Source: Halarchaeum nitratireducens (GTDB lineage: Archaea; Halobacteriota; Halobacteria; Halobacteriales; Halobacteriaceae). Taken from it: a stretch of DNA of 64,000 nucleotides. A program made the translations under genes and the position numbers. Of the stretch, positions 1 to 64,000 are shown one piece after another (position 1 is the stretch's first letter; every line of letters starts with the position of its first letter). A model generated the notes under the pieces. The model saw only the letters and a program-made list of their open reading frames with translations, was not told the origin of the DNA and did not search any database. The stretch is taken from NCBI RefSeq assembly GCF_014647155.1, contig NZ_BMOQ01000002.1:124001-188000 (forward strand), given 5' to 3'.

Positions 1-482
1 CCGACATGGGCCCCCTCAACTACGAGGCGCACTTCGAGAAGGTGATGGACTACATCGACCTCGGCGTCGAGGAGGGCGCGACCATCGAGACGGGCGGCGA
101 GGCCCTCAACCGCGACGGCTACTTCGTCGAACCGACGGTCTTCTCGGACGTCGAGACGGACATGCGGATCGCCCAGGAGGAGATCTTCGGGCCGGTGCTC
201 TGCGTCATCCCGTTCTCGGAGCGCCGCGAGGCCGTCGACATCGCCAACGACGTCGAGATGGGACTCACTGGCGGCGTCTTCTCCGACGACATCCGGGCCG
301 CGCTCAACACCGCCGAGCAGATCGAGGCGGGGAGCGTCTACGTCAATCAGTGGTTCGGCGGCCCGATCGGCGCGCCGTTCGGCGGCTTCAAGAAGAGCGG
401 CATCGGTCGCGAGATGGGGATGGAAGCCTTCGATTCCTATCTCCAGACGAAGAACATCTGCGTCAACCTCACCGAGCGCTGA
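1..482 (+). CDS. Aldehyde dehydrogenase, C-terminal part (5' end outside window)
   Basis: The reading frame is already open at the left edge, so only about the last 160 residues are present. They match the C-terminal part of NAD(P)-dependent aldehyde dehydrogenases: the EEIFGPVL block that follows the catalytic domain, a GLTGGVFS segment, and the C-terminal GGFKKSGIGREMG block. The catalytic Cys and Glu lie upstream of the window, so activity cannot be judged. It is followed by a convergent SDR gene. With the SDR and the GMC oxidoreductase it probably forms an alcohol-to-acid oxidation set (inference). Substrate unknown. Confidence 0.9.
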   Translation, partial: DMGPLNYEAHFEKVMDYIDLGVEEGATIETGGEALNRDGYFVEPTVFSDVETDMRIAQEEIFGPVLCVIPFSERREAVDIANDVEMGLTGGVFSDDIRAALNTAEQIEAGSVYVNQWFGGPIGAPFGGFKKSGIGREMGMEAFDSYLQTKNICVNLTER

Positions 483-559
483 ACGCGGCTCCGGCCGCTC
501 GGTCGACCCCGAACACCGCTTTTTCGCGCGCGACGCGTCGCCCGCCGAGCCCCGCCGAC

Positions 560-1315
560 TTACTGGTCCTGGAGGAACTCCGGCCACTCCTCCGGCGGCT
601 TGCTCAGGTAGTCCGGGCGCTCGTTCAGGCTCCCGCCGCCGTCGAGTTCGATGGCGGTCGCGTTGACGTACTCGGAGAGGTCGGAGACGAGGAAGAGGAC
701 GGTGTCGGCGACGTCCTCGGAGGTGACGCCGCGTTCGAGCGGGCCGTTCGGCGAGCCGCCGGGACAGACCGCGTTCACGCGGACGTCCGGCCCGAGGTCG
801 CGGGCGGTGTGCTTCGAGAGGCCGATGAGCCCCCACTTCGCCGCGGTGTAACTCGGGTTCCCGTGGACGGTGACGTTCGTCCCCGCCATCGAGGAGATGT
901 TGACGATGCGGCCGTTCCCGTGCTCCAGCATCTCCGCCGAGGCGGCCTTCGAGCAGTTGAACGGCCCCGAGAGGTTGAGCGAGATGCCGCTCTCCCACTC
1001 GTCGTAGTCGAGGTCAGTGAAGTGGTCGGTGCTGCTCCCGCCGGCGTTGTTGACGAGGATTTCGAGGCTCCCGAAGCGCTCGACCGTCGCCTCGACGAGC
1101 GCCTCCGCGGACGCCGGGTCGGTGACGTCGCACTCGACGACTTCGACGTCGACCCCGTCCGCGCGGAGGTCGTCCGCCGTCTCCTCCGCGAGCTCCACCT
1201 GGATGTCGGCGATCACGACGTCACACCCGGCCTCCCCGAGCCGTGTCGCGATCTCGCGGCCGAATCCCTGTGCGCCGCCGGTGACGATAGCCGTCTCTCC
1301 GTCGAGGTCTATCAT
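560..1315 (-). CDS. Short-chain dehydrogenase/reductase (SDR)
   Basis: A 251-residue classical SDR of normal family length. Visible motifs are the Rossmann TGGAQGFG at residues 12-19, NNAG at 89-92, the catalytic Ser at about 142 and the YTAAK motif (Tyr156, Lys160). These predict an NAD(P)-dependent oxidoreductase of alcohols or ketones in the cytoplasm. The C-terminal tail ends in an acidic, Trp/Pro-containing stretch (EEWPEFLQDQ). The gene is read leftward, 98 bases beyond the GMC oxidoreductase stop and in the same direction, so the two may be co-transcribed. The exact substrate cannot be deduced. Confidence 0.92.
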   Translation of the reverse strand: MIDLDGETAIVTGGAQGFGREIATRLGEAGCDVVIADIQVELAEETADDLRADGVDVEVVECDVTDPASAEALVEATVERFGSLEILVNNAGGSSTDHFTDLDYDEWESGISLNLSGPFNCSKAASAEMLEHGNGRIVNISSMAGTNVTVHGNPSYTAAKWGLIGLSKHTARDLGPDVRVNAVCPGGSPNGPLERGVTSEDVADTVLFLVSDLSEYVNATAIELDGGGSLNERPDYLSKPPEEWPEFLQDQ

Positions 1316-1413
1316 ACCTCCCCGTCACCGCGAACCGGGTTAAAGATAACGAACGATTGCCGTGTTTACGCGTGCGCGGACGTCGCCCGTGGAGAGCGTA
1401 CCGACGCGTCGGT

Positions 1414-2955
1414 TCAGTCGTTCCGAACGAGGTCCGCGCCCCTCTCCGCGACGGCGATGGTGGGCGCGTTCGTGTTCCCGCTGGGGACGCGGGGCATCAC
1501 GGAGGCGTCGATGACGCGGAGGCCGTCGATGCCGTGGAGTCGGAGGTCGTCGTCGACGACGGCCATCTCGTCGTCGCCCATCTTGCACGTGCAGGTCGGG
1601 TGGTAGCCCGAGACGGCGTTGTTCCGGATGTACTCCGCGATCTCCTCGTCGCTCTGGGCGTCCTCGCCCGGATAGAGTTCGCGTTCGCGGTACTCCGTGA
1701 GCGCGTCCGTCTCGCCGATCCGACGCGCGCGGCGGATGCCCGTGACGAAGTCCTCGACGTCCTCCTCGTCCAGCATGTACTCGGGGTCCATCACCGGATC
1801 GTCGTGGGGGTCGGCGGACTGGAGCGTGACGCGCCCGCGCGCGCTCGGCCGTAACGGCAGCACCATGATCGAGAATCCGGCTTGCGGGTCGTTCTCCGCG
1901 CCAGGCGCGAGCCCGTACTGGAGGTCGGGCGCGGGGAGGTCCGGATCGGAGCGCTCGAAGGCGCCGACCATCGAGCGGTCGTAGCGGGTCCCTCGTTCCT
2001 CGCCGTCCGCCGTCTCGATGGGCTCCGGGGCGGCCTCGATCGGTTCCGAGCTCTCGTAGACGACCGGCACGCGCAGGTGGTCTTGGAGGTTCCGTCCGAC
2101 GCCCGGGAGGTCGTGACGGACGTCGATGCCGTGCTCTTCGAGGTGGTCGGCGGGGCCGATGCCCGAGAGCATCAGTAGCTGGGGCGTCTGGACCGCCCCG
2201 GCGGCGAGGAGGACCTCGCCGTCGTCCGTGACTTCCGCGGTTTCCGTCGCGCCGTCCTGTTCGTAGACCGCGCCGGTCGCCCGGTCGCCGTCGAAGGTGA
2301 GTTCGGTGACGTGCGCGCTCGTCTCGACGTGGAGGTTCGGGCGATCGAGGACGGGCTTGATGAACGCCGCCGCCGCGCTGTGTCGGTGGCCGTTGTCCAT
2401 CGTGGAGTGGTAGTAGCCGATCCCCGCCTGCTGCTCGCCGTTGAAGTCCATGTTCACGTCGAGCCCCGCCTCCCGCCCGGCCTCGACGAGCGTCTCGCTG
2501 AACTCGTTCGGAGACCCGCGCCAGACGCTCAGCGGCCCGTCGTGACCGTGGTACGCCTCGTCGCCGTCGGCGTTCAGGCTCTCGGACTTCTTGAAGTAGT
2601 CGAGCATCTCGTCGTACCCCCACCCCTCGTTGCCGAGTTCCTCCCACCGGTCGTAGTCGTCGGGGTGGCCGCGGACGTACGCCATGCCGTTGATGACGCT
2701 CGACCCGCCGAGCGCCTTCCCGCGGGGCCAGTCGATCCGACGGCCGTTGAGCCCGGGTTGGGGCTCGGTCTCGAACTCCCAGTCGAGGTCGGAGCCGAGG
2801 ACGTCCCAGACCCGCGTGGGATCCTTGACCATGTCGCGGTCCTCTGCCGGCTCGCCCGATTCGAGGACCAGCACGTCGACGTCCTCGTCTGCCGTCAGTC
2901 GGCGGGCGAGCACGCACCCCGCGCTCCCACCGCCGACGATGATGTAGTCGTACAT
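1414..2955 (-). CDS. GMC family FAD-dependent oxidoreductase (choline-dehydrogenase-like)
   Basis: A 513-residue glucose-methanol-choline oxidoreductase. The N-terminus has the FAD-binding GGGSAGCVLARRL; next come the first GMC signature (GKALGGSSVINGMAYVRG) and the second (GAVQTPQLLMLSGIGP). The C-terminus has the active-site YHPTCTCKMG and GNTNAPTIAVAE segments. I start it at 2955 (MYDYIIVGGG) rather than 2973 because a TATA-like box at 2981-2990 lies about 30 bases upstream, which fits a leaderless transcript. It oxidises an alcohol to an aldehyde and would feed the neighbouring aldehyde dehydrogenase. A paralogue lies at 20040-21560 with a nearly identical C-terminal block. Confidence 0.93.
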   Translation of the reverse strand: MYDYIIVGGGSAGCVLARRLTADEDVDVLVLESGEPAEDRDMVKDPTRVWDVLGSDLDWEFETEPQPGLNGRRIDWPRGKALGGSSVINGMAYVRGHPDDYDRWEELGNEGWGYDEMLDYFKKSESLNADGDEAYHGHDGPLSVWRGSPNEFSETLVEAGREAGLDVNMDFNGEQQAGIGYYHSTMDNGHRHSAAAAFIKPVLDRPNLHVETSAHVTELTFDGDRATGAVYEQDGATETAEVTDDGEVLLAAGAVQTPQLLMLSGIGPADHLEEHGIDVRHDLPGVGRNLQDHLRVPVVYESSEPIEAAPEPIETADGEERGTRYDRSMVGAFERSDPDLPAPDLQYGLAPGAENDPQAGFSIMVLPLRPSARGRVTLQSADPHDDPVMDPEYMLDEEDVEDFVTGIRRARRIGETDALTEYRERELYPGEDAQSDEEIAEYIRNNAVSGYHPTCTCKMGDDEMAVVDDDLRLHGIDGLRVIDASVMPRVPSGNTNAPTIAVAERGADLVRND

Positions 2956-2973
2956 GATTAACGATGCAATCAT
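2954..2973. promoter_or_regulatory. Inverted repeat at GMC oxidoreductase start
   Basis: ATGATT (2954-2959) and AATCAT (2968-2973) form perfect 6-bp arms around an 8-bp spacer. The repeat spans the predicted leaderless start, just downstream of the TATA-like box at 2981-2990. A regulator bound here would block initiation (inference). Confidence 0.35.
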
Positions 2974-2980
2974 AGATAGA

Positions 2981-2990
2981 ATATAACTAA
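2981..2990 (-). promoter_or_regulatory. TATA-like box of the GMC oxidoreductase gene
   Basis: The minus strand reads TTAGTTATAT, centred about 30 bases upstream of the chosen ATG at 2955. This supports the internal rather than the outer start. Confidence 0.45.
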
Positions 2991-3136
2991 TAATTTCCGG
3001 TTACCGGTGATCGGTTGCGAAACGGCCTCGTCGCACCGGCGCTCGCGTCCCATGGCCCACCCGAGTCCACCGTCGTGCGGTCGCACCTGCTCCACGTCAC
3101 GCCGTCCGCGGCGGCCCGTCGCCGCTCACCGCCGCG

Positions 3137-4048
3137 CTACAGGTACTCCTTCGCCGACTCGACGGCGGTGATGCCGTCGCCGACGCCGGCGCCGATCTCG
3201 AAGACGCTGTCTTGGCGGACGTCGCCCGCCGCGAAGATGCCCTCAACGCTGGACTCCATGTCCGGGCCGACGACGACCGCTCCCTCGTCGTCCAGCGCCA
3301 CGGCGCCGTCGAGGAACTCGGTGTTCGGCACGGAGCCGACGTTGACGTTCAGTCCCCCGATCTCGATCGTCTCCGGCTCGCCCTCGGCGTCGACGACCGC
3401 GAGGCCGTCCACGACGCCGTCGCTCCCCAGCACCTCCGTGACCGCGACGTCCGTCCGGACCGTGAGCCCGTCCGCCTCCGCCACCCGATCGCGGAACGCC
3501 GCGTCCGCCGACAGCTCCGCGTCGGGCGTGAGGAGGAGTACCTCCGAGGCGTAGTCCGTGAGGAAGACGGCGTCGATCGCCGCGTGGTTCCCGCCGCCGA
3601 CGACCGCGATGCGCTCGCCTCGGTAGAGCGGTCCGTCGCAGGTCGCACAGTGGAAGATCCCGCGTCCCTCGTACTCCTCCTCGCCGTCGACGCCGAGCCG
3701 TTCGGAGTGGCTCCCCGTCGCCACGATGACCGTCTCCGCCTCGTGGGCCTCCCCTCCCGCACGGACCACGTGGGGATCGTCACCGTCGCCGGGCTCGACG
3801 GCCTTCACGGCCTCCAGCTCCACGTCGACCTCGTACTGCTCGACCTGTTCGACGAGTCGCGCGCGCAGGTCGGTGCCTGCGACGCCGCCCGGGAACCCCG
3901 GGAAGGACTCGACTTCGTGTCGATTCACCAGTTCGCCGCCGATCGACTCCGCCTCGAAGAACAGCGTGTCGAGCGCGGCCCGGCCGGCGTACGTGCCCGC
4001 GGCCAACCCGGCGGGTCCCGTCCCGATGATGAGAACGTCGTGTACCAT
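3137..4048 (-). CDS. Thioredoxin reductase-like flavoprotein (CATC)
   Basis: A 303-residue protein with an FAD-binding GTGPAG at 9-14, a second nucleotide-binding GGGNHA near 151-156, and a redox-active CATC at residues 134-137. The late FAD motif GIFAAGDVR is present. This is the layout of low-molecular-weight thioredoxin reductases (about 300-330 aa), which pass electrons from NAD(P)H to a disulfide partner. The usual GxGxxA of the second Rossmann fold reads GGGNHA, so the nucleotide donor is uncertain. I chose the ATG at 4048 because the N-terminal extension from 4297 is Arg/Pro-rich shadow sequence. It is transcribed divergently from the CGSC unit at 4159-6982 and may be its reductase (inference). 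Confidence 0.88.
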   Translation of the reverse strand: MVHDVLIIGTGPAGLAAGTYAGRAALDTLFFEAESIGGELVNRHEVESFPGFPGGVAGTDLRARLVEQVEQYEVDVELEAVKAVEPGDGDDPHVVRAGGEAHEAETVIVATGSHSERLGVDGEEEYEGRGIFHCATCDGPLYRGERIAVVGGGNHAAIDAVFLTDYASEVLLLTPDAELSADAAFRDRVAEADGLTVRTDVAVTEVLGSDGVVDGLAVVDAEGEPETIEIGGLNVNVGSVPNTEFLDGAVALDDEGAVVVGPDMESSVEGIFAAGDVRQDSVFEIGAGVGDGITAVESAKEYL

Positions 4049-4158
4049 TGTCGCCACGCGCAGGTCCGCGAGAGAGCGCAAAAAAGCTTTCTCCCGCTCG
4101 GATTCGCCCGCGTCGGCACAAAGACGAAGGCGACCGACGGAGTAGCCGGCACTGACAC

Positions 4159-5241
4159 ATGGTCCGAGACGACGCCGACGACGAGTCGATAGCGGCGGTT
4201 TCGCGCACCCTCTACCGGCAGGGGATGACGGACGGCCTCCCGGTGATTCCGCCGACGGAGGAGCGGGTCGAGGAGATGCTGCGCGGCACGGATACACCGG
4301 ACGACGCGGTCATCGGTCGCCTCGGGAACGACGACAACCCGATCACGGTCGCGGGGCTGGCGTCGAACGCCGTGATGGCGGGCTGTCTGCCGACCCATAT
4401 GCCGGTGCTGGAGGCCGGCGTCCGGGCGCTGGCGGACCCCGACTCGAACTCGATCCAGTTCTCCGTCAGCACGGGTGGGTGGGCCTACCAGTGGATCGTC
4501 AACGGCCCCGTCCGCGGCGACGTCGGGATCGCCGGCGGGACGGGCGCGTACGGGCCGAACTACCGCGCGAACCGGGCCATCGCCCGGGCGCTCGGGATCG
4601 CCTACCGGAACACCGCGAAGATCCACCCCGGCGAGAAGGACATGGGCGTGATGGGCAACCCATTCAAGTTCAGCCTCCTCCTCGGGGAGCACGAGGAGGC
4701 CAGCCCGTGGGAGCCCTACCACGTCACGGCCGGCTACGACGAGGGGGACAGCACGATCTCGCTCTCCGGACCGAACAGCTTCGTCCAGTGGGAGCCGGCG
4801 GCGGCCGAGGCGGAAGCCGTCCTCCGCGGGATGCTCGCCAACACGCCGCCGGCGATGGTCAGCGGCGAGCAGCAGGGCGGCGATTTCGATCAGACGATCA
4901 CGTACGTCCTCTGTCCCGCGAGCATCGACCTCCTCGCGGACGCCGGGCTCTCGAAGCGCGACGTCAAGCGGTACGTCGCGGACAACTCCGCGATTCCAGT
5001 TGATGAGTTCCAGAAGGGGGTCCTCTGGGAGGGTGCGCTCGAGGGCTACCACGGTCGCGTCGAGAACGCGCAGGTGCCACAGATCAGGGGTCCCGAGTAC
5101 GTTCGCGTCGTCGCTGGCGGCGGGCGGACCGGCCGGTGCGACGCCGTCATCGGGCCGTCGATCGGAGGGCCGGTGACGGAGCCGATCGACTACCCCGACG
5201 GCTGGTCGGCGCTCGTCGCCGAGTACGGGCCCACCGAATGA
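4159..5241 (+). CDS. Conserved 360-aa protein (A) of the UGSC-associated unit
   Basis: I recognise the conserved blocks but cannot name a biochemical function. Visible blocks are DGLPVIPPTEERVEEML near residues 25-41, NAVMAGCLP around Cys76, a WAYQWIVNGPVR block, ARALGIAYRNTAK with PGEKDMGVMGNPFKF, and PWEPYHV with GYDEGDSTISLSGP. There is no signal peptide or membrane segment. Cys76 is the only Cys clearly conserved with the paralogue at 5900-6982, of the same 360-residue length. It lies 70 bases before the CGSC protein and is read in the same direction. It could be a partner subunit or enzyme for the CGSC protein (inference). Confidence 0.8.
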   Translation: MVRDDADDESIAAVSRTLYRQGMTDGLPVIPPTEERVEEMLRGTDTPDDAVIGRLGNDDNPITVAGLASNAVMAGCLPTHMPVLEAGVRALADPDSNSIQFSVSTGGWAYQWIVNGPVRGDVGIAGGTGAYGPNYRANRAIARALGIAYRNTAKIHPGEKDMGVMGNPFKFSLLLGEHEEASPWEPYHVTAGYDEGDSTISLSGPNSFVQWEPAAAEAEAVLRGMLANTPPAMVSGEQQGGDFDQTITYVLCPASIDLLADAGLSKRDVKRYVADNSAIPVDEFQKGVLWEGALEGYHGRVENAQVPQIRGPEYVRVVAGGGRTGRCDAVIGPSIGGPVTEPIDYPDGWSALVAEYGPTE

Positions 5242-5278
5242 CCCCACAGCACGCATACATCATTATCTGTCACCAAAA

Positions 5279-5288
5279 ACTATATTGT
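5279..5288 (+). promoter_or_regulatory. TATA-like box of the CGSC protein gene
   Basis: An AT-rich element (ACTATATTGT) is centred about 27 bases upstream of the ATG at 5311, consistent with leaderless transcription. The CGSC gene and its downstream partner therefore probably have their own promoter in addition to any readthrough from 4159. Confidence 0.45.
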
Positions 5289-5296
5289 CAGTGCGT

Positions 5297-5312
5297 ATAG
5301 TACCCATACTAT
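5297..5312. promoter_or_regulatory. Inverted repeat overlapping the CGSC gene start
   Basis: ATAGTA-CCCA-TACTAT is a perfect inverted repeat with 6-bp arms and a 4-bp spacer. It lies between the TATA-like box and the start codon. A second overlapping inverted repeat, ACCCAT-ACT-ATGGGT (5302-5316), includes the ATG. The position suggests an operator. Confidence 0.4.
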
Positions 5313-5880
5313 GGGTCTCGTAACCCCCTCCTCGACGGGCAACGACACGGACCAGAAGCCACTCACCCCGCGCGTCGACTCGCTTGATGGGACGCACATC
5401 GGGCTGTACGACAACGGGAAGCCGGCGGCCGAACCCCTCTTGACCGCGGTCCAGGAGATGCTCGCCGAGCGCTATCCGGACGCGACGTTCGAGTGGTACC
5501 ACGTCGAGCACCTCAATCAGATCAAGAACGACGAGGAGCAGGCGGCGGTCACCGAGTGGGCCGAGGACGTCGACGTCGCCATCGGAGCCATCGGCGACTG
5601 CGGCTCGTGCACGAAGTTCCTCACGTGGGGGATCGAGTTCATCGAGGACGCCGGAACGCCGGGCGTCGGACTCATCGACGAGGGGTTCGAGCTCGACTAT
5701 CAGTCCAACGCCGTCGAGCGCGGCCGTCCGCTGCGCTACAAGAAGACCCCGGTCCGATGCGAGACGACCGACCTCGAGCGCGTCCGCGACGAGGTCACCG
5801 ACGACGTCCTCGACGGTATCATCGACGAGCTCACCCGCCCCCTGAACGACAAAGAGCGCGCCGACCCGGTCGCGCAGTAA
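5311..5880 (+). CDS. UGSC-type protein with Cys-Gly-Ser-Cys motif
   Basis: A 189-residue protein with the sequence IGDCGSCT; Cys97 and Cys100 form CGSC. I relate it to the family catalogued as UGSC (seleno)proteins, in which the first Cys may be selenocysteine; here it is encoded as Cys (TGC). The N-terminal 20 residues are a polar tail. The core starts near DGTHIGLYDNGKP, and a third Cys lies near the C-terminus. There is no signal peptide. The spacing suggests a cytoplasmic dithiol redox site, possibly reduced by the divergent thioredoxin-reductase-like protein (inference). The gene is followed after 19 bases by the second 360-aa paralogue. Reaction unknown. Confidence 0.7.
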   Translation: MGLVTPSSTGNDTDQKPLTPRVDSLDGTHIGLYDNGKPAAEPLLTAVQEMLAERYPDATFEWYHVEHLNQIKNDEEQAAVTEWAEDVDVAIGAIGDCGSCTKFLTWGIEFIEDAGTPGVGLIDEGFELDYQSNAVERGRPLRYKKTPVRCETTDLERVRDEVTDDVLDGIIDELTRPLNDKERADPVAQ

Positions 5881-5899
5881 TCCCCGCCCCGAGATATTC

Positions 5900-6982
5900 A
5901 TGTCCCAGCACTCACCAGACGAGCAGTCGCTAGAGGAGATCAATCAGTCGCTGTACGAGGACGGCCTGACCGACGGCCTCCCGGTGATCCCGCCGACCGA
6001 CGAGCGGGTCGAGGAGATGCTTCGCGGCACCGACAAACCCCGCGACCACGTCCTCGGCGACCTCGGCAACAACGAGAACGCGATCACGGTCGAGCAGCTG
6101 GCGTCGAACGCCGTGATGGCGGGCTGTCTACCGACCTACATGCCGGTGCTGGAGGCCGGTATCCGGGCGCTGGCGGACCCCGACTCGAACTCGATTCAGT
6201 TCTCCGTCAGCACGGGATCGTGGGCCTACCAATGGATCGTCAACGGTCCCGTTCGTGAGGCGCTCGGCATCGAGACGAGCTCCGGGGCGTTCGGGCCGAG
6301 TTTCCACGCGAACCAGACGATCGCGCGGGCGCTCGGGATCGCCTACCGGAACACCGCGAAGATCTATCCCGGCGAGAAGGACATGGGCGTGATGGGCAAC
6401 CCCTTCAAGTTCAGCTTCCTCGCCGGCGAGAACCAGGACGCCAGTCCGTGGGAGCCCTACCACGTCACGAACGGCTACGACGAGGGGGACAGCACGATCT
6501 CGCTCTCCGGGCCGAACGGCTGGGTCCAGTGGTTCCCCGACGAGAACAACGCGGAGAACGTCTTGCGAAACATGATCGAGAACACGCCGACCTCGATGCG
6601 CGCGAGCTCCGGCGAGGACCTCAACGCGACGATCACGCACTTCTTCAACCCGTACAACGCGGAGGAGCTGGAGAAGGAGGACCTGAGCAAGCAGGAGGTC
6701 AAGGAGTACCTCGTCGAGAACTCCTACCGGACGCTCGACGGCTACGAGGAACCCCGCGGCGAGACGGGGAAGGTCCCGCCACGACAGATCCAGCAGTACG
6801 CCGATGCGGACGCCATCAACCTCATCGCCGTCGGCGGCCCCGGACGGGTGAACGCCATCGCCGGCACCTCGATCGGCGGTCCCGTCACGAAGAAGATCGA
6901 GTTCCCGGACAACTGGGACGACCTCCGAGAGGAGTACGCCATCGAGGAGAACTGGGTTCCGACCGAGGGCTTCTACGACTGA
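5900..6982 (+). CDS. Conserved 360-aa protein (B), paralogue of 4159-5241
   Basis: Same length as protein A and colinear over its whole length, including DGLPVIPPTDERVEEML, NAVMAGCLP with the only conserved Cys (Cys76), WAYQWIVNGPVR, ARALGIAYRNTAK, PGEKDMGVMGNPFKF and GYDEGDSTISLSGP. It diverges in residues 100-120 and over the last third, and lacks the two further Cys residues of protein A. It begins 19 bases after the CGSC gene and is surely co-transcribed with it. The duplication around a CGSC protein suggests a heteromeric complex or two substrate-specific partners (inference). I cannot assign a reaction. Confidence 0.8.
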   Translation: MSQHSPDEQSLEEINQSLYEDGLTDGLPVIPPTDERVEEMLRGTDKPRDHVLGDLGNNENAITVEQLASNAVMAGCLPTYMPVLEAGIRALADPDSNSIQFSVSTGSWAYQWIVNGPVREALGIETSSGAFGPSFHANQTIARALGIAYRNTAKIYPGEKDMGVMGNPFKFSFLAGENQDASPWEPYHVTNGYDEGDSTISLSGPNGWVQWFPDENNAENVLRNMIENTPTSMRASSGEDLNATITHFFNPYNAEELEKEDLSKQEVKEYLVENSYRTLDGYEEPRGETGKVPPRQIQQYADADAINLIAVGGPGRVNAIAGTSIGGPVTKKIEFPDNWDDLREEYAIEENWVPTEGFYD

Positions 6983-7061
6983 GCGTCACTCGGACCGCCC
7001 GTCGGTTCCCGCCGGGACCGCGACCAAACCGTTTTGAGCGCACGGAGCGTCCGTCCCGAGC

Positions 7062-7313
7062 ATGCGCGCCACGACGGTCGAGTGTCCGCGGTGTGAGGCG
7101 GCCCACGAGTTCTTCTTGCAGGACGAGGAGCGACACCTCCGGCAGTGTCCGGACTGCGACGGCTGGTTCGTCTTCGCCGAGGCGGAGTCCGGCCTCAAAC
7201 GGACGGCGCTCGACGACCCCGCGGCGTGCCCGGTCGCGGGGTGCGAAGAGCGCGTCGACGCGGACGATCTACCGGCGCACGTCGTCGACACGCACGACGG
7301 CTCGCTCGACTGA
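7062..7313 (+). CDS. Small double zinc-finger protein
   Basis: An 83-residue protein. Two CxxC pairs (CPRC at residue 8 onward, CPDC near 31) form a zinc-ribbon-like site. A second site, C-x4-C ... H-x4-H, occurs in the CPVAGCEERV ... HVVDTH segment, like a C2H2 finger. Such small haloarchaeal zinc-finger proteins are common; some act in regulation or RNA/DNA binding, but no specific role is visible here. An AT-rich element near 7028-7038 lies about 27 bases before the ATG, suggesting a leaderless single-gene transcript. It is convergent with the alcohol dehydrogenase gene, with 11 bases between stops. Confidence 0.75.
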   Translation: MRATTVECPRCEAAHEFFLQDEERHLRQCPDCDGWFVFAEAESGLKRTALDDPAACPVAGCEERVDADDLPAHVVDTHDGSLD

Positions 7314-7324
7314 ACCGGACCCGA

Positions 7325-8356
7325 TCACGGGCAGACGAGGATCTTTCGCTCCTCGCTCTCCCCGCCGAGCAGCGTCTCGAACCCCCGATCGACGACGTCT
7401 TCGAGGTCGATCCGCGACGTGACGTAGTCGTCGGCGTCGAGCTCTCCGCTGGCGAGCTGGCGGAGCACGACGTCGTACTCCTTGGAGACGCGCGGGCCGA
7501 GCTGATGGGAGGTCGACCCGGCGACCGTGCGCTGGTGGCGGACGAGCTTCTGCGGTTCGAACGCGGCTTCGCCGCCGAAGACGCCGATGACCGTGGTGTG
7601 ACCACCGGCGCGCGTGGCGCTGACGGCCTGATCGAGGGTGGCCTCGTGGCCGACGGCCTCGAACGCGACGTCGGCGCCCGTCCCGGTCTTCTCGTGGATC
7701 CGCTCCACGGGGTCCTCCTCTTCGGGATCGATGAGCACGTCAGCGCCGAAGTCGGCGGCGACGTCGCGGCGCGACGCCTGCGGCTCTGAGACGTAGACGG
7801 GGCCGGCGCCCGCGGAGGCGGCGAACCGCACCGCACCGAGTCCGATCGGCCCCGCGCCGACGACGACGGCGCTGTCACCGACACCGACGGGCGACTGACG
7901 GACGGCGTGGAGGCCGACGCTGATCGGCTGGGCGATGGCGGCGTCGGCGGGCGAGACCCCATCGGGGAGCACGAGCGCGTTGTCGGCGCGCTCGACGACC
8001 CTCTCCGCGTAGCCGCCCGGTCGCGCGGACGTCGCGTCGAGGTCCCGACAGAGGTTGTACATCGCGCTCTCGCAACACCAACAGTCCATGCAGGGCGTGT
8101 GCGGGCTGAGGACGACGTCGGTACCGACCTCGATGTCGACGCCGGCGCCGGTTTCGAGGACGGTGCCGCCGATCTCGTGACCCAGCGTCGTCGGATAGTC
8201 GGCGTCGCCGTGGAGGCCGTCCGTGTAGAAGTGGAGGTCGGATCCACAGATCCCACACGCGGCGACGTCCACGAGTACCTCCCCTTCGCCCGGGTTCGGC
8301 TCGTCGACGTCCTCGACGCGCATGTCTTCCGGTCCGTAGAAGAGTGCGGCTCTCAT
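7325..8356 (-). CDS. Zinc-dependent alcohol dehydrogenase (threonine/sorbitol dehydrogenase-like)
   Basis: A 343-residue medium-chain dehydrogenase. Catalytic zinc ligands are visible as Cys37 (CGICGSD) and the GHE motif at 59-61. The structural zinc lobe is present (CMDCWCC ... C at 89-103). The NAD-binding motif is VVGAGPIGLGA. Length and motifs fit polyol/threonine dehydrogenase-type enzymes; the substrate is not identifiable. A TATA-like box at 8381-8390 lies about 29 bases upstream of the ATG, overlapped by an inverted repeat at 8372-8385. The IclR regulator lies directly upstream and is read in the same direction, so it may control this gene (inference). Confidence 0.93.
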   Translation of the reverse strand: MRAALFYGPEDMRVEDVDEPNPGEGEVLVDVAACGICGSDLHFYTDGLHGDADYPTTLGHEIGGTVLETGAGVDIEVGTDVVLSPHTPCMDCWCCESAMYNLCRDLDATSARPGGYAERVVERADNALVLPDGVSPADAAIAQPISVGLHAVRQSPVGVGDSAVVVGAGPIGLGAVRFAASAGAGPVYVSEPQASRRDVAADFGADVLIDPEEEDPVERIHEKTGTGADVAFEAVGHEATLDQAVSATRAGGHTTVIGVFGGEAAFEPQKLVRHQRTVAGSTSHQLGPRVSKEYDVVLRQLASGELDADDYVTSRIDLEDVVDRGFETLLGGESEERKILVCP

Positions 8357-8371
8357 ACCAGACCTAACTCA

Positions 8372-8385
8372 TTATTCGTTAATAA
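8372..8385. promoter_or_regulatory. Inverted repeat overlapping the alcohol dehydrogenase promoter
   Basis: TTATT-CGTT-AATAA is a perfect 5-bp-arm inverted repeat with a 4-bp spacer. It overlaps the downstream half of the TATA-like box. It is a candidate operator, perhaps for the neighbouring IclR-family regulator (inference). Confidence 0.35.
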
Positions 8386-8632
8386 ATCTATGTGATCGGC
8401 GACGCGCCGTTCGATCGCGGGACGGAGCGAGCAGCTGTTTGAGGGTGTCAAATGGACTGATAGGGGTTCCCTCACGCCCGCCTCACCGTGTCATGTGACT
8501 TCGTACCGTGGTTTTTCGCGCTCACGTGCTATCCGCGATCGGTCACCGACTCGGCATAGCACGCCTATATTTACACCAATATCACTGTAATCGAAGGCGC
8601 GTCCTCTCTCACCCTCGTTTGATCACTGCAAA

Positions 8633-9424
8633 TCAAGGCGATCGGTCCGCCGTGTGGATGTTGATCTCCACGCTGTTCGCCGCGCGCACGACCGCGTCCA
8701 CGAGCTCGTCCTGGAATCGCTCGTCGCGCCACTTGCTCGCCGGACCGGACATGCTGATCGATCCGAGGATCGTCCCGTCGTCGTCGAGGACCGGCGCCCC
8801 GATCGCGCGGTTCCCGTGCACGACCTCCTCGTGGTTGATCGCGTACTCCTGCTCCCGGATCGTTTCGAGCTCCGCGAAGAGCGTCTCCTCGTCCGTGACG
8901 GTGTGGCTCGTGTACGGCGGGAGTCCGCAGTCGTCGATGATCTCTCGGGTTCGCTCCTCCGGCAGGTAGGCGAGGATCGCCTTTCCACCCGCCGTGCAGT
9001 GGATGTGCGTCTGGGGACGACCGCGCTTCGCCGTGTGTACTTCCTTACCGACTGCCTCCTCGCCGGCCATCTCGTAGAGGGTGAGGGTCTTTCCACGGTA
9101 CTCCGTCACGAGGTGGGCGACGGCGTCGTACTCGTGGGCGAGGTCGTCGACTTCGGTCTTCGCCGCACGGTACAGCGGGCTCTGGCGCCGCACCCACTCG
9201 CCGAACGGGACGAACTCCATTCCGAGCTTGTACTCGCCGTCGACCTGCTGGACGAAGCCGTTCGACGCGAGCGTCGAGAGGTGCGTGTGGACCGTTCCCG
9301 GTGTGAGGTCCGTCCCCTCCGCGAGTTCCGAGACGGTACTCCCGCCGCTCTCGCCGAGTTCCTGTAGGATGTCGCACGTCCGATCGACGGATTGGATCTT
9401 CCGGTCCTCCGTGTTCCCGGCCAT
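8633..9424 (-). CDS. IclR family transcriptional regulator
   Basis: A 263-residue regulator with an N-terminal winged helix-turn-helix (SVDRTCDILQEL through TDLTPGTVHTHLSTL) and a C-terminal IclR ligand-binding domain (residues about 80-260, with the GKAILAYLPEE and AINHEEVVHGNRAIGAPV blocks). IclR proteins are usually local regulators of catabolic genes that sense aromatic or small organic acids. In-frame ATGs exist at 9451, 9433 and 9424; I chose 9424 (MAGNTEDRK) because an AT-rich TATA-like element lies about 30 bases upstream at 9451-9460. It is divergent from the acyl-CoA ligase and upstream of the alcohol dehydrogenase. Confidence 0.92.
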   Translation of the reverse strand: MAGNTEDRKIQSVDRTCDILQELGESGGSTVSELAEGTDLTPGTVHTHLSTLASNGFVQQVDGEYKLGMEFVPFGEWVRRQSPLYRAAKTEVDDLAHEYDAVAHLVTEYRGKTLTLYEMAGEEAVGKEVHTAKRGRPQTHIHCTAGGKAILAYLPEERTREIIDDCGLPPYTSHTVTDEETLFAELETIREQEYAINHEEVVHGNRAIGAPVLDDDGTILGSISMSGPASKWRDERFQDELVDAVVRAANSVEINIHTADRSP

Positions 9425-9592
9425 ACGTCCCATACCCGGATCAACAATCATAAACTTTTGTGGTGGTCAAATCCACTCTCGCGGATCTCCCGCTCGTCAC
9501 GCGTACGCACGATGTGGCCGTCGACTCCCGCGATCCACGATTTTCGTCCGTTTCGACCCTTTCGGTCACGCGATCGGGTACGCGAATCGGAG

Positions 9593-9606
9593 TAACCGAT
9601 AGGTTA
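9593..9606. promoter_or_regulatory. Inverted repeat at the acyl-CoA ligase promoter
   Basis: TAACC-GATA-GGTTA is a perfect 5-bp-arm repeat with a 4-bp spacer. It overlaps the AT-rich element (GGTTAATCAT, 9602-9611) that lies about 28 bases before the ATG at 9635. It is a candidate operator in the IclR/ligase divergent region. Confidence 0.35.
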
Positions 9607-9634
9607 ATCATCGTAGACCGTGAGTCGTCGCACC

Positions 9635-10966
9635 ATGGCCGATGTCTACGACGAGATCGAGCTCCGCCCGTGGGACGACGTGCTCGCCGAGCACGCGCGT
9701 CTCCTCCCGAAGCAGTTCGACTACCTCGTCGAGCACTCCGACTACTACCGGCGCACGTTCGACGAGTGGGGCGTCGACCCCGGCGACGTCACGTCGCTCG
9801 ACGACCTGCGCGAACTCCCGTTCATGACGAAGCAGGACGAGCGGGACTGCCAAGCGGTCCAGTCGCCCGCGAAACCGCTCGGGAAACACCAGACGGCACC
9901 GACGTCCGCGCTCAATCGCACGATTTCCTCCTCGGGGACGACCGGGAAGCCGACGTACTTCGGACTCACCGCACAGGATCGCCGCGACTGGAACGAGGTG
10001 CAGACGCGGGCGTTCTACACCGCCGGCGTCCGCCCGGAGGACACGGTGCTCTTCGGCGCCGGACAGACGATGGTCACCGGCGGGACGCCCTACTTCGAGT
10101 CGCTGACGAAACTCGGCGCGAACGTCGTGCCCGCGGGCGGGGAGAGCACCGAACGCCTCCTCTCCGTCGGCAAGGACATCAACGCGGACGTCCTCTGGAC
10201 GACGACCTCGCACATACGCTACCTCGGCGAGAACGCCGAGGACGTCTGCGGCGTCGCGCCCGCGGACCTCTCGATGCACAAGGTCATCGGGGGCGCCGGT
10301 CCCGGTATCGCCAACCCCGAGATCCGCCGGGAGTTCTACGACACGTGGGACGCTTCGCTCGTCCGTGAGGGCATGGGTCTCGGCGACATCCTCGGGTGCA
10401 TGTGGGCGGAGTGCGAGGAGGAAGACGGGATGCACTTCCACGCGCAGGGCCACGTCCACGTCGAACTCATCGACCCGGAGACGGGCGAGGCGAAGTCGTT
10501 CGAGGACGGTGCGGAAGGCGAACTCGTCTACACGCACCTTCGGCGCGAAGCGACGCCGCTCGTCCGCTTTCGCTCCGGCGACTACGCGAGGGTCACCGGC
10601 ACCGAGTGCGCCTGCGGACGCACCGCACCGAAGATGCAGTGTATCGGCCGCGCCGACGACATGCTCATCTACAAGGGCATGAACGTCTTCCCGTCGGCGA
10701 TCCGCGACGTCGTCTCCGCCGTCGAGGGTGCGGCCCCGCGCATCCGCGTGCTCACCCCCGACGCCGACAAGGTCCACTTCGAGGATCCGATCGAGGTCGA
10801 GATCGCCCGCGAGACCGGCACCGACCGCGCCGACGACGAGATCATCGAGGACGTCGTCTCCGAGGTCCGAGGTCAGCTCAAGGTCCGCGTCGATCCGACG
10901 ATCGTCGACGTCGAGGAACTGCCGCCGTCCGAGTACAAGACGGACCTCGTCGAAGTCCGCGCCTGA
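9635..10966 (+). CDS. Phenylacetate-CoA ligase-like AMP-forming enzyme
   Basis: A 443-residue member of the PaaK branch of adenylate-forming enzymes. The ATP-binding loop SSGTTGKPTYFG is visible near residue 100. The RFRSGDYARV block and the C-terminal GRADDMLIYKGMNVFPSAI hinge motif follow. Length matches the PaaK family (about 430-450). It would activate an aryl- or alkyl-carboxylate to its CoA thioester with ATP. A CxC.../C cluster (ECACGRTAPKMQC) before the hinge resembles the Cys-containing loop of PaaK enzymes. I start at 9635 (MADVYDEIE), matching a TATA-like element near 9602-9611. It is adjacent to a divergent IclR gene. Confidence 0.88.
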   Translation: MADVYDEIELRPWDDVLAEHARLLPKQFDYLVEHSDYYRRTFDEWGVDPGDVTSLDDLRELPFMTKQDERDCQAVQSPAKPLGKHQTAPTSALNRTISSSGTTGKPTYFGLTAQDRRDWNEVQTRAFYTAGVRPEDTVLFGAGQTMVTGGTPYFESLTKLGANVVPAGGESTERLLSVGKDINADVLWTTTSHIRYLGENAEDVCGVAPADLSMHKVIGGAGPGIANPEIRREFYDTWDASLVREGMGLGDILGCMWAECEEEDGMHFHAQGHVHVELIDPETGEAKSFEDGAEGELVYTHLRREATPLVRFRSGDYARVTGTECACGRTAPKMQCIGRADDMLIYKGMNVFPSAIRDVVSAVEGAAPRIRVLTPDADKVHFEDPIEVEIARETGTDRADDEIIEDVVSEVRGQLKVRVDPTIVDVEELPPSEYKTDLVEVRA

Positions 10967-11061
10967 GGCGCCACCCCTTCTCGTTTCGCGTTTCGACGGT
11001 CGGTAGCGTCGCGTCTCCCGTTTCCGTCACGTCCCGACTCCGGGACGCGATCGTCGGCGGA

Positions 11062-11084
11062 AGATTTATAATTATTAATTGTAA
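11062..11084 (+). promoter_or_regulatory. AT-rich promoter region of the ABC importer operon
   Basis: A strongly AT-rich stretch in otherwise GC-rich DNA lies about 100 bases upstream of the first binding-protein gene. It contains a TATA-like TTTATAATTATT and a short inverted repeat (AATTATTAATT). A leader of roughly 80-90 bases would result. Confidence 0.45.
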
Positions 11085-11184
11085 TCTAGCGATCGATCGC
11101 GCTGCTCGAGCGCATCCGATCCCGGCAGACCGGTGCCGGTGACCGAGTCCGGACGCACTACGACCGACCGACGTATCCACCACC

Positions 11185-12972
11185 ATGAACGCGGACACAC
11201 GGACGACGGACGGAATCGACCGACGAACGTACTTGGGCGCGCTGGGGGCGGCCGGCGCGGCGGGCCTCGCCGGGTGTAGCGGCGGCGGCGAGAGCGCGAG
11301 CGACGAAGACCTCGGGGAGCGCGTGCCGACGATGCCCGGCGCGATCATCGCCGGAACGGCGGGCTCGTCCGACTTAGAGCGGGCGATGCAGCACGTCCAG
11401 ACGCAGAGCGAGGAGGTGCTCGGGGTGCCGATGGAACTCGTCAACCGCGAGATCACGACGTACTGGACGGAGGCGTACAACGACCAGCGCACGTTCAACT
11501 TCACCGTCTCGATCTCGCCGTCGTTCCCGAGTGTCCTCGACCCGGACAACCTCCTCTACTCCTACCACATCAAGAACGCGGGGGCGAACGGGCGCCCGAA
11601 CGGCATCAACTACGCCGACTGTGACTTCTCGCGGAAGGTGGACGCTCAACGCACCGCGACGAACCGGGAGCAACGGCGATCGCACGTCACGGACGCCCTC
11701 TCGGCCGCTTCGGCCGACGTCACTCCGATCACGCTGTGCACGTCGATCACGGGCGGCGCCTATCGGACCGACCAGCTCGACCCCGGCGACGCCGGATCGG
11801 CCGGTGCGAGCCTCCGCAATCCGGAGTTCCTCTGGAACACGACGGCGACCGGCGAGGCGGACGGCATCGTCTCGAACATCACGCCCGCGAACATCGCCAG
11901 CGCGACCTACATGTCGAGCCAGCCCGCGACGCCGTGGGTGGGGACGGTGTACATGCCGCTCCTCTACCGGGACAGGAACTACGAGCTCGCGGCGGGCGCC
12001 GCGAAGGACTGGACCGTCGAGAACAGCTATCAGACCTTCACGTTCGACATCCGCGAGGGGATGACCTTCCACGACGGCAGTCCGCTCACCGCGGAGGACG
12101 CCAAGTGGACCCTCGAATTCCTCGACGACAACACGGATAGCTTCTCCGCGATCAACGAGTACCCCTACGAGTCGATCACCGCCGTGGACGACACGACGCT
12201 GACGGTCGAGATGTCGCGGCCCGCACCGTCGTGGCTGACGGCGTTCGTCCCCATCTGGTCGGGCGTCCTGCCGAAGGACGTCTGGCGGGCCGCCGGCGCC
12301 GAGGAGAACCCGACGGACCCCGACTTCGAGGGGCTCGTCGGCTCGGGCCCCTACCGCGTGGTCCAGTACCAGCCGCGCCAGATCCTCGTTTTGGAGCCTG
12401 ACGAGGACCACTACATCGACGCGGGCGCGGACCTGACGATCCGCGGCTATCAGGGGCGCCAAAGCGCGTTCCGCGCCTTCCAGACTGGTGGCCTCAACCT
12501 CCTGATCAACATCACGAACGACACGTGGTCGCAGATCGAGGACGGAATGGCGGAGTCGGCGACGGTCGTCGCCGGCGACGCGTTCACGTCTTTCGAACTG
12601 CGCGCGCAACACTCGTTCGCGCCGTCGATGTTCCGGGAGTTCCGCCTCGCCGTCTCGCAAGCGCTCGACCGAGCGCTGATAAACGGCATGTTCACCCGCG
12701 GGGAGGGGAGCCCGGAGCTGTACGCGTCGTTCGTCGGGAAGAACCACCCGTGGCGCCCGGAGAGCGACGACGCGCTGACGAAGATCGCGGACTCGCCGCG
12801 ACCGAACGAAGAGGCGGCGAAGCAGGTGTTGCGCGACGCGGGGTGGGGGTGGGACGGGGACGGGCGACTTCACTACCCGCCCGAGAAGGACCTCACCCCC
12901 CGCTGGCCCGAGGGATCGACTCCCTGCGAGGAACCCGATAGCTTCCCCTGCGTCCCCGATATCTGCGAGTGA
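11185..12972 (+). CDS. ABC importer substrate-binding lipoprotein, family 5, lobes in permuted order (copy 1)
   Basis: A 595-residue exported lipoprotein. DRRTYLGALG at 12-21 is a Tat signal and LAGC places the lipidated Cys at residue 31. It belongs to the SBP_bac_5 (DppA/OppA/NikA) family by the REGMTFHDGSPLTAEDA block near 290-306, the GSGPYRV block and the RLAVSQALDRALI block. The segment order is unusual. Residues 62-200 (SEEVLGVPMELV, LDPDNLLYSYH, NYADCDFSRKVD, SADVTPITL) match what normally forms the C-terminal end of this fold, and the normal N-lobe begins only after about residue 222. The protein ends at DAGWGWDGDGRLHYPP plus a short Cys-containing tail. It binds an unknown solute outside the membrane. 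Confidence 0.88.
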   Translation: MNADTRTTDGIDRRTYLGALGAAGAAGLAGCSGGGESASDEDLGERVPTMPGAIIAGTAGSSDLERAMQHVQTQSEEVLGVPMELVNREITTYWTEAYNDQRTFNFTVSISPSFPSVLDPDNLLYSYHIKNAGANGRPNGINYADCDFSRKVDAQRTATNREQRRSHVTDALSAASADVTPITLCTSITGGAYRTDQLDPGDAGSAGASLRNPEFLWNTTATGEADGIVSNITPANIASATYMSSQPATPWVGTVYMPLLYRDRNYELAAGAAKDWTVENSYQTFTFDIREGMTFHDGSPLTAEDAKWTLEFLDDNTDSFSAINEYPYESITAVDDTTLTVEMSRPAPSWLTAFVPIWSGVLPKDVWRAAGAEENPTDPDFEGLVGSGPYRVVQYQPRQILVLEPDEDHYIDAGADLTIRGYQGRQSAFRAFQTGGLNLLINITNDTWSQIEDGMAESATVVAGDAFTSFELRAQHSFAPSMFREFRLAVSQALDRALINGMFTRGEGSPELYASFVGKNHPWRPESDDALTKIADSPRPNEEAAKQVLRDAGWGWDGDGRLHYPPEKDLTPRWPEGSTPCEEPDSFPCVPDICE

Positions 12973-13048
12973 CCGCGGTTCGGTCGGGCTCACCCGGCCG
13001 AAACGACCCGCTCGCGGGTCGAGAACGGCGAACCGACCGGTACTATCG

Positions 13049-13060
13049 GCATATTTATTA
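13049..13060 (+). promoter_or_regulatory. TATA-like element before second binding-protein gene
   Basis: GCATATTTATTA lies about 105 bases upstream of the ATG at 13160, implying a leader of about 80 bases. The second binding protein may therefore be transcribed separately from the first. Confidence 0.35.
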
Positions 13061-13159
13061 TGTTCGATGATGAGCGACTTGTGTGTGGATGGTCGTCACG
13101 GTTCTGACGGCCCGGCGAGCGGATCGGGACGTGGAGCCGACGACACACGGGATTCAATC

Positions 13160-14950
13160 ATGACTGACGATTCACCGGACTCTGATGGGATCGATCGACG
13201 AACGTACTTGGGCGCGCTGGGGGCGGCCGGCGCGGCGGGCCTCGCCGGATGTAGCGGCGGCGGTGGGGGCGGATCGAGCGGCGAGGACTTGGGCGAGCGG
13301 GTGCCGGCACTGACGGTGGCGTCGCTGGGCGGCGTCGCGGGTGCGTCCGCCATCGAGCAGGCGAACCAGCACGTCGCCACGCAGATCAGCGAGGTGTTAG
13401 GCGTCCCCGCGGAGGTGACGATCAAGGAACTGACGACGCTGTGGAACGAGGCGTACAGCGATTCCCGCACGTTCAGCTTCCACCTCGATCTCTCCCCGCA
13501 GTTCCCCAGTAACCTCGACCCGGACAACCTCCTCTACTCCTACCACATCAAGAACGCGGGAGCGAACGGCAATCCGAACGTCATCAACTACGCCGACTGC
13601 GACTTCTCGCAGAAACTCGACGAACAGCGTACCGCCTCGTCGACGGAGAAGCGTCGGGAGTACGTCACGGACGCCCTCTCGACCGCCTCGGAAGACGTCA
13701 TGCCCACGACCCTCTGTACGAACACGGGCTCGTCGATCTACCGCAACGATCAGCTGAACGCGCAGGACGTCGGGCAGGCCGGACCGGTCGATCGAAACCC
13801 GGAGTTCCTCTGGAACACCGAGCCGATCAACGGGGCGAACGCGATGAAGTCGAACGTGACGCCGGGGAACATCCCGAGCGTCGTCTACATGAACAACCGT
13901 CCGTCGACGCCGTGGGTGGGGACGGTGTACATGCCGCTCCTCTACCGGGACAGGAACTACGAGCTCGCGGCGGGCGCCGCGAAGGACTGGACCGTCGAGA
14001 ACAGCTATCAGACCTTCACGTTCGACATCCGCGAGGGGATGACCTTCCACGACGGCAGTCTACTCACCGCGGAGGACGCCAAGTGGACCCTCGACTTCCT
14101 CAACGACAACGCCGACACCTTCGCCGTCATCTCCGAGTACCCCTACGAGTCGGTGACGGCGGTGGACGACACGACGCTGACGGTCGAGATGTCGCGGCCC
14201 GCACCGTCGTGGCTGACGGCGTTCGTCCCCATCTGGTCGGGCGTCCTGCCGAAGGACGTCTGGCGGGCCGCCGGCGCCGAGGAGGATCCGATGAACGTCG
14301 AGTTCGACCGGATCATCGGTTCGGGGCCCTATCAGGTCCGGGACTTTCAGACCCGTCAGATCCTCGCCATGGAACCCTACGAGGACCACTACATCGACGT
14401 CACCGGCGACCTCATCTTCCGGGGCTATTCCGACCGGCAGAGCGCCCGCCGCGCGCTCGAATCGGGCAGTCTCAACATCCTCCTCAACAGCACGAACGAC
14501 ACGAACGAGCAGATCAAGAACGCCCTCGGCGATAAAGCGACCGTCGTGACGTCGGACACGTTCGTGTCGTACGAACTGCGCGCGCAACACTCGTTCGCGC
14601 CGTCGATGTTCCGGGAGTTCCGCCTCGCCGTCTCGCAGACGCTCAACCGCACTCGACTGAACGCGTACTTCAACGGCGGGACGGGTACCCCCGAGCTGCG
14701 TTCGTCGTTCGCGGGAAAGAATCACCCGTGGCGCCCGGAGAGCGACGACGCGCTGACGAAGATCGCGGACTCGCCGCAGCCCAACACGGAGGCGGCGAAG
14801 CAGGTGTTGCGCGACGCGGGGTGGGGGTGGGACGGGGACGGGCGACTCCACTACCCGCCGGAGAAGGACCTCACTCCCCGCTGGCCCGAGGGATCGACCC
14901 CCTGCGAGGAACCCGATAGTTTCCCCTGCGTCCCCGATATCTGCGGCTGA
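13160..14950 (+). CDS. ABC importer substrate-binding lipoprotein, family 5, permuted (copy 2)
   Basis: A 596-residue paralogue of the preceding gene. It has the same Tat lipoprotein signal (DRRTYLGALG, Cys31) and the same swapped lobe order. C-lobe-like blocks occur at about 64-200 (SEVLGVPAEV, LDPDNLLYSYH, NYADCDFSQKLD), then the N-lobe with REGMTFHDG and the terminal DAGWGWDGDGRLHYPP. I chose the ATG at 13160 (MTDDSPDSDG), which gives an N-terminus parallel to copy 1; the upstream ATG at 13067 adds a Gly/Asp-rich extension before the signal. Long stretches are identical to copy 1 at the DNA level while others differ strongly. Two binding proteins for one transporter suggest two related ligands (inference). 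Confidence 0.87.
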   Translation: MTDDSPDSDGIDRRTYLGALGAAGAAGLAGCSGGGGGGSSGEDLGERVPALTVASLGGVAGASAIEQANQHVATQISEVLGVPAEVTIKELTTLWNEAYSDSRTFSFHLDLSPQFPSNLDPDNLLYSYHIKNAGANGNPNVINYADCDFSQKLDEQRTASSTEKRREYVTDALSTASEDVMPTTLCTNTGSSIYRNDQLNAQDVGQAGPVDRNPEFLWNTEPINGANAMKSNVTPGNIPSVVYMNNRPSTPWVGTVYMPLLYRDRNYELAAGAAKDWTVENSYQTFTFDIREGMTFHDGSLLTAEDAKWTLDFLNDNADTFAVISEYPYESVTAVDDTTLTVEMSRPAPSWLTAFVPIWSGVLPKDVWRAAGAEEDPMNVEFDRIIGSGPYQVRDFQTRQILAMEPYEDHYIDVTGDLIFRGYSDRQSARRALESGSLNILLNSTNDTNEQIKNALGDKATVVTSDTFVSYELRAQHSFAPSMFREFRLAVSQTLNRTRLNAYFNGGTGTPELRSSFAGKNHPWRPESDDALTKIADSPQPNTEAAKQVLRDAGWGWDGDGRLHYPPEKDLTPRWPEGSTPCEEPDSFPCVPDICG

Positions 14951-15041
14951 GCGCGACCCGATCGGTTTCGGGCCGGGTTCGCGTCGGCCGGCGGCGCGCG
15001 ACCGGGAAAGATGTTTATTCGATCGTCGGTATTACTGCGGC

Positions 15042-15716
15042 ATGGGAACTCATACCGATCCCGCGTCCCTCTACGAGCGACTCCGCGACGACGGCCTCTT
15101 CGAAGAGTCGGGCGAGGAAGTGCGACTGAGCGACGCGTTCTCGACGGCCCGCGAGCGCGAGCGAGCGGCGGTCGCAGCGCTCGATGAGGACGCACTCGCG
15201 GACCTCCGCGAGGCGTACGTCGACGGCGCCGACGTCGCGGCGACCGATGTTGACGAGCGGACGCTCGCGGACGCGGTGGCGGTCCACGAGACGTGCGAGA
15301 GCGTCGACCGAGCCACCAGCCTCCACGTCGCGCGCTCGCTCACGCGCGACGGACTCGACGGTTCCGATCCGCACGTCCCGGACGGATTCGTATCGCTCTC
15401 CGGTGACGAGATCGGACGGTTCCTCGACGCGCACGCGGCGGCCGTCGTCTACTGCTGGCGGGAGGAATGCGACCCGTGCGACGCGGTGCGTGCGGATCTC
15501 GAATCGCTGCGAGGCGAGGGACTGTTTCCCGACGAGATCGGACTCGGCGCCGTCTACGGGCCGGACAACGTCGACGAGCTCCGCGAGTCCTACGATGTCG
15601 GCGCGGCGCCGACCGTCCTCTTCTGCGCCGGTGACGCCGTCGCGTCGCGCTTCGTTGGAAACCCGGGTCGTGGCGCGCTCCGTGCGGAGACCGAACTCCT
15701 GATCGACGGGGTGTAA
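15042..15716 (+). CDS. Thioredoxin-fold protein with CDPC motif
   Basis: A 224-residue cytoplasmic protein. Residues 1-110 are an acidic helical region without a recognised domain. Residues 115-224 look like a thioredoxin fold: AAVVYCWREECDPCDAV with Cys143 and Cys146 as CxxC, followed by YDVGAAPTVLFCAGD, where the cis-Pro loop normally lies. It sits between the binding proteins and permeases of an ABC importer but has its own TATA-like box (15009-15018), about 27 bases before the ATG, so it may be a separate unit. It could be a thiol oxidoreductase. Any link with transport is only by position. Confidence 0.7.
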   Translation: MGTHTDPASLYERLRDDGLFEESGEEVRLSDAFSTARERERAAVAALDEDALADLREAYVDGADVAATDVDERTLADAVAVHETCESVDRATSLHVARSLTRDGLDGSDPHVPDGFVSLSGDEIGRFLDAHAAAVVYCWREECDPCDAVRADLESLRGEGLFPDEIGLGAVYGPDNVDELRESYDVGAAPTVLFCAGDAVASRFVGNPGRGALRAETELLIDGV

Positions 15717-15831
15717 CGACCGATCGGTCCGGGCGCGTTCGCCGCCCGTCGACCGCGAATCACCGGATACACGTCTCGATAGAGGAAAGAATTATAGTGG
15801 CCCAACAATGATGAGGGTTTCATGAGGGTTC

Positions 15832-16776
15832 ATGCAGATTAACGATTCGAGCGGGTCGACCGACTCCGGCTTGCTCGGTGCGCTCCGTCCGGGGCGGCTC
15901 CGCGATCACTACCTGTTCCGGAACCTCCGCTCGTCGCTGAGGCTCTACCTCTCGGATCGGCTCACCGTCGTGTTCCTCGCGGGGTTCGTCCTCGTCCTCC
16001 TGGCGGCCGTGTTCGGTCCGATGATCGCCCCGTATCCGCCCGATAAGGTGTTCATCACCAGCAGCGGGGAGATACTCAAGCTCGCCCACCCGTCCGGGGA
16101 GCACCTGTTGGGGACCACGGCGCGCGGACAGGACGTGTTCAGCAGGCTGTTGATCGGCGCCCGGCCGACGTTGTTCACCGGGCTCCTCGGCGGGTTTCTG
16201 GTCGTCCTGATCGGCGTCACCATCGGCGTCTCCGCCGGCTACTACGGCGGTCGCGTGGACGACGTCCTCATGCGCCTGACGGACTTCGTCTTCGGCATCC
16301 CGCTCATCCCGACGGCGATCGTGCTCGCGGCGTACTTCGGCGTCGGCACGTGGAGCACGATCCTCGTCATCGGCTGTCTGCTGTGGCGGAACAACGCCCG
16401 CGTCTTCCGCTCGCAGGTCCTCCAGATCCGCGAGCGCGAACACGTCCGGGCCGCGCAGATGCTCGGCGCGAGCGACCGATACGTCATCACGCGCCACATC
16501 CTCCCGAACCTCGGCGGGATGATCGTCCTGTTCTTCGCGCTCGGGACCGGCCTCACCATCATCATCAGCGCCTCGCTGTCGTTCCTCGGCTTCGCCGACC
16601 TGTCGCTTCCCTCCTGGGGGCTCATGCTGCGTAACGCGTACAACTCGGGCTACATGGCGAGCGCTTGGTGGTGGTCGCTCACCTCCGGCTTCGCCATCTC
16701 CCTCACCGTGCTGTGCATCTTCATGCTCGGGCGCGGATACGAGCGCGTGCACGAAACCAACGTCTCGGAGTTCTGA
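15832..16776 (+). CDS. ABC importer permease, DppC-type
   Basis: A 314-residue integral membrane protein. The N-terminal anchor helix (RLTVVFLAGFVLVLLAAVFG) is followed by a periplasmic-type segment (PYPPDKVF ... EHLLGTTARGQDVFSR) that is typical of DppC/OppC permeases. A core of about five helices includes the EAA loop region REREHVRAAQMLGASDRYVITRHILPN. It forms the channel with the DppB-type permease at 18878. The ATPase gene starts 8 bases downstream. The 5' region has a direct repeat ATGAGGGTT (15811 and 15822) with several ATGs; 15832 is the in-frame one. Confidence 0.92.
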   Translation: MQINDSSGSTDSGLLGALRPGRLRDHYLFRNLRSSLRLYLSDRLTVVFLAGFVLVLLAAVFGPMIAPYPPDKVFITSSGEILKLAHPSGEHLLGTTARGQDVFSRLLIGARPTLFTGLLGGFLVVLIGVTIGVSAGYYGGRVDDVLMRLTDFVFGIPLIPTAIVLAAYFGVGTWSTILVIGCLLWRNNARVFRSQVLQIREREHVRAAQMLGASDRYVITRHILPNLGGMIVLFFALGTGLTIIISASLSFLGFADLSLPSWGLMLRNAYNSGYMASAWWWSLTSGFAISLTVLCIFMLGRGYERVHETNVSEF

Positions 16777-16784
16777 TCGACACC

Positions 16785-18881
16785 ATGGCACCCCTACTCG
16801 AAATCGACGATCTCGACATCACGTACCGCACGAGTTCCGGCGACCTCAGGGCCGTTACGGACGCCTCCATCTCCATCGACGCCAACGAGTACTACGGCCT
16901 CGTCGGGGAGAGCGGCTGCGGGAAGAGCACGCTCGCCGGCGCCGTCACCAACTCCCTCGATCAGAACGGCGACATCACGGGCGGCACGGTGACGTACCGC
17001 GGCGAGGAGATCCAGGACTACTCGGAGGAGGAGTACAACGACGAGATCCGGTGGAAGGAGATCGCGGTCATCCCACAGTCGGCGATGAACAGCCTCAATC
17101 CCCTCTCGCGCATCAGCGAGCAGGCGATCGAGGTCGCCGAGGCCCACACGGACTGGTCCGAGGAGAAGGCGGTCGACAAGCTCGAAGAGCTCTTCGGCGT
17201 CGTCGGACTGCCGGCGTCGCGCGTTCACGACTACCCTCACCAGTTCTCGGGCGGGATGAAACAGCGCGCCATCATCGCTTTCTCCCTCCTGCTCGATCCC
17301 TCCATGATCATCGCGGACGAGCCGACGACGGCGCTCGACGTGATCATGCAGGACCAGTTCCTCAAACACCTCGACGAGCTCCGCGAGATCCGCGACTTCA
17401 GCCTCCTCTTCATCACGCACGACATCGCGGTCGTCTTCGAGATGTGCGATTCGATGGCCGTGATGCACGGCGGGCAGGTCGCCGAACGCGGCGACACGAC
17501 GGCGCTCTTCGACGACCCCCACCACCCCTACACGCTCCTGTTACAGCGCGCGTTCCCCGACATCCGGTATCCGAACAGGAAACTCGAAGGCATAGACGGG
17601 ACGCCGCCGGCGCTCGAGAACGAAGTGGACTACTGTACGTTCGCGGATCGCTGCCCGTGGGCCGAACCCGAGTGCCGCGAACGCGCGCCCCCGACCGAGG
17701 TCGTCCCCGGCGACGCCGAACACGCCTCCGCCTGCGTTCGTAGCGACGAGGTGGCGACGCTCGCGGCGCGCGACCTCGAGGACGTCGACGACGACCACGG
17801 GGAGCCCGCCGGTGCGGACGCCGGGGCCGACCGCGGAGGCGACGAGTCGATCCTGTCACTTCGGGGTCTCAACAAGCACTTCAGCCAGTCGACGAACGTG
17901 CTCGATACGATTCGGGCCAGCGTCTTCGGCGGCGAGCAGGACGCGGTCCGCGCCGTCGACGGCGTCGACCTCGAACTGAAGGAGAACCAGATCCAGGGCG
18001 TCATCGGCGAGAGCGGCTGCGGCAAGAGCACGCTCCTCCAGACGCTCATGGGGAAGTACGAGCCGACCGAGGGCGAGATCGTCTTCGACGGCACGCCGGT
18101 CTCGTCGTTCGATAAGGCGGACTGGAAGGAGTACAGACGCCGCGTCCAGATCATCCTTCAGGACCCGTTTAACACGCTCAATCCGCACTTCTCCGTCCGG
18201 GAGACGCTACTGGAGCCACTTCGGATACACGACATGGAGCGCAGCGAAGAACGGGTGCTCGACGTGCTCGAGCAGGTCCGGCTGACGCCCGCCGAGGAGT
18301 ACATCGACCGCAACGAGTCGCAGCTCTCGGGCGGCGAGAAACAGCGCGTCTCGATCGCGCGCGCGCTGATCCTCGAACCCGACGTCATCCTCGCCGACGA
18401 GCCGGTGTCGATGCTCGACGTCTCGACGCAGGCGTCGGTCCTCGACATGCTCAACGAACTGACCGACGAGTACGGCGTCTCGATGCTGTACATCTCCCAC
18501 GACCTCTCGACCGTCTCGTACGTCTGCGATCGGGTGAACGTCATGTACCTCGGACGGCTCGTGGAGAGCGCGCCGACGATGGACCTCCTCACCGATCCCA
18601 AACACCCGTACACGCGCTCGCTCCTGCAGGCGATCCCCGTCCCGGACCCCCACCACGAACGGGAGTGGGCGGAGCTCCCGGGAACGCCCGGCGACGCCTC
18701 CGACCTCGGAACGGGCTGTCGGTTCCGCGATCGCTGTCCGGACCGGATGGATGTCTGCGAGCGGATGCCCCGTCAGGCGGACGTCGGCGACGATCACCGG
18801 GCGGCCTGCCACCTCCACTACGAGCACGGCTCGGGCGACGACCCCGCGCCGACGGCCGCGACCGACGGAGGTGAACGATGA
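16785..18881 (+). CDS. ABC importer double ATPase (DppD-DppF fusion)
   Basis: A 698-residue protein with two complete ABC modules. Module 1 has Walker A GESGCGKST at 41-49, signature SGGMKQR and Walker B IIADEPTTALDV, then an oligopeptide-type C-terminal extension with Cys residues (CTFADRCPWAEPEC). Module 2 has Walker A GESGCGKST at about 408, signature SGGEKQR, Walker B ILADEPVSMLDV and a second Cys-containing extension (GCRFRDRCPDRMDVC). These extensions often bind an Fe-S cluster or metal in peptide transporters. Bacterial systems usually use two separate proteins; here both are fused. It overlaps the next permease by 4 bases (ATGA), showing translational coupling. Confidence 0.95.
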   Translation: MAPLLEIDDLDITYRTSSGDLRAVTDASISIDANEYYGLVGESGCGKSTLAGAVTNSLDQNGDITGGTVTYRGEEIQDYSEEEYNDEIRWKEIAVIPQSAMNSLNPLSRISEQAIEVAEAHTDWSEEKAVDKLEELFGVVGLPASRVHDYPHQFSGGMKQRAIIAFSLLLDPSMIIADEPTTALDVIMQDQFLKHLDELREIRDFSLLFITHDIAVVFEMCDSMAVMHGGQVAERGDTTALFDDPHHPYTLLLQRAFPDIRYPNRKLEGIDGTPPALENEVDYCTFADRCPWAEPECRERAPPTEVVPGDAEHASACVRSDEVATLAARDLEDVDDDHGEPAGADAGADRGGDESILSLRGLNKHFSQSTNVLDTIRASVFGGEQDAVRAVDGVDLELKENQIQGVIGESGCGKSTLLQTLMGKYEPTEGEIVFDGTPVSSFDKADWKEYRRRVQIILQDPFNTLNPHFSVRETLLEPLRIHDMERSEERVLDVLEQVRLTPAEEYIDRNESQLSGGEKQRVSIARALILEPDVILADEPVSMLDVSTQASVLDMLNELTDEYGVSMLYISHDLSTVSYVCDRVNVMYLGRLVESAPTMDLLTDPKHPYTRSLLQAIPVPDPHHEREWAELPGTPGDASDLGTGCRFRDRCPDRMDVCERMPRQADVGDDHRAACHLHYEHGSGDDPAPTAATDGGER

Positions 18882-19861
18882 GCCAACTCTACTACTACGC
18901 GCGCCGAACGGTGGTCTCGATCCTGCTCATCTTCGCCATCGCGACGTTCCTGTTCTTCGCCTTTCGGTTCATGCCGGGCGACTACGCGACGCTCCTGTTA
19001 CAGCAGGGCGCCTCACCGGAGCAGGTGGCGAAGGTGCGACAGATGTGGGGGCTCGATCAACCGCTGTACGTTCAGTACTTCAAGTGGCTCAGCAACATGG
19101 CTCAGGGGAACGCCGGAATGTCACGGCAGTTCAACGAGCCGGTCCTCGAGGTCGTCCTGCCGGCGCTGCGCAACTCCCTCATCGTCGCGCTCCCCGGCGT
19201 GTTGGTCGCGTTCGTCCTCGGGTCGCTCTACGGTGCCCTGATGGGGAGTCGGCCGAACTCGCTGCTGGAGAAGTACGGCATCATCCCGCCGAACATCGTC
19301 GGCACCACGCCGGACTTCTTCATCGGCATCCTGCTCCTCACCGTGTTCTCGGCGTGGCTGGGGTGGTTCCCCTCCGGGAGCATCGCCTCCGTCGACACGC
19401 TGACCAGCACCTCCGGATGGGGGATCTACCTCACGTCGGACTTCTGGTACCACTACACGCTCCCGTTCCTCACGGTCGTGATCAAGTACATGTACTACCC
19501 GACGCTGGTGATGCGCGGGAGCGTCGTCGAGGTTCGGAACCAGGAGTTCGCCACCTACCAGCGGCTCCTCGGGCTCGGCAAGTGGCGGCGCTTCCGTCAC
19601 ATCATGAAGCACGCGTCGCTTCCCGTCGTCACCGTCCTCCCCGCCGTGACCGCGACCTCGATCAGCGGGCTCGTGCTCATCGAGATAGTCTTCAACTGGC
19701 CGGGCATCGGGCAGCTGCTCCTGACGTCCGTGTTCGCGCGTGACACGCCAGTCATCCAGTTCATGTTCCTGCTCATCGCGGCCTGGATCGTCATCGGGAA
19801 CTTCATCGTGGACATCGCGTACACGATCATCGACCCCCGGATCACGATCGAGGGCGAATAA
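18878..19861 (+). CDS. ABC importer permease, DppB-type
   Basis: A 327-residue membrane protein. It has an N-terminal helix (RRTVVSILLIFAIATFLFFAF) with the typical RFMPGD that follows, then a soluble segment with the family-typical LGLDQPLYVQYFKWL-like sequence (here MWGLDQPLYVQYFKWL), then about five helices with an EAA-type loop (YQRLLGLGKWRRFRHIMKHASLP). It pairs with the DppC-type permease. The start codon overlaps the ATPase stop by 4 bases. It is the last gene of the importer; after it about 180 bases without a gene separate it from a convergent GMC oxidoreductase. Confidence 0.92.
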   Translation: MSQLYYYARRTVVSILLIFAIATFLFFAFRFMPGDYATLLLQQGASPEQVAKVRQMWGLDQPLYVQYFKWLSNMAQGNAGMSRQFNEPVLEVVLPALRNSLIVALPGVLVAFVLGSLYGALMGSRPNSLLEKYGIIPPNIVGTTPDFFIGILLLTVFSAWLGWFPSGSIASVDTLTSTSGWGIYLTSDFWYHYTLPFLTVVIKYMYYPTLVMRGSVVEVRNQEFATYQRLLGLGKWRRFRHIMKHASLPVVTVLPAVTATSISGLVLIEIVFNWPGIGQLLLTSVFARDTPVIQFMFLLIAAWIVIGNFIVDIAYTIIDPRITIEGE

Positions 19862-20039
19862 CGCCCGCGCTCGGCTCGTTCGATTCCGCCTCTCGTCAAC
19901 GTCGTTCGCCCGTCGCGCGTCCCGCGACTCCTCGCCGTCCGCATTCTCAGTCTTCGCCGTTTCCGTCTCGTGCACGCCCGCGAAACGAACAGCCCACGCC
20001 CGCGCTTCGGACGCGGTCGAAGACGTGTCGCCGCGCGTT

Positions 20040-21560
20040 TCAGCCGTCGTCGCGGATGAGGTCGGAGGCTCGCTCGGCGATGGCGATGGTGGGCGCGTTC
20101 GTGTTCCCGGTGGTGATAGTGGGCATGATCGAGGCGTCGACGACGCGGAGGTCGTTCAGGCCGTGGACGCGGAGGTCATCGTCGACGACGGCCATCTCGT
20201 CGTCCCCCATCTTGCACGTCCCGACGGGGTGATAGATCGTCTGGACGGTCTCACGGACGTGTTCGCGGATGTCCGCGTCCGTCTCCGCGTCGCCCTCGGG
20301 CCAGATCTCCTCGCCGCGAACGCCGTCGAGCGCGCTCGCGTCGGCGATCTCGCGGGTGCGTTTCACGCCGTGGACGAGCCGCTCCATGTCGGCCTCGGCG
20401 TCGAGGTAGTTCGGATCGATCAGGGGATCGTCGAAGGGGTCGTCGGAGGCCAGCGAGATCTCCCCTCGGCTCTCCGGGTGGAGGAGCGTCGTGCTCGGCG
20501 TTATCCCGTTCCCGTCGGGGTTGTCGAAGCCGTGATTCATGAAGTAGACGCGCGCGAGGAAGTACTGGAGATCGGGCACGTCCAGGTCGGGGTCGCTGCG
20601 CTCGAATCCGGTGACCTGACAGAGGACCTCGCCGGGTTCGATCTCCGGGTCCACCGTGCACTCGTACGCGGAGGAGGCGACGAGGTGGTCCTGCAGGTTC
20701 TGCCCGACGCCGGGGAGGTCGTGACGGACGTCGATGTCGTGCTCCGCGAGGTGGTCCGCGGGGCCGACCCCGGAGAGCATGAGCAGCGCCGGCGAATCGA
20801 TGGCGCCCGCGGAGAGGACGACCTCGCCGGCCGCGGCGCTCCGCTTCGTGCCGTCCTGTACGTACTCGACGCCGGTCGCGGTGTCGCCGTCGAACGTGAC
20901 GCGCGTCACCCGTGCGCCGGTCTCGGCGGTGAGGTTGTCCCGTTCGAGCACCGGATGGAGGTACGCCGTGGCGGTGCTCTGTCGCTCGCCGTCTTGCACC
21001 GTGAGCGGGAGGGGGCCCATTCCCGCCTGCCGACCGGCGTTGACGTCGTCGTTTCGGTCGAAACCGACCTCAACGGCGGCGTCGATGAGCGCGGACGTCA
21101 CGTCGCCGTACGGGTGCTCCTGCTCGACGCGGAGCGGTCCGCCCTCGCCGTGGTGTTGGGACTCGCCGCCCTCCCAGTCCTCCATGCGCTTGAAGTAGGT
21201 GCGCATCTCGTCGTACCCCCAGCCGTCGTTGCCGAGGTCCGCCCAGCGGTCGTAGTCGCGGGGGTTCCCGCGGACGTACATCATCGCGTTGATCGCGCTC
21301 GACCCACCGAGGGTCTTCCCGCGGGGCCAGTACTCCTCGCGCCCGCCGAGACCGGGTTGCGGGACGGTCGAGTAGTCCCAGTCGATCTCCGAGCGCATGA
21401 GGAGCGGGAACGACGTCGGATCGTGGATCTCTTCTTTCTCGTCGGGCTTCCCCGCTTCGAGCAGCAGTACTTCGTTCTCGTTCGACTCGCTCAGGCGGTT
21501 CGCCAGCACGCAACCCGCGGAGCCGGCGCCGACGATGACGTAATCGTATCCGTCTGCCAT
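20040..21560 (-). CDS. GMC family FAD-dependent oxidoreductase (second copy)
   Basis: A 506-residue GMC enzyme with GAGSAGCVLANRL at the N-terminus, GKTLGGSSAINAMMYVRG, GAIDSPALLMLSGVGP, and the C-terminal YHPVGTCKMGDDE and GNTNAPTIAIAE blocks. It is a paralogue of 1414-2955. The last 60 residues are almost the same in both, while the middle differs. The ATG at 21560 is preferred over the GTG at 21575 because a TATA-like box (21581-21590) lies 26 bases upstream. It is divergent from an aldehyde dehydrogenase, which is the expected second step, so the pair likely converts an alcohol (choline-like or other) to the acid. Confidence 0.93.
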   Translation of the reverse strand: MADGYDYVIVGAGSAGCVLANRLSESNENEVLLLEAGKPDEKEEIHDPTSFPLLMRSEIDWDYSTVPQPGLGGREEYWPRGKTLGGSSAINAMMYVRGNPRDYDRWADLGNDGWGYDEMRTYFKRMEDWEGGESQHHGEGGPLRVEQEHPYGDVTSALIDAAVEVGFDRNDDVNAGRQAGMGPLPLTVQDGERQSTATAYLHPVLERDNLTAETGARVTRVTFDGDTATGVEYVQDGTKRSAAAGEVVLSAGAIDSPALLMLSGVGPADHLAEHDIDVRHDLPGVGQNLQDHLVASSAYECTVDPEIEPGEVLCQVTGFERSDPDLDVPDLQYFLARVYFMNHGFDNPDGNGITPSTTLLHPESRGEISLASDDPFDDPLIDPNYLDAEADMERLVHGVKRTREIADASALDGVRGEEIWPEGDAETDADIREHVRETVQTIYHPVGTCKMGDDEMAVVDDDLRVHGLNDLRVVDASIMPTITTGNTNAPTIAIAERASDLIRDDG

Positions 21561-21580
21561 CTCGATTCGAGTCACGCGCT

Positions 21581-21590
21581 AATCAATAAT
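21581..21590 (-). promoter_or_regulatory. TATA-like box of GMC gene in divergent region
   Basis: The minus strand reads ATTATTGATT, 26 bases upstream of the ATG at 21560. The short repeat CTCG-AAT-CGAG lies between this box and the start codon (21562-21572). Confidence 0.45.
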
Positions 21591-21658
21591 GAACGTTAGG
21601 TATATATCAACGCGACTCCGCGGCTCTATCGAGGGGGCCGTCCCCGCCGAATACATCA

Positions 21659-21667
21659 CTATTATTG
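21659..21667 (+). promoter_or_regulatory. TATA-like box of aldehyde dehydrogenase
   Basis: CTATTATTG is centred about 29 bases upstream of the ATG at 21692, supporting this internal start and a leaderless transcript. Confidence 0.4.
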
Positions 21668-21691
21668 TGTGTGGTGCCGACACTCCGTGTG

Positions 21692-23209
21692 ATGTCCAGT
21701 ACCAGCGACGACGGTGGGGAGACGATCGAATCGATCCGCTCGCGGCACCGCGACGCGGCGGCCGACGTCGTTCCCGAGCACACGCAGTTGTACATCGGCG
21801 GCGAGTGGCAGGACGCCGCGAGCGGCGAGACGTTCGACACGCTGAACCCGACGACCGGCGAGGTCCTCGCATCCGTCGCGCGCGGCGGCGAAGCGGACAT
21901 CGATCGCGCCGTCGAGGCCGCGTGGGACGCCTACGACGAGGAGTGGTCCGAGACGAGTCGCGCCGAGCGACAGGCGCTCCTCACCGAGATCGCGGACCGC
22001 GTCGAGGAGCATCAAGAGGAGCTGGCGACGCTCGAAACGCTCGACAACGGGAAGACCCTCATGGAGGCGCGGATGGACGTCGGCGGCGTCGCCGAGCAGT
22101 TCCGGTTCTTCGCGGGCGCCACGAACTCGCAGAGCGGTCACACTCGCGACGAACCCGGCGTCCACGGCGAGGTGATCCGCGAGCCGTACGGCGTCGTCGG
22201 CCAGATCATTCCGTGGAACTTCCCGCTGGCGATGGCGTCGTGGAAGCTCGCGCCCGCCCTCGCCGCCGGTAACTGTTCGGTGCTCAAGCCCGCCGAGCAG
22301 ACGCCGCTCTCCGTCCTCCGCTTCCTCGAAATCGTCGACGACGTCGTCCCGGACGGCGTCGTGAACGTCGTCACGGGCTACGGCGAGGAGGCCGGCGATC
22401 CCCTCTCGCGCCACGACGGCGTCCGCAAGCTCGCGTTCACGGGATCGACGGCCGTCGGCAAACAGATCATGCGCAACGCCGCGGAGAACGTCACGGACGT
22501 CACGCTCGAACTCGGCGGGAAGAGCCCCATCGTCGTCCACGCGGACGCCGACCCCGAGGAGGCCGTCGGCGTCATCGCCATGGCCATCTTCGCCAACACC
22601 GGCGAGTGCTGCGAGGCGGGCTCGCGGCTCTTCGTCCACGACGACGTCGCCGAGCCGATCCTGGAGGGTCTGATCGGCGCCGCGGAGGGGATGACCGTCG
22701 GCGACCCCCTCAAGGAGGAGACGGACGTCGGTCCGAAGGTCTCACAGGAGCAGGTCGATCGGACGATGGACTACTTAGAGCGCGCCAAAGAGGGCGGCGC
22801 GACCTTCCTCGCCGGCGGCGACGCGCCCGACGACGAGGCCCTCTCGAACGGCTGTTTCGTGACGCCGACCCTCGTCGAGGGCCTCGATCACGACCACGAG
22901 GCCGTTCAGGAGGAGATCTTCGGCCCGGTCCTCGAAGTCTTCCGCTGGGACGACTACGACGAGATGATGACGCTCGCCAACGACGTCGACTACGGACTCG
23001 CGGGCGGCGTCATCACGAACGACCTCGAACTCGCCGACCGGACGGCACGCGACATCGAGGCCGGCTACATCTGGGTGAACACCTGGCACGAGATGTCGCC
23101 CGGTCTCCCCTACGGGGGGTACAAGCAGTCCGGGATCGGCCGCGAGCTCTCTGTCGAGACGCTCGACTACTACACGCAGGCGAAATCCGTCAAGTACGGT
23201 CTGGACTGA
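21692..23209 (+). CDS. Aldehyde dehydrogenase (betaine-aldehyde-dehydrogenase-like)
   Basis: A 505-residue NAD(P)-dependent aldehyde dehydrogenase. The general-base Glu lies in LELGGKSP and the nucleophile Cys in NTGECCEAGSR. GFTGST-type NAD-binding sequence (AFTGSTAVGK) and the C-terminal PYGGYKQSGIGREL block are present. I started at MSSTSDDGG (21692) because of the promoter element upstream. It is divergently paired with the GMC oxidoreductase at 20040-21560, the arrangement expected for alcohol-aldehyde-acid conversion, as in choline to betaine. The actual substrate is not proven. Confidence 0.94.
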   Translation: MSSTSDDGGETIESIRSRHRDAAADVVPEHTQLYIGGEWQDAASGETFDTLNPTTGEVLASVARGGEADIDRAVEAAWDAYDEEWSETSRAERQALLTEIADRVEEHQEELATLETLDNGKTLMEARMDVGGVAEQFRFFAGATNSQSGHTRDEPGVHGEVIREPYGVVGQIIPWNFPLAMASWKLAPALAAGNCSVLKPAEQTPLSVLRFLEIVDDVVPDGVVNVVTGYGEEAGDPLSRHDGVRKLAFTGSTAVGKQIMRNAAENVTDVTLELGGKSPIVVHADADPEEAVGVIAMAIFANTGECCEAGSRLFVHDDVAEPILEGLIGAAEGMTVGDPLKEETDVGPKVSQEQVDRTMDYLERAKEGGATFLAGGDAPDDEALSNGCFVTPTLVEGLDHDHEAVQEEIFGPVLEVFRWDDYDEMMTLANDVDYGLAGGVITNDLELADRTARDIEAGYIWVNTWHEMSPGLPYGGYKQSGIGRELSVETLDYYTQAKSVKYGLD

Positions 23210-23306
23210 CGGTCTCCGACCGCGGGCGATCGAGTAGTGCGCGCGATGGATCGCTCCGACGCCGCGCCGGCGAAACGCTCTTCTCCCTCCGCACGGCTCT
23301 CCCCGT

Positions 23307-23663
23307 ATGCGCGTACACCACGTCGCGCTGGAGGTCGCCGACGTCGAGACGACGAGCGCCTTTTACGAGGACGTGCTGGGTCTGCACGAGACCCGCACGT
23401 TCGAGATCGACGGCGAGCGAAGCGACTGCGTCGGTGGGGACGGCGGCGGCGAACTCCAGTTCGTCGAAGTCGACGAACCGGACCGCGGCGTGAACCACGT
23501 CGCGGTCACCGTCGCTGATCTCGACGCGACCATCGACGCCGCCGTCGCCGAGTGGGACAGCGAGGTCGTTCACCGCCCGAAACGCCTCGACGGCGGGGAC
23601 CGCGTCGCGGTCCTCACCGACCCCGAGGGGTACCGCGTCGAACTGATCGAGGCGGACGGCTGA
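23307..23663 (+). CDS. VOC/glyoxalase family protein
   Basis: A 118-residue single-domain vicinal-oxygen-chelate protein. The two beta-alpha-beta-beta-beta halves start at MRVHHVALEVADVETTSAFYEDVLG and GVNHVAVTVADLD. Metal-ligand candidates are His5, Glu52-region residues, His71 and the C-terminal Glu in YRVELIE. Members include glyoxalase I, methylmalonyl-CoA epimerase and ring-cleaving dioxygenases; this one cannot be assigned further. It lies about 100 bases after the aldehyde dehydrogenase in the same direction and may be part of the same catabolic set. Confidence 0.85.
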   Translation: MRVHHVALEVADVETTSAFYEDVLGLHETRTFEIDGERSDCVGGDGGGELQFVEVDEPDRGVNHVAVTVADLDATIDAAVAEWDSEVVHRPKRLDGGDRVAVLTDPEGYRVELIEADG

Positions 23664-23979
23664 CCACGCTCGGTCCGTTCGGCCTCGCCCCCGACGTGCG
23701 ACGAGATAGTACATAAAACCGACAATATCAGGCAGTAGTACATAAATAACCACTTCCGAATATGGGTATGAAACGCATCTTATCACCTATTAGGCCCACT
23801 TGATGAAAATATATTCAGACCAGTGAATAGTCAAGATGTAAATATTTTTCTGTGTGCCTCCCCGATAGCGCCCCTCGCTCGTCGCTTCGCCGGCTACTCG
23901 CCACTTCGAAACGCACCTAGTATTACTGCTCAGTATATCTGACCAGTATTTTCAGTCAACTAGGACTCCTCGCTCTGCG
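23664..23979. other. AT-rich gap between convergent genes
   Basis: About 316 bases with no gene longer than a dozen codons. From about 23700 to 23860 and again from 23920 to 23960 it is clearly AT-rich compared with the surroundings. It contains a direct repeat TAGTACATAAA (23707-23717 and 23736-23746) and several TATA-like runs (AAAATATATT, GTAAATATTTTT). The flanking genes end here from both sides, so promoters are not expected. It may hold terminators, a small RNA or a remnant of foreign DNA. Confidence 0.5.
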
Positions 23980-25284
23980 TCACCACGTGAGGCCCTCGTA
24001 GGTGAGGCCCTCGCGGCGCTCGACGATCCGGCGGCCGTCGACGACGATTCGCTCGTCCATCGCGTCGAACTCGGCGTCGAGCGCCGCGAACTCGTCCCAG
24101 TCGGTGGCGACGAGCGCGCCGACCGCGCCGTCGAGGGCGTCCGCGGCGGAGTCCGCGTACTCGATGTCGGGGTGGTGCTCGCGGGCGTTCGCCGCGGCCA
24201 CGGGGTCGTAAGCGACGACGTCCGCGTCGCGCTCGCGGAGGCCGGCGACGACGTCGAGCGCTCGGGAGTTCCGGACGTCGTCCGTCCCGGGCTTGAACGC
24301 GAGACCGAGGACGGCGACGCGCTCGCCAGCGACGTCGACGTGCTCGTCGAGGAGCGCGAGCAGACGCTCGGGCTGGCGGTCGTTCACCTCGACTGCGGCC
24401 TCGAGCATCGCCGGTTCGTAGCCCGCCTCGCGGGCCGCGTGACGGATCGCGCCCGTGTCTTTCGGGAAACAAGAACCGCCCCACCCCAACCCCGAGCGGA
24501 GGAACTGTTCACCGATGCGGTCGTCGAGGGCGATGGCGTCCGCGACCTCGTAGGCGTCGATCCCGAACTCCCTGCAGACGTTCCCGATGTCGTTGATGAG
24601 CGAGACCTTCGCTGCGAGGAAACCGTTGTTCGCGTACTTGATCATCTCGGCCGTCCGGGTGTCCGTCTCCACGACCGGCGCGCCGCTCGCCTCGACCAGC
24701 GGCGCGAAGACCGCGGCCATGTCGTCGCTGACGCGCTCGTCGTCCGCGCCGAGCACGACCTTGTCCGGGTCGCGGAAGTCCCCGACGGCGCTCCCCTCGC
24801 GGAGGAACTCGGGGTTCATCCCCACGCCGAACGCCTCGCCGGCCGCCGTTCCGGACGCCTCCTCGATCGCCGGTGTGATCGTCTCGTCCGTCGACCCCGG
24901 GACGACCGTGCTCTTCACGACGACGGTGTGCCAGTCGTCTTTCGCGGCGAGCGTCTCGCCGAGCGTCTCCGCGCCCGCCGTCATGATCGAGAGGTCGATG
25001 CTCCCGTCGTCGCGTTGCGGCGTCGGCAGGCAGAGGAAGGTGACGTCGGTATCGAGGACGGCTCCGTAGTCGGTCGTCGCACGCAAGCGGCCGGTGCCGC
25101 CCGGGCCCGCGTGCGCCTCGACGAGGTCGGCCAGCCCCTCCTCGTGTATCGGCGCGACGCCGTCGTTGAGCGTCTCGACGGTCGTCTCGTCGACGTCGAC
25201 GTTCACGACGCGGTGACCGAGGTCGGCGAAGCACGCCGCGACCGTCGTTCCGACGTATCCCGAACCGACGATACTCACGTCCAT
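23980..25284 (-). CDS. aglM: UDP-glucose 6-dehydrogenase (AglM-like)
   Basis: A 434-residue nucleotide-sugar dehydrogenase. The N-terminal Rossmann motif is GSGYVGTT at residues 7-14. The catalytic Cys is in [10 protein letters not shown], followed by the helix that precedes the third domain. A C-terminal UDP-binding domain carries [15 protein letters not shown]. It oxidises UDP-glucose to UDP-glucuronate, which in Haloferax volcanii (AglM) feeds S-layer N-glycosylation. I used the ATG at 25284 (MDVSIVGSG); the upstream frame is low-quality. It is divergent from an AglF-like nucleotidyltransferase, which provides the UDP-sugar, so the pair probably acts in one pathway. Confidence 0.88.
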
Positions 25285-25412
25285 ACCCGACGATAGGCGC
25301 GGACGTTGATGACGGTTCGGTCGTGGGCACGACGCGGGGACGTCCGCGCTCTCCGTTTCCCCCGAGCGTCGACACGTATATGCCGGCGCGTCGGCGTACA
25401 CGGACACGTCCG

Positions 25413-26159
25413 ATGCAAGCCGTCGTACTGGCCGCCGGCGAAGGGACGCGGCTCCGACCGCTGACCGAGGACAAACCGAAGGGGATGGTCGAGGTCGCGG
25501 GCCGCCCGCTCTTGACGCACTGCTTCGAACAGCTCGTCGACCTCGGTGCGGACGAGCTCGTCGTCGTCGTCGGCTACATGAAAGAGCGGATCATCGAGCG
25601 CTACGGCGACGCGTTCGACGGTGTCCCGATCACGTACGAACACCAGTGCGAGCAGAAGGGGTTGGCCCACGCCCTGTTGACCGTCGAGGAACACGTCGAC
25701 GAGGACTTCATGCTCATGCTCGGCGACAACGTCTTCGACGCGAACCTCGGCGACGTCGTGCGCCGACAGCGCGAGGACCGCGCCGACGCCGCCTTCCTCG
25801 TCGAGGAGGTCCCCGAGGCGGAAGCCGGCCGGTACGGCGTCTGCGATACGAACCAGTACGGCGAGATCACGGACGTCGTCGAGAAGCCCGAGGACCCGCC
25901 GTCGAACCTCGTTATGACCGGCTTCTACACCTTCACGCCCGCTATCTTCCACGCCTGCCACCTCGTCCAACCCTCGAATCGCGGCGAGTACGAACTCAGC
26001 GAGGCGGTCGATCTCCTGATCGAGTCGGGGCGGACCATCGACGCCATCGGGATTGAGGGGTGGCGCGTCGACGTCGGCTACCCCGAGGACCGCGAGACGG
26101 CGGAGGCGAAACTCCGCGAGAGCGCGGAGCCGGAGGCGGAGGCGGAGCCCGGGGCGTAG
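25413..26159 (+). CDS. aglF: Sugar-1-phosphate nucleotidyltransferase (AglF-like)
   Basis: A 248-residue nucleotidyltransferase. The N-terminal [20 protein letters not shown] motif is the nucleotide- and metal-binding loop. MLGDNVF carries the catalytic Asp, and [19 protein letters not shown] is the sugar-binding region. Length and sequence are very like Haloferax AglF (UTP-glucose-1-phosphate uridylyltransferase for N-glycan assembly). The last 20 residues are a Glu/Ala/Pro-rich acidic tail. ATG 25413 was chosen because upstream codons are Arg/Pro-rich. A TATA-like GTATAT occurs near 25376-25381. It is divergent from the UDP-glucose dehydrogenase. Confidence 0.87.
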
Positions 26160-26240
26160 TCGCGGACGGCGCGCGGACCGCGTCGCGTCCCCCGGTGCGC
26201 GACCGACACGAATAAGCGGGCTTCCGTAATACCGTCACGT

Positions 26241-26450
26241 ATGGACAGGAAGGAGCTCGGATTCGGGTTGTTCGGCGTCGCGGCGCTCGTGGAGATCGTC
26301 GCGCTCGCCCTCATCGTTTTCCGCGGCGTCCAGTCGATGGCGCTCTTCTACGTGATCGCCGGTGCCGCGGTCGTCGCGCTGGGCGCGCTCGGCCTCTACA
26401 CGCTCGAAGCGTGGCGCCACCCGACCTCGTCGCACGAGACGACGCACTGA
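26241..26450 (+). CDS. Small two-helix membrane protein
   Basis: A 69-residue protein with two predicted transmembrane helices (about residues 7-27 and 33-54) and a charged C-terminal tail ending in several His/Thr residues. No family is recognised. It follows the nucleotidyltransferase by 81 bases. An AT-containing element (GAATAAGC) lies about 30 bases upstream of the ATG, so it may have its own promoter. Confidence 0.65.
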   Translation: MDRKELGFGLFGVAALVEIVALALIVFRGVQSMALFYVIAGAAVVALGALGLYTLEAWRHPTSSHETTH

Positions 26451-26576
26451 GCGGCGGCGGAGGCGGCCGATGAGCGGGGTTGGATCACGCAGATCCGGTG
26501 TTTTTTCGACGGTCGGCGTCCGTGACGATCGGCGCCATCGCTGGCCCGCTGGAGCGGCCGCCGGGAACGTGCCGGC

Positions 26577-27779
26577 TCAGGCGCCCTCGGTCACGATGTC
26601 TGCGACCCGCTGTCGGTCGAACAGCGTGAGCGAGTCGCTGGCGAGCGTATCGAGGCCGTTCCACTCTCCGAAGGCGTCGGGGTAGAACTGCCGCGCCGTG
26701 GCCTCCGTCTGGAAGAGGTTGACGATGGGTCCCTGATAGGAGCCACCGCCGCGATAGAGGCGGTCGTTCTGCACGGCGCGCAACTGCCCGCCGACCGGGT
26801 CGTCCCGCATCCGTTCGATCTCGGCCTCGAACTCCGCCGTCGAGACGTGCGTGAGGCCGTACTGGAAGACGATCGCGTCGGGGTCGACCGACAGGAGCTG
26901 CTCGTAGTCCCAGTTGGCGTATCCGCCGTCGATGTGCCCGTCGAAGGCATCGCGGATTCCGAGGTCGCGGTACTGTTTGTGGTTGTTGCCCGCCTGTATG
27001 GGGTACGCCCAGAACGACCCGTTCTCGAAGTCTGAGTTCACCGAGATCAACCCGACGGTCGGCCGTTCGGCCGTCGGCGGGAGCGTCGACTGAATCGTCG
27101 CTCGGAGCTCCTCGTGAACCGCGTCGTACGCGTCGTACCGCTCGGACTCGTCGAAGGCGTCGGCGACGATCTCGAACGCCTCGTACAGCGAGTAGTAGCG
27201 GTAGTCGTGCCAGTCGTCGCCGCGCCGCCGGATGTCGTTCCCGAGGAAGGGCGCGACGTTCCGTTCGATCTCCGCCGCGTCGTCTCTCGTTCAGTCGTCG
27301 TCGAGGACGCCGAGCCAGTTCGGATCGACGAGGTGTACGTCGCAGTCGAGGCTGTACAGGGTCTCCGTATCGAATCCGCTGTCGCCACCGATCGACGTGA
27401 CGCCGTCCAGTGAGACGTCCACTCCCGGGAGGTAATCGTAGAAGAACGCGGGCACGTTCGCGGGATCCCACAGCCCCCGCAGTCCGTCGGCTTTGCCGAG
27501 GGCGATCCCCATGTCGCCGTACGTGCTGAGGAACGACAGCCACGTCTCCGGTGCCTCGTCGAAGGAGACCTCGCCCATCGGTTCCATCGTCACCGAGTGC
27601 GGACCGTCGGCCGAATTGGCCGACGTGTTCGTCGTCGTCATCGTCGTCTCCGCGTCGGTGACCGGAGCGTCGCTCTCGCTGCCGGCACAGCCCGCTACCA
27701 GCCCGCCGGCGAGCACGCCGCCGCGCGTGAGGTAGTTCCGTCGCGTCAGTCCCGCGTCGCCGCCGCTGTCGTCGGCCAT
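26577..27779 (-). pseudogene. Iron-siderophore ABC binding lipoprotein interrupted by one in-frame TGA
   Basis: Reading the minus strand from 27779 to 26577 gives one continuous frame of 400 sense codons with a single stop at 27291-27293. Residues 1-162 contain a Tat lipoprotein signal (TRRNYLTRGG ... VAGC) and the start of a PF01497-type binding domain (MGEVSFDEAPETWLSFL). After the TGA, translation continues as TRDDAAEIERNVAPFLGN and on to the C-terminal lobe (PTVGLISVN, FQYGLTHV). The frame does not shift, so a TGG (Trp) to TGA change would explain it. As written it yields a truncated protein: a recent pseudogene, a sequencing error, or readthrough. No permease or ATPase partner lies nearby. 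Confidence 0.8.
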
Positions 27780-27783
27780 GATT

Positions 27784-27797
27784 TTAGGCTACCCTAA
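27784..27797. promoter_or_regulatory. Metal-regulator (DtxR/SirR/Idr-type) box
   Basis: TTAGG-CTAC-CCTAA is a perfect 5-bp-arm palindrome with a 4-bp spacer. It resembles iron-regulator boxes of haloarchaeal DtxR-family proteins. It lies 5-18 bases upstream of the ATG at 27779, just downstream of an AT-rich TATA-like element (27797-27806). Binding would block transcription when iron is sufficient, which fits the siderophore-binding gene. Confidence 0.65.
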
Positions 27798-27834
27798 TAA
27801 TCTAAAGCCGTTTCGGTCACGGCGTGCGGCGTGG

Positions 27835-29100
27835 CTACGAAGGCGTCTCGTCGGTCGATGTCGCGTCCTCCGGCGGCCGGAGGAAGAGCGCGGCGAGGCC
27901 GGCGACGACGGCGAGCGCGCCGCCGAGCAGGAACGTCCGGTTCCACCCGAGCGAGGTGACGAGGAGGCCGGTGACGGTGCCGCCCAAGACGCCGCCCCAG
28001 ATCTTCCCCGAGTAGAGGAGGGCGTAGTTCGCGGAGGAGTGATCCGTGCCGTAATACTCAGCGACGACGGTCGGGAAGAGCGTGTACTTCGGGCTCCAGA
28101 AGAACGTCGCCACGACGACGGCCGTCACGAAGACCGCGGGCGTCCCCCGGATGCCGAAGTGGACGACGGCGAAGAGCCCGAGACCGCAGAGGACGAACGA
28201 CGACGCCATCGTTCGCACGGGGTCGAATCGGTCCGCGGCCTCGCCGAGGATGAGACGGCCGACGGCGCTGGAGAGCGGGAGGAGCGTCGCGGCGAGCGTG
28301 GCGACCACCGCGGCGAGACCGAGGTGATCGGCGTAGTCGACGATCTTCTCGGTGAGCATCAGCCCCGATCCGGAGACGGCGACGAACATCGCGTACATGA
28401 GCCAGAACTGCCAGGTGCGTAGCATCTCGCGCCACGTGTACTGCCGACCGCCCTCTGCGAGCGACGGCTCGTCGTCGCGGCCGTCGAGCCACCCGTCCGG
28501 CGGGTCGCGGATGACGAGCGCCCCGGCGAGGACGACCACGAAGATACCGAGGCCGACGGTCCGGAGGAGCGAGACGTACGCCCCGTCGGGCGCGGCCGGG
28601 CCGGTGATCGTGCGGACGACGGGCACGAGCGCCGCGGGTCCCGCGGCGAACGCCATCGTGCCGATGCCGGAGGTGAGTCCGCGGCGGTCCGGGAACCACT
28701 TCAGCGCGGTGTTGACGGCGACGGTGTAGACGATGCCGACGCCGACCGCGCCGAGCGAGTAGGCGAGGTAGACCTGCCAGACGGCGCTCGCGTACGCGAG
28801 CGCGACGTAGCCGCCGCCCGCGAGCACCGCGGCGAGCGCACAGATCCCGCGCGGACCGTGCCTGTCGCGCCACCACCCCACCGGGAACTGCGAGCCGGCC
28901 TGGAAGACGACGAACAGCGTGAACACCGTGGAGAGCACCGCGGCGTCGACGCCGAGGTGGCGCGCGACCGGCGAACGCAGGCTCGACCAGACGTACTGGT
29001 ACGGCCCGACGACCGCCATCATTCCCGCGGCGGCGGCGACGAGCCACCACCGCGAGAACCCCAGTATCTCGCGCGCCCGCGTCCCGTGATCTCGATCCAT
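27835..29100 (-). CDS. MFS transporter (oxalate/formate antiporter-like)
   Basis: A 421-residue polytopic protein with about 12 transmembrane helices. It has a first helix with WWLVAAAAGMMAVVGPYQYVW, an MFS loop motif GWWRDRHGPRG between helices 2 and 3, and a central polar loop (residues about 195-215). The overall look is that of the OFA/monocarboxylate branch of the major facilitator superfamily, exporting or importing organic anions. It is transcribed toward the interrupted siderophore-binding gene, 55 bases away, and divergently from nikR. Substrate unknown. Confidence 0.85.
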   Translation of the reverse strand: MDRDHGTRAREILGFSRWWLVAAAAGMMAVVGPYQYVWSSLRSPVARHLGVDAAVLSTVFTLFVVFQAGSQFPVGWWRDRHGPRGICALAAVLAGGGYVALAYASAVWQVYLAYSLGAVGVGIVYTVAVNTALKWFPDRRGLTSGIGTMAFAAGPAALVPVVRTITGPAAPDGAYVSLLRTVGLGIFVVVLAGALVIRDPPDGWLDGRDDEPSLAEGGRQYTWREMLRTWQFWLMYAMFVAVSGSGLMLTEKIVDYADHLGLAAVVATLAATLLPLSSAVGRLILGEAADRFDPVRTMASSFVLCGLGLFAVVHFGIRGTPAVFVTAVVVATFFWSPKYTLFPTVVAEYYGTDHSSANYALLYSGKIWGGVLGGTVTGLLVTSLGWNRTFLLGGALAVVAGLAALFLRPPEDATSTDETPS

Positions 29101-29247
29101 TCGCGTCGGCGTTCGCTTCGACCGGCCGGCGGATAAGCCTCCGGATACGGGTCACACGCCCGCGGCACGGTCCGGCGTCGCGATCTCGTCCCCGATCGAC
29201 GCGACACCACAACTCCTTATTACTCGAACGCGCCTGTGTTACTAACA

Positions 29248-29667
29248 ATGACCGTCGTTTCCATCTCGATGCCGGCCGAACTCGCCGACCGGATCGACGA
29301 GTTCGCGGACGAACACGGCTACACGGGCCGATCGGAGGTCGTCCGCGAGGCCGCGCGCACCCTCCTCGGGGAGTTCGAGGACAAGCGCTTGGAGGACCGC
29401 GATCTCATGGCCGTCGTCACCGTCCTCTTCGACTACGAGACGACGACCGTCGAGGAGAAGATGATGCACCTCCGCCACGAGAACGAGTCCATCGTCGCCG
29501 CGAACTTCCACAGCCACGTCGGCGATCACCACTGTATGGAGCTGTTCATTCTCGAAGGCCGCCTCGACGCCATCTCGACGTTCGTCGGGAAGATCCGCGC
29601 GACGAAGGACACGCTCACCGTCGACTACTCCGTGACGCCGGTCGACGACGTCGGTCCGTTCGCGTAA
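29248..29667 (+). CDS. nikR: NikR nickel-responsive regulator
   Basis: A 139-residue protein with an N-terminal ribbon-helix-helix domain ([18 protein letters not shown] ... [11 protein letters not shown]) and a C-terminal ACT-like metal-binding domain. All four nickel ligands of the family can be placed: His in LRHENES, HSH eleven residues later, and Cys in HVGDHHC. It would repress or modulate nickel uptake genes. No nickel transporter or Ni-enzyme is in this window. The ATG at 29248 lies about 29 bases after a TATA-like TTATTA, supporting this start over 29236. The next gene starts 8 bases downstream. Confidence 0.88.
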
Positions 29668-29674
29668 CTCGACC

Positions 29675-30613
29675 GTGGCACGGAAGGTACTCTTCGACAC
29701 CGACCCCGGCTGCGACGACGCGGTGATGCTGGCGGCCGCGCTCGGACACGACGCGATCGACGTCGTCGGCCTCACGACGGTCTGCGGGAACACGACCGTC
29801 GAGAACACGACGCGCAACGCCCGCGCGATCCTCGAACTCGGGGGCTACGACGTCCCGGTTGCCCGCGGATGCGCCCGGCCGCTCGTCGACGAGCTGACGA
29901 CCGCGGAGTGGATCCACGGCGCGGGCGGCATCCGCGGCGACCTCCCGTATCCGAGCGGCGACGTCGGCGACGAACACGCGGCGGACGCCATCGTTCGCCA
30001 CGCCCGCGAGCACGGCGGCGACCTGACGATCGCGGCGGTCGGCCCGCTCACGAACCTCGCGCTCGCGCTCGCCATGGAGCCCGCGCTCCCCGATATCGTC
30101 GACGACATCTACGTGATGGGCGGGGCGGCGCTCGCGGCCGGCAACGTCACGCCGGTCGCGGAGGCGAACTTTCACAACGACCCGGCGGCGGCGAGCCGCG
30201 TCGTCCAAGACGCGTCTCCCACACTGGTCGGTCTCGACGTGACGAACGACGCGACGATCTCCTTCGAGCGGATCGAGTCGTACGAGGCGCGCGGCGGCGT
30301 CCTCGGGACCGTCGCCGATTGGCTTCGCTACCCCGCGGACGCCCTCGACGCGCGCGAGACCGGGCCGTCGATCCACGACGCCGCCGTGCTCGCCGACATC
30401 GTCGATCCCGACACGCTCGACTTCGCGGACTACTACTGCGAGATCGACACGACGGGCGGGCCGTCGCACGGATCGGTCGTCTGCGACCAGCACGGCGTCT
30501 ACGACGAGGCACCGAACGCCGCGGTCGCGCTCGACATCGACGTCGAACGCTACCGCGACGTCGTCGCCGCGGGCCTCTCCGGGTACGCGACGCACGCCGA
30601 GGCCCGCGAGTGA
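29675..30613 (+). CDS. Inosine-uridine preferring nucleoside hydrolase
   Basis: A 312-residue nucleoside hydrolase with the N-terminal calcium/substrate motif DTDPGCDDAVM at residues 8-18. The VGPLTNLALAL block follows, then the VMGGAAL region and the catalytic-region sequence EANFHNDPAAA. The C-terminal AVLADIV segment carries the last Asp ligand. It cleaves N-glycosidic bonds of nucleosides in salvage or catabolism. It starts with GTG 8 bases after nikR and is presumably co-transcribed with it, an odd pairing of functions. Confidence 0.9.
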   Translation: MARKVLFDTDPGCDDAVMLAAALGHDAIDVVGLTTVCGNTTVENTTRNARAILELGGYDVPVARGCARPLVDELTTAEWIHGAGGIRGDLPYPSGDVGDEHAADAIVRHAREHGGDLTIAAVGPLTNLALALAMEPALPDIVDDIYVMGGAALAAGNVTPVAEANFHNDPAAASRVVQDASPTLVGLDVTNDATISFERIESYEARGGVLGTVADWLRYPADALDARETGPSIHDAAVLADIVDPDTLDFADYYCEIDTTGGPSHGSVVCDQHGVYDEAPNAAVALDIDVERYRDVVAAGLSGYATHAEARE

Positions 30614-30787
30614 CCCCCGACCGTCCCGGCGACGTGAGCGGGTCACCGACACGGGCTTCGACGACCGCACGCTACTACGACGGTGACCCGAACGGGGTGC
30701 GGTGATCCCACTGCCGGGACCGATCACCGGCCGGGCCCGCCACTGCGGGACGAACGCCTTACCAGCCGCCCCGGCGTACGCGCCCGC

Positions 30788-31279
30788 ATGAAGGTCGTGA
30801 GCATCGTCGGGGAGAGCGACGCGGGGAAGACCACGCTCGTCGAGCACCTCGTCGCGGCGTTGGACCGCGCGGGCGCGACCGTCGGGACGGTGAAGGGCAT
30901 CCACCACGCCGTCGAGCTCGACGAGCGCGGCACGGACACCCACCGCCACCGGAGCGCGGGCGCGGCGCGCGTCGTCGGCGTCACCCCCGACCTCACGGCG
31001 TCGTTCCGTCCCGTGGGCAAGGCCGACGGCGGCCCGGACGCCGCGCTCGACCGCGCGCTCGCCGAGTTCGGCGAGGATGTCGACGTCGTGCTCGTCGAGG
31101 GCTTCTCGGGGTCGGCGCTCCCGAAGGTCGTCGTCGGCGACCCCGGCGCGAGCGACTACGCCGGTCCCGAACTCGCACGCGTTCCGGTGCCCGACGACGC
31201 GGACGTCGACGCCCTCGCCACGCGGGTGCTGGCCGACGACGCGGACGACCCGTCCGACGCGGAGACGGGTGGCACGTAA
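30788..31279 (+). CDS. mobB: Molybdopterin-guanine dinucleotide biosynthesis protein B (MobB)
   Basis: A 163-residue small GTP-binding protein. Walker A GESDAGKTT is at residues 8-16, followed by the MobB-typical GTVKGIHHAVELDERGTDTHRHRSAGA region and the Walker B-like DVVLVEGF. MobB assists attachment of GMP to molybdopterin. NasA at 45154 would need this cofactor. An acidic tail (DDADDPSDAE) ends the protein. I started at ATG 30788, as the upstream extension is Arg/Pro-rich. It stands alone; the next gene is an aldehyde dehydrogenase. Confidence 0.88.
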   Translation: MKVVSIVGESDAGKTTLVEHLVAALDRAGATVGTVKGIHHAVELDERGTDTHRHRSAGAARVVGVTPDLTASFRPVGKADGGPDAALDRALAEFGEDVDVVLVEGFSGSALPKVVVGDPGASDYAGPELARVPVPDDADVDALATRVLADDADDPSDAETGGT

Positions 31280-31372
31280 TTTCCGCATCTACCGAAGGTT
31301 TAGGTGCCGGTCGACCGAACACCCCGCCACCGATGTACGATCGATCGACCGCGGCGGCTGTATCGGGTATCC

Positions 31373-32863
31373 ATGGCTGACGGCAGCGAGACGCGCGATC
31401 GACACGAGTCAGAGATCCGATCGCTGATCGGGGAGCGGGAGTTCGGAAACTACGTCGGCGGAGAGACGGTCCTGGCGTCCGCGGGTGCGACGTTCGCCCC
31501 GGAGGATCCGACGATCGCGGAGCCGATCATGACCGTCCCGGAGAGCGATGCCGGCGATGTCGACGACGCGGTAGCGGCCGCGAGCGACGCCTTCGCGGAG
31601 TGGCGAGCGCTGACGCCCCTCGACCGCGGGGACGTCCTGCGCGAGTGGTCGGCGGTCCTCCGCGATCACCACGACGAGCTCGCCCGACTCACCACGCTCG
31701 AGGTCGGCAAACCCATCGCGGCGGCGCGCGAGGACGTCGAGACCGGTATCCGGTTCGTCGAGTACTACGCCTCCGTCGCCGCCGGGAAGGAGGGCCGGGT
31801 ACCCGACGGCGGCACGGACGCGCTCGCGTACGTCGAGGAGGAACCGTACGGCGTCACGGGCCAGATCCTCCCGTGGAACTATCCCCTCCTCCTCCTCGGG
31901 TGGAAAGTCGGTGCCGCACTCGCGACCGGGAACACCTGCGTCGTCAAGCCCGCCGAGCAGACGCCGTTGGCGACGATCCGCGCCGCGCAGCTCTCCGCTG
32001 GCGTTCTCCCTGACGGCGTGCTGAACGTCGTCAACGGCTCCGGCGAGACCGGCGCCGCGGTGAGCGGCCACGACGCCATCCGCAAGGTCTCGTTCACGGG
32101 ATCCGTACCGGTCGGCCGGGAGGTGATGCGGGCCGCCGCCGACGACGTCACGCCCGTGACACTCGAACTCGGCGGGAAGAACCCCTTCCTCGTCTTCCCC
32201 GACGCGGACGTCGAGGACGCGGCGGAGACGGCCGCCGCCGCCGGTCTCTACAACAACGGCCAGTCCTGTGACTCCGGGACGCGCCTCCTCGTCCACGAGG
32301 ACGTCGAAGCGGAGTTCCTCGACGTCTACCTCGACGCCGTCGCCTCGCGCACCGTGGGCGATCCGTTCGCCGACGTCTCGCAGGGGCCGCTCTGTCACCG
32401 CGAGCACTGGGAGAGCGTCCGCGACTACGTGGAACTCGGGAAATCCGAGGGCGCGACGCTCCTGGCGGGCGGGGGGCGGCCCACGGATGCCCCGACGGAC
32501 GGCTACTACGTCGAGCCGACGGTGTTCGGCGACGTCGAACCGGGGATGCGCATCGCCCAAGAGGAGGTGTTCGGTCCCGTCCAGTTCGTGATGACCTTCT
32601 CGGAGTACGAGGAGGCCATCGAGGTCGCGAACGGCACGGAGTACGGACTCGCCTCGGGCGTTTTCACCCGTGACGTCGCGCGGGCGCACCGCATCGCGAG
32701 CGACCTCGACGCCGGCAGCGTCTGGGTGAACCACTACTTCGGTACCGTACCGGGCACGCCCTTCGGCGGCTTCAAGCAGTCCGGGATCGGCCGCGAGTGC
32801 GGCTCCGAGGCCCTCGACGAGTACACGCAGTCGAAGTCCGTCCGCATCGCACTCGACCGATGA
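31373..32863 (+). CDS. Aldehyde dehydrogenase (third copy)
   Basis: A 496-residue aldehyde dehydrogenase with Glu in LELGGKNP, the nucleophile Cys in NNGQSCDSGTR, SFTGSVPVGR in the NAD domain, and C-terminal PFGGFKQSGIGREC. It is distinct from the other two copies. The start at 31373 (MADGSETRD) avoids an Arg/His-rich extension. It overlaps the nitrilase by 4 bases (ATGA), so the two were translationally coupled. With the ureohydrolase and class III aminotransferase nearby it may oxidise an aminoaldehyde (inference). Confidence 0.93.
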   Translation: MADGSETRDRHESEIRSLIGEREFGNYVGGETVLASAGATFAPEDPTIAEPIMTVPESDAGDVDDAVAAASDAFAEWRALTPLDRGDVLREWSAVLRDHHDELARLTTLEVGKPIAAAREDVETGIRFVEYYASVAAGKEGRVPDGGTDALAYVEEEPYGVTGQILPWNYPLLLLGWKVGAALATGNTCVVKPAEQTPLATIRAAQLSAGVLPDGVLNVVNGSGETGAAVSGHDAIRKVSFTGSVPVGREVMRAAADDVTPVTLELGGKNPFLVFPDADVEDAAETAAAAGLYNNGQSCDSGTRLLVHEDVEAEFLDVYLDAVASRTVGDPFADVSQGPLCHREHWESVRDYVELGKSEGATLLAGGGRPTDAPTDGYYVEPTVFGDVEPGMRIAQEEVFGPVQFVMTFSEYEEAIEVANGTEYGLASGVFTRDVARAHRIASDLDAGSVWVNHYFGTVPGTPFGGFKQSGIGRECGSEALDEYTQSKSVRIALDR

Positions 32864-33706
32864 CTGCGGTCGCGCCGCTCTCCGTCGCGGTCGTCCAGAC
32901 CGAGCCGACGTTCGGCGACGTCAAGGCGAACCGCCGCGAACTCGACGAGCGTATCCGCACCGCGGCCGGTGACGGCGCCGATCTCGTCGTTCTCCCCGAA
33001 CTCGCGAACACCGGCTACGTCTTCGAGACGCGTGCCGAGGCCTTCGCGCTCGCCGAAACGGCCGAGGGACCGACCGTCTCCGACTGGGTGTCGACCGCGC
33101 GCGATCTCGACGTCTGGATCGTCGGCGGGTTCGCCGAACGCGACCGCGATCGGCTCTACAACAGCGCGGCCGTCGTCTCGCCGGACGGTGTGGAGGAGGT
33201 GTATCGGAAGGCCCACCTCTGGGACCGTGAGAAGCTCTTCTTCGAGCCCGGCGACGGCGGTTTCCCGGTCGTGGACGCGCCCTTCGGCCGGCTCGGCGTC
33301 CAGATCTGCCACGACCTCTGGTTCCCGGAGGCGACGCGCCTGCAGAGGCCCTCGACGGTGCTGACGTCGTCGCGCTCCCGACGAACTGGCCGTACGAGGG
33401 TGAGCGACCCTCGGAGTGGACGGCCGGCGTCCACCTCGCGATCGCGCGTGCGACGACCAACCGGGCCGGGTGTTCTTCGCGTACGCCGACCGGTGCGGTA
33501 CCGAGCGCGGGGTCGACTTCGAGGGGCAGAGCGTCGTCGTCGGCCCGGCGGGTCGGCCGCGTGCCGGCCCCGCGAGCGTGACGGACGCGGAGACACGCTC
33601 CGCGTCGCTCGATCTCGCGAGCGCGCGGGACAAGCGCCTCGCGGCGCACGCCGACGCGTTCGGCGATCGACGCACCGACGCCTACTCGCTCGATACGGTC
33701 GAATGA
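32860..33706 (+). pseudogene. Nitrilase/carbon-nitrogen hydrolase broken by two frameshifts
   Basis: The first frame, from ATG 32860, encodes a normal C-N hydrolase N-terminus with the catalytic triad: Glu in VVLPELANTGY, Lys in YRKAHLWDRE and Cys in GVQICHDLWFPE. At about 33346 the homologous reading moves to another frame (ALDGADVVALPTNWPYEGE), explained by a 2-base duplication (CAG-AG-GCC) or a 1-base loss. At about 33465-33470 it moves again to the frame that encodes VFFAYADRCGTERGVDFEG and runs to the stop at 33706. As written, no complete enzyme is made. It could be sequence error in a GC-rich region or true decay. Function would be amide or N-carbamoyl hydrolysis. Confidence 0.82.
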
Positions 33707-33737
33707 GGGTGAGGGGGACGCGGGCCGGGCCCTTCCC

Positions 33738-33965
33738 TTAGTTCAGGAAGACGATGGCAGCGAGGAGTACGACGAAGAACGTCGCCCACGCGGCGAGCGA
33801 GAGACGGACGGACCGCCTCGATTCGAGCGGGGCGGTCGTCGCGGCCGTCGCGGCGTCGTCGCCGAACCCTTGCGTGATGAACCAGTAGCTGATGAGCGCG
33901 CCGAACCCGAGTTCGGAGACCCACGCGACGCCGAGGAGGACGAGGAACGTGGTCTCGCTGATCAC
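33738..33965 (-). CDS. Small membrane protein coupled to sodium symporter
   Basis: A 75-residue protein with two predicted helices (about residues 8-30 and 54-74) separated by a polar Asp/Ala/Thr-rich loop. It starts with a GTG that overlaps the symporter stop by 4 bases (GTGA), so translation is coupled. The position suggests an accessory subunit of the symporter, as small membrane partners occur with several sodium:solute symporters; the family is not recognised. Confidence 0.7.
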   Translation of the reverse strand: MISETTFLVLLGVAWVSELGFGALISYWFITQGFGDDAATAATTAPLESRRSVRLSLAAWATFFVVLLAAIVFLN

Positions 33966-35452
33966 CGTTCCTCACCCCCGTCGGCCCGCGTGGCCTCGTC
34001 CGGGAGGTCGGCGAACGCGAAGTCGTCGGGCGTGACGGCGCTCCCGAGGGCGGTGAGCCCCGTCGAGACGATGTGGCCGACGGCCATGATCTCCCACAGC
34101 TTGAGGCCGACCCAACCGGGGAGCGCGGCGTTCCCGAGCAGGAGGTAGGCGGTGACGAGTTGGCTCACGACGACGCCGGCGACGAACGGGCCGGCGCTCG
34201 TGCACCGCCAGAACAGCGAGAGCGCGAAGGGACCGACGAGCCCGCTCGCACCGATCCCGCCGATGAGCAGGAGCGTGACGAACGAGAGCCGCCCGCTGAC
34301 GAACTCGGTGCCGGCGAAGACGACGACGGCGAAGACGATGCTGGCGTAGCGGGCGACGCTGAGCTGTTCGCTGCTGTCCGCGTCGCGGTTCCAATGCCGG
34401 TAGTAGATGTCGCGCGAGGCGAGGCTGGCGATGGCGGCGAGGTAGGAGTCGACGGAGGAACCGAGCACCATCAACGTCACGAGGATGAAGACGACGGCGG
34501 CCCACGACGGGAGGAGCGAGAGCGTCTCCACGGAGAGGTTCCCCGGGGACACCTCGGGGAACGCGGAGAGCCCGACGACGCCGATGACGCCGTACATGGC
34601 GATAGTCGTGAAGACCCCGATGCCGCCAACGGTGAGGAAGCGCGAGGTCTTATCGCGCCGGACGGCGAAGACGCGCTGCCACGTCGCCATGCTGACGACG
34701 CCCCAGACGCCGAGGCCGAGCGCGTACGGGAGGAAGAGCCCCTCCAGCGAGGAGAGGTTTCCCATGCTGAAGAAGGCGTCAGCCTGCCCGCCGAGATTCG
34801 TCACGGCGTGCTGGTAGACGACGTTCGGGTCGCCGGCCTGCCAGACGAGGAACGGGACGAAGACGAGCGTCAGGACGATGGCGGAGACGAACTGCACGAA
34901 GTCCGTCGTCATCGAGCTCCAGAGCCCGCCGAGGAGGATGTACGCGCCGATGATCGCGACGAGCACGGCGTTCACGACGGTGGGGCTGATCCCCGTGAGC
35001 CCGCCGATGACGGCACCGCCGACGAAGAGCTGAATGATACCACCGAGCACCATCGTGTACAGGACGACGCAGACGACGGCGAGGTGGGGGAGCCGGCTGT
35101 CGAAGCGTTCGAGGAAGTACTCGCTGTACGTGAGCCCCTGTGGGAAGAGCCGTCGCATCCGGAGCGCGAACGGGATCACGACGAGACTCGACAGCACCGC
35201 GGGCGCGGCGTACATCCAGATGCCCGCGATGCCCGTGATCCCGACGTACTGCGGGACGCCGAGGACGTCTCCCGCCCACATCCAGGTGACGGCGAAGCTC
35301 GCCGTCGTGAGGCCGAGTCGCGCTCGGCCGCCCGCGGTGATGAATTCGGAGGCGTTGGTGACTCCCTGACGGCGGTAGACGTAGTAGGCGAGCGCGATCA
35401 TTCCCGCTCCCCAGAGGGCCAACAACGCGGCACCGGTCGTCGAACGGATCAC
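33962..35452 (-). CDS. Sodium:solute symporter (SSS family)
   Basis: About 496 residues with roughly 13 transmembrane helices. Visible features include the first helix GAALLALWGAGMIALAYYVY, the TWMWAGDVLGVP region, the PQGLTYSEYFLERF loop and the GLWSSMTTDFVQF motif typical of the SSS family (proline, pantothenate, monocarboxylate and similar substrates). I chose the GTG at 35452, right before the first helix. Upstream GTG or ATG codons would add a polar extension crossing the promoter AT-rich element at 35511-35520. It is divergent from the cyclase gene. Substrate unknown; context suggests an amine, amide or organic acid. Confidence 0.88.
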   Translation of the reverse strand: MIRSTTGAALLALWGAGMIALAYYVYRRQGVTNASEFITAGGRARLGLTTASFAVTWMWAGDVLGVPQYVGITGIAGIWMYAAPAVLSSLVVIPFALRMRRLFPQGLTYSEYFLERFDSRLPHLAVVCVVLYTMVLGGIIQLFVGGAVIGGLTGISPTVVNAVLVAIIGAYILLGGLWSSMTTDFVQFVSAIVLTLVFVPFLVWQAGDPNVVYQHAVTNLGGQADAFFSMGNLSSLEGLFLPYALGLGVWGVVSMATWQRVFAVRRDKTSRFLTVGGIGVFTTIAMYGVIGVVGLSAFPEVSPGNLSVETLSLLPSWAAVVFILVTLMVLGSSVDSYLAAIASLASRDIYYRHWNRDADSSEQLSVARYASIVFAVVVFAGTEFVSGRLSFVTLLLIGGIGASGLVGPFALSLFWRCTSAGPFVAGVVVSQLVTAYLLLGNAALPGWVGLKLWEIMAVGHIVSTGLTALGSAVTPDDFAFADLPDEATRADGGEER

Positions 35453-35507
35453 GGGACCGCCCCCGACACGTGGTAACTCATTTCCGTGAGACACTCTCTC
35501 ACAGCGT

Positions 35508-35521
35508 GACTTAATTATTGT
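35508..35521. promoter_or_regulatory. Shared AT-rich promoter element of divergent symporter and cyclase genes
   Basis: GACTTAATTATTGT is the only AT-rich run in the divergent gap. It lies about 56 bases from the symporter GTG and 56 bases from the cyclase GTG. It could serve as a TATA-like element for either direction. Confidence 0.4.
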
Positions 35522-35570
35522 GCTCCCCGTGTCGAAGGACGTTTGAGACGGACGATACAAACCACATCCC

Positions 35571-36209
35571 GTGAAAAGTATCGACCTCTCGCACGAACTG
35601 CGGTCAGAGATGCCCATCTACCCGGGAGACCCGGAGGTATCAGTGGAAACTGCCGCGACTAACCCCGAAGACGGCTACCACGTCTGCTCCCTCGCCCTCG
35701 GTACGCACGCCGGGACGCACGTCGACGCGCCCCGACACGTCGACGCGGCGGGCCCGACGCTCGGAGACGTCCCGCTCGACGAGTTCCGCCTCGACGCCCG
35801 CCTCGCGCCGGTCGACGCCGGCGCTCGTGAGGCGATCGGCCCCGATCGTCTCCCCGACCCGGACGACGCCGACGTGCTCGTCGTCCGCACCGGATGGGAC
35901 GCCGAGTGGGGGACCGAGCGATACTTCGATCACCCCTATCTCACGGCGGCTGCCGCCACCTGGTGCGTGGAAAACAATTACCACCTCGCGGTGGATTTCC
36001 TCAGCCCCGATCCGACGCCGACGGCGAACGCCTCCCCGTCCGACCCCTCGGGATTCCCTGCGCACGAGCGATTGCTCGGGGCCGATCGGCTCGTCTTCGA
36101 GAACCTCACCGGTCTCGACGGGCTCCCGGATCGGTTCGCGCTCCGCGCGTATCCGCTCAAGATCGACGCGGACGGCGCGCCCGTCCGGGCCGTCGCGGAA
36201 CTCGACTAG
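35571..36209 (+). CDS. Cyclase family protein (kynurenine formamidase-like)
   Basis: A 212-residue metal-dependent hydrolase of the cyclase family. The hallmark HxGTHxDxPxH motif is present as THAGTHVDAPRH near residues 46-57, which binds the metal. Related proteins hydrolyse N-formylkynurenine, isatin or cyclic amides. It begins with GTG. Its stop overlaps the convergent ureohydrolase stop by 4 bases. It shares a divergent promoter region with the sodium symporter, so it may act on a compound that symporter imports (inference). Confidence 0.88.
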   Translation: MKSIDLSHELRSEMPIYPGDPEVSVETAATNPEDGYHVCSLALGTHAGTHVDAPRHVDAAGPTLGDVPLDEFRLDARLAPVDAGAREAIGPDRLPDPDDADVLVVRTGWDAEWGTERYFDHPYLTAAAATWCVENNYHLAVDFLSPDPTPTANASPSDPSGFPAHERLLGADRLVFENLTGLDGLPDRFALRAYPLKIDADGAPVRAVAELD

Positions 36210-37213
36210 GTCTGGGCGAACTTCCGTTCGAGGAGCGTTACGAGGAGATACGCGCCGAGGCGCTGGGTCCCCTCGGACGGGTCGAACGTCGGTGCGACCT
36301 CCATCAGGTCGGCCGCGCCGACCGCGTCGTGTGCGCCCAACACTTCCATGGTTCGGAGGGCCTCGTCCGCGCTGAGACCGCCCGCCTCGGGCGTCCCGGT
36401 CCCGGGGGCCATCGACGGGTCGACGGCGTCGATGTCGAACGTCACGTAGACGGCGTCCGTCCCCTCGGCGGCGGACTCGACGGCGTCCGCGACGACCGTC
36501 TCGATGCCGCGCTCGGCGACGTCGCGCGCCGTGTGGAGGTCGAGGCCGACGTCGTCCGCGAACTCGAAGAAGTCCGGGGCCTCGTAGCCGCGGATGCCGA
36601 CCTGACTGACGTGTTCGTAATCCGAGTACGGCGAGTCGGCGATGTGGTGGGTCGGCGAGCCGTGGAAATGCTCCCCGAAGAGCGCGCTTGACGAGGAGGT
36701 GTCGGTGTGCGCGTCGATCTGAACGAGGCCGACGGAGTCGTGGCCCGCGCCCTCCGCGAACCCGCGCACCGCGGGGTAGGTGCAGTAGTGGTCGCCGCCG
36801 AGCATCACGGGGAACGCCCGCTCGGCGACGGTGGCGACGTGTGCGGTGATGCTCTCGGCGGTCTTCGTCTCGTCCATCGGGAAGACGGGAACGTCGCCGC
36901 AGTCCGCGAGGGTGAGCCGGTCGTAGTCGACCTGCTCGCGCGTCTGCATGTTCGTCAGCCCGCCCTTGTAACCCGAGAGGTACGCCCACCAGCCGCTCGC
37001 GCTCCGCAGCGCCTCGGGCCCGTATCGCGCGCCCGGTCGGTTCGTCACCGCGCCGTCGTACGGCGCGCCCAGCACCGCGGCGTCCACGTCGTCGACGTCG
37101 TCGACGTCGCGCTGGGCGGCCTTGAGGAAGGTCTTGATGCCGCTGTACGCGAGGCCGACATCGGCGTCGTCGTAACGCTCGTGGAAGGCCGCCGCGGGCG
37201 TCCGATCGCTCAT
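36206..37213 (-). CDS. Ureohydrolase (agmatinase/guanidinobutyrase-like)
   Basis: A 335-residue arginase-superfamily enzyme with all metal-site motifs: GGDHYCTYP, QIDAHTDT and FDIDAVDPSMAPGTGTPE. These bind two Mn ions for hydrolysis of a guanidinium group to urea plus amine. Length fits agmatinase-type enzymes. I prefer ATG 37213 (MSDRTPAAA). A GTG at 37288 sits exactly 26 bases from a TATA-like element (GGTTATAGTG near 37312), so a longer form or a 75-base leader are both possible. With the nearby aldehyde dehydrogenase, nitrilase and aminotransferase it suggests amine/guanidino catabolism. Confidence 0.9.
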   Translation of the reverse strand: MSDRTPAAAFHERYDDADVGLAYSGIKTFLKAAQRDVDDVDDVDAAVLGAPYDGAVTNRPGARYGPEALRSASGWWAYLSGYKGGLTNMQTREQVDYDRLTLADCGDVPVFPMDETKTAESITAHVATVAERAFPVMLGGDHYCTYPAVRGFAEGAGHDSVGLVQIDAHTDTSSSSALFGEHFHGSPTHHIADSPYSDYEHVSQVGIRGYEAPDFFEFADDVGLDLHTARDVAERGIETVVADAVESAAEGTDAVYVTFDIDAVDPSMAPGTGTPEAGGLSADEALRTMEVLGAHDAVGAADLMEVAPTFDPSEGTQRLGAYLLVTLLERKFAQT

Positions 37214-37542
37214 TCGTTCGCCCCCGCGACACCGCGCGGCCGCGTCGCATCGCCGTTCGAGAGAGAGACGTCCTGTCGCATCGTACACCGGAAACTCGGT
37301 GCCGTATCACTATAACCCTTCGTCACTCTCCGCCGCGTGAGCGACGCCGGCGATTTCACGCCGTATACGACTACTCATGGCGCTGGGTAAGGGTTTGATT
37401 CGTGCTCTCTCGGCTCGGGCGCCCGCCGCTCCCGGTCTCTCAGTGCGATACCGACCGGAATGGTCGTACCACCGAATCGGGGGCGCCGGCGGTCGGCGAA
37501 TCGCCGACAGCTAAGTGGCGCTGCGGTCAACCCTCGGTCGCA

Positions 37543-38565
37543 ATGGTCGACCTCGACCGGCGGACCTACGATCTCCTCCGCCTCGTCCGGGCCGAAGGCC
37601 CCATCGGGAGCATCCGGCTCACCGACCTGATGGAGCGCCACGGATACACGATACAGGGGCGCACGATTCGGCTGACGCTCGCCGACCTCGACGAGGCGGG
37701 GTTGACCGAGAAGGTTCCCGGTCGCGGCCGACGCCTCACGGATCGCGGGCGGCGCGAGCTCGAACGCGGCGACGTCACCGGCCGCCTCGAACAGGTCCGC
37801 GAGCGCATCGCCACCCTCACCGACCGCGTCACCTACGACCCCATCGAGGACGTGGGGACCGTCGTGACGTCCGCGGTGACGGTTCCGGGACACCGCATCG
37901 ATGCCGCGCTCGACCGCCTTCGCGCGCTCGACGACTCGCCGCTCGGCCCCGTCCGCGGCGCGGTCGAAGCCGTCGACGGGGACGGCGACGGTGACAGTAA
38001 CGACGACGCCGTCCGGTTCGTCTTTCCCTCCAGCATCACGGTCGAGGGCGTCCTCCTCGCGCGCGGTATCCCCGTCGACCTCCAGACCGCCGGCCTCGTC
38101 GAGTACCGCGCCGACGACGGGCGCGAACGCGGCGGCGCCGTCGAGCGGTACGTCGACGCGATCAGCGGGACCGACTCGACCGTTGACGTCGTTACGCTCC
38201 TCATCGAGGCCGGCCGGACCGACGTCGCCGCGGCGCTCGACGGTGCGGGTACCCTCATCGTCGACAACTACGAGTTCCCGATATCGCGGCTCGGCGAATG
38301 CCTCGACCTCACGGCGGCGATGCGCGAGCACATCGGTGGCGTCCTCGACGTCCGTCGCCCCCGGGAGGACGGCCCCTTCCCGGGCCCGCGCCCGAACTTC
38401 GACTTCGCGTCGCTGACGTACGGCGGCATCGGCGAGCTCGCCGTTGCCCTGCTCGTCGAGGGCGACCACGCGGCCTCGTGGCGCACGCTCGCCGGGACCG
38501 AAGAACGGGGCGAGCTCCGCGCCATCGAGCACGTCGCGTCCGTCCCGCCGCTGGTCGATCGGTGA
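37543..38565 (+). CDS. NrpR-type transcriptional regulator
   Basis: A 340-residue regulator. Residues 1-65 form a winged helix (DRRTYDLLRLVRAEGPIGSIRLTDLM ... RTIRLTLADLDEAGLTEKVPGRGRRLTDRG) of the NrpR N-terminal type. Residues about 90-330 form a single DUF128/NrpR regulatory domain (VGTVVTSAVTVPG, FPSSITVEGVLLARGIPVDLQTAGLVEY, TLIVDNYEFPISRL). In methanogens NrpR represses nitrogen-assimilation genes and senses 2-oxoglutarate; in haloarchaea the ligand is not established to my knowledge. An acidic insertion (DGDGDGDSNDD) lies mid-protein. ATG 37543 was chosen at the start of similarity. Confidence 0.85.
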   Translation: MVDLDRRTYDLLRLVRAEGPIGSIRLTDLMERHGYTIQGRTIRLTLADLDEAGLTEKVPGRGRRLTDRGRRELERGDVTGRLEQVRERIATLTDRVTYDPIEDVGTVVTSAVTVPGHRIDAALDRLRALDDSPLGPVRGAVEAVDGDGDGDSNDDAVRFVFPSSITVEGVLLARGIPVDLQTAGLVEYRADDGRERGGAVERYVDAISGTDSTVDVVTLLIEAGRTDVAAALDGAGTLIVDNYEFPISRLGECLDLTAAMREHIGGVLDVRRPREDGPFPGPRPNFDFASLTYGGIGELAVALLVEGDHAASWRTLAGTEERGELRAIEHVASVPPLVDR

Positions 38566-38641
38566 GCGGAACTCGCCGCCGACGTCGTCGCGTCCGCGCC
38601 CCTCGCGTTTCTCCCCTCGATAGGCCGCCTCGGCCAGTCGC

Positions 38642-39136
38642 TCAGAGCTCGCCGACGAGCTCGTCGGGGTCGTAGCCGTCGATCGGGCGGGGGTCGTCCT
38701 TCAGCGTCTTGATGACGAACTTCGAGCTCGTCCGGCGAACCTCGTCGATGGCCTCGAAGCGGGAGACGAGGTCCTCGACCATCCCTCGGTTCGCCAGCTG
38801 TGAGACGACGATGAAGTCCGTATCGCCCATCATGAAGTAGATCTTGCTCGCGCCCGGGATCTCCGCGAGCTTCCGCCCGACCTCGTCGTGGTACCCCTCC
38901 TCGTAGTCGGCGCGCACCTCCGTGATGACGGTGAGGTTCAGACCGAACGCCTCCAGGTCGATGTCGAACACGTCGTTCGTGATGACGCCGCGCTCCCGGA
39001 GCGCGTCCAGCCGGTAGTGGACCGTTGACTTCGGAATCCCCGTCTCCGCGGCGAGCTTCTCGGGGCTCCCGGTCCCGAGCTTCGCGATCGCGCCGAGGAT
39101 GCGGACGTCCTTCTCGTCGAGGTCGGGTTCGCTCAT
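38642..39136 (-). CDS. Lrp/AsnC family transcriptional regulator
   Basis: A 164-residue regulator with an N-terminal helix-turn-helix (LDEKDVRILGAIAKLGTGSPEKLA ... PKSTVHYRLDALRERGVI) and a C-terminal RAM/ligand domain (LTVITEVRADYEEG, IYFMMGDTDFIVVSQL). Such proteins sense amino acids. It lies 116 bases downstream of the class III aminotransferase and is read in the same direction, so it is a natural candidate for binding the palindrome in that gene's promoter (inference). Confidence 0.9.
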   Translation of the reverse strand: MSEPDLDEKDVRILGAIAKLGTGSPEKLAAETGIPKSTVHYRLDALRERGVITNDVFDIDLEAFGLNLTVITEVRADYEEGYHDEVGRKLAEIPGASKIYFMMGDTDFIVVSQLANRGMVEDLVSRFEAIDEVRRTSSKFVIKTLKDDPRPIDGYDPDELVGEL

Positions 39137-39252
39137 CCCCGTGAGACGTGGCGCCGGGCCGTCCTATGCGTGTTGGTCCGGACGCGATCGGACCCGGAGA
39201 CGGCGAGCGCCGTGGTCGCCGAGCCCTGCGCGCTCCCAGGGGGACGCCCCGG

Positions 39253-40578
39253 TTACGCCAGCTCGTCGAGTGCGTCTCGGAGCGCCGTCACGGCGCGCGA
39301 GAGCTGTTCGCGCGTGATCGTGAGCGGGGGCTGGAAGCGTATCACGTTCTTGTAGTACCCCCCGACGCCGATGACGACGTTCGCCTCCTCGCGGAGGTGT
39401 TCGCCGACGCGCGCCGCGAGGTCGGCGTCCGGCGCGGGCGCGTCGCTTATCGGCCCGCTCGCGTCGGGATCGACGAGCTCGACGCCCCACATGAGCCCGA
39501 GCCCGCGGCTCTGGCCGACGGCGTCGAAGTCGGCTTCGAGGGCGGCGAGCTCCTCGCGGAGCCACGGCTCCTGTTCGCGCGCGTTCTCGACGATGCCGTC
39601 CTGCAGCTCGTCGAGCGTGGCGAGCGCGGCGGCGCACGCCACCGGGTTCCCGCCGAACGTCGAGAGGTGATCGCCCGCGCTGAAGCTGTCCGCGATCCCG
39701 GCTCGCGCGCTGAACGCACCCAGCGGCAGGCCGTTCGCGATTCCCTTCGCCTGCGTGATGACGTCCGGTTCGAGGTCGAAGCGCTCGCTCGCGAACAGCG
39801 CCCCGGTCCGCCCGTACCCCGTCTGGACCTCGTCGGCGATCAGGAGCGCGCCGTGGTCGTGGGCGATCTCCTGGACCCGGTGGAGCCACTCGGCGGACGG
39901 GACGACGATCCCCGCCTCGCCCATGACGGGCTCGACGACGACCGCGGAGAGATCGCCGCTCGTGTGGGCGCCGATGACCCGTTCGAGCCGGTCGGCGCAG
40001 CTCGCGTCGCAGCGCTCGCCGTCGCAGCGCGGACAGCGGTACGCGTACGGCGGCGCGGTGTGCGCGACGTCGTTGATCGTCGGGGCCATCCCCGCCTTGT
40101 ACGACTTGTTGCCCGTGAGCGCGAGGCTCCCGAGCGTCCGCCCGTGGAACCCCATTTCGAGCGAGACGACCTCCTTCGATCCGGTGTGCTTGCGCGCGAG
40201 CTTGATCGCACCCTCGACCGCCTCCGTCCCGGAGTTACAGAAGAAGGTCTTGCGCATGTTCCCCGGCGTGACCTCGGCGAGTCGCTCGGCGAGCGACGCG
40301 ACGGGCTCGTTCGGGTGGACGTACGAACAGCCGTGGACGAACTCCTCCAGTTGCGCCGTCGCGGCCTCGACGACGGCGTCGTTCCCGTGGCCCGCGTTCA
40401 TCACCGAGATCCCCGAGAAGACGTCGAGGTACTCGTTCCCCTCGAAATCCTCCAGCGTACAGCCTTCCGCGCGCCGGACGGGGACGTTCAGCGACTTCCA
40501 GATGGGCATGACGTAGTCGTCGTACGCCTCCCGAACCGCCGCGTTCGACCGCCCGGTGGCAGTATCCTGTCCAAACAT
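39253..40578 (-). CDS. Class III PLP-dependent aminotransferase (4-aminobutyrate/ornithine type)
   Basis: A 441-residue aminotransferase. FCNSGTEAVEGAIKLAR binds the cofactor phosphate, LIADEVQTGYGRTG carries the Asp that contacts PLP nitrogen, and ITQAKGIANGLPLGA carries the Schiff-base Lys. An internal Cys cluster, CPRCDGERCDASC (near residues 181-193), interrupts the domain as in some archaeal relatives and could bind a metal. Likely substrates are omega-amino acids or diamines. The ATG at 40578 fits a leaderless transcript from a TATA-like element at 40601-40614. A perfect palindrome lies between them. It probably works with the aldehyde dehydrogenase and ureohydrolase nearby. Confidence 0.92.
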   Translation of the reverse strand: MFGQDTATGRSNAAVREAYDDYVMPIWKSLNVPVRRAEGCTLEDFEGNEYLDVFSGISVMNAGHGNDAVVEAATAQLEEFVHGCSYVHPNEPVASLAERLAEVTPGNMRKTFFCNSGTEAVEGAIKLARKHTGSKEVVSLEMGFHGRTLGSLALTGNKSYKAGMAPTINDVAHTAPPYAYRCPRCDGERCDASCADRLERVIGAHTSGDLSAVVVEPVMGEAGIVVPSAEWLHRVQEIAHDHGALLIADEVQTGYGRTGALFASERFDLEPDVITQAKGIANGLPLGAFSARAGIADSFSAGDHLSTFGGNPVACAAALATLDELQDGIVENAREQEPWLREELAALEADFDAVGQSRGLGLMWGVELVDPDASGPISDAPAPDADLAARVGEHLREEANVVIGVGGYYKNVIRFQPPLTITREQLSRAVTALRDALDELA

Positions 40579-40583
40579 ATTGT

Positions 40584-40599
40584 CTCAATTCGAATTGAG
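40584..40599. promoter_or_regulatory. Perfect 16-bp palindrome in aminotransferase promoter
   Basis: CTCAATTCGAATTGAG is a perfect palindrome without spacer. It lies between the TATA-like element (40601-40614, CTATATTGTATTGT on the minus strand) and the ATG at 40578. This covers the expected transcription start, a classic repressor position. Lrp-family proteins bind AT-rich palindromes of this kind. Confidence 0.6.
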
Positions 40600-40600
40600 T

Positions 40601-40614
40601 ACAATACAATATAG
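40601..40614 (-). promoter_or_regulatory. TATA-like element of the aminotransferase gene
   Basis: The AT-rich run is centred about 29 bases upstream of the ATG at 40578, directly upstream of the palindrome. Confidence 0.5.
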
Positions 40615-40771
40615 ACCCACCGAACGGTGTACGGGTGATCCCGGTTCGTCGGCGCCTCCACGGGCAACGGCGTGCGCCTTCCCTCCGCGATGGCGGCAAT
40701 CCGGGGGCCGTCCGCTCCGGCGGCCAGCGCGGAGCGGTGGTCTCAATACCGCTCGTCCACGTCCTTCGGAC

Positions 40772-41434
40772 GTGCTGTCGGACGCCCTCGCCGCCCTGCC
40801 GGTCCGCCCCTTCGCCGTGATGAACGCCGTCGGCCTCGTCGCGTTCGCGCTCGTCGGCGCGACGAAGGCGATCCGCGAGGAGTTCGACCTGTTCGGCGTC
40901 ACCGTCGTCGGCCTCGCCACGGCGTTCGCCGGCGGGGCGACGCGCGACCTCCTCGTCGGACGCGTCCCGCTCGTCCTCCGGTCGTTCGGTGAGATCTCGC
41001 TCGCGCTGATCGGCGTCGCGCTCGCCGTCGGCGCGTACGTCGTCCTCGACGCCGCGGACGAGCACCCCGCGACGCTCGTCTCGGACGCGATCGGGCTCGC
41101 GGCGTTCGCCACCACGGGCGCGATCGTCGCGACGAACGCGGGCGTTTCGGGGTTCGGCGTCATCACCGTCGCCACGATCAACGCCGTCGGCGGCGGCGCG
41201 CTCGCCGATCTCCTCCTCGGTCGCCAGCCGTTCGTCCTCTTCGACGACTTCTACGCCAGCTGTGCGGTCATCGGCGGCGCGGCGTACTGGCTGTCCGCGG
41301 GCGTCGGCGGCCATCCCCGTACAGCGGCCGCGGTCTGTGCGGGCGTCACCGTCTGCGCGCGGCTCCTCGCCGTCTCGCTCGACTGGCACCTCCCGACGGC
41401 CCAACGCCTCGGCCGCCGCTGGCGTCGCCGCTGA
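40772..41434 (+). CDS. TRIC/UPF0126 family cation channel protein
   Basis: About 220 residues with roughly seven transmembrane helices arranged as two similar halves. Each half carries a Gly-rich motif: AFAGGATRDLLVGRVP in the first and NAVGGGALADLLLGRQP in the second. This is the hallmark of the trimeric intracellular cation channel (TRIC, formerly UPF0126/YicG) family, which forms potassium-permeable pores. A GTG at 40772 or an ATG at 40820 could be the start; I used the GTG because codons before the first helix look coding from there. Confidence 0.85.
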   Translation: MLSDALAALPVRPFAVMNAVGLVAFALVGATKAIREEFDLFGVTVVGLATAFAGGATRDLLVGRVPLVLRSFGEISLALIGVALAVGAYVVLDAADEHPATLVSDAIGLAAFATTGAIVATNAGVSGFGVITVATINAVGGGALADLLLGRQPFVLFDDFYASCAVIGGAAYWLSAGVGGHPRTAAAVCAGVTVCARLLAVSLDWHLPTAQRLGRRWRRR

Positions 41435-41549
41435 CGGGCCGCTAGGTGGGGTCGTTTCACCCCGTTTCGTCCGCGGTCAGCACACCGCGGTATTCGACCG
41501 AGTTACCGCATTCGGGGCGACGATACTGCGGACGGGGCGGTGTGTGGAC

Positions 41550-42554
41550 TCACTCGTTCACGAGGAGGATCTTCCCGCGGAAGTCGCCCGCTTCGGCGCG
41601 CCGGTGCGCCTCGGCGACGTCCGCGAACGCGAAGCGCTCGTCGACGTGTGGCGCGAGCGCACCGTCGTCGACGAGCGCCGCGATGTCCGAGAGCTCCTCG
41701 CCGATGCGTTCCTGTCCCTCGCCGAGGAGGACGGGGAGGATGACGAGCACGACGCCCAGTTCGAGCGACTTCGCGTGCATCGGCGCGAGCGAGAGCGACT
41801 CCGCGGCGCTCGACTCCGTCGTCACGACCGCACCGTAGGGACGGACGGCCTCGAAGGCGGTTTCGAGGTGGTCGTCGCCGACCGGATCGAAGACGACGTC
41901 GAAGCCGCCGTTGGTCGCGTGCTCGCTCACGTACGTCTCGACGTCCGTCGTCGTGTAGTCGACGGTCGCGTCGGCACCGAGCGTCGCCGCGAAGTCGCGC
42001 TTCGCGGCCGTCGATCCCGTCGCCGTCACCTCGCAGCCGAACCAGTCGGCGAGCTGGACGCCGATGTGTCCGACGCCGCCGCTCGCGCCGTAGACGAGCA
42101 CCTCGTCCCCGAGGCCGACGTCGGCCTTGTCGGTCAGCATCTCCCACGCGGTCAGAGCGACGACCGGGAGCGCGGCGGCGTCCGCGAGCGGGATCGACGA
42201 CGGCGCGTCCGCGAACGTCCCCGCGTGGCCGACGACGTAGTCCGCGAGCGCGCCCTGTCGGCCCGCCCCGCCCGGCATGCCGTACACCTCGTCGCCGACG
42301 TCGAACGCCTCGACGCCCTCGCCGACCGCGTCGACGACGCCGGAGACGTCGCAGCCGAGCGTCGCCGGGAGCGACGGCGCGAAGTCCGGGATGTCGCCCC
42401 GGCGGATCTTGTAGTCGACGGGGTTGACGCTCGACGCCTCGACCGCGACGCGGATCTCGCCCGGGCCGGGGTCGGGGACGGGGACCGTGTCGGTCTCGAA
42501 GGCGTCCGCGTCGCCGTACGCCGCGATCCGGTGTGCCGCCATCTCTGTGGGCAT
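41550..42554 (-). CDS. Medium-chain dehydrogenase/reductase, quinone oxidoreductase-like
   Basis: A 334-residue zinc-free medium-chain dehydrogenase. VEASSVNPVDYKIRRGD is in the N-terminal domain and VYGASGGVGHIGVQLA is the NADPH-binding motif. The zinc ligands of alcohol dehydrogenases are absent, as in NADPH:quinone or enoyl reductases. I started at ATG 42554 (MPTEMAAHR); ATG 42542 is also possible. The upstream frame is Arg-rich noncoding. It is divergent from the Gfo/Idh/MocA oxidoreductase. Physiological substrate unknown. Confidence 0.9.
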   Translation of the reverse strand: MPTEMAAHRIAAYGDADAFETDTVPVPDPGPGEIRVAVEASSVNPVDYKIRRGDIPDFAPSLPATLGCDVSGVVDAVGEGVEAFDVGDEVYGMPGGAGRQGALADYVVGHAGTFADAPSSIPLADAAALPVVALTAWEMLTDKADVGLGDEVLVYGASGGVGHIGVQLADWFGCEVTATGSTAAKRDFAATLGADATVDYTTTDVETYVSEHATNGGFDVVFDPVGDDHLETAFEAVRPYGAVVTTESSAAESLSLAPMHAKSLELGVVLVILPVLLGEGQERIGEELSDIAALVDDGALAPHVDERFAFADVAEAHRRAEAGDFRGKILLVNE

Positions 42555-42733
42555 ACACGCGGCTTCGGTCTCTCGTTCGGAATACGTGGCGGTCCCGGCG
42601 ACCGATGCGCATTCTCGGGACGGCGTCGGCCGAGGGGCTCCGTTCTGCTCTCCTCTCCCCCGACACACTTCACGACCCCGGACTCGGCGCGCGCGTGCGC
42701 CACCTTGAGGCTCCCCCGGACGCACGGGACCGT

Positions 42734-43837
42734 ATGGGTACTGATACGCTCTCCGTCGGCGTCCTCGGCTACGGCTTCATGGGGAAGGCGCACGCGAACG
42801 CGCTCGGACGACTCCCGCTGTTCTTCCCGGACGCGCCCGACGTCTCCCTCGACGTGCTCTGCGGCCGCGACGCCGACGCGGCGCGCGAGGCCGCGGACCG
42901 CTTCGGCTTCGCCGACGTCGAGACCGACTGGCGGGACGCGATCGCGCGCGTCGACGTCTTCTACAACCTCGGACCGAACGACGTCCACGTCGACCCGTCG
43001 ATCCGCGCGCTCGACGAGGGCGTCCACGTCCTCTGCGAGAAGCCGCTCGCGCCGACGCTCGACGGCGCCGAGCGGATGGCCGAGGCCGCGGCCCGAAGCG
43101 ACGCCGTCGCCGCGACCGCGTTCAACTACCGCTTCGTCCCCGCGATCGAGTACGCGCGGCGGCTGATCGCGGACGGCGCCCTCGGCGAGATCAGACACGT
43201 CCGCGCCCGCTACCTCCAGGACTGGCTCGTCGATCCGGACGCGCCGTGGTCGTGGCGTCTCGACGCCGACAGCGCGGGGACGGGTGTGCTCGGCGACCTC
43301 GGTGCACACAGCATCGACCTCGTCCAGTTCCTCGTCGACGACGTGGCGGCCGTCAGCGGCCAGTGTACGACGTACGTGGACGAGCGACCCGACGACGACG
43401 GCCGCCTCCGATCGGTCACGGTCGACGACGCGTTCAGCGCGCAGGCGACGCTCGCGTGCGGCGCGACGGCGACGTTCGAGGCGACGCGCTGTGCGACCGG
43501 CCACAAGAACACGAACGCGATCGAGGTCGAGGGCACCGAGGGCGCGATCCGCTTCGACCTCGAACGGCTCAACGAACTCGACGTGCTCCGCGGCGACGAC
43601 CGCGGCTTCGAGACGGTGCTCGTCACGGACCCGGACGACCCCTACGTCGAGCACTGGTGGCCGCCCGGTCACACGATCGGGTGGGAGCACACGTTCGTCC
43701 ACGAGAACGCCGCGTTCCTCCGCGCGGCGGCCGACGGCGACGACTACGACCCGGACTTCGGGACGGGGCGGGACGTCCAGCGCGTCGTCGACGCGATCCA
43801 GCGGAGCGACGAGCGCCGCGAGTGGGTGTCGCTCTAG
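42734..43837 (+). CDS. Gfo/Idh/MocA family oxidoreductase
   Basis: A 367-residue NAD(P)-dependent oxidoreductase with an N-terminal Rossmann motif GYGFMGKAHANAL. VLCEKPLAPT carries the conserved Lys of the EKP motif. A C-terminal domain contains LGDLGAHSIDLVQF with the catalytic-region Asp/His. Members oxidise or reduce sugars, inositols or related compounds. ATG 42734 was chosen at the start of the conserved motif. It lies about 40 bases before the secreted sequon-rich protein, with which it could be co-transcribed. Confidence 0.92.
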   Translation: MGTDTLSVGVLGYGFMGKAHANALGRLPLFFPDAPDVSLDVLCGRDADAAREAADRFGFADVETDWRDAIARVDVFYNLGPNDVHVDPSIRALDEGVHVLCEKPLAPTLDGAERMAEAAARSDAVAATAFNYRFVPAIEYARRLIADGALGEIRHVRARYLQDWLVDPDAPWSWRLDADSAGTGVLGDLGAHSIDLVQFLVDDVAAVSGQCTTYVDERPDDDGRLRSVTVDDAFSAQATLACGATATFEATRCATGHKNTNAIEVEGTEGAIRFDLERLNELDVLRGDDRGFETVLVTDPDDPYVEHWWPPGHTIGWEHTFVHENAAFLRAAADGDDYDPDFGTGRDVQRVVDAIQRSDERREWVSL

Positions 43838-43880
43838 CGGGGCGCTTACGGCGTCGCGGACCGAACGGGCAGTCGTACCG

Positions 43881-44393
43881 ATGTGGACGGACGGACGGAC
43901 CGAACGGACCGCGCGGATCGCCGCGGCCCTCGCCCTCTGCACGCTGGCGGCGTGCGCGCTCCTCGGCGGTACGAGCGCGGCGCTCCCCGAGCACGGATCG
44001 GCCGAGTCGGTGGGGATTGACGGCGTCACGACGAACGGAACGGCGACTAACGGGACAGCGACGAACGGGACAGCGACGAACGGGACGACGACCGGCACGT
44101 CTCTCGTCGTCCGCGGCGTGACGAACCGACAGCCGGACGAGGCGGCGGTGTTGCTCTCGCTTCGCGCGACAAACGGAACGACGACCCGACTGACGAGCGC
44201 CCAGACGTGGGGGTGGGACGGCGAGTGGACGGCGGCGTTCGACCTCGACGGCGTGCCACCCGGCGTCTACCGCATCGAGGCGACGACGGGGGACGACACC
44301 GACGTCGAGTACGTCCGGCTCGGGACGTCGGATGCGAAATCAGACGCGAACGAGACGGACACCAACGGGACGGACGTGGGCGCCGCGCGCTGA
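43881..44393 (+). CDS. Secreted protein with tandem N-glycosylation sequons
   Basis: A 170-residue protein. A Sec-type signal or N-terminal anchor spans about residues 10-35 (ARIAAALALCTLAACALLGG). A Thr/Asn/Gly stretch at about residues 50-75 repeats the unit TNGTA four times; each unit contains the N-glycosylation sequon N-G-T. More sequons occur later (ATNGTTT, NETDTNGT near the end). The central part (SLVVRGVTNRQPDEAAVLLSL) looks like a small beta-sandwich domain. No family is recognised. It is a likely glycosylated cell-surface protein, and AglF/AglM-type enzymes are encoded elsewhere in the window. Confidence 0.7.
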   Translation: MWTDGRTERTARIAAALALCTLAACALLGGTSAALPEHGSAESVGIDGVTTNGTATNGTATNGTATNGTTTGTSLVVRGVTNRQPDEAAVLLSLRATNGTTTRLTSAQTWGWDGEWTAAFDLDGVPPGVYRIEATTGDDTDVEYVRLGTSDAKSDANETDTNGTDVGAAR

Positions 44394-44714
44394 CCACCGC
44401 ACGCGTCGACGGTCCCGTCACAGACGAACTCGACAGCGGGAGGGGCGTAACGAGTGCGACGAGACCGGTGGCGGCGAAGCGGGCGAGAGTGCGGCCGCCG
44501 GCGAACGGGCTGTCGAGGACGCGTCGGATCGCCACTCGGCCCGTCGGTGAACGCGCGGTCGGCGGACAGCTGTCGCTCGGCGGGACGAACGATGGGGTCG
44601 GGGTGGTGCGCCCTCGACCCCGGATGGGTAACACGTGTGGTGCACGGCCCGGAGTCCGAACGGGGCTCCCGGAGTCTCACCGTATCCGTCCGTGCTGGCT
44701 CTATGTCGTTCTAA

Positions 44715-44739
44715 CGACACGAAGGTAATAAGCGTGTCG
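44715..44739. repeat. Inverted repeat with 7-bp arms
   Basis: CGACACG (44715-44721) and CGTGTCG (44733-44739) are perfect arms separated by 11 bases rich in A and T (AAGGTAATAAG). It could be a transcript hairpin or an operator. No adjacent gene start decides which. Confidence 0.35.
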
Positions 44740-44851
44740 CTCGTTTCGCCTCCCGAGTGTCGTCGCCGGGTGGCCACGCATGTTACCGGTAGGCGTTCGA
44801 GTTACTACGTGGGCGGAGTAGCGGACGCCAGATGTCCGTCTATGCGCCCGG

Positions 44852-44986
44852 GAGCGCCGCTATCGGCCGTTCGACGGGACAGACCAGACCGTCGAGGCGA
44901 AGGTCCAGCGCGCGCTGGAGATCGGCGCGGCACACCTCGATCTCTCCGCGGAGTCGGCGCGAGCGCCGCGGTGCGCGCCGCGCTGA
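44852..44986 (+). pseudogene. Possible remnant of a GAF-domain sensor gene
   Basis: In one frame this stretch reads ERRYRPFDGTDQTVEAKVQRALEIG, then AAHLDLSAE, before losing sense and stopping at 44984-44986. The phrase resembles the beginning of GAF domains in haloarchaeal sensor kinases (a helix with ...RALEIG...LDL). There is no clear start codon or continuation. I regard it as a short decayed fragment. The evidence is only sequence texture recalled from the family. Confidence 0.25.
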
Positions 44987-45153
44987 GCGAGCGCGCGCCG
45001 CACCGGTCACCAGACCAAGATAAAAATGGACGATCACAAACGAGTGGTTTCTTATATCGTAAACACGATTGGGATAGCGATGACGAGTGGGACATGCGTC
45101 TCAGAGAGTTCGACTTGGGTGCCCGTTTCTGTATCGCACCGTCGGGGGCGGCG

Positions 45154-47229
45154 ATGACTGGATGGGTCCCGACGACGTGCATGCGGTGTGCGGTCGGGTG
45201 CGGCCACCTCCAGCGCGGCGCGGACCTCGGCAACGGGGTCGACTCCGTACGCGGCGACGCGGGACACCCGACGAACCGCGGCCTCGCCTGCCAGCGCGGG
45301 GTCAGCGAGACCGCGGATCCGGACGCGACGTTCCTCACGCGTCCGCTCGTCCGGCGCGACGGCGAACTCGTCTCGACGACGTGGGACGTCGCGCTCGGGA
45401 AGGTCACGGAGGCGATGCGGGTGGCGCGCGAGCGCGACCCCGACTCGATCGGGGTGTTGGGGAGCGGCCAGCAGACGAACGAGGCGGCGTACGCCCTCGG
45501 GAAAGCCGCGCGCGGCGCGATCGGAACGCGACAGTACGACGCGAACACGACGCTCTGCATGGCGTCCGCCGTGACCGCCTACTACGACGCGTTCGGGAGC
45601 GACGCGCCGCCGTGTAGCTACGCGGACGTCCCGGAGGCCGAGAGTCACGTCGTGTGGGGGGCGAACCCAGCCGTCGCCCACCCCGTGTTCTTCCGGTGGG
45701 TGACGGACAGCGCGCGCGACGGGGAACTGATCGTCGTCGACCCCGTGGAGACCGAGACCGCCGAGACCGCGGACGTCCACGTCCGGCCCGACCCGGGGGC
45801 GGATCTGACGCTCGCCCGCGCGGTGCTCGCGTGCGTCGTCGAGACCGGCCGAGTGGACGAGGCGTTCGTCGACGCGCACACGGCGGGGTTCGACGCCGCG
45901 ATCGCGGACCTTCCAGACGTCGATGCGGCCTGCGAGGCGGCGGGCGTCGAGCGCCGCGACGTCGAGGCGCTGGCGTCGGCCCTCGACGCGAAGACCCTCC
46001 TCTACTGGGGGATGGGCGTCAATCAGAGCACGCGCGGGACGGCGACGGCGGGCGCGCTGATCGACCTCTGTCTCGCCACCGGCAACCTCGGGGAGGGGAC
46101 CGGCCCCTTTTCGCTCACCGGGCAGGCGAACTCGATGGGGACGCGGGTCTGCTCGTCGAAGGGCGGCTGGCCGGGGATGCGCGACTACGACGACCCGGAC
46201 GCGCGCGCCGAGGTCGCGGACGCGTGGGGGATCGACGTCGCGCGCCTCCCCGACGACTCCGGGCCGGGCCCGGTCGACATGTTCGAGGCGGTCGGCGACT
46301 CGATCGACGTGCTGTGGACGGTGGCGACGAACCCGGCGGCGGGGCTCCCGAACGCCGCGGACGCCGCCGAGCGATTGGACGACGTCTTCCTCGTCGCACA
46401 GGACGCCTTCCACACGGAGACGGTCGAGCATGCGGACGTCGTTCTGCCGGCCGCGACGTGGGGCGAGAGCGAGGGCACGACGACGAACATGGAACGGACG
46501 GTCTCGCGCGTCCGCGCCGTCACGGACCTCCCGGCGGGCGTCCGGACCGACCTCGACGTCATCGCGGCGGTCGCTAACGGCGTGCGCCGCGGCACGTTCG
46601 AGCGCCACCCCGAGCCCGCGGCCGTCTTCGACGAGATGACGGCGCTGACGGCCGGGGCGCCCGCCGATCTCTCCGGGCTCTCCTACGACCGCCTCGACGA
46701 CGAGGGCGCGGTGCGCTGGCCCGCCCCGGACGCGGAGACGTCGGTCGCCTACCGCTACCGCGACGGCGACGGCTGGGCGTTCGAGACGCGGAGCGGGGAC
46801 GCGCGCTTCTCGACGGGCGCGCCGACGGACGATCTCCCCGAACCGACGACCGACGCGTACCCGTTGACGCTCACCACCGGCCGAGAGAGCGACGGCTACA
46901 ACACGGGCGTCCGCTCGCGCGGCGGCGACACGGCGATCCCCACGGTCCGGGCGAACCCCGCGGACGCCGCGGACGGCGATCGCGTGACCGTCGAGACCAG
47001 ACGCGGATCGGTGGCGGCGGTCGTCGCGGCGGACTCCGCGGTGCCGCCGGGCGTCCTCTGGCTCTCTATCCATCACCCCGCGACGAACCGGCTCACGCTC
47101 CCGGCCGTCGATCCGCGCTCCGCGGAGCCGAACTACAAGCAGTGCGCGGCCCGCCTCGTCCCGCGAACGGACGGCGCGGACGTGCCCGAGACGAGCGACG
47201 CCGGCGCGGCGAGCGAGGCCTCCGACTGA
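45154..47229 (+). CDS. nasA: Assimilatory nitrate reductase, molybdopterin subunit (NasA)
   Basis: A 691-residue molybdopterin oxidoreductase. The N-terminal [4Fe-4S] motif is CMRCAVGC ... LACQRG. The Mo-ligand Cys lies in NTTLCMASAV. Also visible are GANPAVAHPVFFRW, the LATGNLGEGTGPFSLTGQANSMG block, and a C-terminal molydopterin-dinucleotide-binding domain starting near YPLTLTTGRE. The beginning MTGWVPTTCMRCAVGCGH is like that of haloarchaeal NasA, so I chose ATG 45154; ATG 45094 is in frame but less typical. It reduces nitrate to nitrite in the cytoplasm, probably with ferredoxin. It is followed by nitrite reductase 245 bases later. Confidence 0.92.
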   Translation: MTGWVPTTCMRCAVGCGHLQRGADLGNGVDSVRGDAGHPTNRGLACQRGVSETADPDATFLTRPLVRRDGELVSTTWDVALGKVTEAMRVARERDPDSIGVLGSGQQTNEAAYALGKAARGAIGTRQYDANTTLCMASAVTAYYDAFGSDAPPCSYADVPEAESHVVWGANPAVAHPVFFRWVTDSARDGELIVVDPVETETAETADVHVRPDPGADLTLARAVLACVVETGRVDEAFVDAHTAGFDAAIADLPDVDAACEAAGVERRDVEALASALDAKTLLYWGMGVNQSTRGTATAGALIDLCLATGNLGEGTGPFSLTGQANSMGTRVCSSKGGWPGMRDYDDPDARAEVADAWGIDVARLPDDSGPGPVDMFEAVGDSIDVLWTVATNPAAGLPNAADAAERLDDVFLVAQDAFHTETVEHADVVLPAATWGESEGTTTNMERTVSRVRAVTDLPAGVRTDLDVIAAVANGVRRGTFERHPEPAAVFDEMTALTAGAPADLSGLSYDRLDDEGAVRWPAPDAETSVAYRYRDGDGWAFETRSGDARFSTGAPTDDLPEPTTDAYPLTLTTGRESDGYNTGVRSRGGDTAIPTVRANPADAADGDRVTVETRRGSVAAVVAADSAVPPGVLWLSIHHPATNRLTLPAVDPRSAEPNYKQCAARLVPRTDGADVPETSDAGAASEASD

Positions 47230-47303
47230 CGCGACACTCCGTTCGCCGCGACGGCTCGCACGCCCTCTTTAGGGTGACGAATGACTAGGAATATCCAGAT
47301 ATC

Positions 47304-47419
47304 GTAATCGAATGGTCTCCTGATGGCGGTTCTTGTTGACGACCTTAGTCTGATTTAGGGTATTGATGCAATTCACTCACAACCTTTTTCACTCCCCGTC
47401 AGTCACACTGTAATCGAAT
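47304..47419 (+). repeat. Direct repeat GTAATCGAAT upstream of nasD
   Basis: The 10-base sequence GTAATCGAAT occurs at 47304-47313 and again at 47410-47419, 106 bases apart, in the AT-rich gap before nasD. It may be a binding site for a nitrogen regulator or a duplicated promoter element. A TATA-like element close to the nasD start is not obvious. Confidence 0.4.
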
Positions 47420-47474
47420 ACAGACAAATTTCGTCCACTTCTAACGGTATGAAGTGGCCATACGACTCACAACA

Positions 47475-49247
47475 ATGGCAAACTACAAAGAGGACGTCAA
47501 ATCGGAGATGTACGGTGACGCGGTGCGGGAGAAGATCGAGGAGTTCGCGGAGCGGGGGTGGGAGGCGATCCCCGAGGACGAGCGCGAGGAGTGGTTCACG
47601 CGCTTCAAGTTCTGGGGGGTGTTCCACCAGCGGGACGGACAGGAGAGCTACTTCATGATGCGGTTGAACAACTGCGGGGGCGTTCTCGAACCCGAGCAGT
47701 TACGCGCGATCGCGGAAGTCGCCGACGAGTACGCCCGCGGTCCCGCGGAGAACCCCCGGTGGGGGAACGGGTGGGTCGACTACACGACGCGTCAGTCGAT
47801 CCAGCTCCACTGGCTGAAACTCGAGGACATCCCCGCGATCTGGGGGAAGCTGGAGGCCGTCGGCGTCTCCAGTCGCTCCGCCGGCGGCGACACGATGCGG
47901 AACATCTCGGGGTGTCCCGTCGCCGGGAAGGACGCCGACGAGTACGTCCCGACGCGCGACCTCCTCGACGAGATCGAGGAGGGCATCCGCGGCGACGACG
48001 ACCTCGCCAACCTCCCGCGGAAGTTCAACATCTCGGTGACGGGCTGTAAGGTGGGCTGTGCGCAGGACTCGATCAACGACGTGGCCCTGGAGCCCGCCCA
48101 CCGCCCGGTCGACGGCGAGCACACGAGGGGGTTCAACGTCCGCGTCGGCGGCGGCCTCGGCGGGCGCGAACCGCGGAAGGCGCGTCCCCTCGATCTCTTC
48201 GTCACGCCCGAGCACGCCTACGAGACCGTCAGGGCGTTCGTCGAACTCTACTGCGAGGAGGGTAACAGGCAGAACCGGAACGAGAACCGCGCGCGCTTCT
48301 TCGTCGACGAGTGGGGGACGGAGGCGATCCGCGAGGAGCTCGACGAGCGCCTCGATTTCGAGTTGCTGCACGCCGGCACCGACTTCCGCGGCGAGTACAC
48401 CTACAACGCCGGGAAGCGCGACGCCGAGGGCCGACACGACCACGTCGGCGTCCACGATCAGACCGACGAGCGCAGCTACGTCGGCCTCTCCGTCCCGGTC
48501 GGCCGGATGCCCGCGGCGGACGCGCTCGCGCTCGCAGACCTCGCTGATCGCTACGGGAGCGGCGAGATTCGGCTCTCGCGCCGGCAGAACCCGCTCGTCA
48601 TGGACGTCCCGGACGAGCGCGTCGCCGACCTGCTCGATGAGCCCCTCCTGGAGACCTACTCGCCGGATCCGAGCGTCTTCGCGCGCGGCGGGATGGCGTG
48701 TACGGGCACGGAGTTCTGCTCCATCGCGCTCGCGGAGACGAAGACCCGGATGGCGGAGACGCTGGGGTGGCTCCAGCGCAACGTCGAGGTCCCGGACGAC
48801 GTGACGCAGCTGAAGATCCACTGCTCGGGGTGTACGGCGGACTGCGGGCAGGCGATGAGCGCCGACATCGGCCTCCAGGGGATGCGCGCGCGCAAGGACG
48901 GCGAGATGGTGGAGGCGATGGACGTCGGCGTCGGCGGCGGCATCGGCCGGGAGCCGACGTTCATCGACTGGATCCACCAGCGCGTCCCGGCCGACGAGGT
49001 GCCCGGCCTCCTCAAGAACGTCATCGAGACGTACGCCGAGATGCGCAACGACGGCCAGACGTTCCGCGAGTGGGTCGAGGCGACGGGCCACGAGACCATC
49101 GCGGAGCTCGCCGAGCCCGAGGAGACCGACTACGCCGATCCGTGTCTCACCGACGCCAAACAGGCGTGGTACCCCTTCGCGGAGGGCGACGGGCCGGCGC
49201 CGACGGACGCCGAGGGTACCCCGATCGAGGTGGGGGGCGATGACTGA
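47475..49247 (+). CDS. nasD: Ferredoxin-nitrite reductase (NasD)
   Basis: A 590-residue nitrite/sulfite reductase with two ferredoxin-like half domains and two siroheme domains. NISGCPVAGKDADE and VTGCKVGCAQDSI are in the first half. The siroheme/[4Fe-4S] ligands in the second half are Cys in GMACTGTEFCSIA and HCSGCTADCGQ. It performs six-electron reduction of nitrite to ammonium, using ferredoxin. I chose ATG 47475 (MANYKEDVK). The second halophilic nitrite reductase features (acidic surface, C-terminal tail) are normal. It overlaps the next small gene by 8 bases, so a nasD-small-transporter operon is likely. Confidence 0.93.
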   Translation: MANYKEDVKSEMYGDAVREKIEEFAERGWEAIPEDEREEWFTRFKFWGVFHQRDGQESYFMMRLNNCGGVLEPEQLRAIAEVADEYARGPAENPRWGNGWVDYTTRQSIQLHWLKLEDIPAIWGKLEAVGVSSRSAGGDTMRNISGCPVAGKDADEYVPTRDLLDEIEEGIRGDDDLANLPRKFNISVTGCKVGCAQDSINDVALEPAHRPVDGEHTRGFNVRVGGGLGGREPRKARPLDLFVTPEHAYETVRAFVELYCEEGNRQNRNENRARFFVDEWGTEAIREELDERLDFELLHAGTDFRGEYTYNAGKRDAEGRHDHVGVHDQTDERSYVGLSVPVGRMPAADALALADLADRYGSGEIRLSRRQNPLVMDVPDERVADLLDEPLLETYSPDPSVFARGGMACTGTEFCSIALAETKTRMAETLGWLQRNVEVPDDVTQLKIHCSGCTADCGQAMSADIGLQGMRARKDGEMVEAMDVGVGGGIGREPTFIDWIHQRVPADEVPGLLKNVIETYAEMRNDGQTFREWVEATGHETIAELAEPEETDYADPCLTDAKQAWYPFAEGDGPAPTDAEGTPIEVGGDD

Positions 49248-49467
49248 CGGCGAGCGCGCCGGTCGGCGGTACGACCGCGACGTGACGGCGGCCCGCGACG
49301 GATCGACGCGGCGCGCGGACGCCGAGAGCGGCGACTCACCGGGTGGCGACCCGGGTCTCGGCGGTGACGCCGCGCGCGTGGGTCCGACGGCCCGTCCGGC
49401 CGAGCTCACGGCCGAGGAGCACGACGCGTACTACCTCACCGACCCGGGGGACACGGAGGTGCACTGA
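49240..49467 (+). CDS. Small acidic hypothetical protein in nas operon
   Basis: A 75-residue protein without a recognised domain. The first 50 residues are Gly/Asp/Arg-rich and probably disordered; the last 25 (ELTAEEHDAYYLTDPGDTEVH) look like a conserved short motif. It overlaps nasD by 8 bases and ends 3 bases before the transporter start, so the coupling argues that it is real. It may be a regulator or adaptor of nitrate assimilation (inference). Confidence 0.5.
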   Translation: MTDGERAGRRYDRDVTAARDGSTRRADAESGDSPGGDPGLGGDAARVGPTARPAELTAEEHDAYYLTDPGDTEVH

Positions 49468-49470
49468 CGC

Positions 49471-50802
49471 GTGCAGGAGAAGACCGAACAACTCATCATC
49501 GCCACCGTCGGGTTCTTCTGGGCGTTCCTGATGTGGTTCTCGACGGCGGCGTTCAGCACCTCCATTTCGAGCGCGTTCACCCTCACGACGGGCGGGCTGG
49601 CGCTGCTCGCGTCGAGCGCGCTCTGGCTCGCCCCGCCCGGCCGCGTCGCCGCTGGATGGGCGGCCGACCGCTTCGGAGCGCACAACATCTTCGCGTTCAT
49701 CCTCGCCTACTCGGGACTGATGAGCGTCGCCTCCGCGTTCGCCGTGAACTACGACGTCCTCTTCGTCGAGCGGCTGATCGTCGCCTCCGCGGGGATCAGC
49801 TTCGTCGTCGGGATCCAGCACGTCTCGCAGTGGTTCGACTCCCACGAGATCGGGACCGCGGAGGGGATCTACGCGGGCACGGGGAACGCCGGCGCGGGCG
49901 TCGGCGCGCTCGTCCTCCCGCGGCTCTACGGGACGAACTTCGATCAGGCGTTCCTCCACCTCGGGATCGTCGCGCTCCTGATCGCCGCCGTCTACAAGTG
50001 GCGCGGGAGGCCCGCGAAGGACCGCGCGACCGCGGAGACGGCGCGCGCGAACTCGAATCTGAAGTCCACGCTCTACGTCTGGACGCGCTTCGCCGCCATC
50101 GGCCTCATGCTCGCGTACGCGATGTCGTTCGGCCTCGAAATCGCCATGAACTCGTGGCTCCCGACCTACTACGCGACCGGGTTCGGGGACGCGATCGCCG
50201 GCCTCGGCTTCACGGGCGTCGCCGCGATCCAGACCGCCGCGGGGACGTTCGCGGCCGTCCAGTCGTTCAACGCGTCGCTCTTCCGGCCGTTCTCGGGTTA
50301 CATGTCCGACCTCTGGCAGCGCAAGGGGTGGACGCCGTACCCCTTCCTCTCGGTCGAGCAGGGGTACGCCCCGCGCGTCCACTGGCTGTTCACCGCGCTC
50401 TGTCTGATCATCGCGTCCCTGTGCGCGCTCAGCGTCGCCGGCTACCTCGGCGTCCTCCCGCTCTCCGTCGTCATTCTCGCGGGGTTCGGGGTCTGCGTGA
50501 GTTTCGGGACGGGAGGCGTCTTCGCGATCGTCCCCGTGATGTTCGAGGAGCGTCCCGGCGTCGCCGCGGGGTTCGTCGGGGGCGTCTCGACCGCCGGCGG
50601 CATCGTCTACCCGCTTGCGTTCGGCTGGATGCCGAACATCCACAGCGGGTACGCACTCGTCGCCATCGGGCTCTTCGTGCCGTTCACGCTGTTCTACGTC
50701 TGGGCGATGCGCTCCGATCGGGGGCTGTCCACGCACGGCATCGGCTCGCGGGAACGCTGGCTCGGCCCCAGCACCGAGACCGCCCCCGGGGGTGACGACT
50801 GA
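49471..50802 (+). CDS. MFS nitrate/nitrite transporter-like protein (NNP branch)
   Basis: A 443-residue protein with about 12 transmembrane helices. Two Gly-rich motifs typical of nitrate/nitrite porters are visible: AGTGNAGAGVGALVLPRLYG in helix 5 (GIYAGTGNAG) and FGTGGVFAIVPVMFEERPG with FVGGVSTAGG later. It starts with GTG 3 bases after the 75-residue protein. Next to nasA and nasD it most likely imports nitrate. Its C-terminal helix is followed by a short polar tail. The stop codon is directly followed by the ATG of a 48-residue membrane protein. Confidence 0.85.
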   Translation: MQEKTEQLIIATVGFFWAFLMWFSTAAFSTSISSAFTLTTGGLALLASSALWLAPPGRVAAGWAADRFGAHNIFAFILAYSGLMSVASAFAVNYDVLFVERLIVASAGISFVVGIQHVSQWFDSHEIGTAEGIYAGTGNAGAGVGALVLPRLYGTNFDQAFLHLGIVALLIAAVYKWRGRPAKDRATAETARANSNLKSTLYVWTRFAAIGLMLAYAMSFGLEIAMNSWLPTYYATGFGDAIAGLGFTGVAAIQTAAGTFAAVQSFNASLFRPFSGYMSDLWQRKGWTPYPFLSVEQGYAPRVHWLFTALCLIIASLCALSVAGYLGVLPLSVVILAGFGVCVSFGTGGVFAIVPVMFEERPGVAAGFVGGVSTAGGIVYPLAFGWMPNIHSGYALVAIGLFVPFTLFYVWAMRSDRGLSTHGIGSRERWLGPSTETAPGGDD

Positions 50803-50949
50803 ATGACCGACGCCGACGTCGACCCGGCGCGCGAACCCTGGTACCGCTGGGGCCGGCGCGTCCTCTACGCCGAGATGCTGATCGCGGTGCTCGTCACCGT
50901 CTTCTCGCTCTCCCTCGCATTCATGGGACAGGCGGGCTACATCGCGTAG
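50803..50949 (+). CDS. Small single-helix membrane protein in nas operon
   Basis: A 48-residue frame begins immediately after the transporter stop (TGA then ATG, no gap). It reads as a charged, Trp-containing N-terminus (EPWYRWGRR) and one transmembrane helix (about residues 24-44, MLIAVLVTVFSLSLAFMG). The tight spacing supports co-translation with the transporter. It may be a small accessory subunit. It is too short for most gene callers. Confidence 0.5.
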   Translation: MTDADVDPAREPWYRWGRRVLYAEMLIAVLVTVFSLSLAFMGQAGYIA

Positions 50950-51211
50950 GCACGCCCCCGCTCCCATCGTGGGTCGATACCCGTACCCGTCCCGCACCCG
51001 GTATCCGATACGCGTCTCTCGGATCCGGTGGGTCGACGCCGCCACGGCGTTCTGTCCGGAATAGCGACGCACAGCGATCGCCGACCGGTTGAGCAGATCC
51101 GTGACACTGCCCCCGCACTCGGAGCGGCGCTTCCGAGACCGGCGGCGTCACCGCCGTGGTCGACGCCGTGCCGGGGGGCGACGCCACGGCCGTCCCGACG
51201 CCGTCACCCGC

Positions 51212-54200
51212 TCACAGCGTTCGGCGGTGGACCGTAGTCGCCGCGGTCTCCAGCTCTGTGTCGTCCGCCGCCGCGACCGTGACGTGCCCCCCGTCGTGGG
51301 TGGCCTCGACCGTCGCCTCGAACGCGCCGTCGCTCGGCGTGACGACGGCCGCGTCCACGGGCGTCCGTATCGCCACGCGTTCGCCCGTCGTCCGCCCGGA
51401 GACGCGGAGCTCGCCGCCCTGAACGTGCGTGGTGACGTCGAGCGTCGGCCCCGCGGCCTCGTGGAGACCGCGATCGCGGTAGCGGCGCTCGACGACCGCC
51501 GGGGTCTCGACGGGTTCGCCCGCGTCGATCCCGTGCGCCAAGCGGACGTACTGCGCCATCGCCCACGCGAGCGGCGTCGCCGACCCCGTGCCCTCGCCGA
51601 ACGCCCAGTCGTACCCCGTCCCGTACTCCCGGTCCCAGACCTGCTCGGCGATCATCCGCCCGGGGTTGGCGAACTCCTGCATCGCGCGCAGACAGCCCGC
51701 GGGATCGACGTCCGTCCCGGCGCTCGGCGCGTCCGCGAGCAGTTCGTACTCGCCGCGCTCCCCGGTGAGGAGCGGCCAGAGACGCCCCTTGCCGGCGTTC
51801 TCGGCCGACCACGGACCGCCCTGGTCGCCGGTCGCGCGCTCGCCGTAGCCGTCGCCGTTGTACCGGTAGAAGCCGGGTGCGGAATCGGCCTCGACCCGAA
51901 TGGAGCGATCGACGGCCGCGATCGAGTTCTCGATCGTCGGATCGTCGGCCGGCAGGACGCCGAGCCGGACGAGTTCGAGGAATCCCGCGTCGATGATGTC
52001 GCGCTCGTCGAGCGTCGGCCCGCCGTTCGCCAGCGTCCGGTAGTGGCCGGCGTCGGGGTCGCCGTCGCGCGTCACGCGGACGTAGTAGGGGGTCTCCGGG
52101 TGACGCGCCGTCCCCGTCTCCGTCGCCGTCCACGACTCGACGTTCGCCGCCCAGTCGTCCGCGAGCGCCAGCCAGCAGAGCGCGTCGGCCGCGTGCCCCG
52201 CGTCGTCCGCCAGCATCGCCGCGCACGCCAACCCAGCGATCTCGGTGGCGATCGACGACGGCGAATACCCCGACTCCTCCTCCCAGCGTTCCTGGGCCGT
52301 CGAAGGGCCGTTTCGCGCGACGTAATCCGCCGAGCGACGGACGTTCTCGTAGCCGTAGGGAACGTCGTCGAAGTCGAAGCCGGCCTCGCGGAGCTGATAC
52401 GCCATCACCTGCGGGAAGGAGATGTTGTCCATCTGCTCGCCGCCCCAGCGCGTCGTCCCGTTGACGTAGGTGTTCTGCGGGATGAACCCCGCCTCGTCCT
52501 GCTGGTACTCGTAGATGTACGCGAGTTGGTCGACGGCGATGTCGTGGAAGCCGACGGTGTCGAAGACCGTGAACACCTGGTAGAGGTCGCGCGACCAGAC
52601 GAAGTTGTAACCGTACCCCTTGGGCTCGTCCGCGACCACCGCCTGCCCCCACGGGACGGACGGCGAGGCGATGGACGCGCCCGCGTACGTCTTGTCCTCG
52701 ACCGCGAGGAGACACATCAGCGCCGCGTCGTACTGCGCTTCGAGCTCGTAGTCGCCGCGGACGGACGCGGGCGTGTCAGTGCCCGCGAGCGCGGAGCGCC
52801 ACGTCCCGACGTACGACTCGCGCACCGTCTCGAAGCCGCGTTCGAGGGCGCCGTTCGCCTCCCCGAGCGCGGCCGCAGTGTTCGCCTGCTCCGCGAACCC
52901 GAGCGCGACCGTCTCCTCGATCGACGATCCCGATCCGACCTTCCCGACCAACACGACGTTCCCGTCGGTGACGGACGACCGCCCGTCGGGGATCGCCCCG
53001 TCGAAGAGGTCGGCGAGGCGGTCGCTTCCGGCGGCGTCGACGGTCGCCCAGTCGAAGCGGCCGGTCGTCGCCAGCGCGAGCGCCACCGAGTACGCCTCGC
53101 CATTCTCGTCGACGAGGAGCGGATCCGGCGCGTCGGCCGCGTAGGTCGCCCGCTCGCTCGCGACGAGGTTGTAACTGCCCGCCTCGCCGACGCGGAGGCC
53201 GCTGACGTCGTCGGCGACGTCGCCGAGGGAGAGGTCCGCCACCGAGAACACGTCGTACGTGGCGCCGTCCGCCGCCTCGAAGGTCACGTCCGCGACGACG
53301 GCGTCGTGATCCGTGTCGACCGCGTACTCGACCGTCAGCGTCCACTCGTGGCCGTCACCGACGTCGTCGGCCACGAACACGTGCCGGTAGAGGAGGGCGT
53401 CGTCCGCGACGGGCTCGACCCGGCGGAGGACCGCGTCGGTCTCCTCGCCCCGGCGCGTGTGCGTCCGCACCGTGTAGCCGTCGTCCCGGCACCGGACGAG
53501 GAAGTCCATCGTCCGCAGGTTCATCACGTCGATGCGCGGGAACCGCGCCTCCGTCAGTGCCCCCTCCGTGAGGGTGAACCACACCCGCGAGGGCTCCGCC
53601 GCGTCGTGGTCCGCGGGCGTGCACAGCCCGTGTTTCTCGCCCGTCGTCCACCGGGGACGCTCGGGCGGCGTGACGGCCTCCGTGGCCGGCGCGGGGAGCG
53701 CGCCCGCGTCGTCGAGGAGCGCCATCGCGTGCAGTCGGAGCGCGTGCGACCAGCCGAGCGGCGTCGCGCTGTCCGCCGTGCCGTCGTCGTACACCTGCTC
53801 CGCGAGGTAGCCGGCGTCGGTGGCGAACGGGCCGTCCGCGCCGAGCAGTTCGTAGAGTCCCCCCGCCCGTTCGAGGAACCCCGCGCCGCCCTGTCCGCGC
53901 TCGGTGAGGAGGACGCCGAGCCGCGCCGCCGCGACCGCGCCGAGCCCGGTGGCGACCGACCACACCTTCGGCGACGACTGGTTCGCCGCCCGCCAGTCGT
54001 CGCCCTCGTAGCGGATCAATCCCGCGACGTCGCTCCCCGGCGGATCGCGGAACAGCCCGCTCAGCGCCGCATCGACGTGGCGCGCGAGCCGACCGACCTG
54101 TCGCTCCGACACCGCGATTCCGGACGCGTCCTCGCACGCGACGACCGCCTCGACGAGCGCGAGCGAGGCCGCGTCGAGGCGGTCGTCCAGGTCGCCGTCG

Positions 54201-55747
54201 ATGAGCCGCATCCCGTAGCGCTCGTGCTCCGCGTCCCACAGGTGATCGAGGCCGTCGAGGACCGTCGCCGCGCCCTCGCGGGCGCGCGTCGCCACGTCCT
54301 CCGGGACGGGCGCGGCCGCGATCGTCGCGTACGCCTCCGCGAACGTCGCCGCGGTGTGCGCGAACTGGCCGACGGCGTTCTCCCACGCGTTCTGACAGCG
54401 CTCCGGGAGCCCGTTCTCGGCGAGGCCGTCGTCGAGCGCGTCGAGCGCGTCCCCGATCGACTCCCGGATCGCCGCCGCCACCGGCGCGTCGAGCGCGTCG
54501 CCGCGCTCGGTGAGCACCGTCGCTAAGAACGCCGCGACGGTCGCCGTCTGGTCGGCCTGATACTCGTGCGAGCGTCGCTTGCGCTCGACCTTCGCGTTCG
54601 CCCATCCGGGGGCGAGCGAGCCGTCGGTCGCCCACACGCGGTGGGGCCACGTGCCGTCCGCGAGCTGCGTCTCGCAGTAGAAGAGCGCGGATTGGACGGG
54701 ATCCGCGCCCGTCCCGATGTCGAGGCGATCGCCCGCGTCCAGCAGACGACGCGACACCTCCGCGTCGTCGCGGAACCAGACGTAGCCGTACCCCCCGCTG
54801 TTGGCGTAGAAGGGGTCGAACTCGGGGCCGGCGATGCGGCCCCCGGTCGGCCCTTCGAGGAGGTCGACGACGCGCAGGTCGGCGCGCACCGATCCCGCGC
54901 GCGGCACGTCCTCCGGGACGCTGATCGGCGTCCGCGCGATCGCGGCCTCGCGGAGGCTCGCCGCGCTCTCGTGGTTCCTCGCGCACGCCCGGAGGTCAGT
55001 GAGCGCCGTCTCCCGGTCGATGTCGTCGTGATCGGAGAGCTGCGTGACGAGCGTCGTCCGAACGCCGCGGCCCTCGCGTTCGAGGGGCGCGGTGACGACG
55101 AAGTTCCCGCTCAGACGCGTCTCGTCGTAGGGTTCGACGCCGCCGCGGGGGAACGACACCGGGGCGTCGTCGACGATCTCCGCGAAGCGCTCCGGGCGCT
55201 GCCCGCGCACGTCGCGCAGTCCCGTCGAGGCCGTCACGTAGTCGTGCTCGCGTCGGTGGAACACCTCGAGCGCCTGCGACCCGTCCGGGCCGCCGTTCTC
55301 GTGGACGAGCGCGCCGACGCGGCCCTCGCGGCCCTCCGGGGCCGCCGTCAGGAACGCGACGAGCCGGCTCTCCGCCGGCACGACGCCGCGGAGCTCGACG
55401 TGCGTCACGTGCGCGCGCCCGAGCGTGAGGTCGAACTGGTGGACGGTGAAGCCGTCGGCGTCGAACTCGGTCTCGACGAGCCGCGTCCCGCGGTAGTAGT
55501 GCTGGCGGAGGACGTCGAGCTCGTCGAACCAGTACGTCCGATCGGCCGTTTCGATGCCGAACCGCGATCGGTCGATCCCGTGCAACCCGGAGAGCGCGTC
55601 CGAGTAGTCGCGGAGCGCGCCCGACGGCGAGACGTGGACGAGGCGGTCCCCGTGTCCCGAGAACGCCCCCGTCGTCGTCCGCGTTTCCTCCGGGAACCGC
55701 TCGTCGTGTTGGCGCTTGTACTCGTTCAGCGCCGTTGTCAACCGCAT
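51212..55747 (-). CDS. Large glycosidase with two GH15 modules (glucoamylase/glucodextranase-like)
   Basis: A 1511-residue protein, about twice the usual length. Residues about 1-690 form one GH15 enzyme: an N-terminal beta domain, then YGYVWFRDDAEVSRRLLDAGD, NAWENAVGQFAHTAATFAEAY with an acid Glu, and a final DSATPLGWSHALRLHAMALL. Residues about 690-1500 form a second: a glucodextranase-type N domain (FPRIDVMNLRTMDFLV), then GYGYNFVWSRDLYQ, RWEEESGYSPSSIATEIAGL with the acid Glu, and YDWAFGEGTGSATPLAWAMAQ with the base Glu; the equivalent Glu in module 1 reads Asp/Ala. There is no signal peptide, so it acts in the cytoplasm. ATG 55747 fits a TATA-like box at 55769-55780. Confidence 0.88.
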   Translation of the reverse strand: MRLTTALNEYKRQHDERFPEETRTTTGAFSGHGDRLVHVSPSGALRDYSDALSGLHGIDRSRFGIETADRTYWFDELDVLRQHYYRGTRLVETEFDADGFTVHQFDLTLGRAHVTHVELRGVVPAESRLVAFLTAAPEGREGRVGALVHENGGPDGSQALEVFHRREHDYVTASTGLRDVRGQRPERFAEIVDDAPVSFPRGGVEPYDETRLSGNFVVTAPLEREGRGVRTTLVTQLSDHDDIDRETALTDLRACARNHESAASLREAAIARTPISVPEDVPRAGSVRADLRVVDLLEGPTGGRIAGPEFDPFYANSGGYGYVWFRDDAEVSRRLLDAGDRLDIGTGADPVQSALFYCETQLADGTWPHRVWATDGSLAPGWANAKVERKRRSHEYQADQTATVAAFLATVLTERGDALDAPVAAAIRESIGDALDALDDGLAENGLPERCQNAWENAVGQFAHTAATFAEAYATIAAAPVPEDVATRAREGAATVLDGLDHLWDAEHERYGMRLIDGDLDDRLDAASLALVEAVVACEDASGIAVSERQVGRLARHVDAALSGLFRDPPGSDVAGLIRYEGDDWRAANQSSPKVWSVATGLGAVAAARLGVLLTERGQGGAGFLERAGGLYELLGADGPFATDAGYLAEQVYDDGTADSATPLGWSHALRLHAMALLDDAGALPAPATEAVTPPERPRWTTGEKHGLCTPADHDAAEPSRVWFTLTEGALTEARFPRIDVMNLRTMDFLVRCRDDGYTVRTHTRRGEETDAVLRRVEPVADDALLYRHVFVADDVGDGHEWTLTVEYAVDTDHDAVVADVTFEAADGATYDVFSVADLSLGDVADDVSGLRVGEAGSYNLVASERATYAADAPDPLLVDENGEAYSVALALATTGRFDWATVDAAGSDRLADLFDGAIPDGRSSVTDGNVVLVGKVGSGSSIEETVALGFAEQANTAAALGEANGALERGFETVRESYVGTWRSALAGTDTPASVRGDYELEAQYDAALMCLLAVEDKTYAGASIASPSVPWGQAVVADEPKGYGYNFVWSRDLYQVFTVFDTVGFHDIAVDQLAYIYEYQQDEAGFIPQNTYVNGTTRWGGEQMDNISFPQVMAYQLREAGFDFDDVPYGYENVRRSADYVARNGPSTAQERWEEESGYSPSSIATEIAGLACAAMLADDAGHAADALCWLALADDWAANVESWTATETGTARHPETPYYVRVTRDGDPDAGHYRTLANGGPTLDERDIIDAGFLELVRLGVLPADDPTIENSIAAVDRSIRVEADSAPGFYRYNGDGYGERATGDQGGPWSAENAGKGRLWPLLTGERGEYELLADAPSAGTDVDPAGCLRAMQEFANPGRMIAEQVWDREYGTGYDWAFGEGTGSATPLAWAMAQYVRLAHGIDAGEPVETPAVVERRYRDRGLHEAAGPTLDVTTHVQGGELRVSGRTTGERVAIRTPVDAAVVTPSDGAFEATVEATHDGGHVTVAAADDTELETAATTVHRRTL

Positions 55748-55768
55748 GCGACTACCACCCACGCCGAC

Positions 55769-55780
55769 TACATAAGTAGT
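55769..55780 (-). promoter_or_regulatory. TATA-like box of the GH15 gene
   Basis: The minus strand reads ACTACTTATGTA, about 28 bases upstream of the ATG at 55747. It supports this start rather than 55762 and a leaderless transcript. Confidence 0.45.
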
Positions 55781-55856
55781 TCTCCCGGCCGGCGGACCGT
55801 AATTGGTTAACCGGGGCGTCGCTCGCCCGCGTGAGCGGCGTCGTCCTCGCGGGACG

Positions 55857-57911
55857 TCACGCCCCGCCGTCGAACGCGTCCGGGGACGTCGGGAGGACCG
55901 CGACCGAATCGACGCGAACGCCGCCGCTCGCCGCCACCGTCTCGCCCGTCGCGGCGTCGCGCGCTCCCGTCGGCACGCCGAGATCGACGGTCACCGGCTC
56001 GGCCGCGAAGTTGCAGACGACGACGGCGGCCGCCGCGTCCCGCTCGTCCCCCGTCACGCCCGCTTCGTCGGCCGCGCTCTCACCCCCACCCGCGCCCGCG
56101 TCGCGTTCGGGGTCGGAGCCGCGACCGCCGTTCGCTCGACCGAAAGCGACGACGCGCTCCGGGTCGCCCTCGCGCACCGTGTAGTCGATCCGTTCGAGCG
56201 CCGCGTCGGCGGCGAGCGCCGGCATCGTCCGGCGGAGGGAGAGGAGCCGTCGATAGTGGTCGGTGAGCGCGTCGTCCGTCGCGTCCCAGACGAGCGCGTC
56301 GCGGCGGCCGAGCTGTCCCGTCTCCTGTCCGGCGTAGACGAGCGGCGCGCCCGGGAGCGTGCAGAGCGCGCCAGCCGCCGCGAGCGCCGCCGGCCGCCCG
56401 CATTCGACGCGATAGCGCGTCTCGTCGTGGTTCTCCGCGTAGAGCAAGAATCGCGCGTGATCCGGGAACCCGATCGCCGAACGCTCCTCGATCGCGTCGA
56501 GGAGCGCCGAGGCGGGCGCCCAGCCGGTGCCGACGCTCCGGAGCGCCGCGTACGTCGTCGAGTCGAAGTGGACGTCGAAGAGCCCCGCTTGGAAGTCCGG
56601 GATGTACGGGATCGTCTCGTCGAGCAGGAGGAACTCGGCGTCGCGGGCCTTCACCCGGTCGTGGACCTCGCGCCAGAAGCCGTCCGGGACCGCCCACGCC
56701 ATGTCGCAGCGGAAGCCATCAACGAGCGGCGCCCACGTGTCCACGGCGTCAAGGAGGTGGCGCCGAACGTCCAGCGTCTCGAAGTCGAAGTTGGCGATGT
56801 GCTCCCAGTCGAAGTACGTCCCGGGTTCGCCGGAGGGCTGCCACTCGTACCAGTCGCGGTAGTCGCTCTCGGGGTTTCGATACGCGTCCCGAAAGTAGGG
56901 GTGATCGCGCGCCGAGTGGTTCAACACCAGGTCGAAGAGTACCCGCATCCCGTGGTCGTGCGCGCGCTCGACGAGATGGCGATAGTCCTCGCGGTCGCCG
57001 AGGTCCGCGGCGAGCGAGAAGAAGTCCGTGATGTTGTACCCGTGCGGGGCGTGGTCGGCCGCGAGCACCGGCGTCAGCCAGAGCACGTCGACGCCGAGGT
57101 CGGCGAGGTGATCAAGGCGGTCGGCGATCGCGCGGAACGTCCCGCCGTGCTCGGCCTCCGGCGCGAACGTCCGCAGGTACACCTCGTAGTAGACCGCGTC
57201 CGTCGCCCACGCGGGGGGGTCGTACGGCCGGCGGACGGCGACGCCGCCCGGCGCCGCGTCGTCCCGCACGATATCGACCGCGTCCGGGACGCTGTATCCG
57301 GTCTCCGAGACCGCGACCGCGTGGACGCGCGCGCGCTCCGGGAGCCGCGCGAGCGGGATTCGGAGCCGCCGGCCGTCCGCGCTCGCGTCGGCCGCCCGGA
57401 GGTCGTCGCGGTCGTCGAACGCGAACGTGACGTCGAGCGACGCCGCCGAGCCGCCGCCCGCCGGGTTCGTCCGCGCGTCCGCCTCGATCACGACGCTGTC
57501 GCCCGCGACCCGCCCGTCGAGGTGGACCCGGGGTCGGCCGCCGCCGCGATCGCCACCGCCCGTCGCGTCGTGCCCGTAGCCGCTCGTCCCGGCGTCGCCC
57601 TCGGCGGCCACGTCGAGGGCCCCGCCGCTGCCGCGGGCGTCGCGCTCGCCGCCCGCATCCGTCTCACCGCCGACGTCGAAGCACCGGATCGTCTGTCTGT
57701 GGACGCCGTCAGGCGCGTCGAGCGTCAGCACGTATCGCCCCGGGACGTCCGGGTGGAACCACTGGACCGGTCGGTCGTCGACGGCGGCGTCCGATCCCGC
57801 CGGCGCGCGCTCGATCCGCCACGCGTACGTCGCCGCGGGGTCCGGGTCGCGCGGCGCCAGCTCCACGCGGTCACCGACCGATACGAACCGCGGGGGCCCT
57901 GGGTGATGCAT
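55857..57911 (-). CDS. GH13 alpha-amylase family enzyme
   Basis: A 684-residue enzyme. The N-terminal 220 residues are beta-rich (PKD/CBM-like) with a Gly/Asp-rich linker near 80-130. The catalytic barrel follows with all four GH13 regions: DLVLNH, GFRCDMAW (nucleophile Asp), LLLDETI (acid Glu) and AENHDE (transition-state Asp). A C-terminal beta domain is interrupted by a second acidic Gly-rich insert near 610-635. There is no signal peptide, so it probably degrades maltodextrin inside the cell (alpha-amylase or cyclomaltodextrinase type). It is read in the same direction as the GH15 gene, 110 bases upstream of its start. Confidence 0.92.
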   Translation of the reverse strand: MHHPGPPRFVSVGDRVELAPRDPDPAATYAWRIERAPAGSDAAVDDRPVQWFHPDVPGRYVLTLDAPDGVHRQTIRCFDVGGETDAGGERDARGSGGALDVAAEGDAGTSGYGHDATGGGDRGGGRPRVHLDGRVAGDSVVIEADARTNPAGGGSAASLDVTFAFDDRDDLRAADASADGRRLRIPLARLPERARVHAVAVSETGYSVPDAVDIVRDDAAPGGVAVRRPYDPPAWATDAVYYEVYLRTFAPEAEHGGTFRAIADRLDHLADLGVDVLWLTPVLAADHAPHGYNITDFFSLAADLGDREDYRHLVERAHDHGMRVLFDLVLNHSARDHPYFRDAYRNPESDYRDWYEWQPSGEPGTYFDWEHIANFDFETLDVRRHLLDAVDTWAPLVDGFRCDMAWAVPDGFWREVHDRVKARDAEFLLLDETIPYIPDFQAGLFDVHFDSTTYAALRSVGTGWAPASALLDAIEERSAIGFPDHARFLLYAENHDETRYRVECGRPAALAAAGALCTLPGAPLVYAGQETGQLGRRDALVWDATDDALTDHYRRLLSLRRTMPALAADAALERIDYTVREGDPERVVAFGRANGGRGSDPERDAGAGGGESAADEAGVTGDERDAAAAVVVCNFAAEPVTVDLGVPTGARDAATGETVAASGGVRVDSVAVLPTSPDAFDGGA

Positions 57912-58011
57912 CGCTGGGTCGTGGGTACGACGCCGACCCTTTTGAATGGCGGTGTCCGATCGCGCCCGCCGTCACCGCAACGCCTTAGTCGTCGGTCGCC
58001 CGTGAGACCGT

Positions 58012-58413
58012 ATGGCAGAGGACACCCCGACGGGGACGACGATCGACGTCACGGTCGACGACGATCGGACGGTCGTCACCGTCACGGGGACGCGCGACGC
58101 CGCCGTCATCGTCTCCTCCGAATCCGGCGAACGGATCTACCTCCCGCCGGAGGACTTCGCGGACGCGCCCGCGACGAACGGACCGCCGTCGACCGTCAGC
58201 CCGTACGACGGCGGACGCGACCCCGCCGAAGACGAGACGACCGCGTACGGCGGGGAGGACGCGTACGGCAGCGGGGGGACCGACGCGGGAAGCGACCCGC
58301 ACGGCCCCGAGACGGACACCCGCGTGCTCGGCGTCACGTCGACGCCGACGGGGTTCCGGATCGTTCACCCCGAGCCCGTCCACGACGTGCGCGTCGTCGG
58401 GGCGCGCGACTAG
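58012..58413 (+). CDS. Hypothetical haloarchaeal acidic protein
   Basis: A 133-residue acidic protein. Beta-strand-like ends (TIDVTVDDDRTVVTVTGTRDAAVIV and FRIVHPEPVHDVRVVG) flank a disordered middle rich in Gly, Asp, Pro and Tyr (residues 50-100, with repeated AYG). No family recognised. It lies within the glycogen/maltodextrin cluster. Its stop codon overlaps the convergent glycosyltransferase stop by 4 bases (CTAG). Confidence 0.6.
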   Translation: MAEDTPTGTTIDVTVDDDRTVVTVTGTRDAAVIVSSESGERIYLPPEDFADAPATNGPPSTVSPYDGGRDPAEDETTAYGGEDAYGSGGTDAGSDPHGPETDTRVLGVTSTPTGFRIVHPEPVHDVRVVGARD

Positions 58414-59456
58414 CAGAGCTCGTGGTAGAGGGTCGCGTACTCGTCCGCGACCGTCGCCCACGAGCGGCTCTCGTACGTCGGTTCGCCCGACATCGCCAGC
58501 GCCCGGTCCACGCCGTCCGCGATGGAGTCGGACTCCGGTTCGACGAGGACGAGACAGTCTTCCGGGAGGAGTTCGGCCGCCCCGCACTCCGTCGTCACGA
58601 TCCGCGTCCCCGCGGAGAGCGCCTCGACCACCGTCATCCCGAAGGGCTCCGCGAGCGACGCCGAGACGAACAGGTCCGCGCTCGCGTAGTAGTCCGCGAG
58701 CTCCTCGTCCGGGACGTAGCCGACGAACTCGACTCGGTCCTCGATGCCGAGCAGTTCGGCGAACCGGCGGAGCTGTGCGGTGAGGTGGCCGCTCCCGCCG
58801 ACGACCAGCGTCAGCCCCGGCCGACGGAGTTTCGCGGTCGCGTAGAGGAGGTAGGCGATCCCCTTCTGGTGGGTGTGCCGGCCGACGAAGAAGAGCATCT
58901 CGCCGTCGATCCCGAGTTCGGCCTTCAGGTCCCGTCCCGTCGGGCGGACGCGCTTGAAGCCGTTGTGGACGACGGCGGGATCGCCGCCGTAGCGCGCCAC
59001 GAGCCGCCGCGCGGTCAGCTCGCTCACCGCGACGAGCCGGTCGGCGGCGTCGACGATCCGCTGCTCCGTTCTGACCTCGCGGGTCGGCGGGTTCAGGTTC
59101 CGGTCGGCGGAGAGCGAGTGGAACGTCGTCATCCACGGTACGTCGTGGGCCGTGCTCGCTCGCGCGCCGGGACTGTAGCCGAACCAGTCGTGGGTGTGGA
59201 CGACGTCCGCGTCGGCCGCGACGTCGACGAACTCCTCGGAGAGGCGGCCGATCCGGGTGATGATGTCGCCGTCGCCCGTCGGGACGCCGTGGACGTGCGG
59301 GTCGTCGTCGGGGGCGTACTCCGCCGGGAGGACGAGTTCGATGTCGACGTCGTCGCGCGTTTCGAACTCCGCGTACAACTCCCCGACGACGGTGTCGAGT
59401 CCACCGGTGACGCGCGGCGGGAACCCCCATCCGAGCATCGCAACCGTCAGCGACAC
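58410..59456 (-). CDS. GT4 family glycosyltransferase (glycogen-synthase-like)
   Basis: A 348-residue GT-B enzyme. The N-terminal domain has GWGFPPRVTGGLDTVV and ADVVHTHDWF. The C-terminal domain has FFVGRHTHQKGIAYLLYA, FVGYVPDEELADYYASAD, and the donor-binding ASLAEPFGMTVVEALSAG with the EPFGxxxxE motif. It resembles GT4/GT5 synthases that build alpha-glucans from a nucleotide sugar. I used GTG 59456 (SLTVAMLGW); an ATG at 59531 would extend into the divergent malQ start. Next to GH15, GH13 and GH77 genes it likely makes the intracellular glucan they process (inference). Confidence 0.85.
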   Translation of the reverse strand: MSLTVAMLGWGFPPRVTGGLDTVVGELYAEFETRDDVDIELVLPAEYAPDDDPHVHGVPTGDGDIITRIGRLSEEFVDVAADADVVHTHDWFGYSPGARASTAHDVPWMTTFHSLSADRNLNPPTREVRTEQRIVDAADRLVAVSELTARRLVARYGGDPAVVHNGFKRVRPTGRDLKAELGIDGEMLFFVGRHTHQKGIAYLLYATAKLRRPGLTLVVGGSGHLTAQLRRFAELLGIEDRVEFVGYVPDEELADYYASADLFVSASLAEPFGMTVVEALSAGTRIVTTECGAAELLPEDCLVLVEPESDSIADGVDRALAMSGEPTYESRSWATVADEYATLYHELC

Positions 59457-59529
59457 GGGGTCTTCCCTCGCAGCTCTCGTTTCGTCACGGTCGGTAACGT
59501 TGATGCAGGGGGGCCGCAAAAACGTTCGC

Positions 59530-61008
59530 ATGGATTTCGAGCGGGCGAGCGGCGTGTTCTGTCACCTCACCTCCCTACCGGGACGACACGGGATCGGCGA
59601 TCTCGGCGACGGTACACGCGATTTCCTCGCCTTCCTGGAGCGCGCCGACCAGTCAGTCTGGCAGTTCTGTCCCGTCGGACCGACGTCGGGCGCGCACGGC
59701 CACTCGCCGTACAGTTCGCCGTCGACCTTCGCGGGCAACCCCCTGCTCGTCGACCTCGACGCGCTCCGCGAGCGGGGGTGGCTCACCGCCGCGGAGACGG
59801 AACCGCCAGCGGGGAGCGATCGCTCGTCGGTCGCCTACGACGTCGTCGCGCCGTACAAGCGCGACCGCCTGCGGCACGCCTTCGAGCGCTTCGACGCCTC
59901 GGGGTCGCCCGGGTTCGACGCCTTCCGCGAGCGTGAGGGCGACTGGTTGGCCGACTACGCGCTGTTCGCGGCGCTCAAGGACGAACACGACGGCGCGCCG
60001 TGGACGTCGTGGCCGGCAGGCGTCCGCGAGCGCGACCCCGAGGCCCTCGCTCGCGCCCGCGACGACCTCGCCGAGGCGGTGCGCTACCACGCGTTCGTCC
60101 AGTGGCGCTTCGACGAGCAGTGGCGCGCGCTCCGCGCGGCCGCCGACGACCGCGGGGTGACGCTCGTCGGCGACGTGCCAATGTACCCCGCGCTCGACTC
60201 CGCGGACGTATGGGCGAACCCGGAGGCGTTCGCGGTCGCGGACGGCCGCCCGACCGCCGTCGCGGGAGTCCCGCCGAACCCCGGCGACGACGGCCAGCGC
60301 TGGGGGATGCCGGTCTACGACTGGGACGCGCTCGCCGACGACGACTACGGCTGGTGGCGCGCGCGCCTCCGCCGACTGCTCGAACGCGTCGACGTCGCAC
60401 GCCTCGATCACTTCAAGGCCTTCGAGTCGTACTGGGCGATCCCGGGAGACGCCGACGACCCCGCCGCGGGCGACTGGCGCACCGGCCCGGGAGCGGACTT
60501 CTTCGAGACGGTACGGGACGAGATCGGCGGGCTCCCGTTCATCGTCGAGGACCTCGGGTTCCTCGACGCGCCGTTGGAGGCGCTCCGCGAGCGCTTCGAC
60601 TTCCCGGGGATGCGCGTCGCGCAGTACGCCGACTGGTGTGCCGACCACCACCGGCACAAGCCCCACGACTACCCCCGCGACTGCGTCGCCTACACGTCGA
60701 CGCACGACACGGACACGATCGTCGGGTATTACGACGGCCTCGACGACACTCAGCGTGCCTGCCTGGAGTACGCCCTCGGCGTCAGCGGCGACGGCGTCGC
60801 GTGGGACGTCATCGACGGCGTCTGGGAGTCCGACGCCGTTCTCGCGGTGACGACCGTCCCGGACCTCCTCGGTGCGGGGAGCGACGCGCGATTGAACACG
60901 CCGGGGACGACGGCCGGCAACTGGCGCTGGCGGTTCGACCCCGCGGCCCTCGACGACGCCCTCGCGGAGCGACTGCGGGCGGCCACGGCGGCGACCGGGC
61001 GGGCTTAA
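59530..61008 (+). CDS. malQ: 4-alpha-glucanotransferase (GH77, amylomaltase)
   Basis: A 492-residue amylomaltase of normal length. Family blocks are SPYSSPSTFAGNPLLVDL, VGDVPMYPALDSADVWANP, RWGMPVYDWDAL, the nucleophile Asp in ARLDHFKAFESYW, the acid/base Glu in IVEDLGFL, and STHDTDT. It transfers maltodextrin segments between chains, lengthening or shortening intracellular glucans. It is divergent from the GT4 gene; start codons are about 74 bases apart. Its stop overlaps the convergent 61005-61445 gene by 4 bases. Confidence 0.95.
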   Translation: MDFERASGVFCHLTSLPGRHGIGDLGDGTRDFLAFLERADQSVWQFCPVGPTSGAHGHSPYSSPSTFAGNPLLVDLDALRERGWLTAAETEPPAGSDRSSVAYDVVAPYKRDRLRHAFERFDASGSPGFDAFREREGDWLADYALFAALKDEHDGAPWTSWPAGVRERDPEALARARDDLAEAVRYHAFVQWRFDEQWRALRAAADDRGVTLVGDVPMYPALDSADVWANPEAFAVADGRPTAVAGVPPNPGDDGQRWGMPVYDWDALADDDYGWWRARLRRLLERVDVARLDHFKAFESYWAIPGDADDPAAGDWRTGPGADFFETVRDEIGGLPFIVEDLGFLDAPLEALRERFDFPGMRVAQYADWCADHHRHKPHDYPRDCVAYTSTHDTDTIVGYYDGLDDTQRACLEYALGVSGDGVAWDVIDGVWESDAVLAVTTVPDLLGAGSDARLNTPGTTAGNWRWRFDPAALDDALAERLRAATAATGRA

Positions 61009-61445
61009 CTGACGCCCTGCGGGACCGATTCGGCCGTCTCGTAGCCGTCGAAGCAGTCCGCGACGCTCCACGTCCGGGTCCCGTCCGTACAGGGGAACAC
61101 CCACGCCAGCGTGTCGCCCTCGTACACCGCGAGCGTCACCTCTGGGAGCGCGATCGTGCGGACGCTCCGCCCCAACCGCGAGGTGCGGGTCTCGACGGAG
61201 AGCGTCGAGCGGACGTCGCCGGCCGACCACGCGGCGAGCGCCTGCAGGTCCGCGGTGTCGTCGTCGCCTCCCTCGGAGAGGATGACCTCCCCCTGGACCG
61301 TCTCGATCTCGAACTCGTCGACGACGCCGGCGGCCGCGAGCGCGCTGAGACGGTCGATGGCCACGGTCCGCTCGCCGGCGACGGGTCGCCGGACGTACAG
61401 CACCAACCGGATCGGCGTCCCGTCGTCAGCTCGATCACTCGGCAT
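61005..61445 (-). CDS. Conserved hypothetical protein (haloarchaeal)
   Basis: A 146-residue protein with a ferredoxin-like look in the first 75 residues (IRLVLYVRRPVAGERTVAIDRLSALAAAGVVDEFEIETV) and a beta-rich second half with two Cys (FPCTDGTRTWSVADCFDGYE). No established function is known to me. An AT-rich promoter run lies just upstream (61460-61500), suggesting a leaderless transcript from ATG 61445. It is downstream of, and in the same direction as, the DICT and LOV-kinase genes. Confidence 0.65.
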   Translation of the reverse strand: MPSDRADDGTPIRLVLYVRRPVAGERTVAIDRLSALAAAGVVDEFEIETVQGEVILSEGGDDDTADLQALAAWSAGDVRSTLSVETRTSRLGRSVRTIALPEVTLAVYEGDTLAWVFPCTDGTRTWSVADCFDGYETAESVPQGVS

Positions 61446-61514
61446 ACGTCGACCAATCTATGCCATGTGATATCAAATCTATCGGAAAACGCCAAAAATT
61501 GCAACGCTCGTCGT

Positions 61515-62321
61515 CTACAGACGCGTCACGATGTACGACGCGATGTCGTCGACGAGGTCGGGGTCGAACGTCCAGAAGCCGTCCCAGGTCCCGGACTCCT
61601 GTTCGATGGCGAGCAGCGCGACCGGATCCGGCGTCCGCGACGCCTCCGACGCCCCTTCGGACGCCGCCGACGGCTCCGTCCGCGCCTCTGCGTCCGGTCG
61701 GAAGAGCACGAACCACGAGTCCGTGAAGTCCGCCGTGTACCCGCCGTGCATCGTGACGCCGAGCGACTCGGGAGGGACCCAGTTCGGGACGCCGTAGACG
61801 TGGACGTCCGTCTCGGTGTCGCCGAGCGTCTCGTACACCTCCCGCGTCCCCCGCTCGTCCCGGATGCGCGAGAGCGACTGGAAGGAGGCCCGGTGATGTC
61901 CGCCGTTCGCCCGCCACGACACGCGCTCGATGTACCGCGAGATCACGATCAACAGGAGTTTCTCGGTGTCGGATTGGGGGTACGAGCGCAGCGAGAAGCG
62001 GACTTCATCGAGCCCCATCAGCACGTCCGGGAGCTCCAGCGTCTCGATCCCCTGTGCGCCGGTCCGGTAGAGGTCCGAGTTCACGAACAGGAGCGTCTCC
62101 TGGAGGGCCGAGAGGGGGGACGTCGCCACCACCTCGCCGTCCTCGACGAGCAACACGACGTCGTCGTCGACGTCCGGGACCGCGGCCTTCTCGACGTCGA
62201 TCGGCTGCTCCGCGAACGCAGATTCGAGCATCCGATGGAGGACGTCCGGTCCCGTCGCGTTGGCGACGACGAGCGAGCGCTCCCGATCCGGGACGCGATC
62301 GAGGAACCGCGTCAGCGACAT
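61515..62321 (-). CDS. DICT-like sensory domain protein
   Basis: A 268-residue protein that I relate to the DICT sensory domain, which is found with diguanylate cyclases and two-component systems. Visible parts are SLTRFLDRVPDRERSLVVANA at the start, an alpha/beta core with DVLHRMLESAFAEQP, a stretch RFSLRSYPQSDTEKLLLIVISR resembling a helical linker, and a C-terminal half with YGVPNWVPPESLGVTMHGGY and FTDSWFVLFRP. No kinase or HTH domain is present. It starts 70 bases downstream of the LOV histidine kinase gene in the same direction, so it is probably its partner. Confidence 0.7.
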   Translation of the reverse strand: MSLTRFLDRVPDRERSLVVANATGPDVLHRMLESAFAEQPIDVEKAAVPDVDDDVVLLVEDGEVVATSPLSALQETLLFVNSDLYRTGAQGIETLELPDVLMGLDEVRFSLRSYPQSDTEKLLLIVISRYIERVSWRANGGHHRASFQSLSRIRDERGTREVYETLGDTETDVHVYGVPNWVPPESLGVTMHGGYTADFTDSWFVLFRPDAEARTEPSAASEGASEASRTPDPVALLAIEQESGTWDGFWTFDPDLVDDIASYIVTRL

Positions 62322-62391
62322 CGTGCTCCCCACAGCCGGTACGCGCGACGAGTGACCCGACGCCCGCGGGGTCCCGGTGATCGGACGCGGA

Positions 62392-63837
62392 TCATCGGAC
62401 CCGTTGGAGTTCGACGCAGACGATCGTGCCGCGCGGGTCGTTGTCCTCGACCCACACGCGCCCGCCGAACTGCGTGACGAGTTCGTCCACGAGGTAGAGT
62501 CCGAGCCCGGTGCCCGAACTCCGCTCGCCCTGTTCGCCGTGGTCGAAGACGGCGCGCTTTTGCGAGTCCGGGATTCCGGGGCCGTTGTCCGCGATGCGGA
62601 CCGTACACGTCTCCGCGTCGGCGACGACGGAGACGTCGATGCGGACCGCCCCGCCGTCGCTGTGGAGGACCGCGTTGTCCAAGAGGTTCGTGAAGACGGA
62701 GGAGAGCAGCGGCGTCGCCGACACCAGACACTCGTCCGGGAGATCGACCGGGCCGTCGACGACGAGCGAGTCCGCCTGGTACTCGAACGTCGAGCGCACC
62801 TGCTCGATCTCGCGCGTCAACACGTCTCCGAGGTCGATCGGTTCGAGCGCGGGATCCTCGCTCCCGAGAATCGCGGTGAGATCGCGCACCTCCTCCGTGA
62901 GCTCTTGGGTGTGGACGGCGGCGTTCATCACGCGCGAGAGCGTCTCGCGCTGGTCGGCGTCGAGGTTCCCGCGTAACTCCTCGCCCCACCCGCGGATCAC
63001 CGCCATGTCGTTACGGATGTCGTGACGGATGATCTGATTGAGCAGTTCGTACTGATCGCGCTCGGTGCTGAGCGCCTCCTCGGCCCGCTTGCGCGCGGTC
63101 ACGTCCTGCTGGAACCCGACCCAGTTCGTGACGACGCCCCGCTCGTCGCGGAGGGGCGCGATCGTCACGGCGTTCCAGAACTCCTCGCCGTCCGCGCGCT
63201 CGTTGCGGAGTTCGACCGTCGTCGACTCGTTGGCCGCCATCGCGTCGCGGAACCGCTGGACCGCGGCCTCCTCGGTCGCCTCGCACTGGAGGAACCGACA
63301 GTTCCGGCCGAGCGTCTCCAGGACGTCGTAGCCGGTGATCCGCTCGAACGCGGCGTTGGCGTAGATCAGCGGGTTGTCCGGACGGGTGTAGTCCGAGATC
63401 GTGATCCCGACGGGCGCGGCGTCGATCGCCCCGGTCTTGAGCGGCGTCGTCGGCAGCTTCTCGCGCGCGTCCTCCGCGACGCTCAGGCTCGCGAACGCCT
63501 CGCCGTCGTAGACGAACGGCGAGATACGGAGGCGATGCGAGCGCGCGTCGTCGCTCTCCTGATACGGGAGCGTCAGCGTGAGGTCGAGCGGCGTCGTCGG
63601 GTCCGCGATGTCGTCGAGCGACGCGTCGCCCCGGCGGAGCGTGCGGAGGTAGGTCGCCGCCGTTCGCGTGACCGCCGGATCGATCCCCGTCGCGTCGACG
63701 AACGTCCGCCACGCCTCGTTGGCCACGACGGCCGTCCCGGCGTCGTCGACGATGGTGATCCCGTTCGAGAGGGAGTCGAGCGCGCGCGCGGCGTACTCCC
63801 TGTCCGCTGTCCCCCTCCCGGGCGTCGGCGTCGTCAT
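62392..63837 (-). CDS. Histidine kinase with PAS and LOV (blue-light-type) domains
   Basis: A 481-residue sensor kinase with no membrane helices. Residues about 17-120 form an N-terminal PAS domain (ALDSLSNGITIVDDAG). Residues about 140-255 form a LOV domain with the hallmark GRNCRFLQ at roughly 180-187 (photoactive Cys), plus ELRNERADGEEFWNAVTIAPL and NWVGFQQDVT, the flavin-contact Asn and Gln positions. The kinase follows: H-box IIRHDIRNDMAVI, N-box NLLDNAVLHS, IADNGPGIP and GTGLGLYLVDEL. ATG 63837 lies 28 bases from a TATA-like GGTATTAAGC. It probably senses blue light or redox through FMN; the response regulator is not in the window. Confidence 0.9.
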   Translation of the reverse strand: MTTPTPGRGTADREYAARALDSLSNGITIVDDAGTAVVANEAWRTFVDATGIDPAVTRTAATYLRTLRRGDASLDDIADPTTPLDLTLTLPYQESDDARSHRLRISPFVYDGEAFASLSVAEDAREKLPTTPLKTGAIDAAPVGITISDYTRPDNPLIYANAAFERITGYDVLETLGRNCRFLQCEATEEAAVQRFRDAMAANESTTVELRNERADGEEFWNAVTIAPLRDERGVVTNWVGFQQDVTARKRAEEALSTERDQYELLNQIIRHDIRNDMAVIRGWGEELRGNLDADQRETLSRVMNAAVHTQELTEEVRDLTAILGSEDPALEPIDLGDVLTREIEQVRSTFEYQADSLVVDGPVDLPDECLVSATPLLSSVFTNLLDNAVLHSDGGAVRIDVSVVADAETCTVRIADNGPGIPDSQKRAVFDHGEQGERSSGTGLGLYLVDELVTQFGGRVWVEDNDPRGTIVCVELQRVR

Positions 63838-63860
63838 ATCCACGTGTACCGACCCTCCGG

Positions 63861-63870
63861 GCTTAATACC
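63861..63870 (-). promoter_or_regulatory. TATA-like box of the LOV kinase gene
   Basis: GGTATTAAGC on the minus strand is centred 28 bases upstream of the ATG at 63837. This makes the internal ATG more likely than the GTG at 63843. Confidence 0.45.
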
Positions 63871-63920
63871 TCTTGCCGCGGCGACCGACGGCGCGTCCGA
63901 CCGGTACCCGTCACGACCGA

Positions 63921-63930
63921 CCGATATATG
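63921..63930 (+). promoter_or_regulatory. TATA-like element of a gene starting at the right edge
   Basis: CCGATATATG is centred about 28 bases before a GTG at 63954, matching the leaderless spacing seen for other genes in this window. Confidence 0.4.
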
Positions 63931-63953
63931 CGCCTGCCGGCGGACGTCCCTCC

Positions 63954-64000
63954 GTGGAATCGACGGAGCGCACCCCGGACTCAGGTGGTGGACGAGCGCG
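63954..64000 (+). CDS. Possible 5' end of a gene cut by the window edge
   Basis: From GTG 63954 the frame stays open to the end (VESTERTPDSGGGRA). The only support is the TATA-like element about 28 bases upstream and the open frame. Nothing can be said of function. Confidence 0.3.
   Translation, partial: MESTERTPDSGGGRA

Follow-up and report, generated by a model that had tools for sequence, protein, structure and literature searches.

Tandem binding proteins of a haloarchaeal Dpp/Opp-type ABC importer with a very probable natural circular permutation

The window analysed here is a 64,000-nucleotide stretch of Halarchaeum nitratireducens DNA, in which lie two tandem genes for solute-binding proteins of family 5, members of which are among the commonest and best studied receptors of ABC import. 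The proteins, referred to here as SBP1 (595 residues, 11185–12972) and SBP2 (627 residues, 13067–14950, with the likely true start at the ATG at 13160), are paralogues with 73% identity, both encoded on the forward strand in uninterrupted frames. Each carries an export signal with a Tat lipobox, recognized by motif only. Following the two genes are those for a thioredoxin-like protein, a DppC-type permease, a fused double ATPase and a DppB-type permease (Table 1); by its gene content, the operon corresponds to an importer of the dipeptide/oligopeptide type. Permeases and oligo_HPY ATPases are also found near most relatives of the window type.

Table 1 Features of the SBP1/SBP2 operon (window coordinates)
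Feature	Position	Strand	Basis
SBP1 Tat-type lipoprotein signal (RRTYL...LAGC), putative lipid anchor Cys31	11185..11277	+	Sequence; inferred from motif
SBP1 residues 64–184, equivalent to the C-terminal block of ordinary family-5 proteins (profile 368–482)	11374..11736	+	Profile match
SBP1 Cys146 (NYADC), kept or lost jointly with C-terminal Cys589	11620..11622	+	Alignment of relatives
SBP1 residues 185–241, linker from ancestral C terminus to ancestral N terminus	11737..11907	+	Unmatched between two profile matches; alignment
SBP1 residues 242–555, equivalent to N-lobe and centre (profile 48–352), Pfam SBP_bac_5	11908..12849	+	Profile, Pfam
SBP1 new C terminus: conserved G.LHYP strand and Cys-bearing tail (Cys589 at 12949–12951)	12850..12969	+	Alignment
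SBP2, tandem paralogue, same permuted order	13067..14950	+	Sequence, profile
SBP2 residues 97–215, displaced C-terminal block (profile 369–481)	13355..13711	+	Profile match
SBP2 residues 275–587, N-lobe and centre (profile 49–352)	13889..14827	+	Profile match
Thioredoxin-like protein with a CDPC motif, lacking an obvious signal peptide; 12 other permuted loci have a homologue nearby	15042..15716	+	Pfam sub-threshold
DppC/OppC-type permease (BPD_transp_1 and OppC_N)	15832..16776	+	Pfam
Fused double ABC ATPase, Dpp/Opp type (2x ABC_tran, 2x oligo_HPY)	16785..18881	+	
DppB/OppB-type permease	18878..19861	+	

Other neighbours in the window encode an IclR regulator, a CoA-ligase-like protein, alcohol and aldehyde dehydrogenases, and GMC oxidoreductases, and several of these genes are kept beside near relatives of SBP1. 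They point to a small organic compound degraded by oxidation, not necessarily a peptide, as the candidate substrate. Also present, at 4159–5241 and 5900–6982, are two paralogous 360-residue proteins (LADPDSNSIQFSVSTG...), for which Pfam gave nothing at E ≤ 0.01; both are conserved beside the SBP operon in Halarchaeum rubridurum (L010), and at least one homologue occurs at L074. The gene for the CDPC thioredoxin-like protein shares its operon with SBP1, which carries the Cys146/Cys589 pair.

Both parts of a family-5 protein, the N-lobe with the centre and the C-terminal block, are found in SBP1 and SBP2. The canonical order, in which the C-terminal block comes last, is absent from both proteins by profile, the C-terminal ~115–120 profile positions preceding the N-lobe and centre. 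The profile, which has 515 positions and was searched unfiltered, was built from 25 family-5 binding proteins of haloarchaea, all of them colinear. In SBP1 the match to positions 368–482 (iE 1.1e-10) comes before that to positions 48–352 (iE 2.3e-36), and in SBP2 the match to 369–481 (iE 1e-11) comes before that to 49–352 (iE 2e-35), at the residues given in Table 1; held-out colinear controls each gave a single end-to-end match. Taken alone, the N-terminal segment of SBP1 scores 41 bits, the maximum among 1000 composition shuffles being 4 bits, and rejoining of residues 216–566 and 61–215 in the normal order yields one colinear match of 173 bits over positions 48–482. The Pfam family SBP_bac_5 (PF00496) scores 149 and 127 bits for the two proteins (curated cut-off of 32.4), and its best stretch in SBP1 covers positions 4–286 of 368, stopping there.

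An earlier note on this DNA had proposed that both proteins are circularly permuted, and the profile order, the in silico rejoining and the relatives described below all bear this out; the segment at residues 62–200, far from resembling the normal N-lobe or aligning colinearly, matches the end of the profile. The order given in that note stands, and its boundaries need only slight revision: the displaced block ends near residue 184, a linker occupies residues 185–241 and ~30 further residues (WPEGSTPCEEPDSFPCVPDIC) come after LHYPP in SBP1. We conclude, with a probability of roughly 0.93, that SBP1 and SBP2 are solute-binding lipoproteins of family 5 (cluster C) that belong to a Dpp/Opp-type ABC importer and have undergone circular permutation in nature.

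The permuted order defines a large group across the Halobacteria and some Alphaproteobacteria, so that the recurrence sought among other Halobacteria is found widely and beyond them. In total, the searches yielded 122 distinct permuted proteins, encoded in genomes and plasmids of haloarchaea and on plasmids of Alphaproteobacteria, the family-5 ORFs at the collected loci being classed by profile order. A class-wide draw of 392 haloarchaeal genomes was searched with the N-terminal segment of SBP1, a query biased towards window-like proteins, and 98 genomes gave matches; 76 of these have a confirmed permuted protein at loci that were read, 5 have colinear proteins only and ~17 were left unread. 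Less biased is a PF00496 search of 21 haloarchaeal relatives, in which nearly all matches were read: by hand count from the listed loci, 17 of ~89 family-5 proteins, about a fifth of this sample, have a permuted chain (11 genomes, 5 undetermined).

Bacterial sampling was of plasmids, and permuted proteins are present on those of six alphaproteobacterial genera, with the order tested by profile for Nitratireductor, Microvirga, Roseomonas, Ketogulonicigenium and Maritalea, and deduced for Neorhizobium from colinear tblastn coverage at ~73% identity. Three aligned bacterial members have the same cut and end in AGY...LHYP, as against AGW...LHYP in the haloarchaeal proteins. The bacterial permuted genes adjoin permease and ATPase genes, and their products have plain signal peptides without a lipobox. 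Viral contigs searched for permuted relatives contained only colinear proteins. Misassembly, already thought unlikely in the earlier note, is excluded because the order recurs in other genomes, at over 100 independent loci; for an assembly or gene-model artefact more generally we found no supporting point, and, with the order recurring across many assemblies, single-contig genomes, complete plasmids, different laboratories and bacteria, we give that explanation practically no credence.

Most of the permuted proteins, including the bacterial ones, belong to one clade with one cut site, located between the AGW/AGY motif helix and the block that normally comes next after it. In a 71-row tree of the rejoined sequences, of a quick type and with long branches, the permuted label requires 4 changes compared with 21 in shuffles. 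Once five long or unstable rows are removed, a branch with support of 99 separates 42 permuted rows from the rest. Placed elsewhere is L131 (L131:4209–6101, single-contig genome G018), which is nested in a colinear clade with support of 100 and is cut before the AGY helix, the main clade being cut after it. An arrangement that unites every permuted protein in one clade is rejected (AU p = 3.7e-11), and a single permuted clade without L131, into which L091 may fall, is not (p = 0.32). Because the one-clade arrangement is rejected and L131 lies inside a colinear clade with a different cut, at least two separate permutations are indicated by tree and cut site, that of L131 being independent and young.

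The swapped order could instead be chimeric, the C-terminal piece of one family-5 gene having come to lie before a truncated, different family-5 gene, so that the protein has two parents. The displaced block of the main clade has diverged too far for a shared parent of both halves to be demonstrated, and the same doubt has been raised for the permuted protein TpMglB-2 (PMC4990184). Both halves of L131, however, are closest to a single colinear relative, L067 (48% and 45% identity, in swapped order), which supports true permutation as a process at work in these archaea but is no direct evidence on the main clade; a chimeric origin of the window proteins is considered unlikely. True permutation probably proceeded by tandem fusion of a gene and subsequent loss of the outer parts. 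L210:614–5101 (genome G026, reverse strand), which encodes two complete family-5 binding proteins in one frame behind a single signal peptide, is a natural two-copy fusion of the kind expected as an intermediate by duplication models, showing that the tandem-fusion intermediate exists in this archaeal order.

In DppA, the original N and C termini are both located in domain I. The cut region corresponds to about DppA residue 340 by PDB profile match, a region that we take to be in domain III, that is, lobe 2. As the original termini are close together in the same domain, the chains of SBP1 and SBP2 would be expected to fold as the usual two-lobed fly-trap, with the new chain ends placed in lobe 2. 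Such a placement would shift the lipid or membrane anchor from lobe 1 to lobe 2, and the protein would still capture its ligand and dock to the DppB/DppC-like permeases. Most likely, SBP1 and SBP2 function as binding proteins for Dpp/Opp-type importers, the new chain ends lying in lobe 2. The idea that the permutation serves lipid anchoring is weakened by the bacterial members, which are not lipoproteins; as these lack a lipobox, re-siting of the anchor cannot explain the permutation in general.

AlphaFold models of SBP1 have low confidence, the alignment being too shallow (pLDDT of 37.8 with 9 sequences; pLDDT of 48.6 and pTM of 0.42 with 19), and a Foldseek search with the pLDDT 48.6 model gave top matches that all belong to family 5, albeit with a TM-score of only ~0.37, which is uninformative on topology. 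Among solved structures, ordinary family-5 proteins are matched by a profile of the permuted set in two swapped pieces (in PDB 5isu, for example, residues 29–337, then 349–476). None of the best 60 PDB matches to this profile is permuted, the N-lobe part beginning near the chain start in each; the N-terminal segment alone retrieved nothing credible from the PDB, and NCBIfam gave no match spanning the permuted order.

The new C-terminal tail of SBP1 is probably fastened to its N-terminal segment by a Cys146–Cys589 disulfide, since the two cysteines are present or lost together. The Cys146 column has C in 42 of 48 window-type proteins and T or A in the remaining 6, and the tail cysteine is absent from exactly these six and from one further sequence that is truncated at the end of its locus. 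The six cysteine-less sequences may represent one co-loss event, not six. Neither cysteine is present in the three aligned bacterial members.

In a second permuted branch, in which the permuted gene is often present as two tandem copies, 38 loci (L090, L106, L107 at 3456–8028, L109–L117, L121, L122, L124, L126–L130, L132–L135, L137–L141, L143, L146–L149, L152, L207, L208 and L211) have the gene for a PAP2-superfamily membrane protein directly 3' of the permuted gene, and just a few of them have detected Dpp/Opp-type genes in the vicinity. The pairing constitutes a conserved unit of binding protein and phosphatase. Permuted proteins acting as ligand sensors or receptors, and not as importer subunits, would be consistent with this arrangement, and such a role may hold for the PAP2-linked branch. 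For SBP1 and SBP2 it is very improbable: the window copies, like most of their close relatives, sit next to DppB, DppC and ATPase genes of their own, which gives the window system the appearance of a complete importer. Two family-5 genes in the collection, L128 (genome G004 C2:516641–517651) and L191 (genome G029 C1:410258–411382), are possibly pseudogenes, each having one in-frame stop within its PF00496 match (TGA and TAG, respectively).

Taken more broadly, permutation may be a recurrent and tolerated route in cluster C, with an ancient haloarchaeal and alphaproteobacterial class, at least one separate young case, cuts that fall within one small part of lobe 2, a disulfide staple added later and one branch shifted from transport to partnership with a PAP2 membrane phosphatase; we regard the odds on this wider scheme as even. 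Annotation masks the permutation, as public records read plainly 'ABC transporter substrate-binding protein' and the best Pfam stretch covers one piece. The permuted set offers a natural experiment on the parts played by lobe order, chain connectivity and anchor position in docking and opening, and as a natural permutant series it is useful for biosensor design. The young L131 together with the fused L210 provides a direct route to studying how the permutation originates.

SBP1 and SBP2 share with family 5 (cluster C, PF00496, including DppA, OppA, NikA and AppA) homology over profile positions 48–482, in two pieces, and a location beside Dpp/Opp-type permeases and oligo_HPY ATPases. They differ in that the C-terminal block comes before the N-lobe and the cut that creates the new termini follows the AGW/AGY motif. 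The window-type haloarchaeal branch has, unlike ordinary family-5 proteins, an extra Cys-bearing C-terminal tail. No permuted family-5 binding protein is described in the open-access literature searched, a report elsewhere being possible. The earlier note's belief that none had been described therefore holds for that literature and for the PDB matches, but natural permutation is already known in cluster B. Its known example is TpMglB-2 (Tp0684) of Treponema pallidum, a naturally permuted, two-lobed glucose/galactose-binding ABC lipoprotein, for which the class 'Type Ic / Cluster Bc' was proposed and tethering was suggested by its authors as the reason for the permutation (PMC4990184). The window proteins have no match to a sugar-binding-protein family in Pfam, even at E up to 10. 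TpMglB-2 is the nearest precedent and is unrelated to the SBP1/SBP2 family: both are ABC binding lipoproteins with a naturally permuted chain, two-lobed in TpMglB-2 and expected to be so in the window proteins, but TpMglB-2 belongs to another sequence family and has reordered strands in its N-lobe, whereas the cut in the window proteins would lie in lobe 2.
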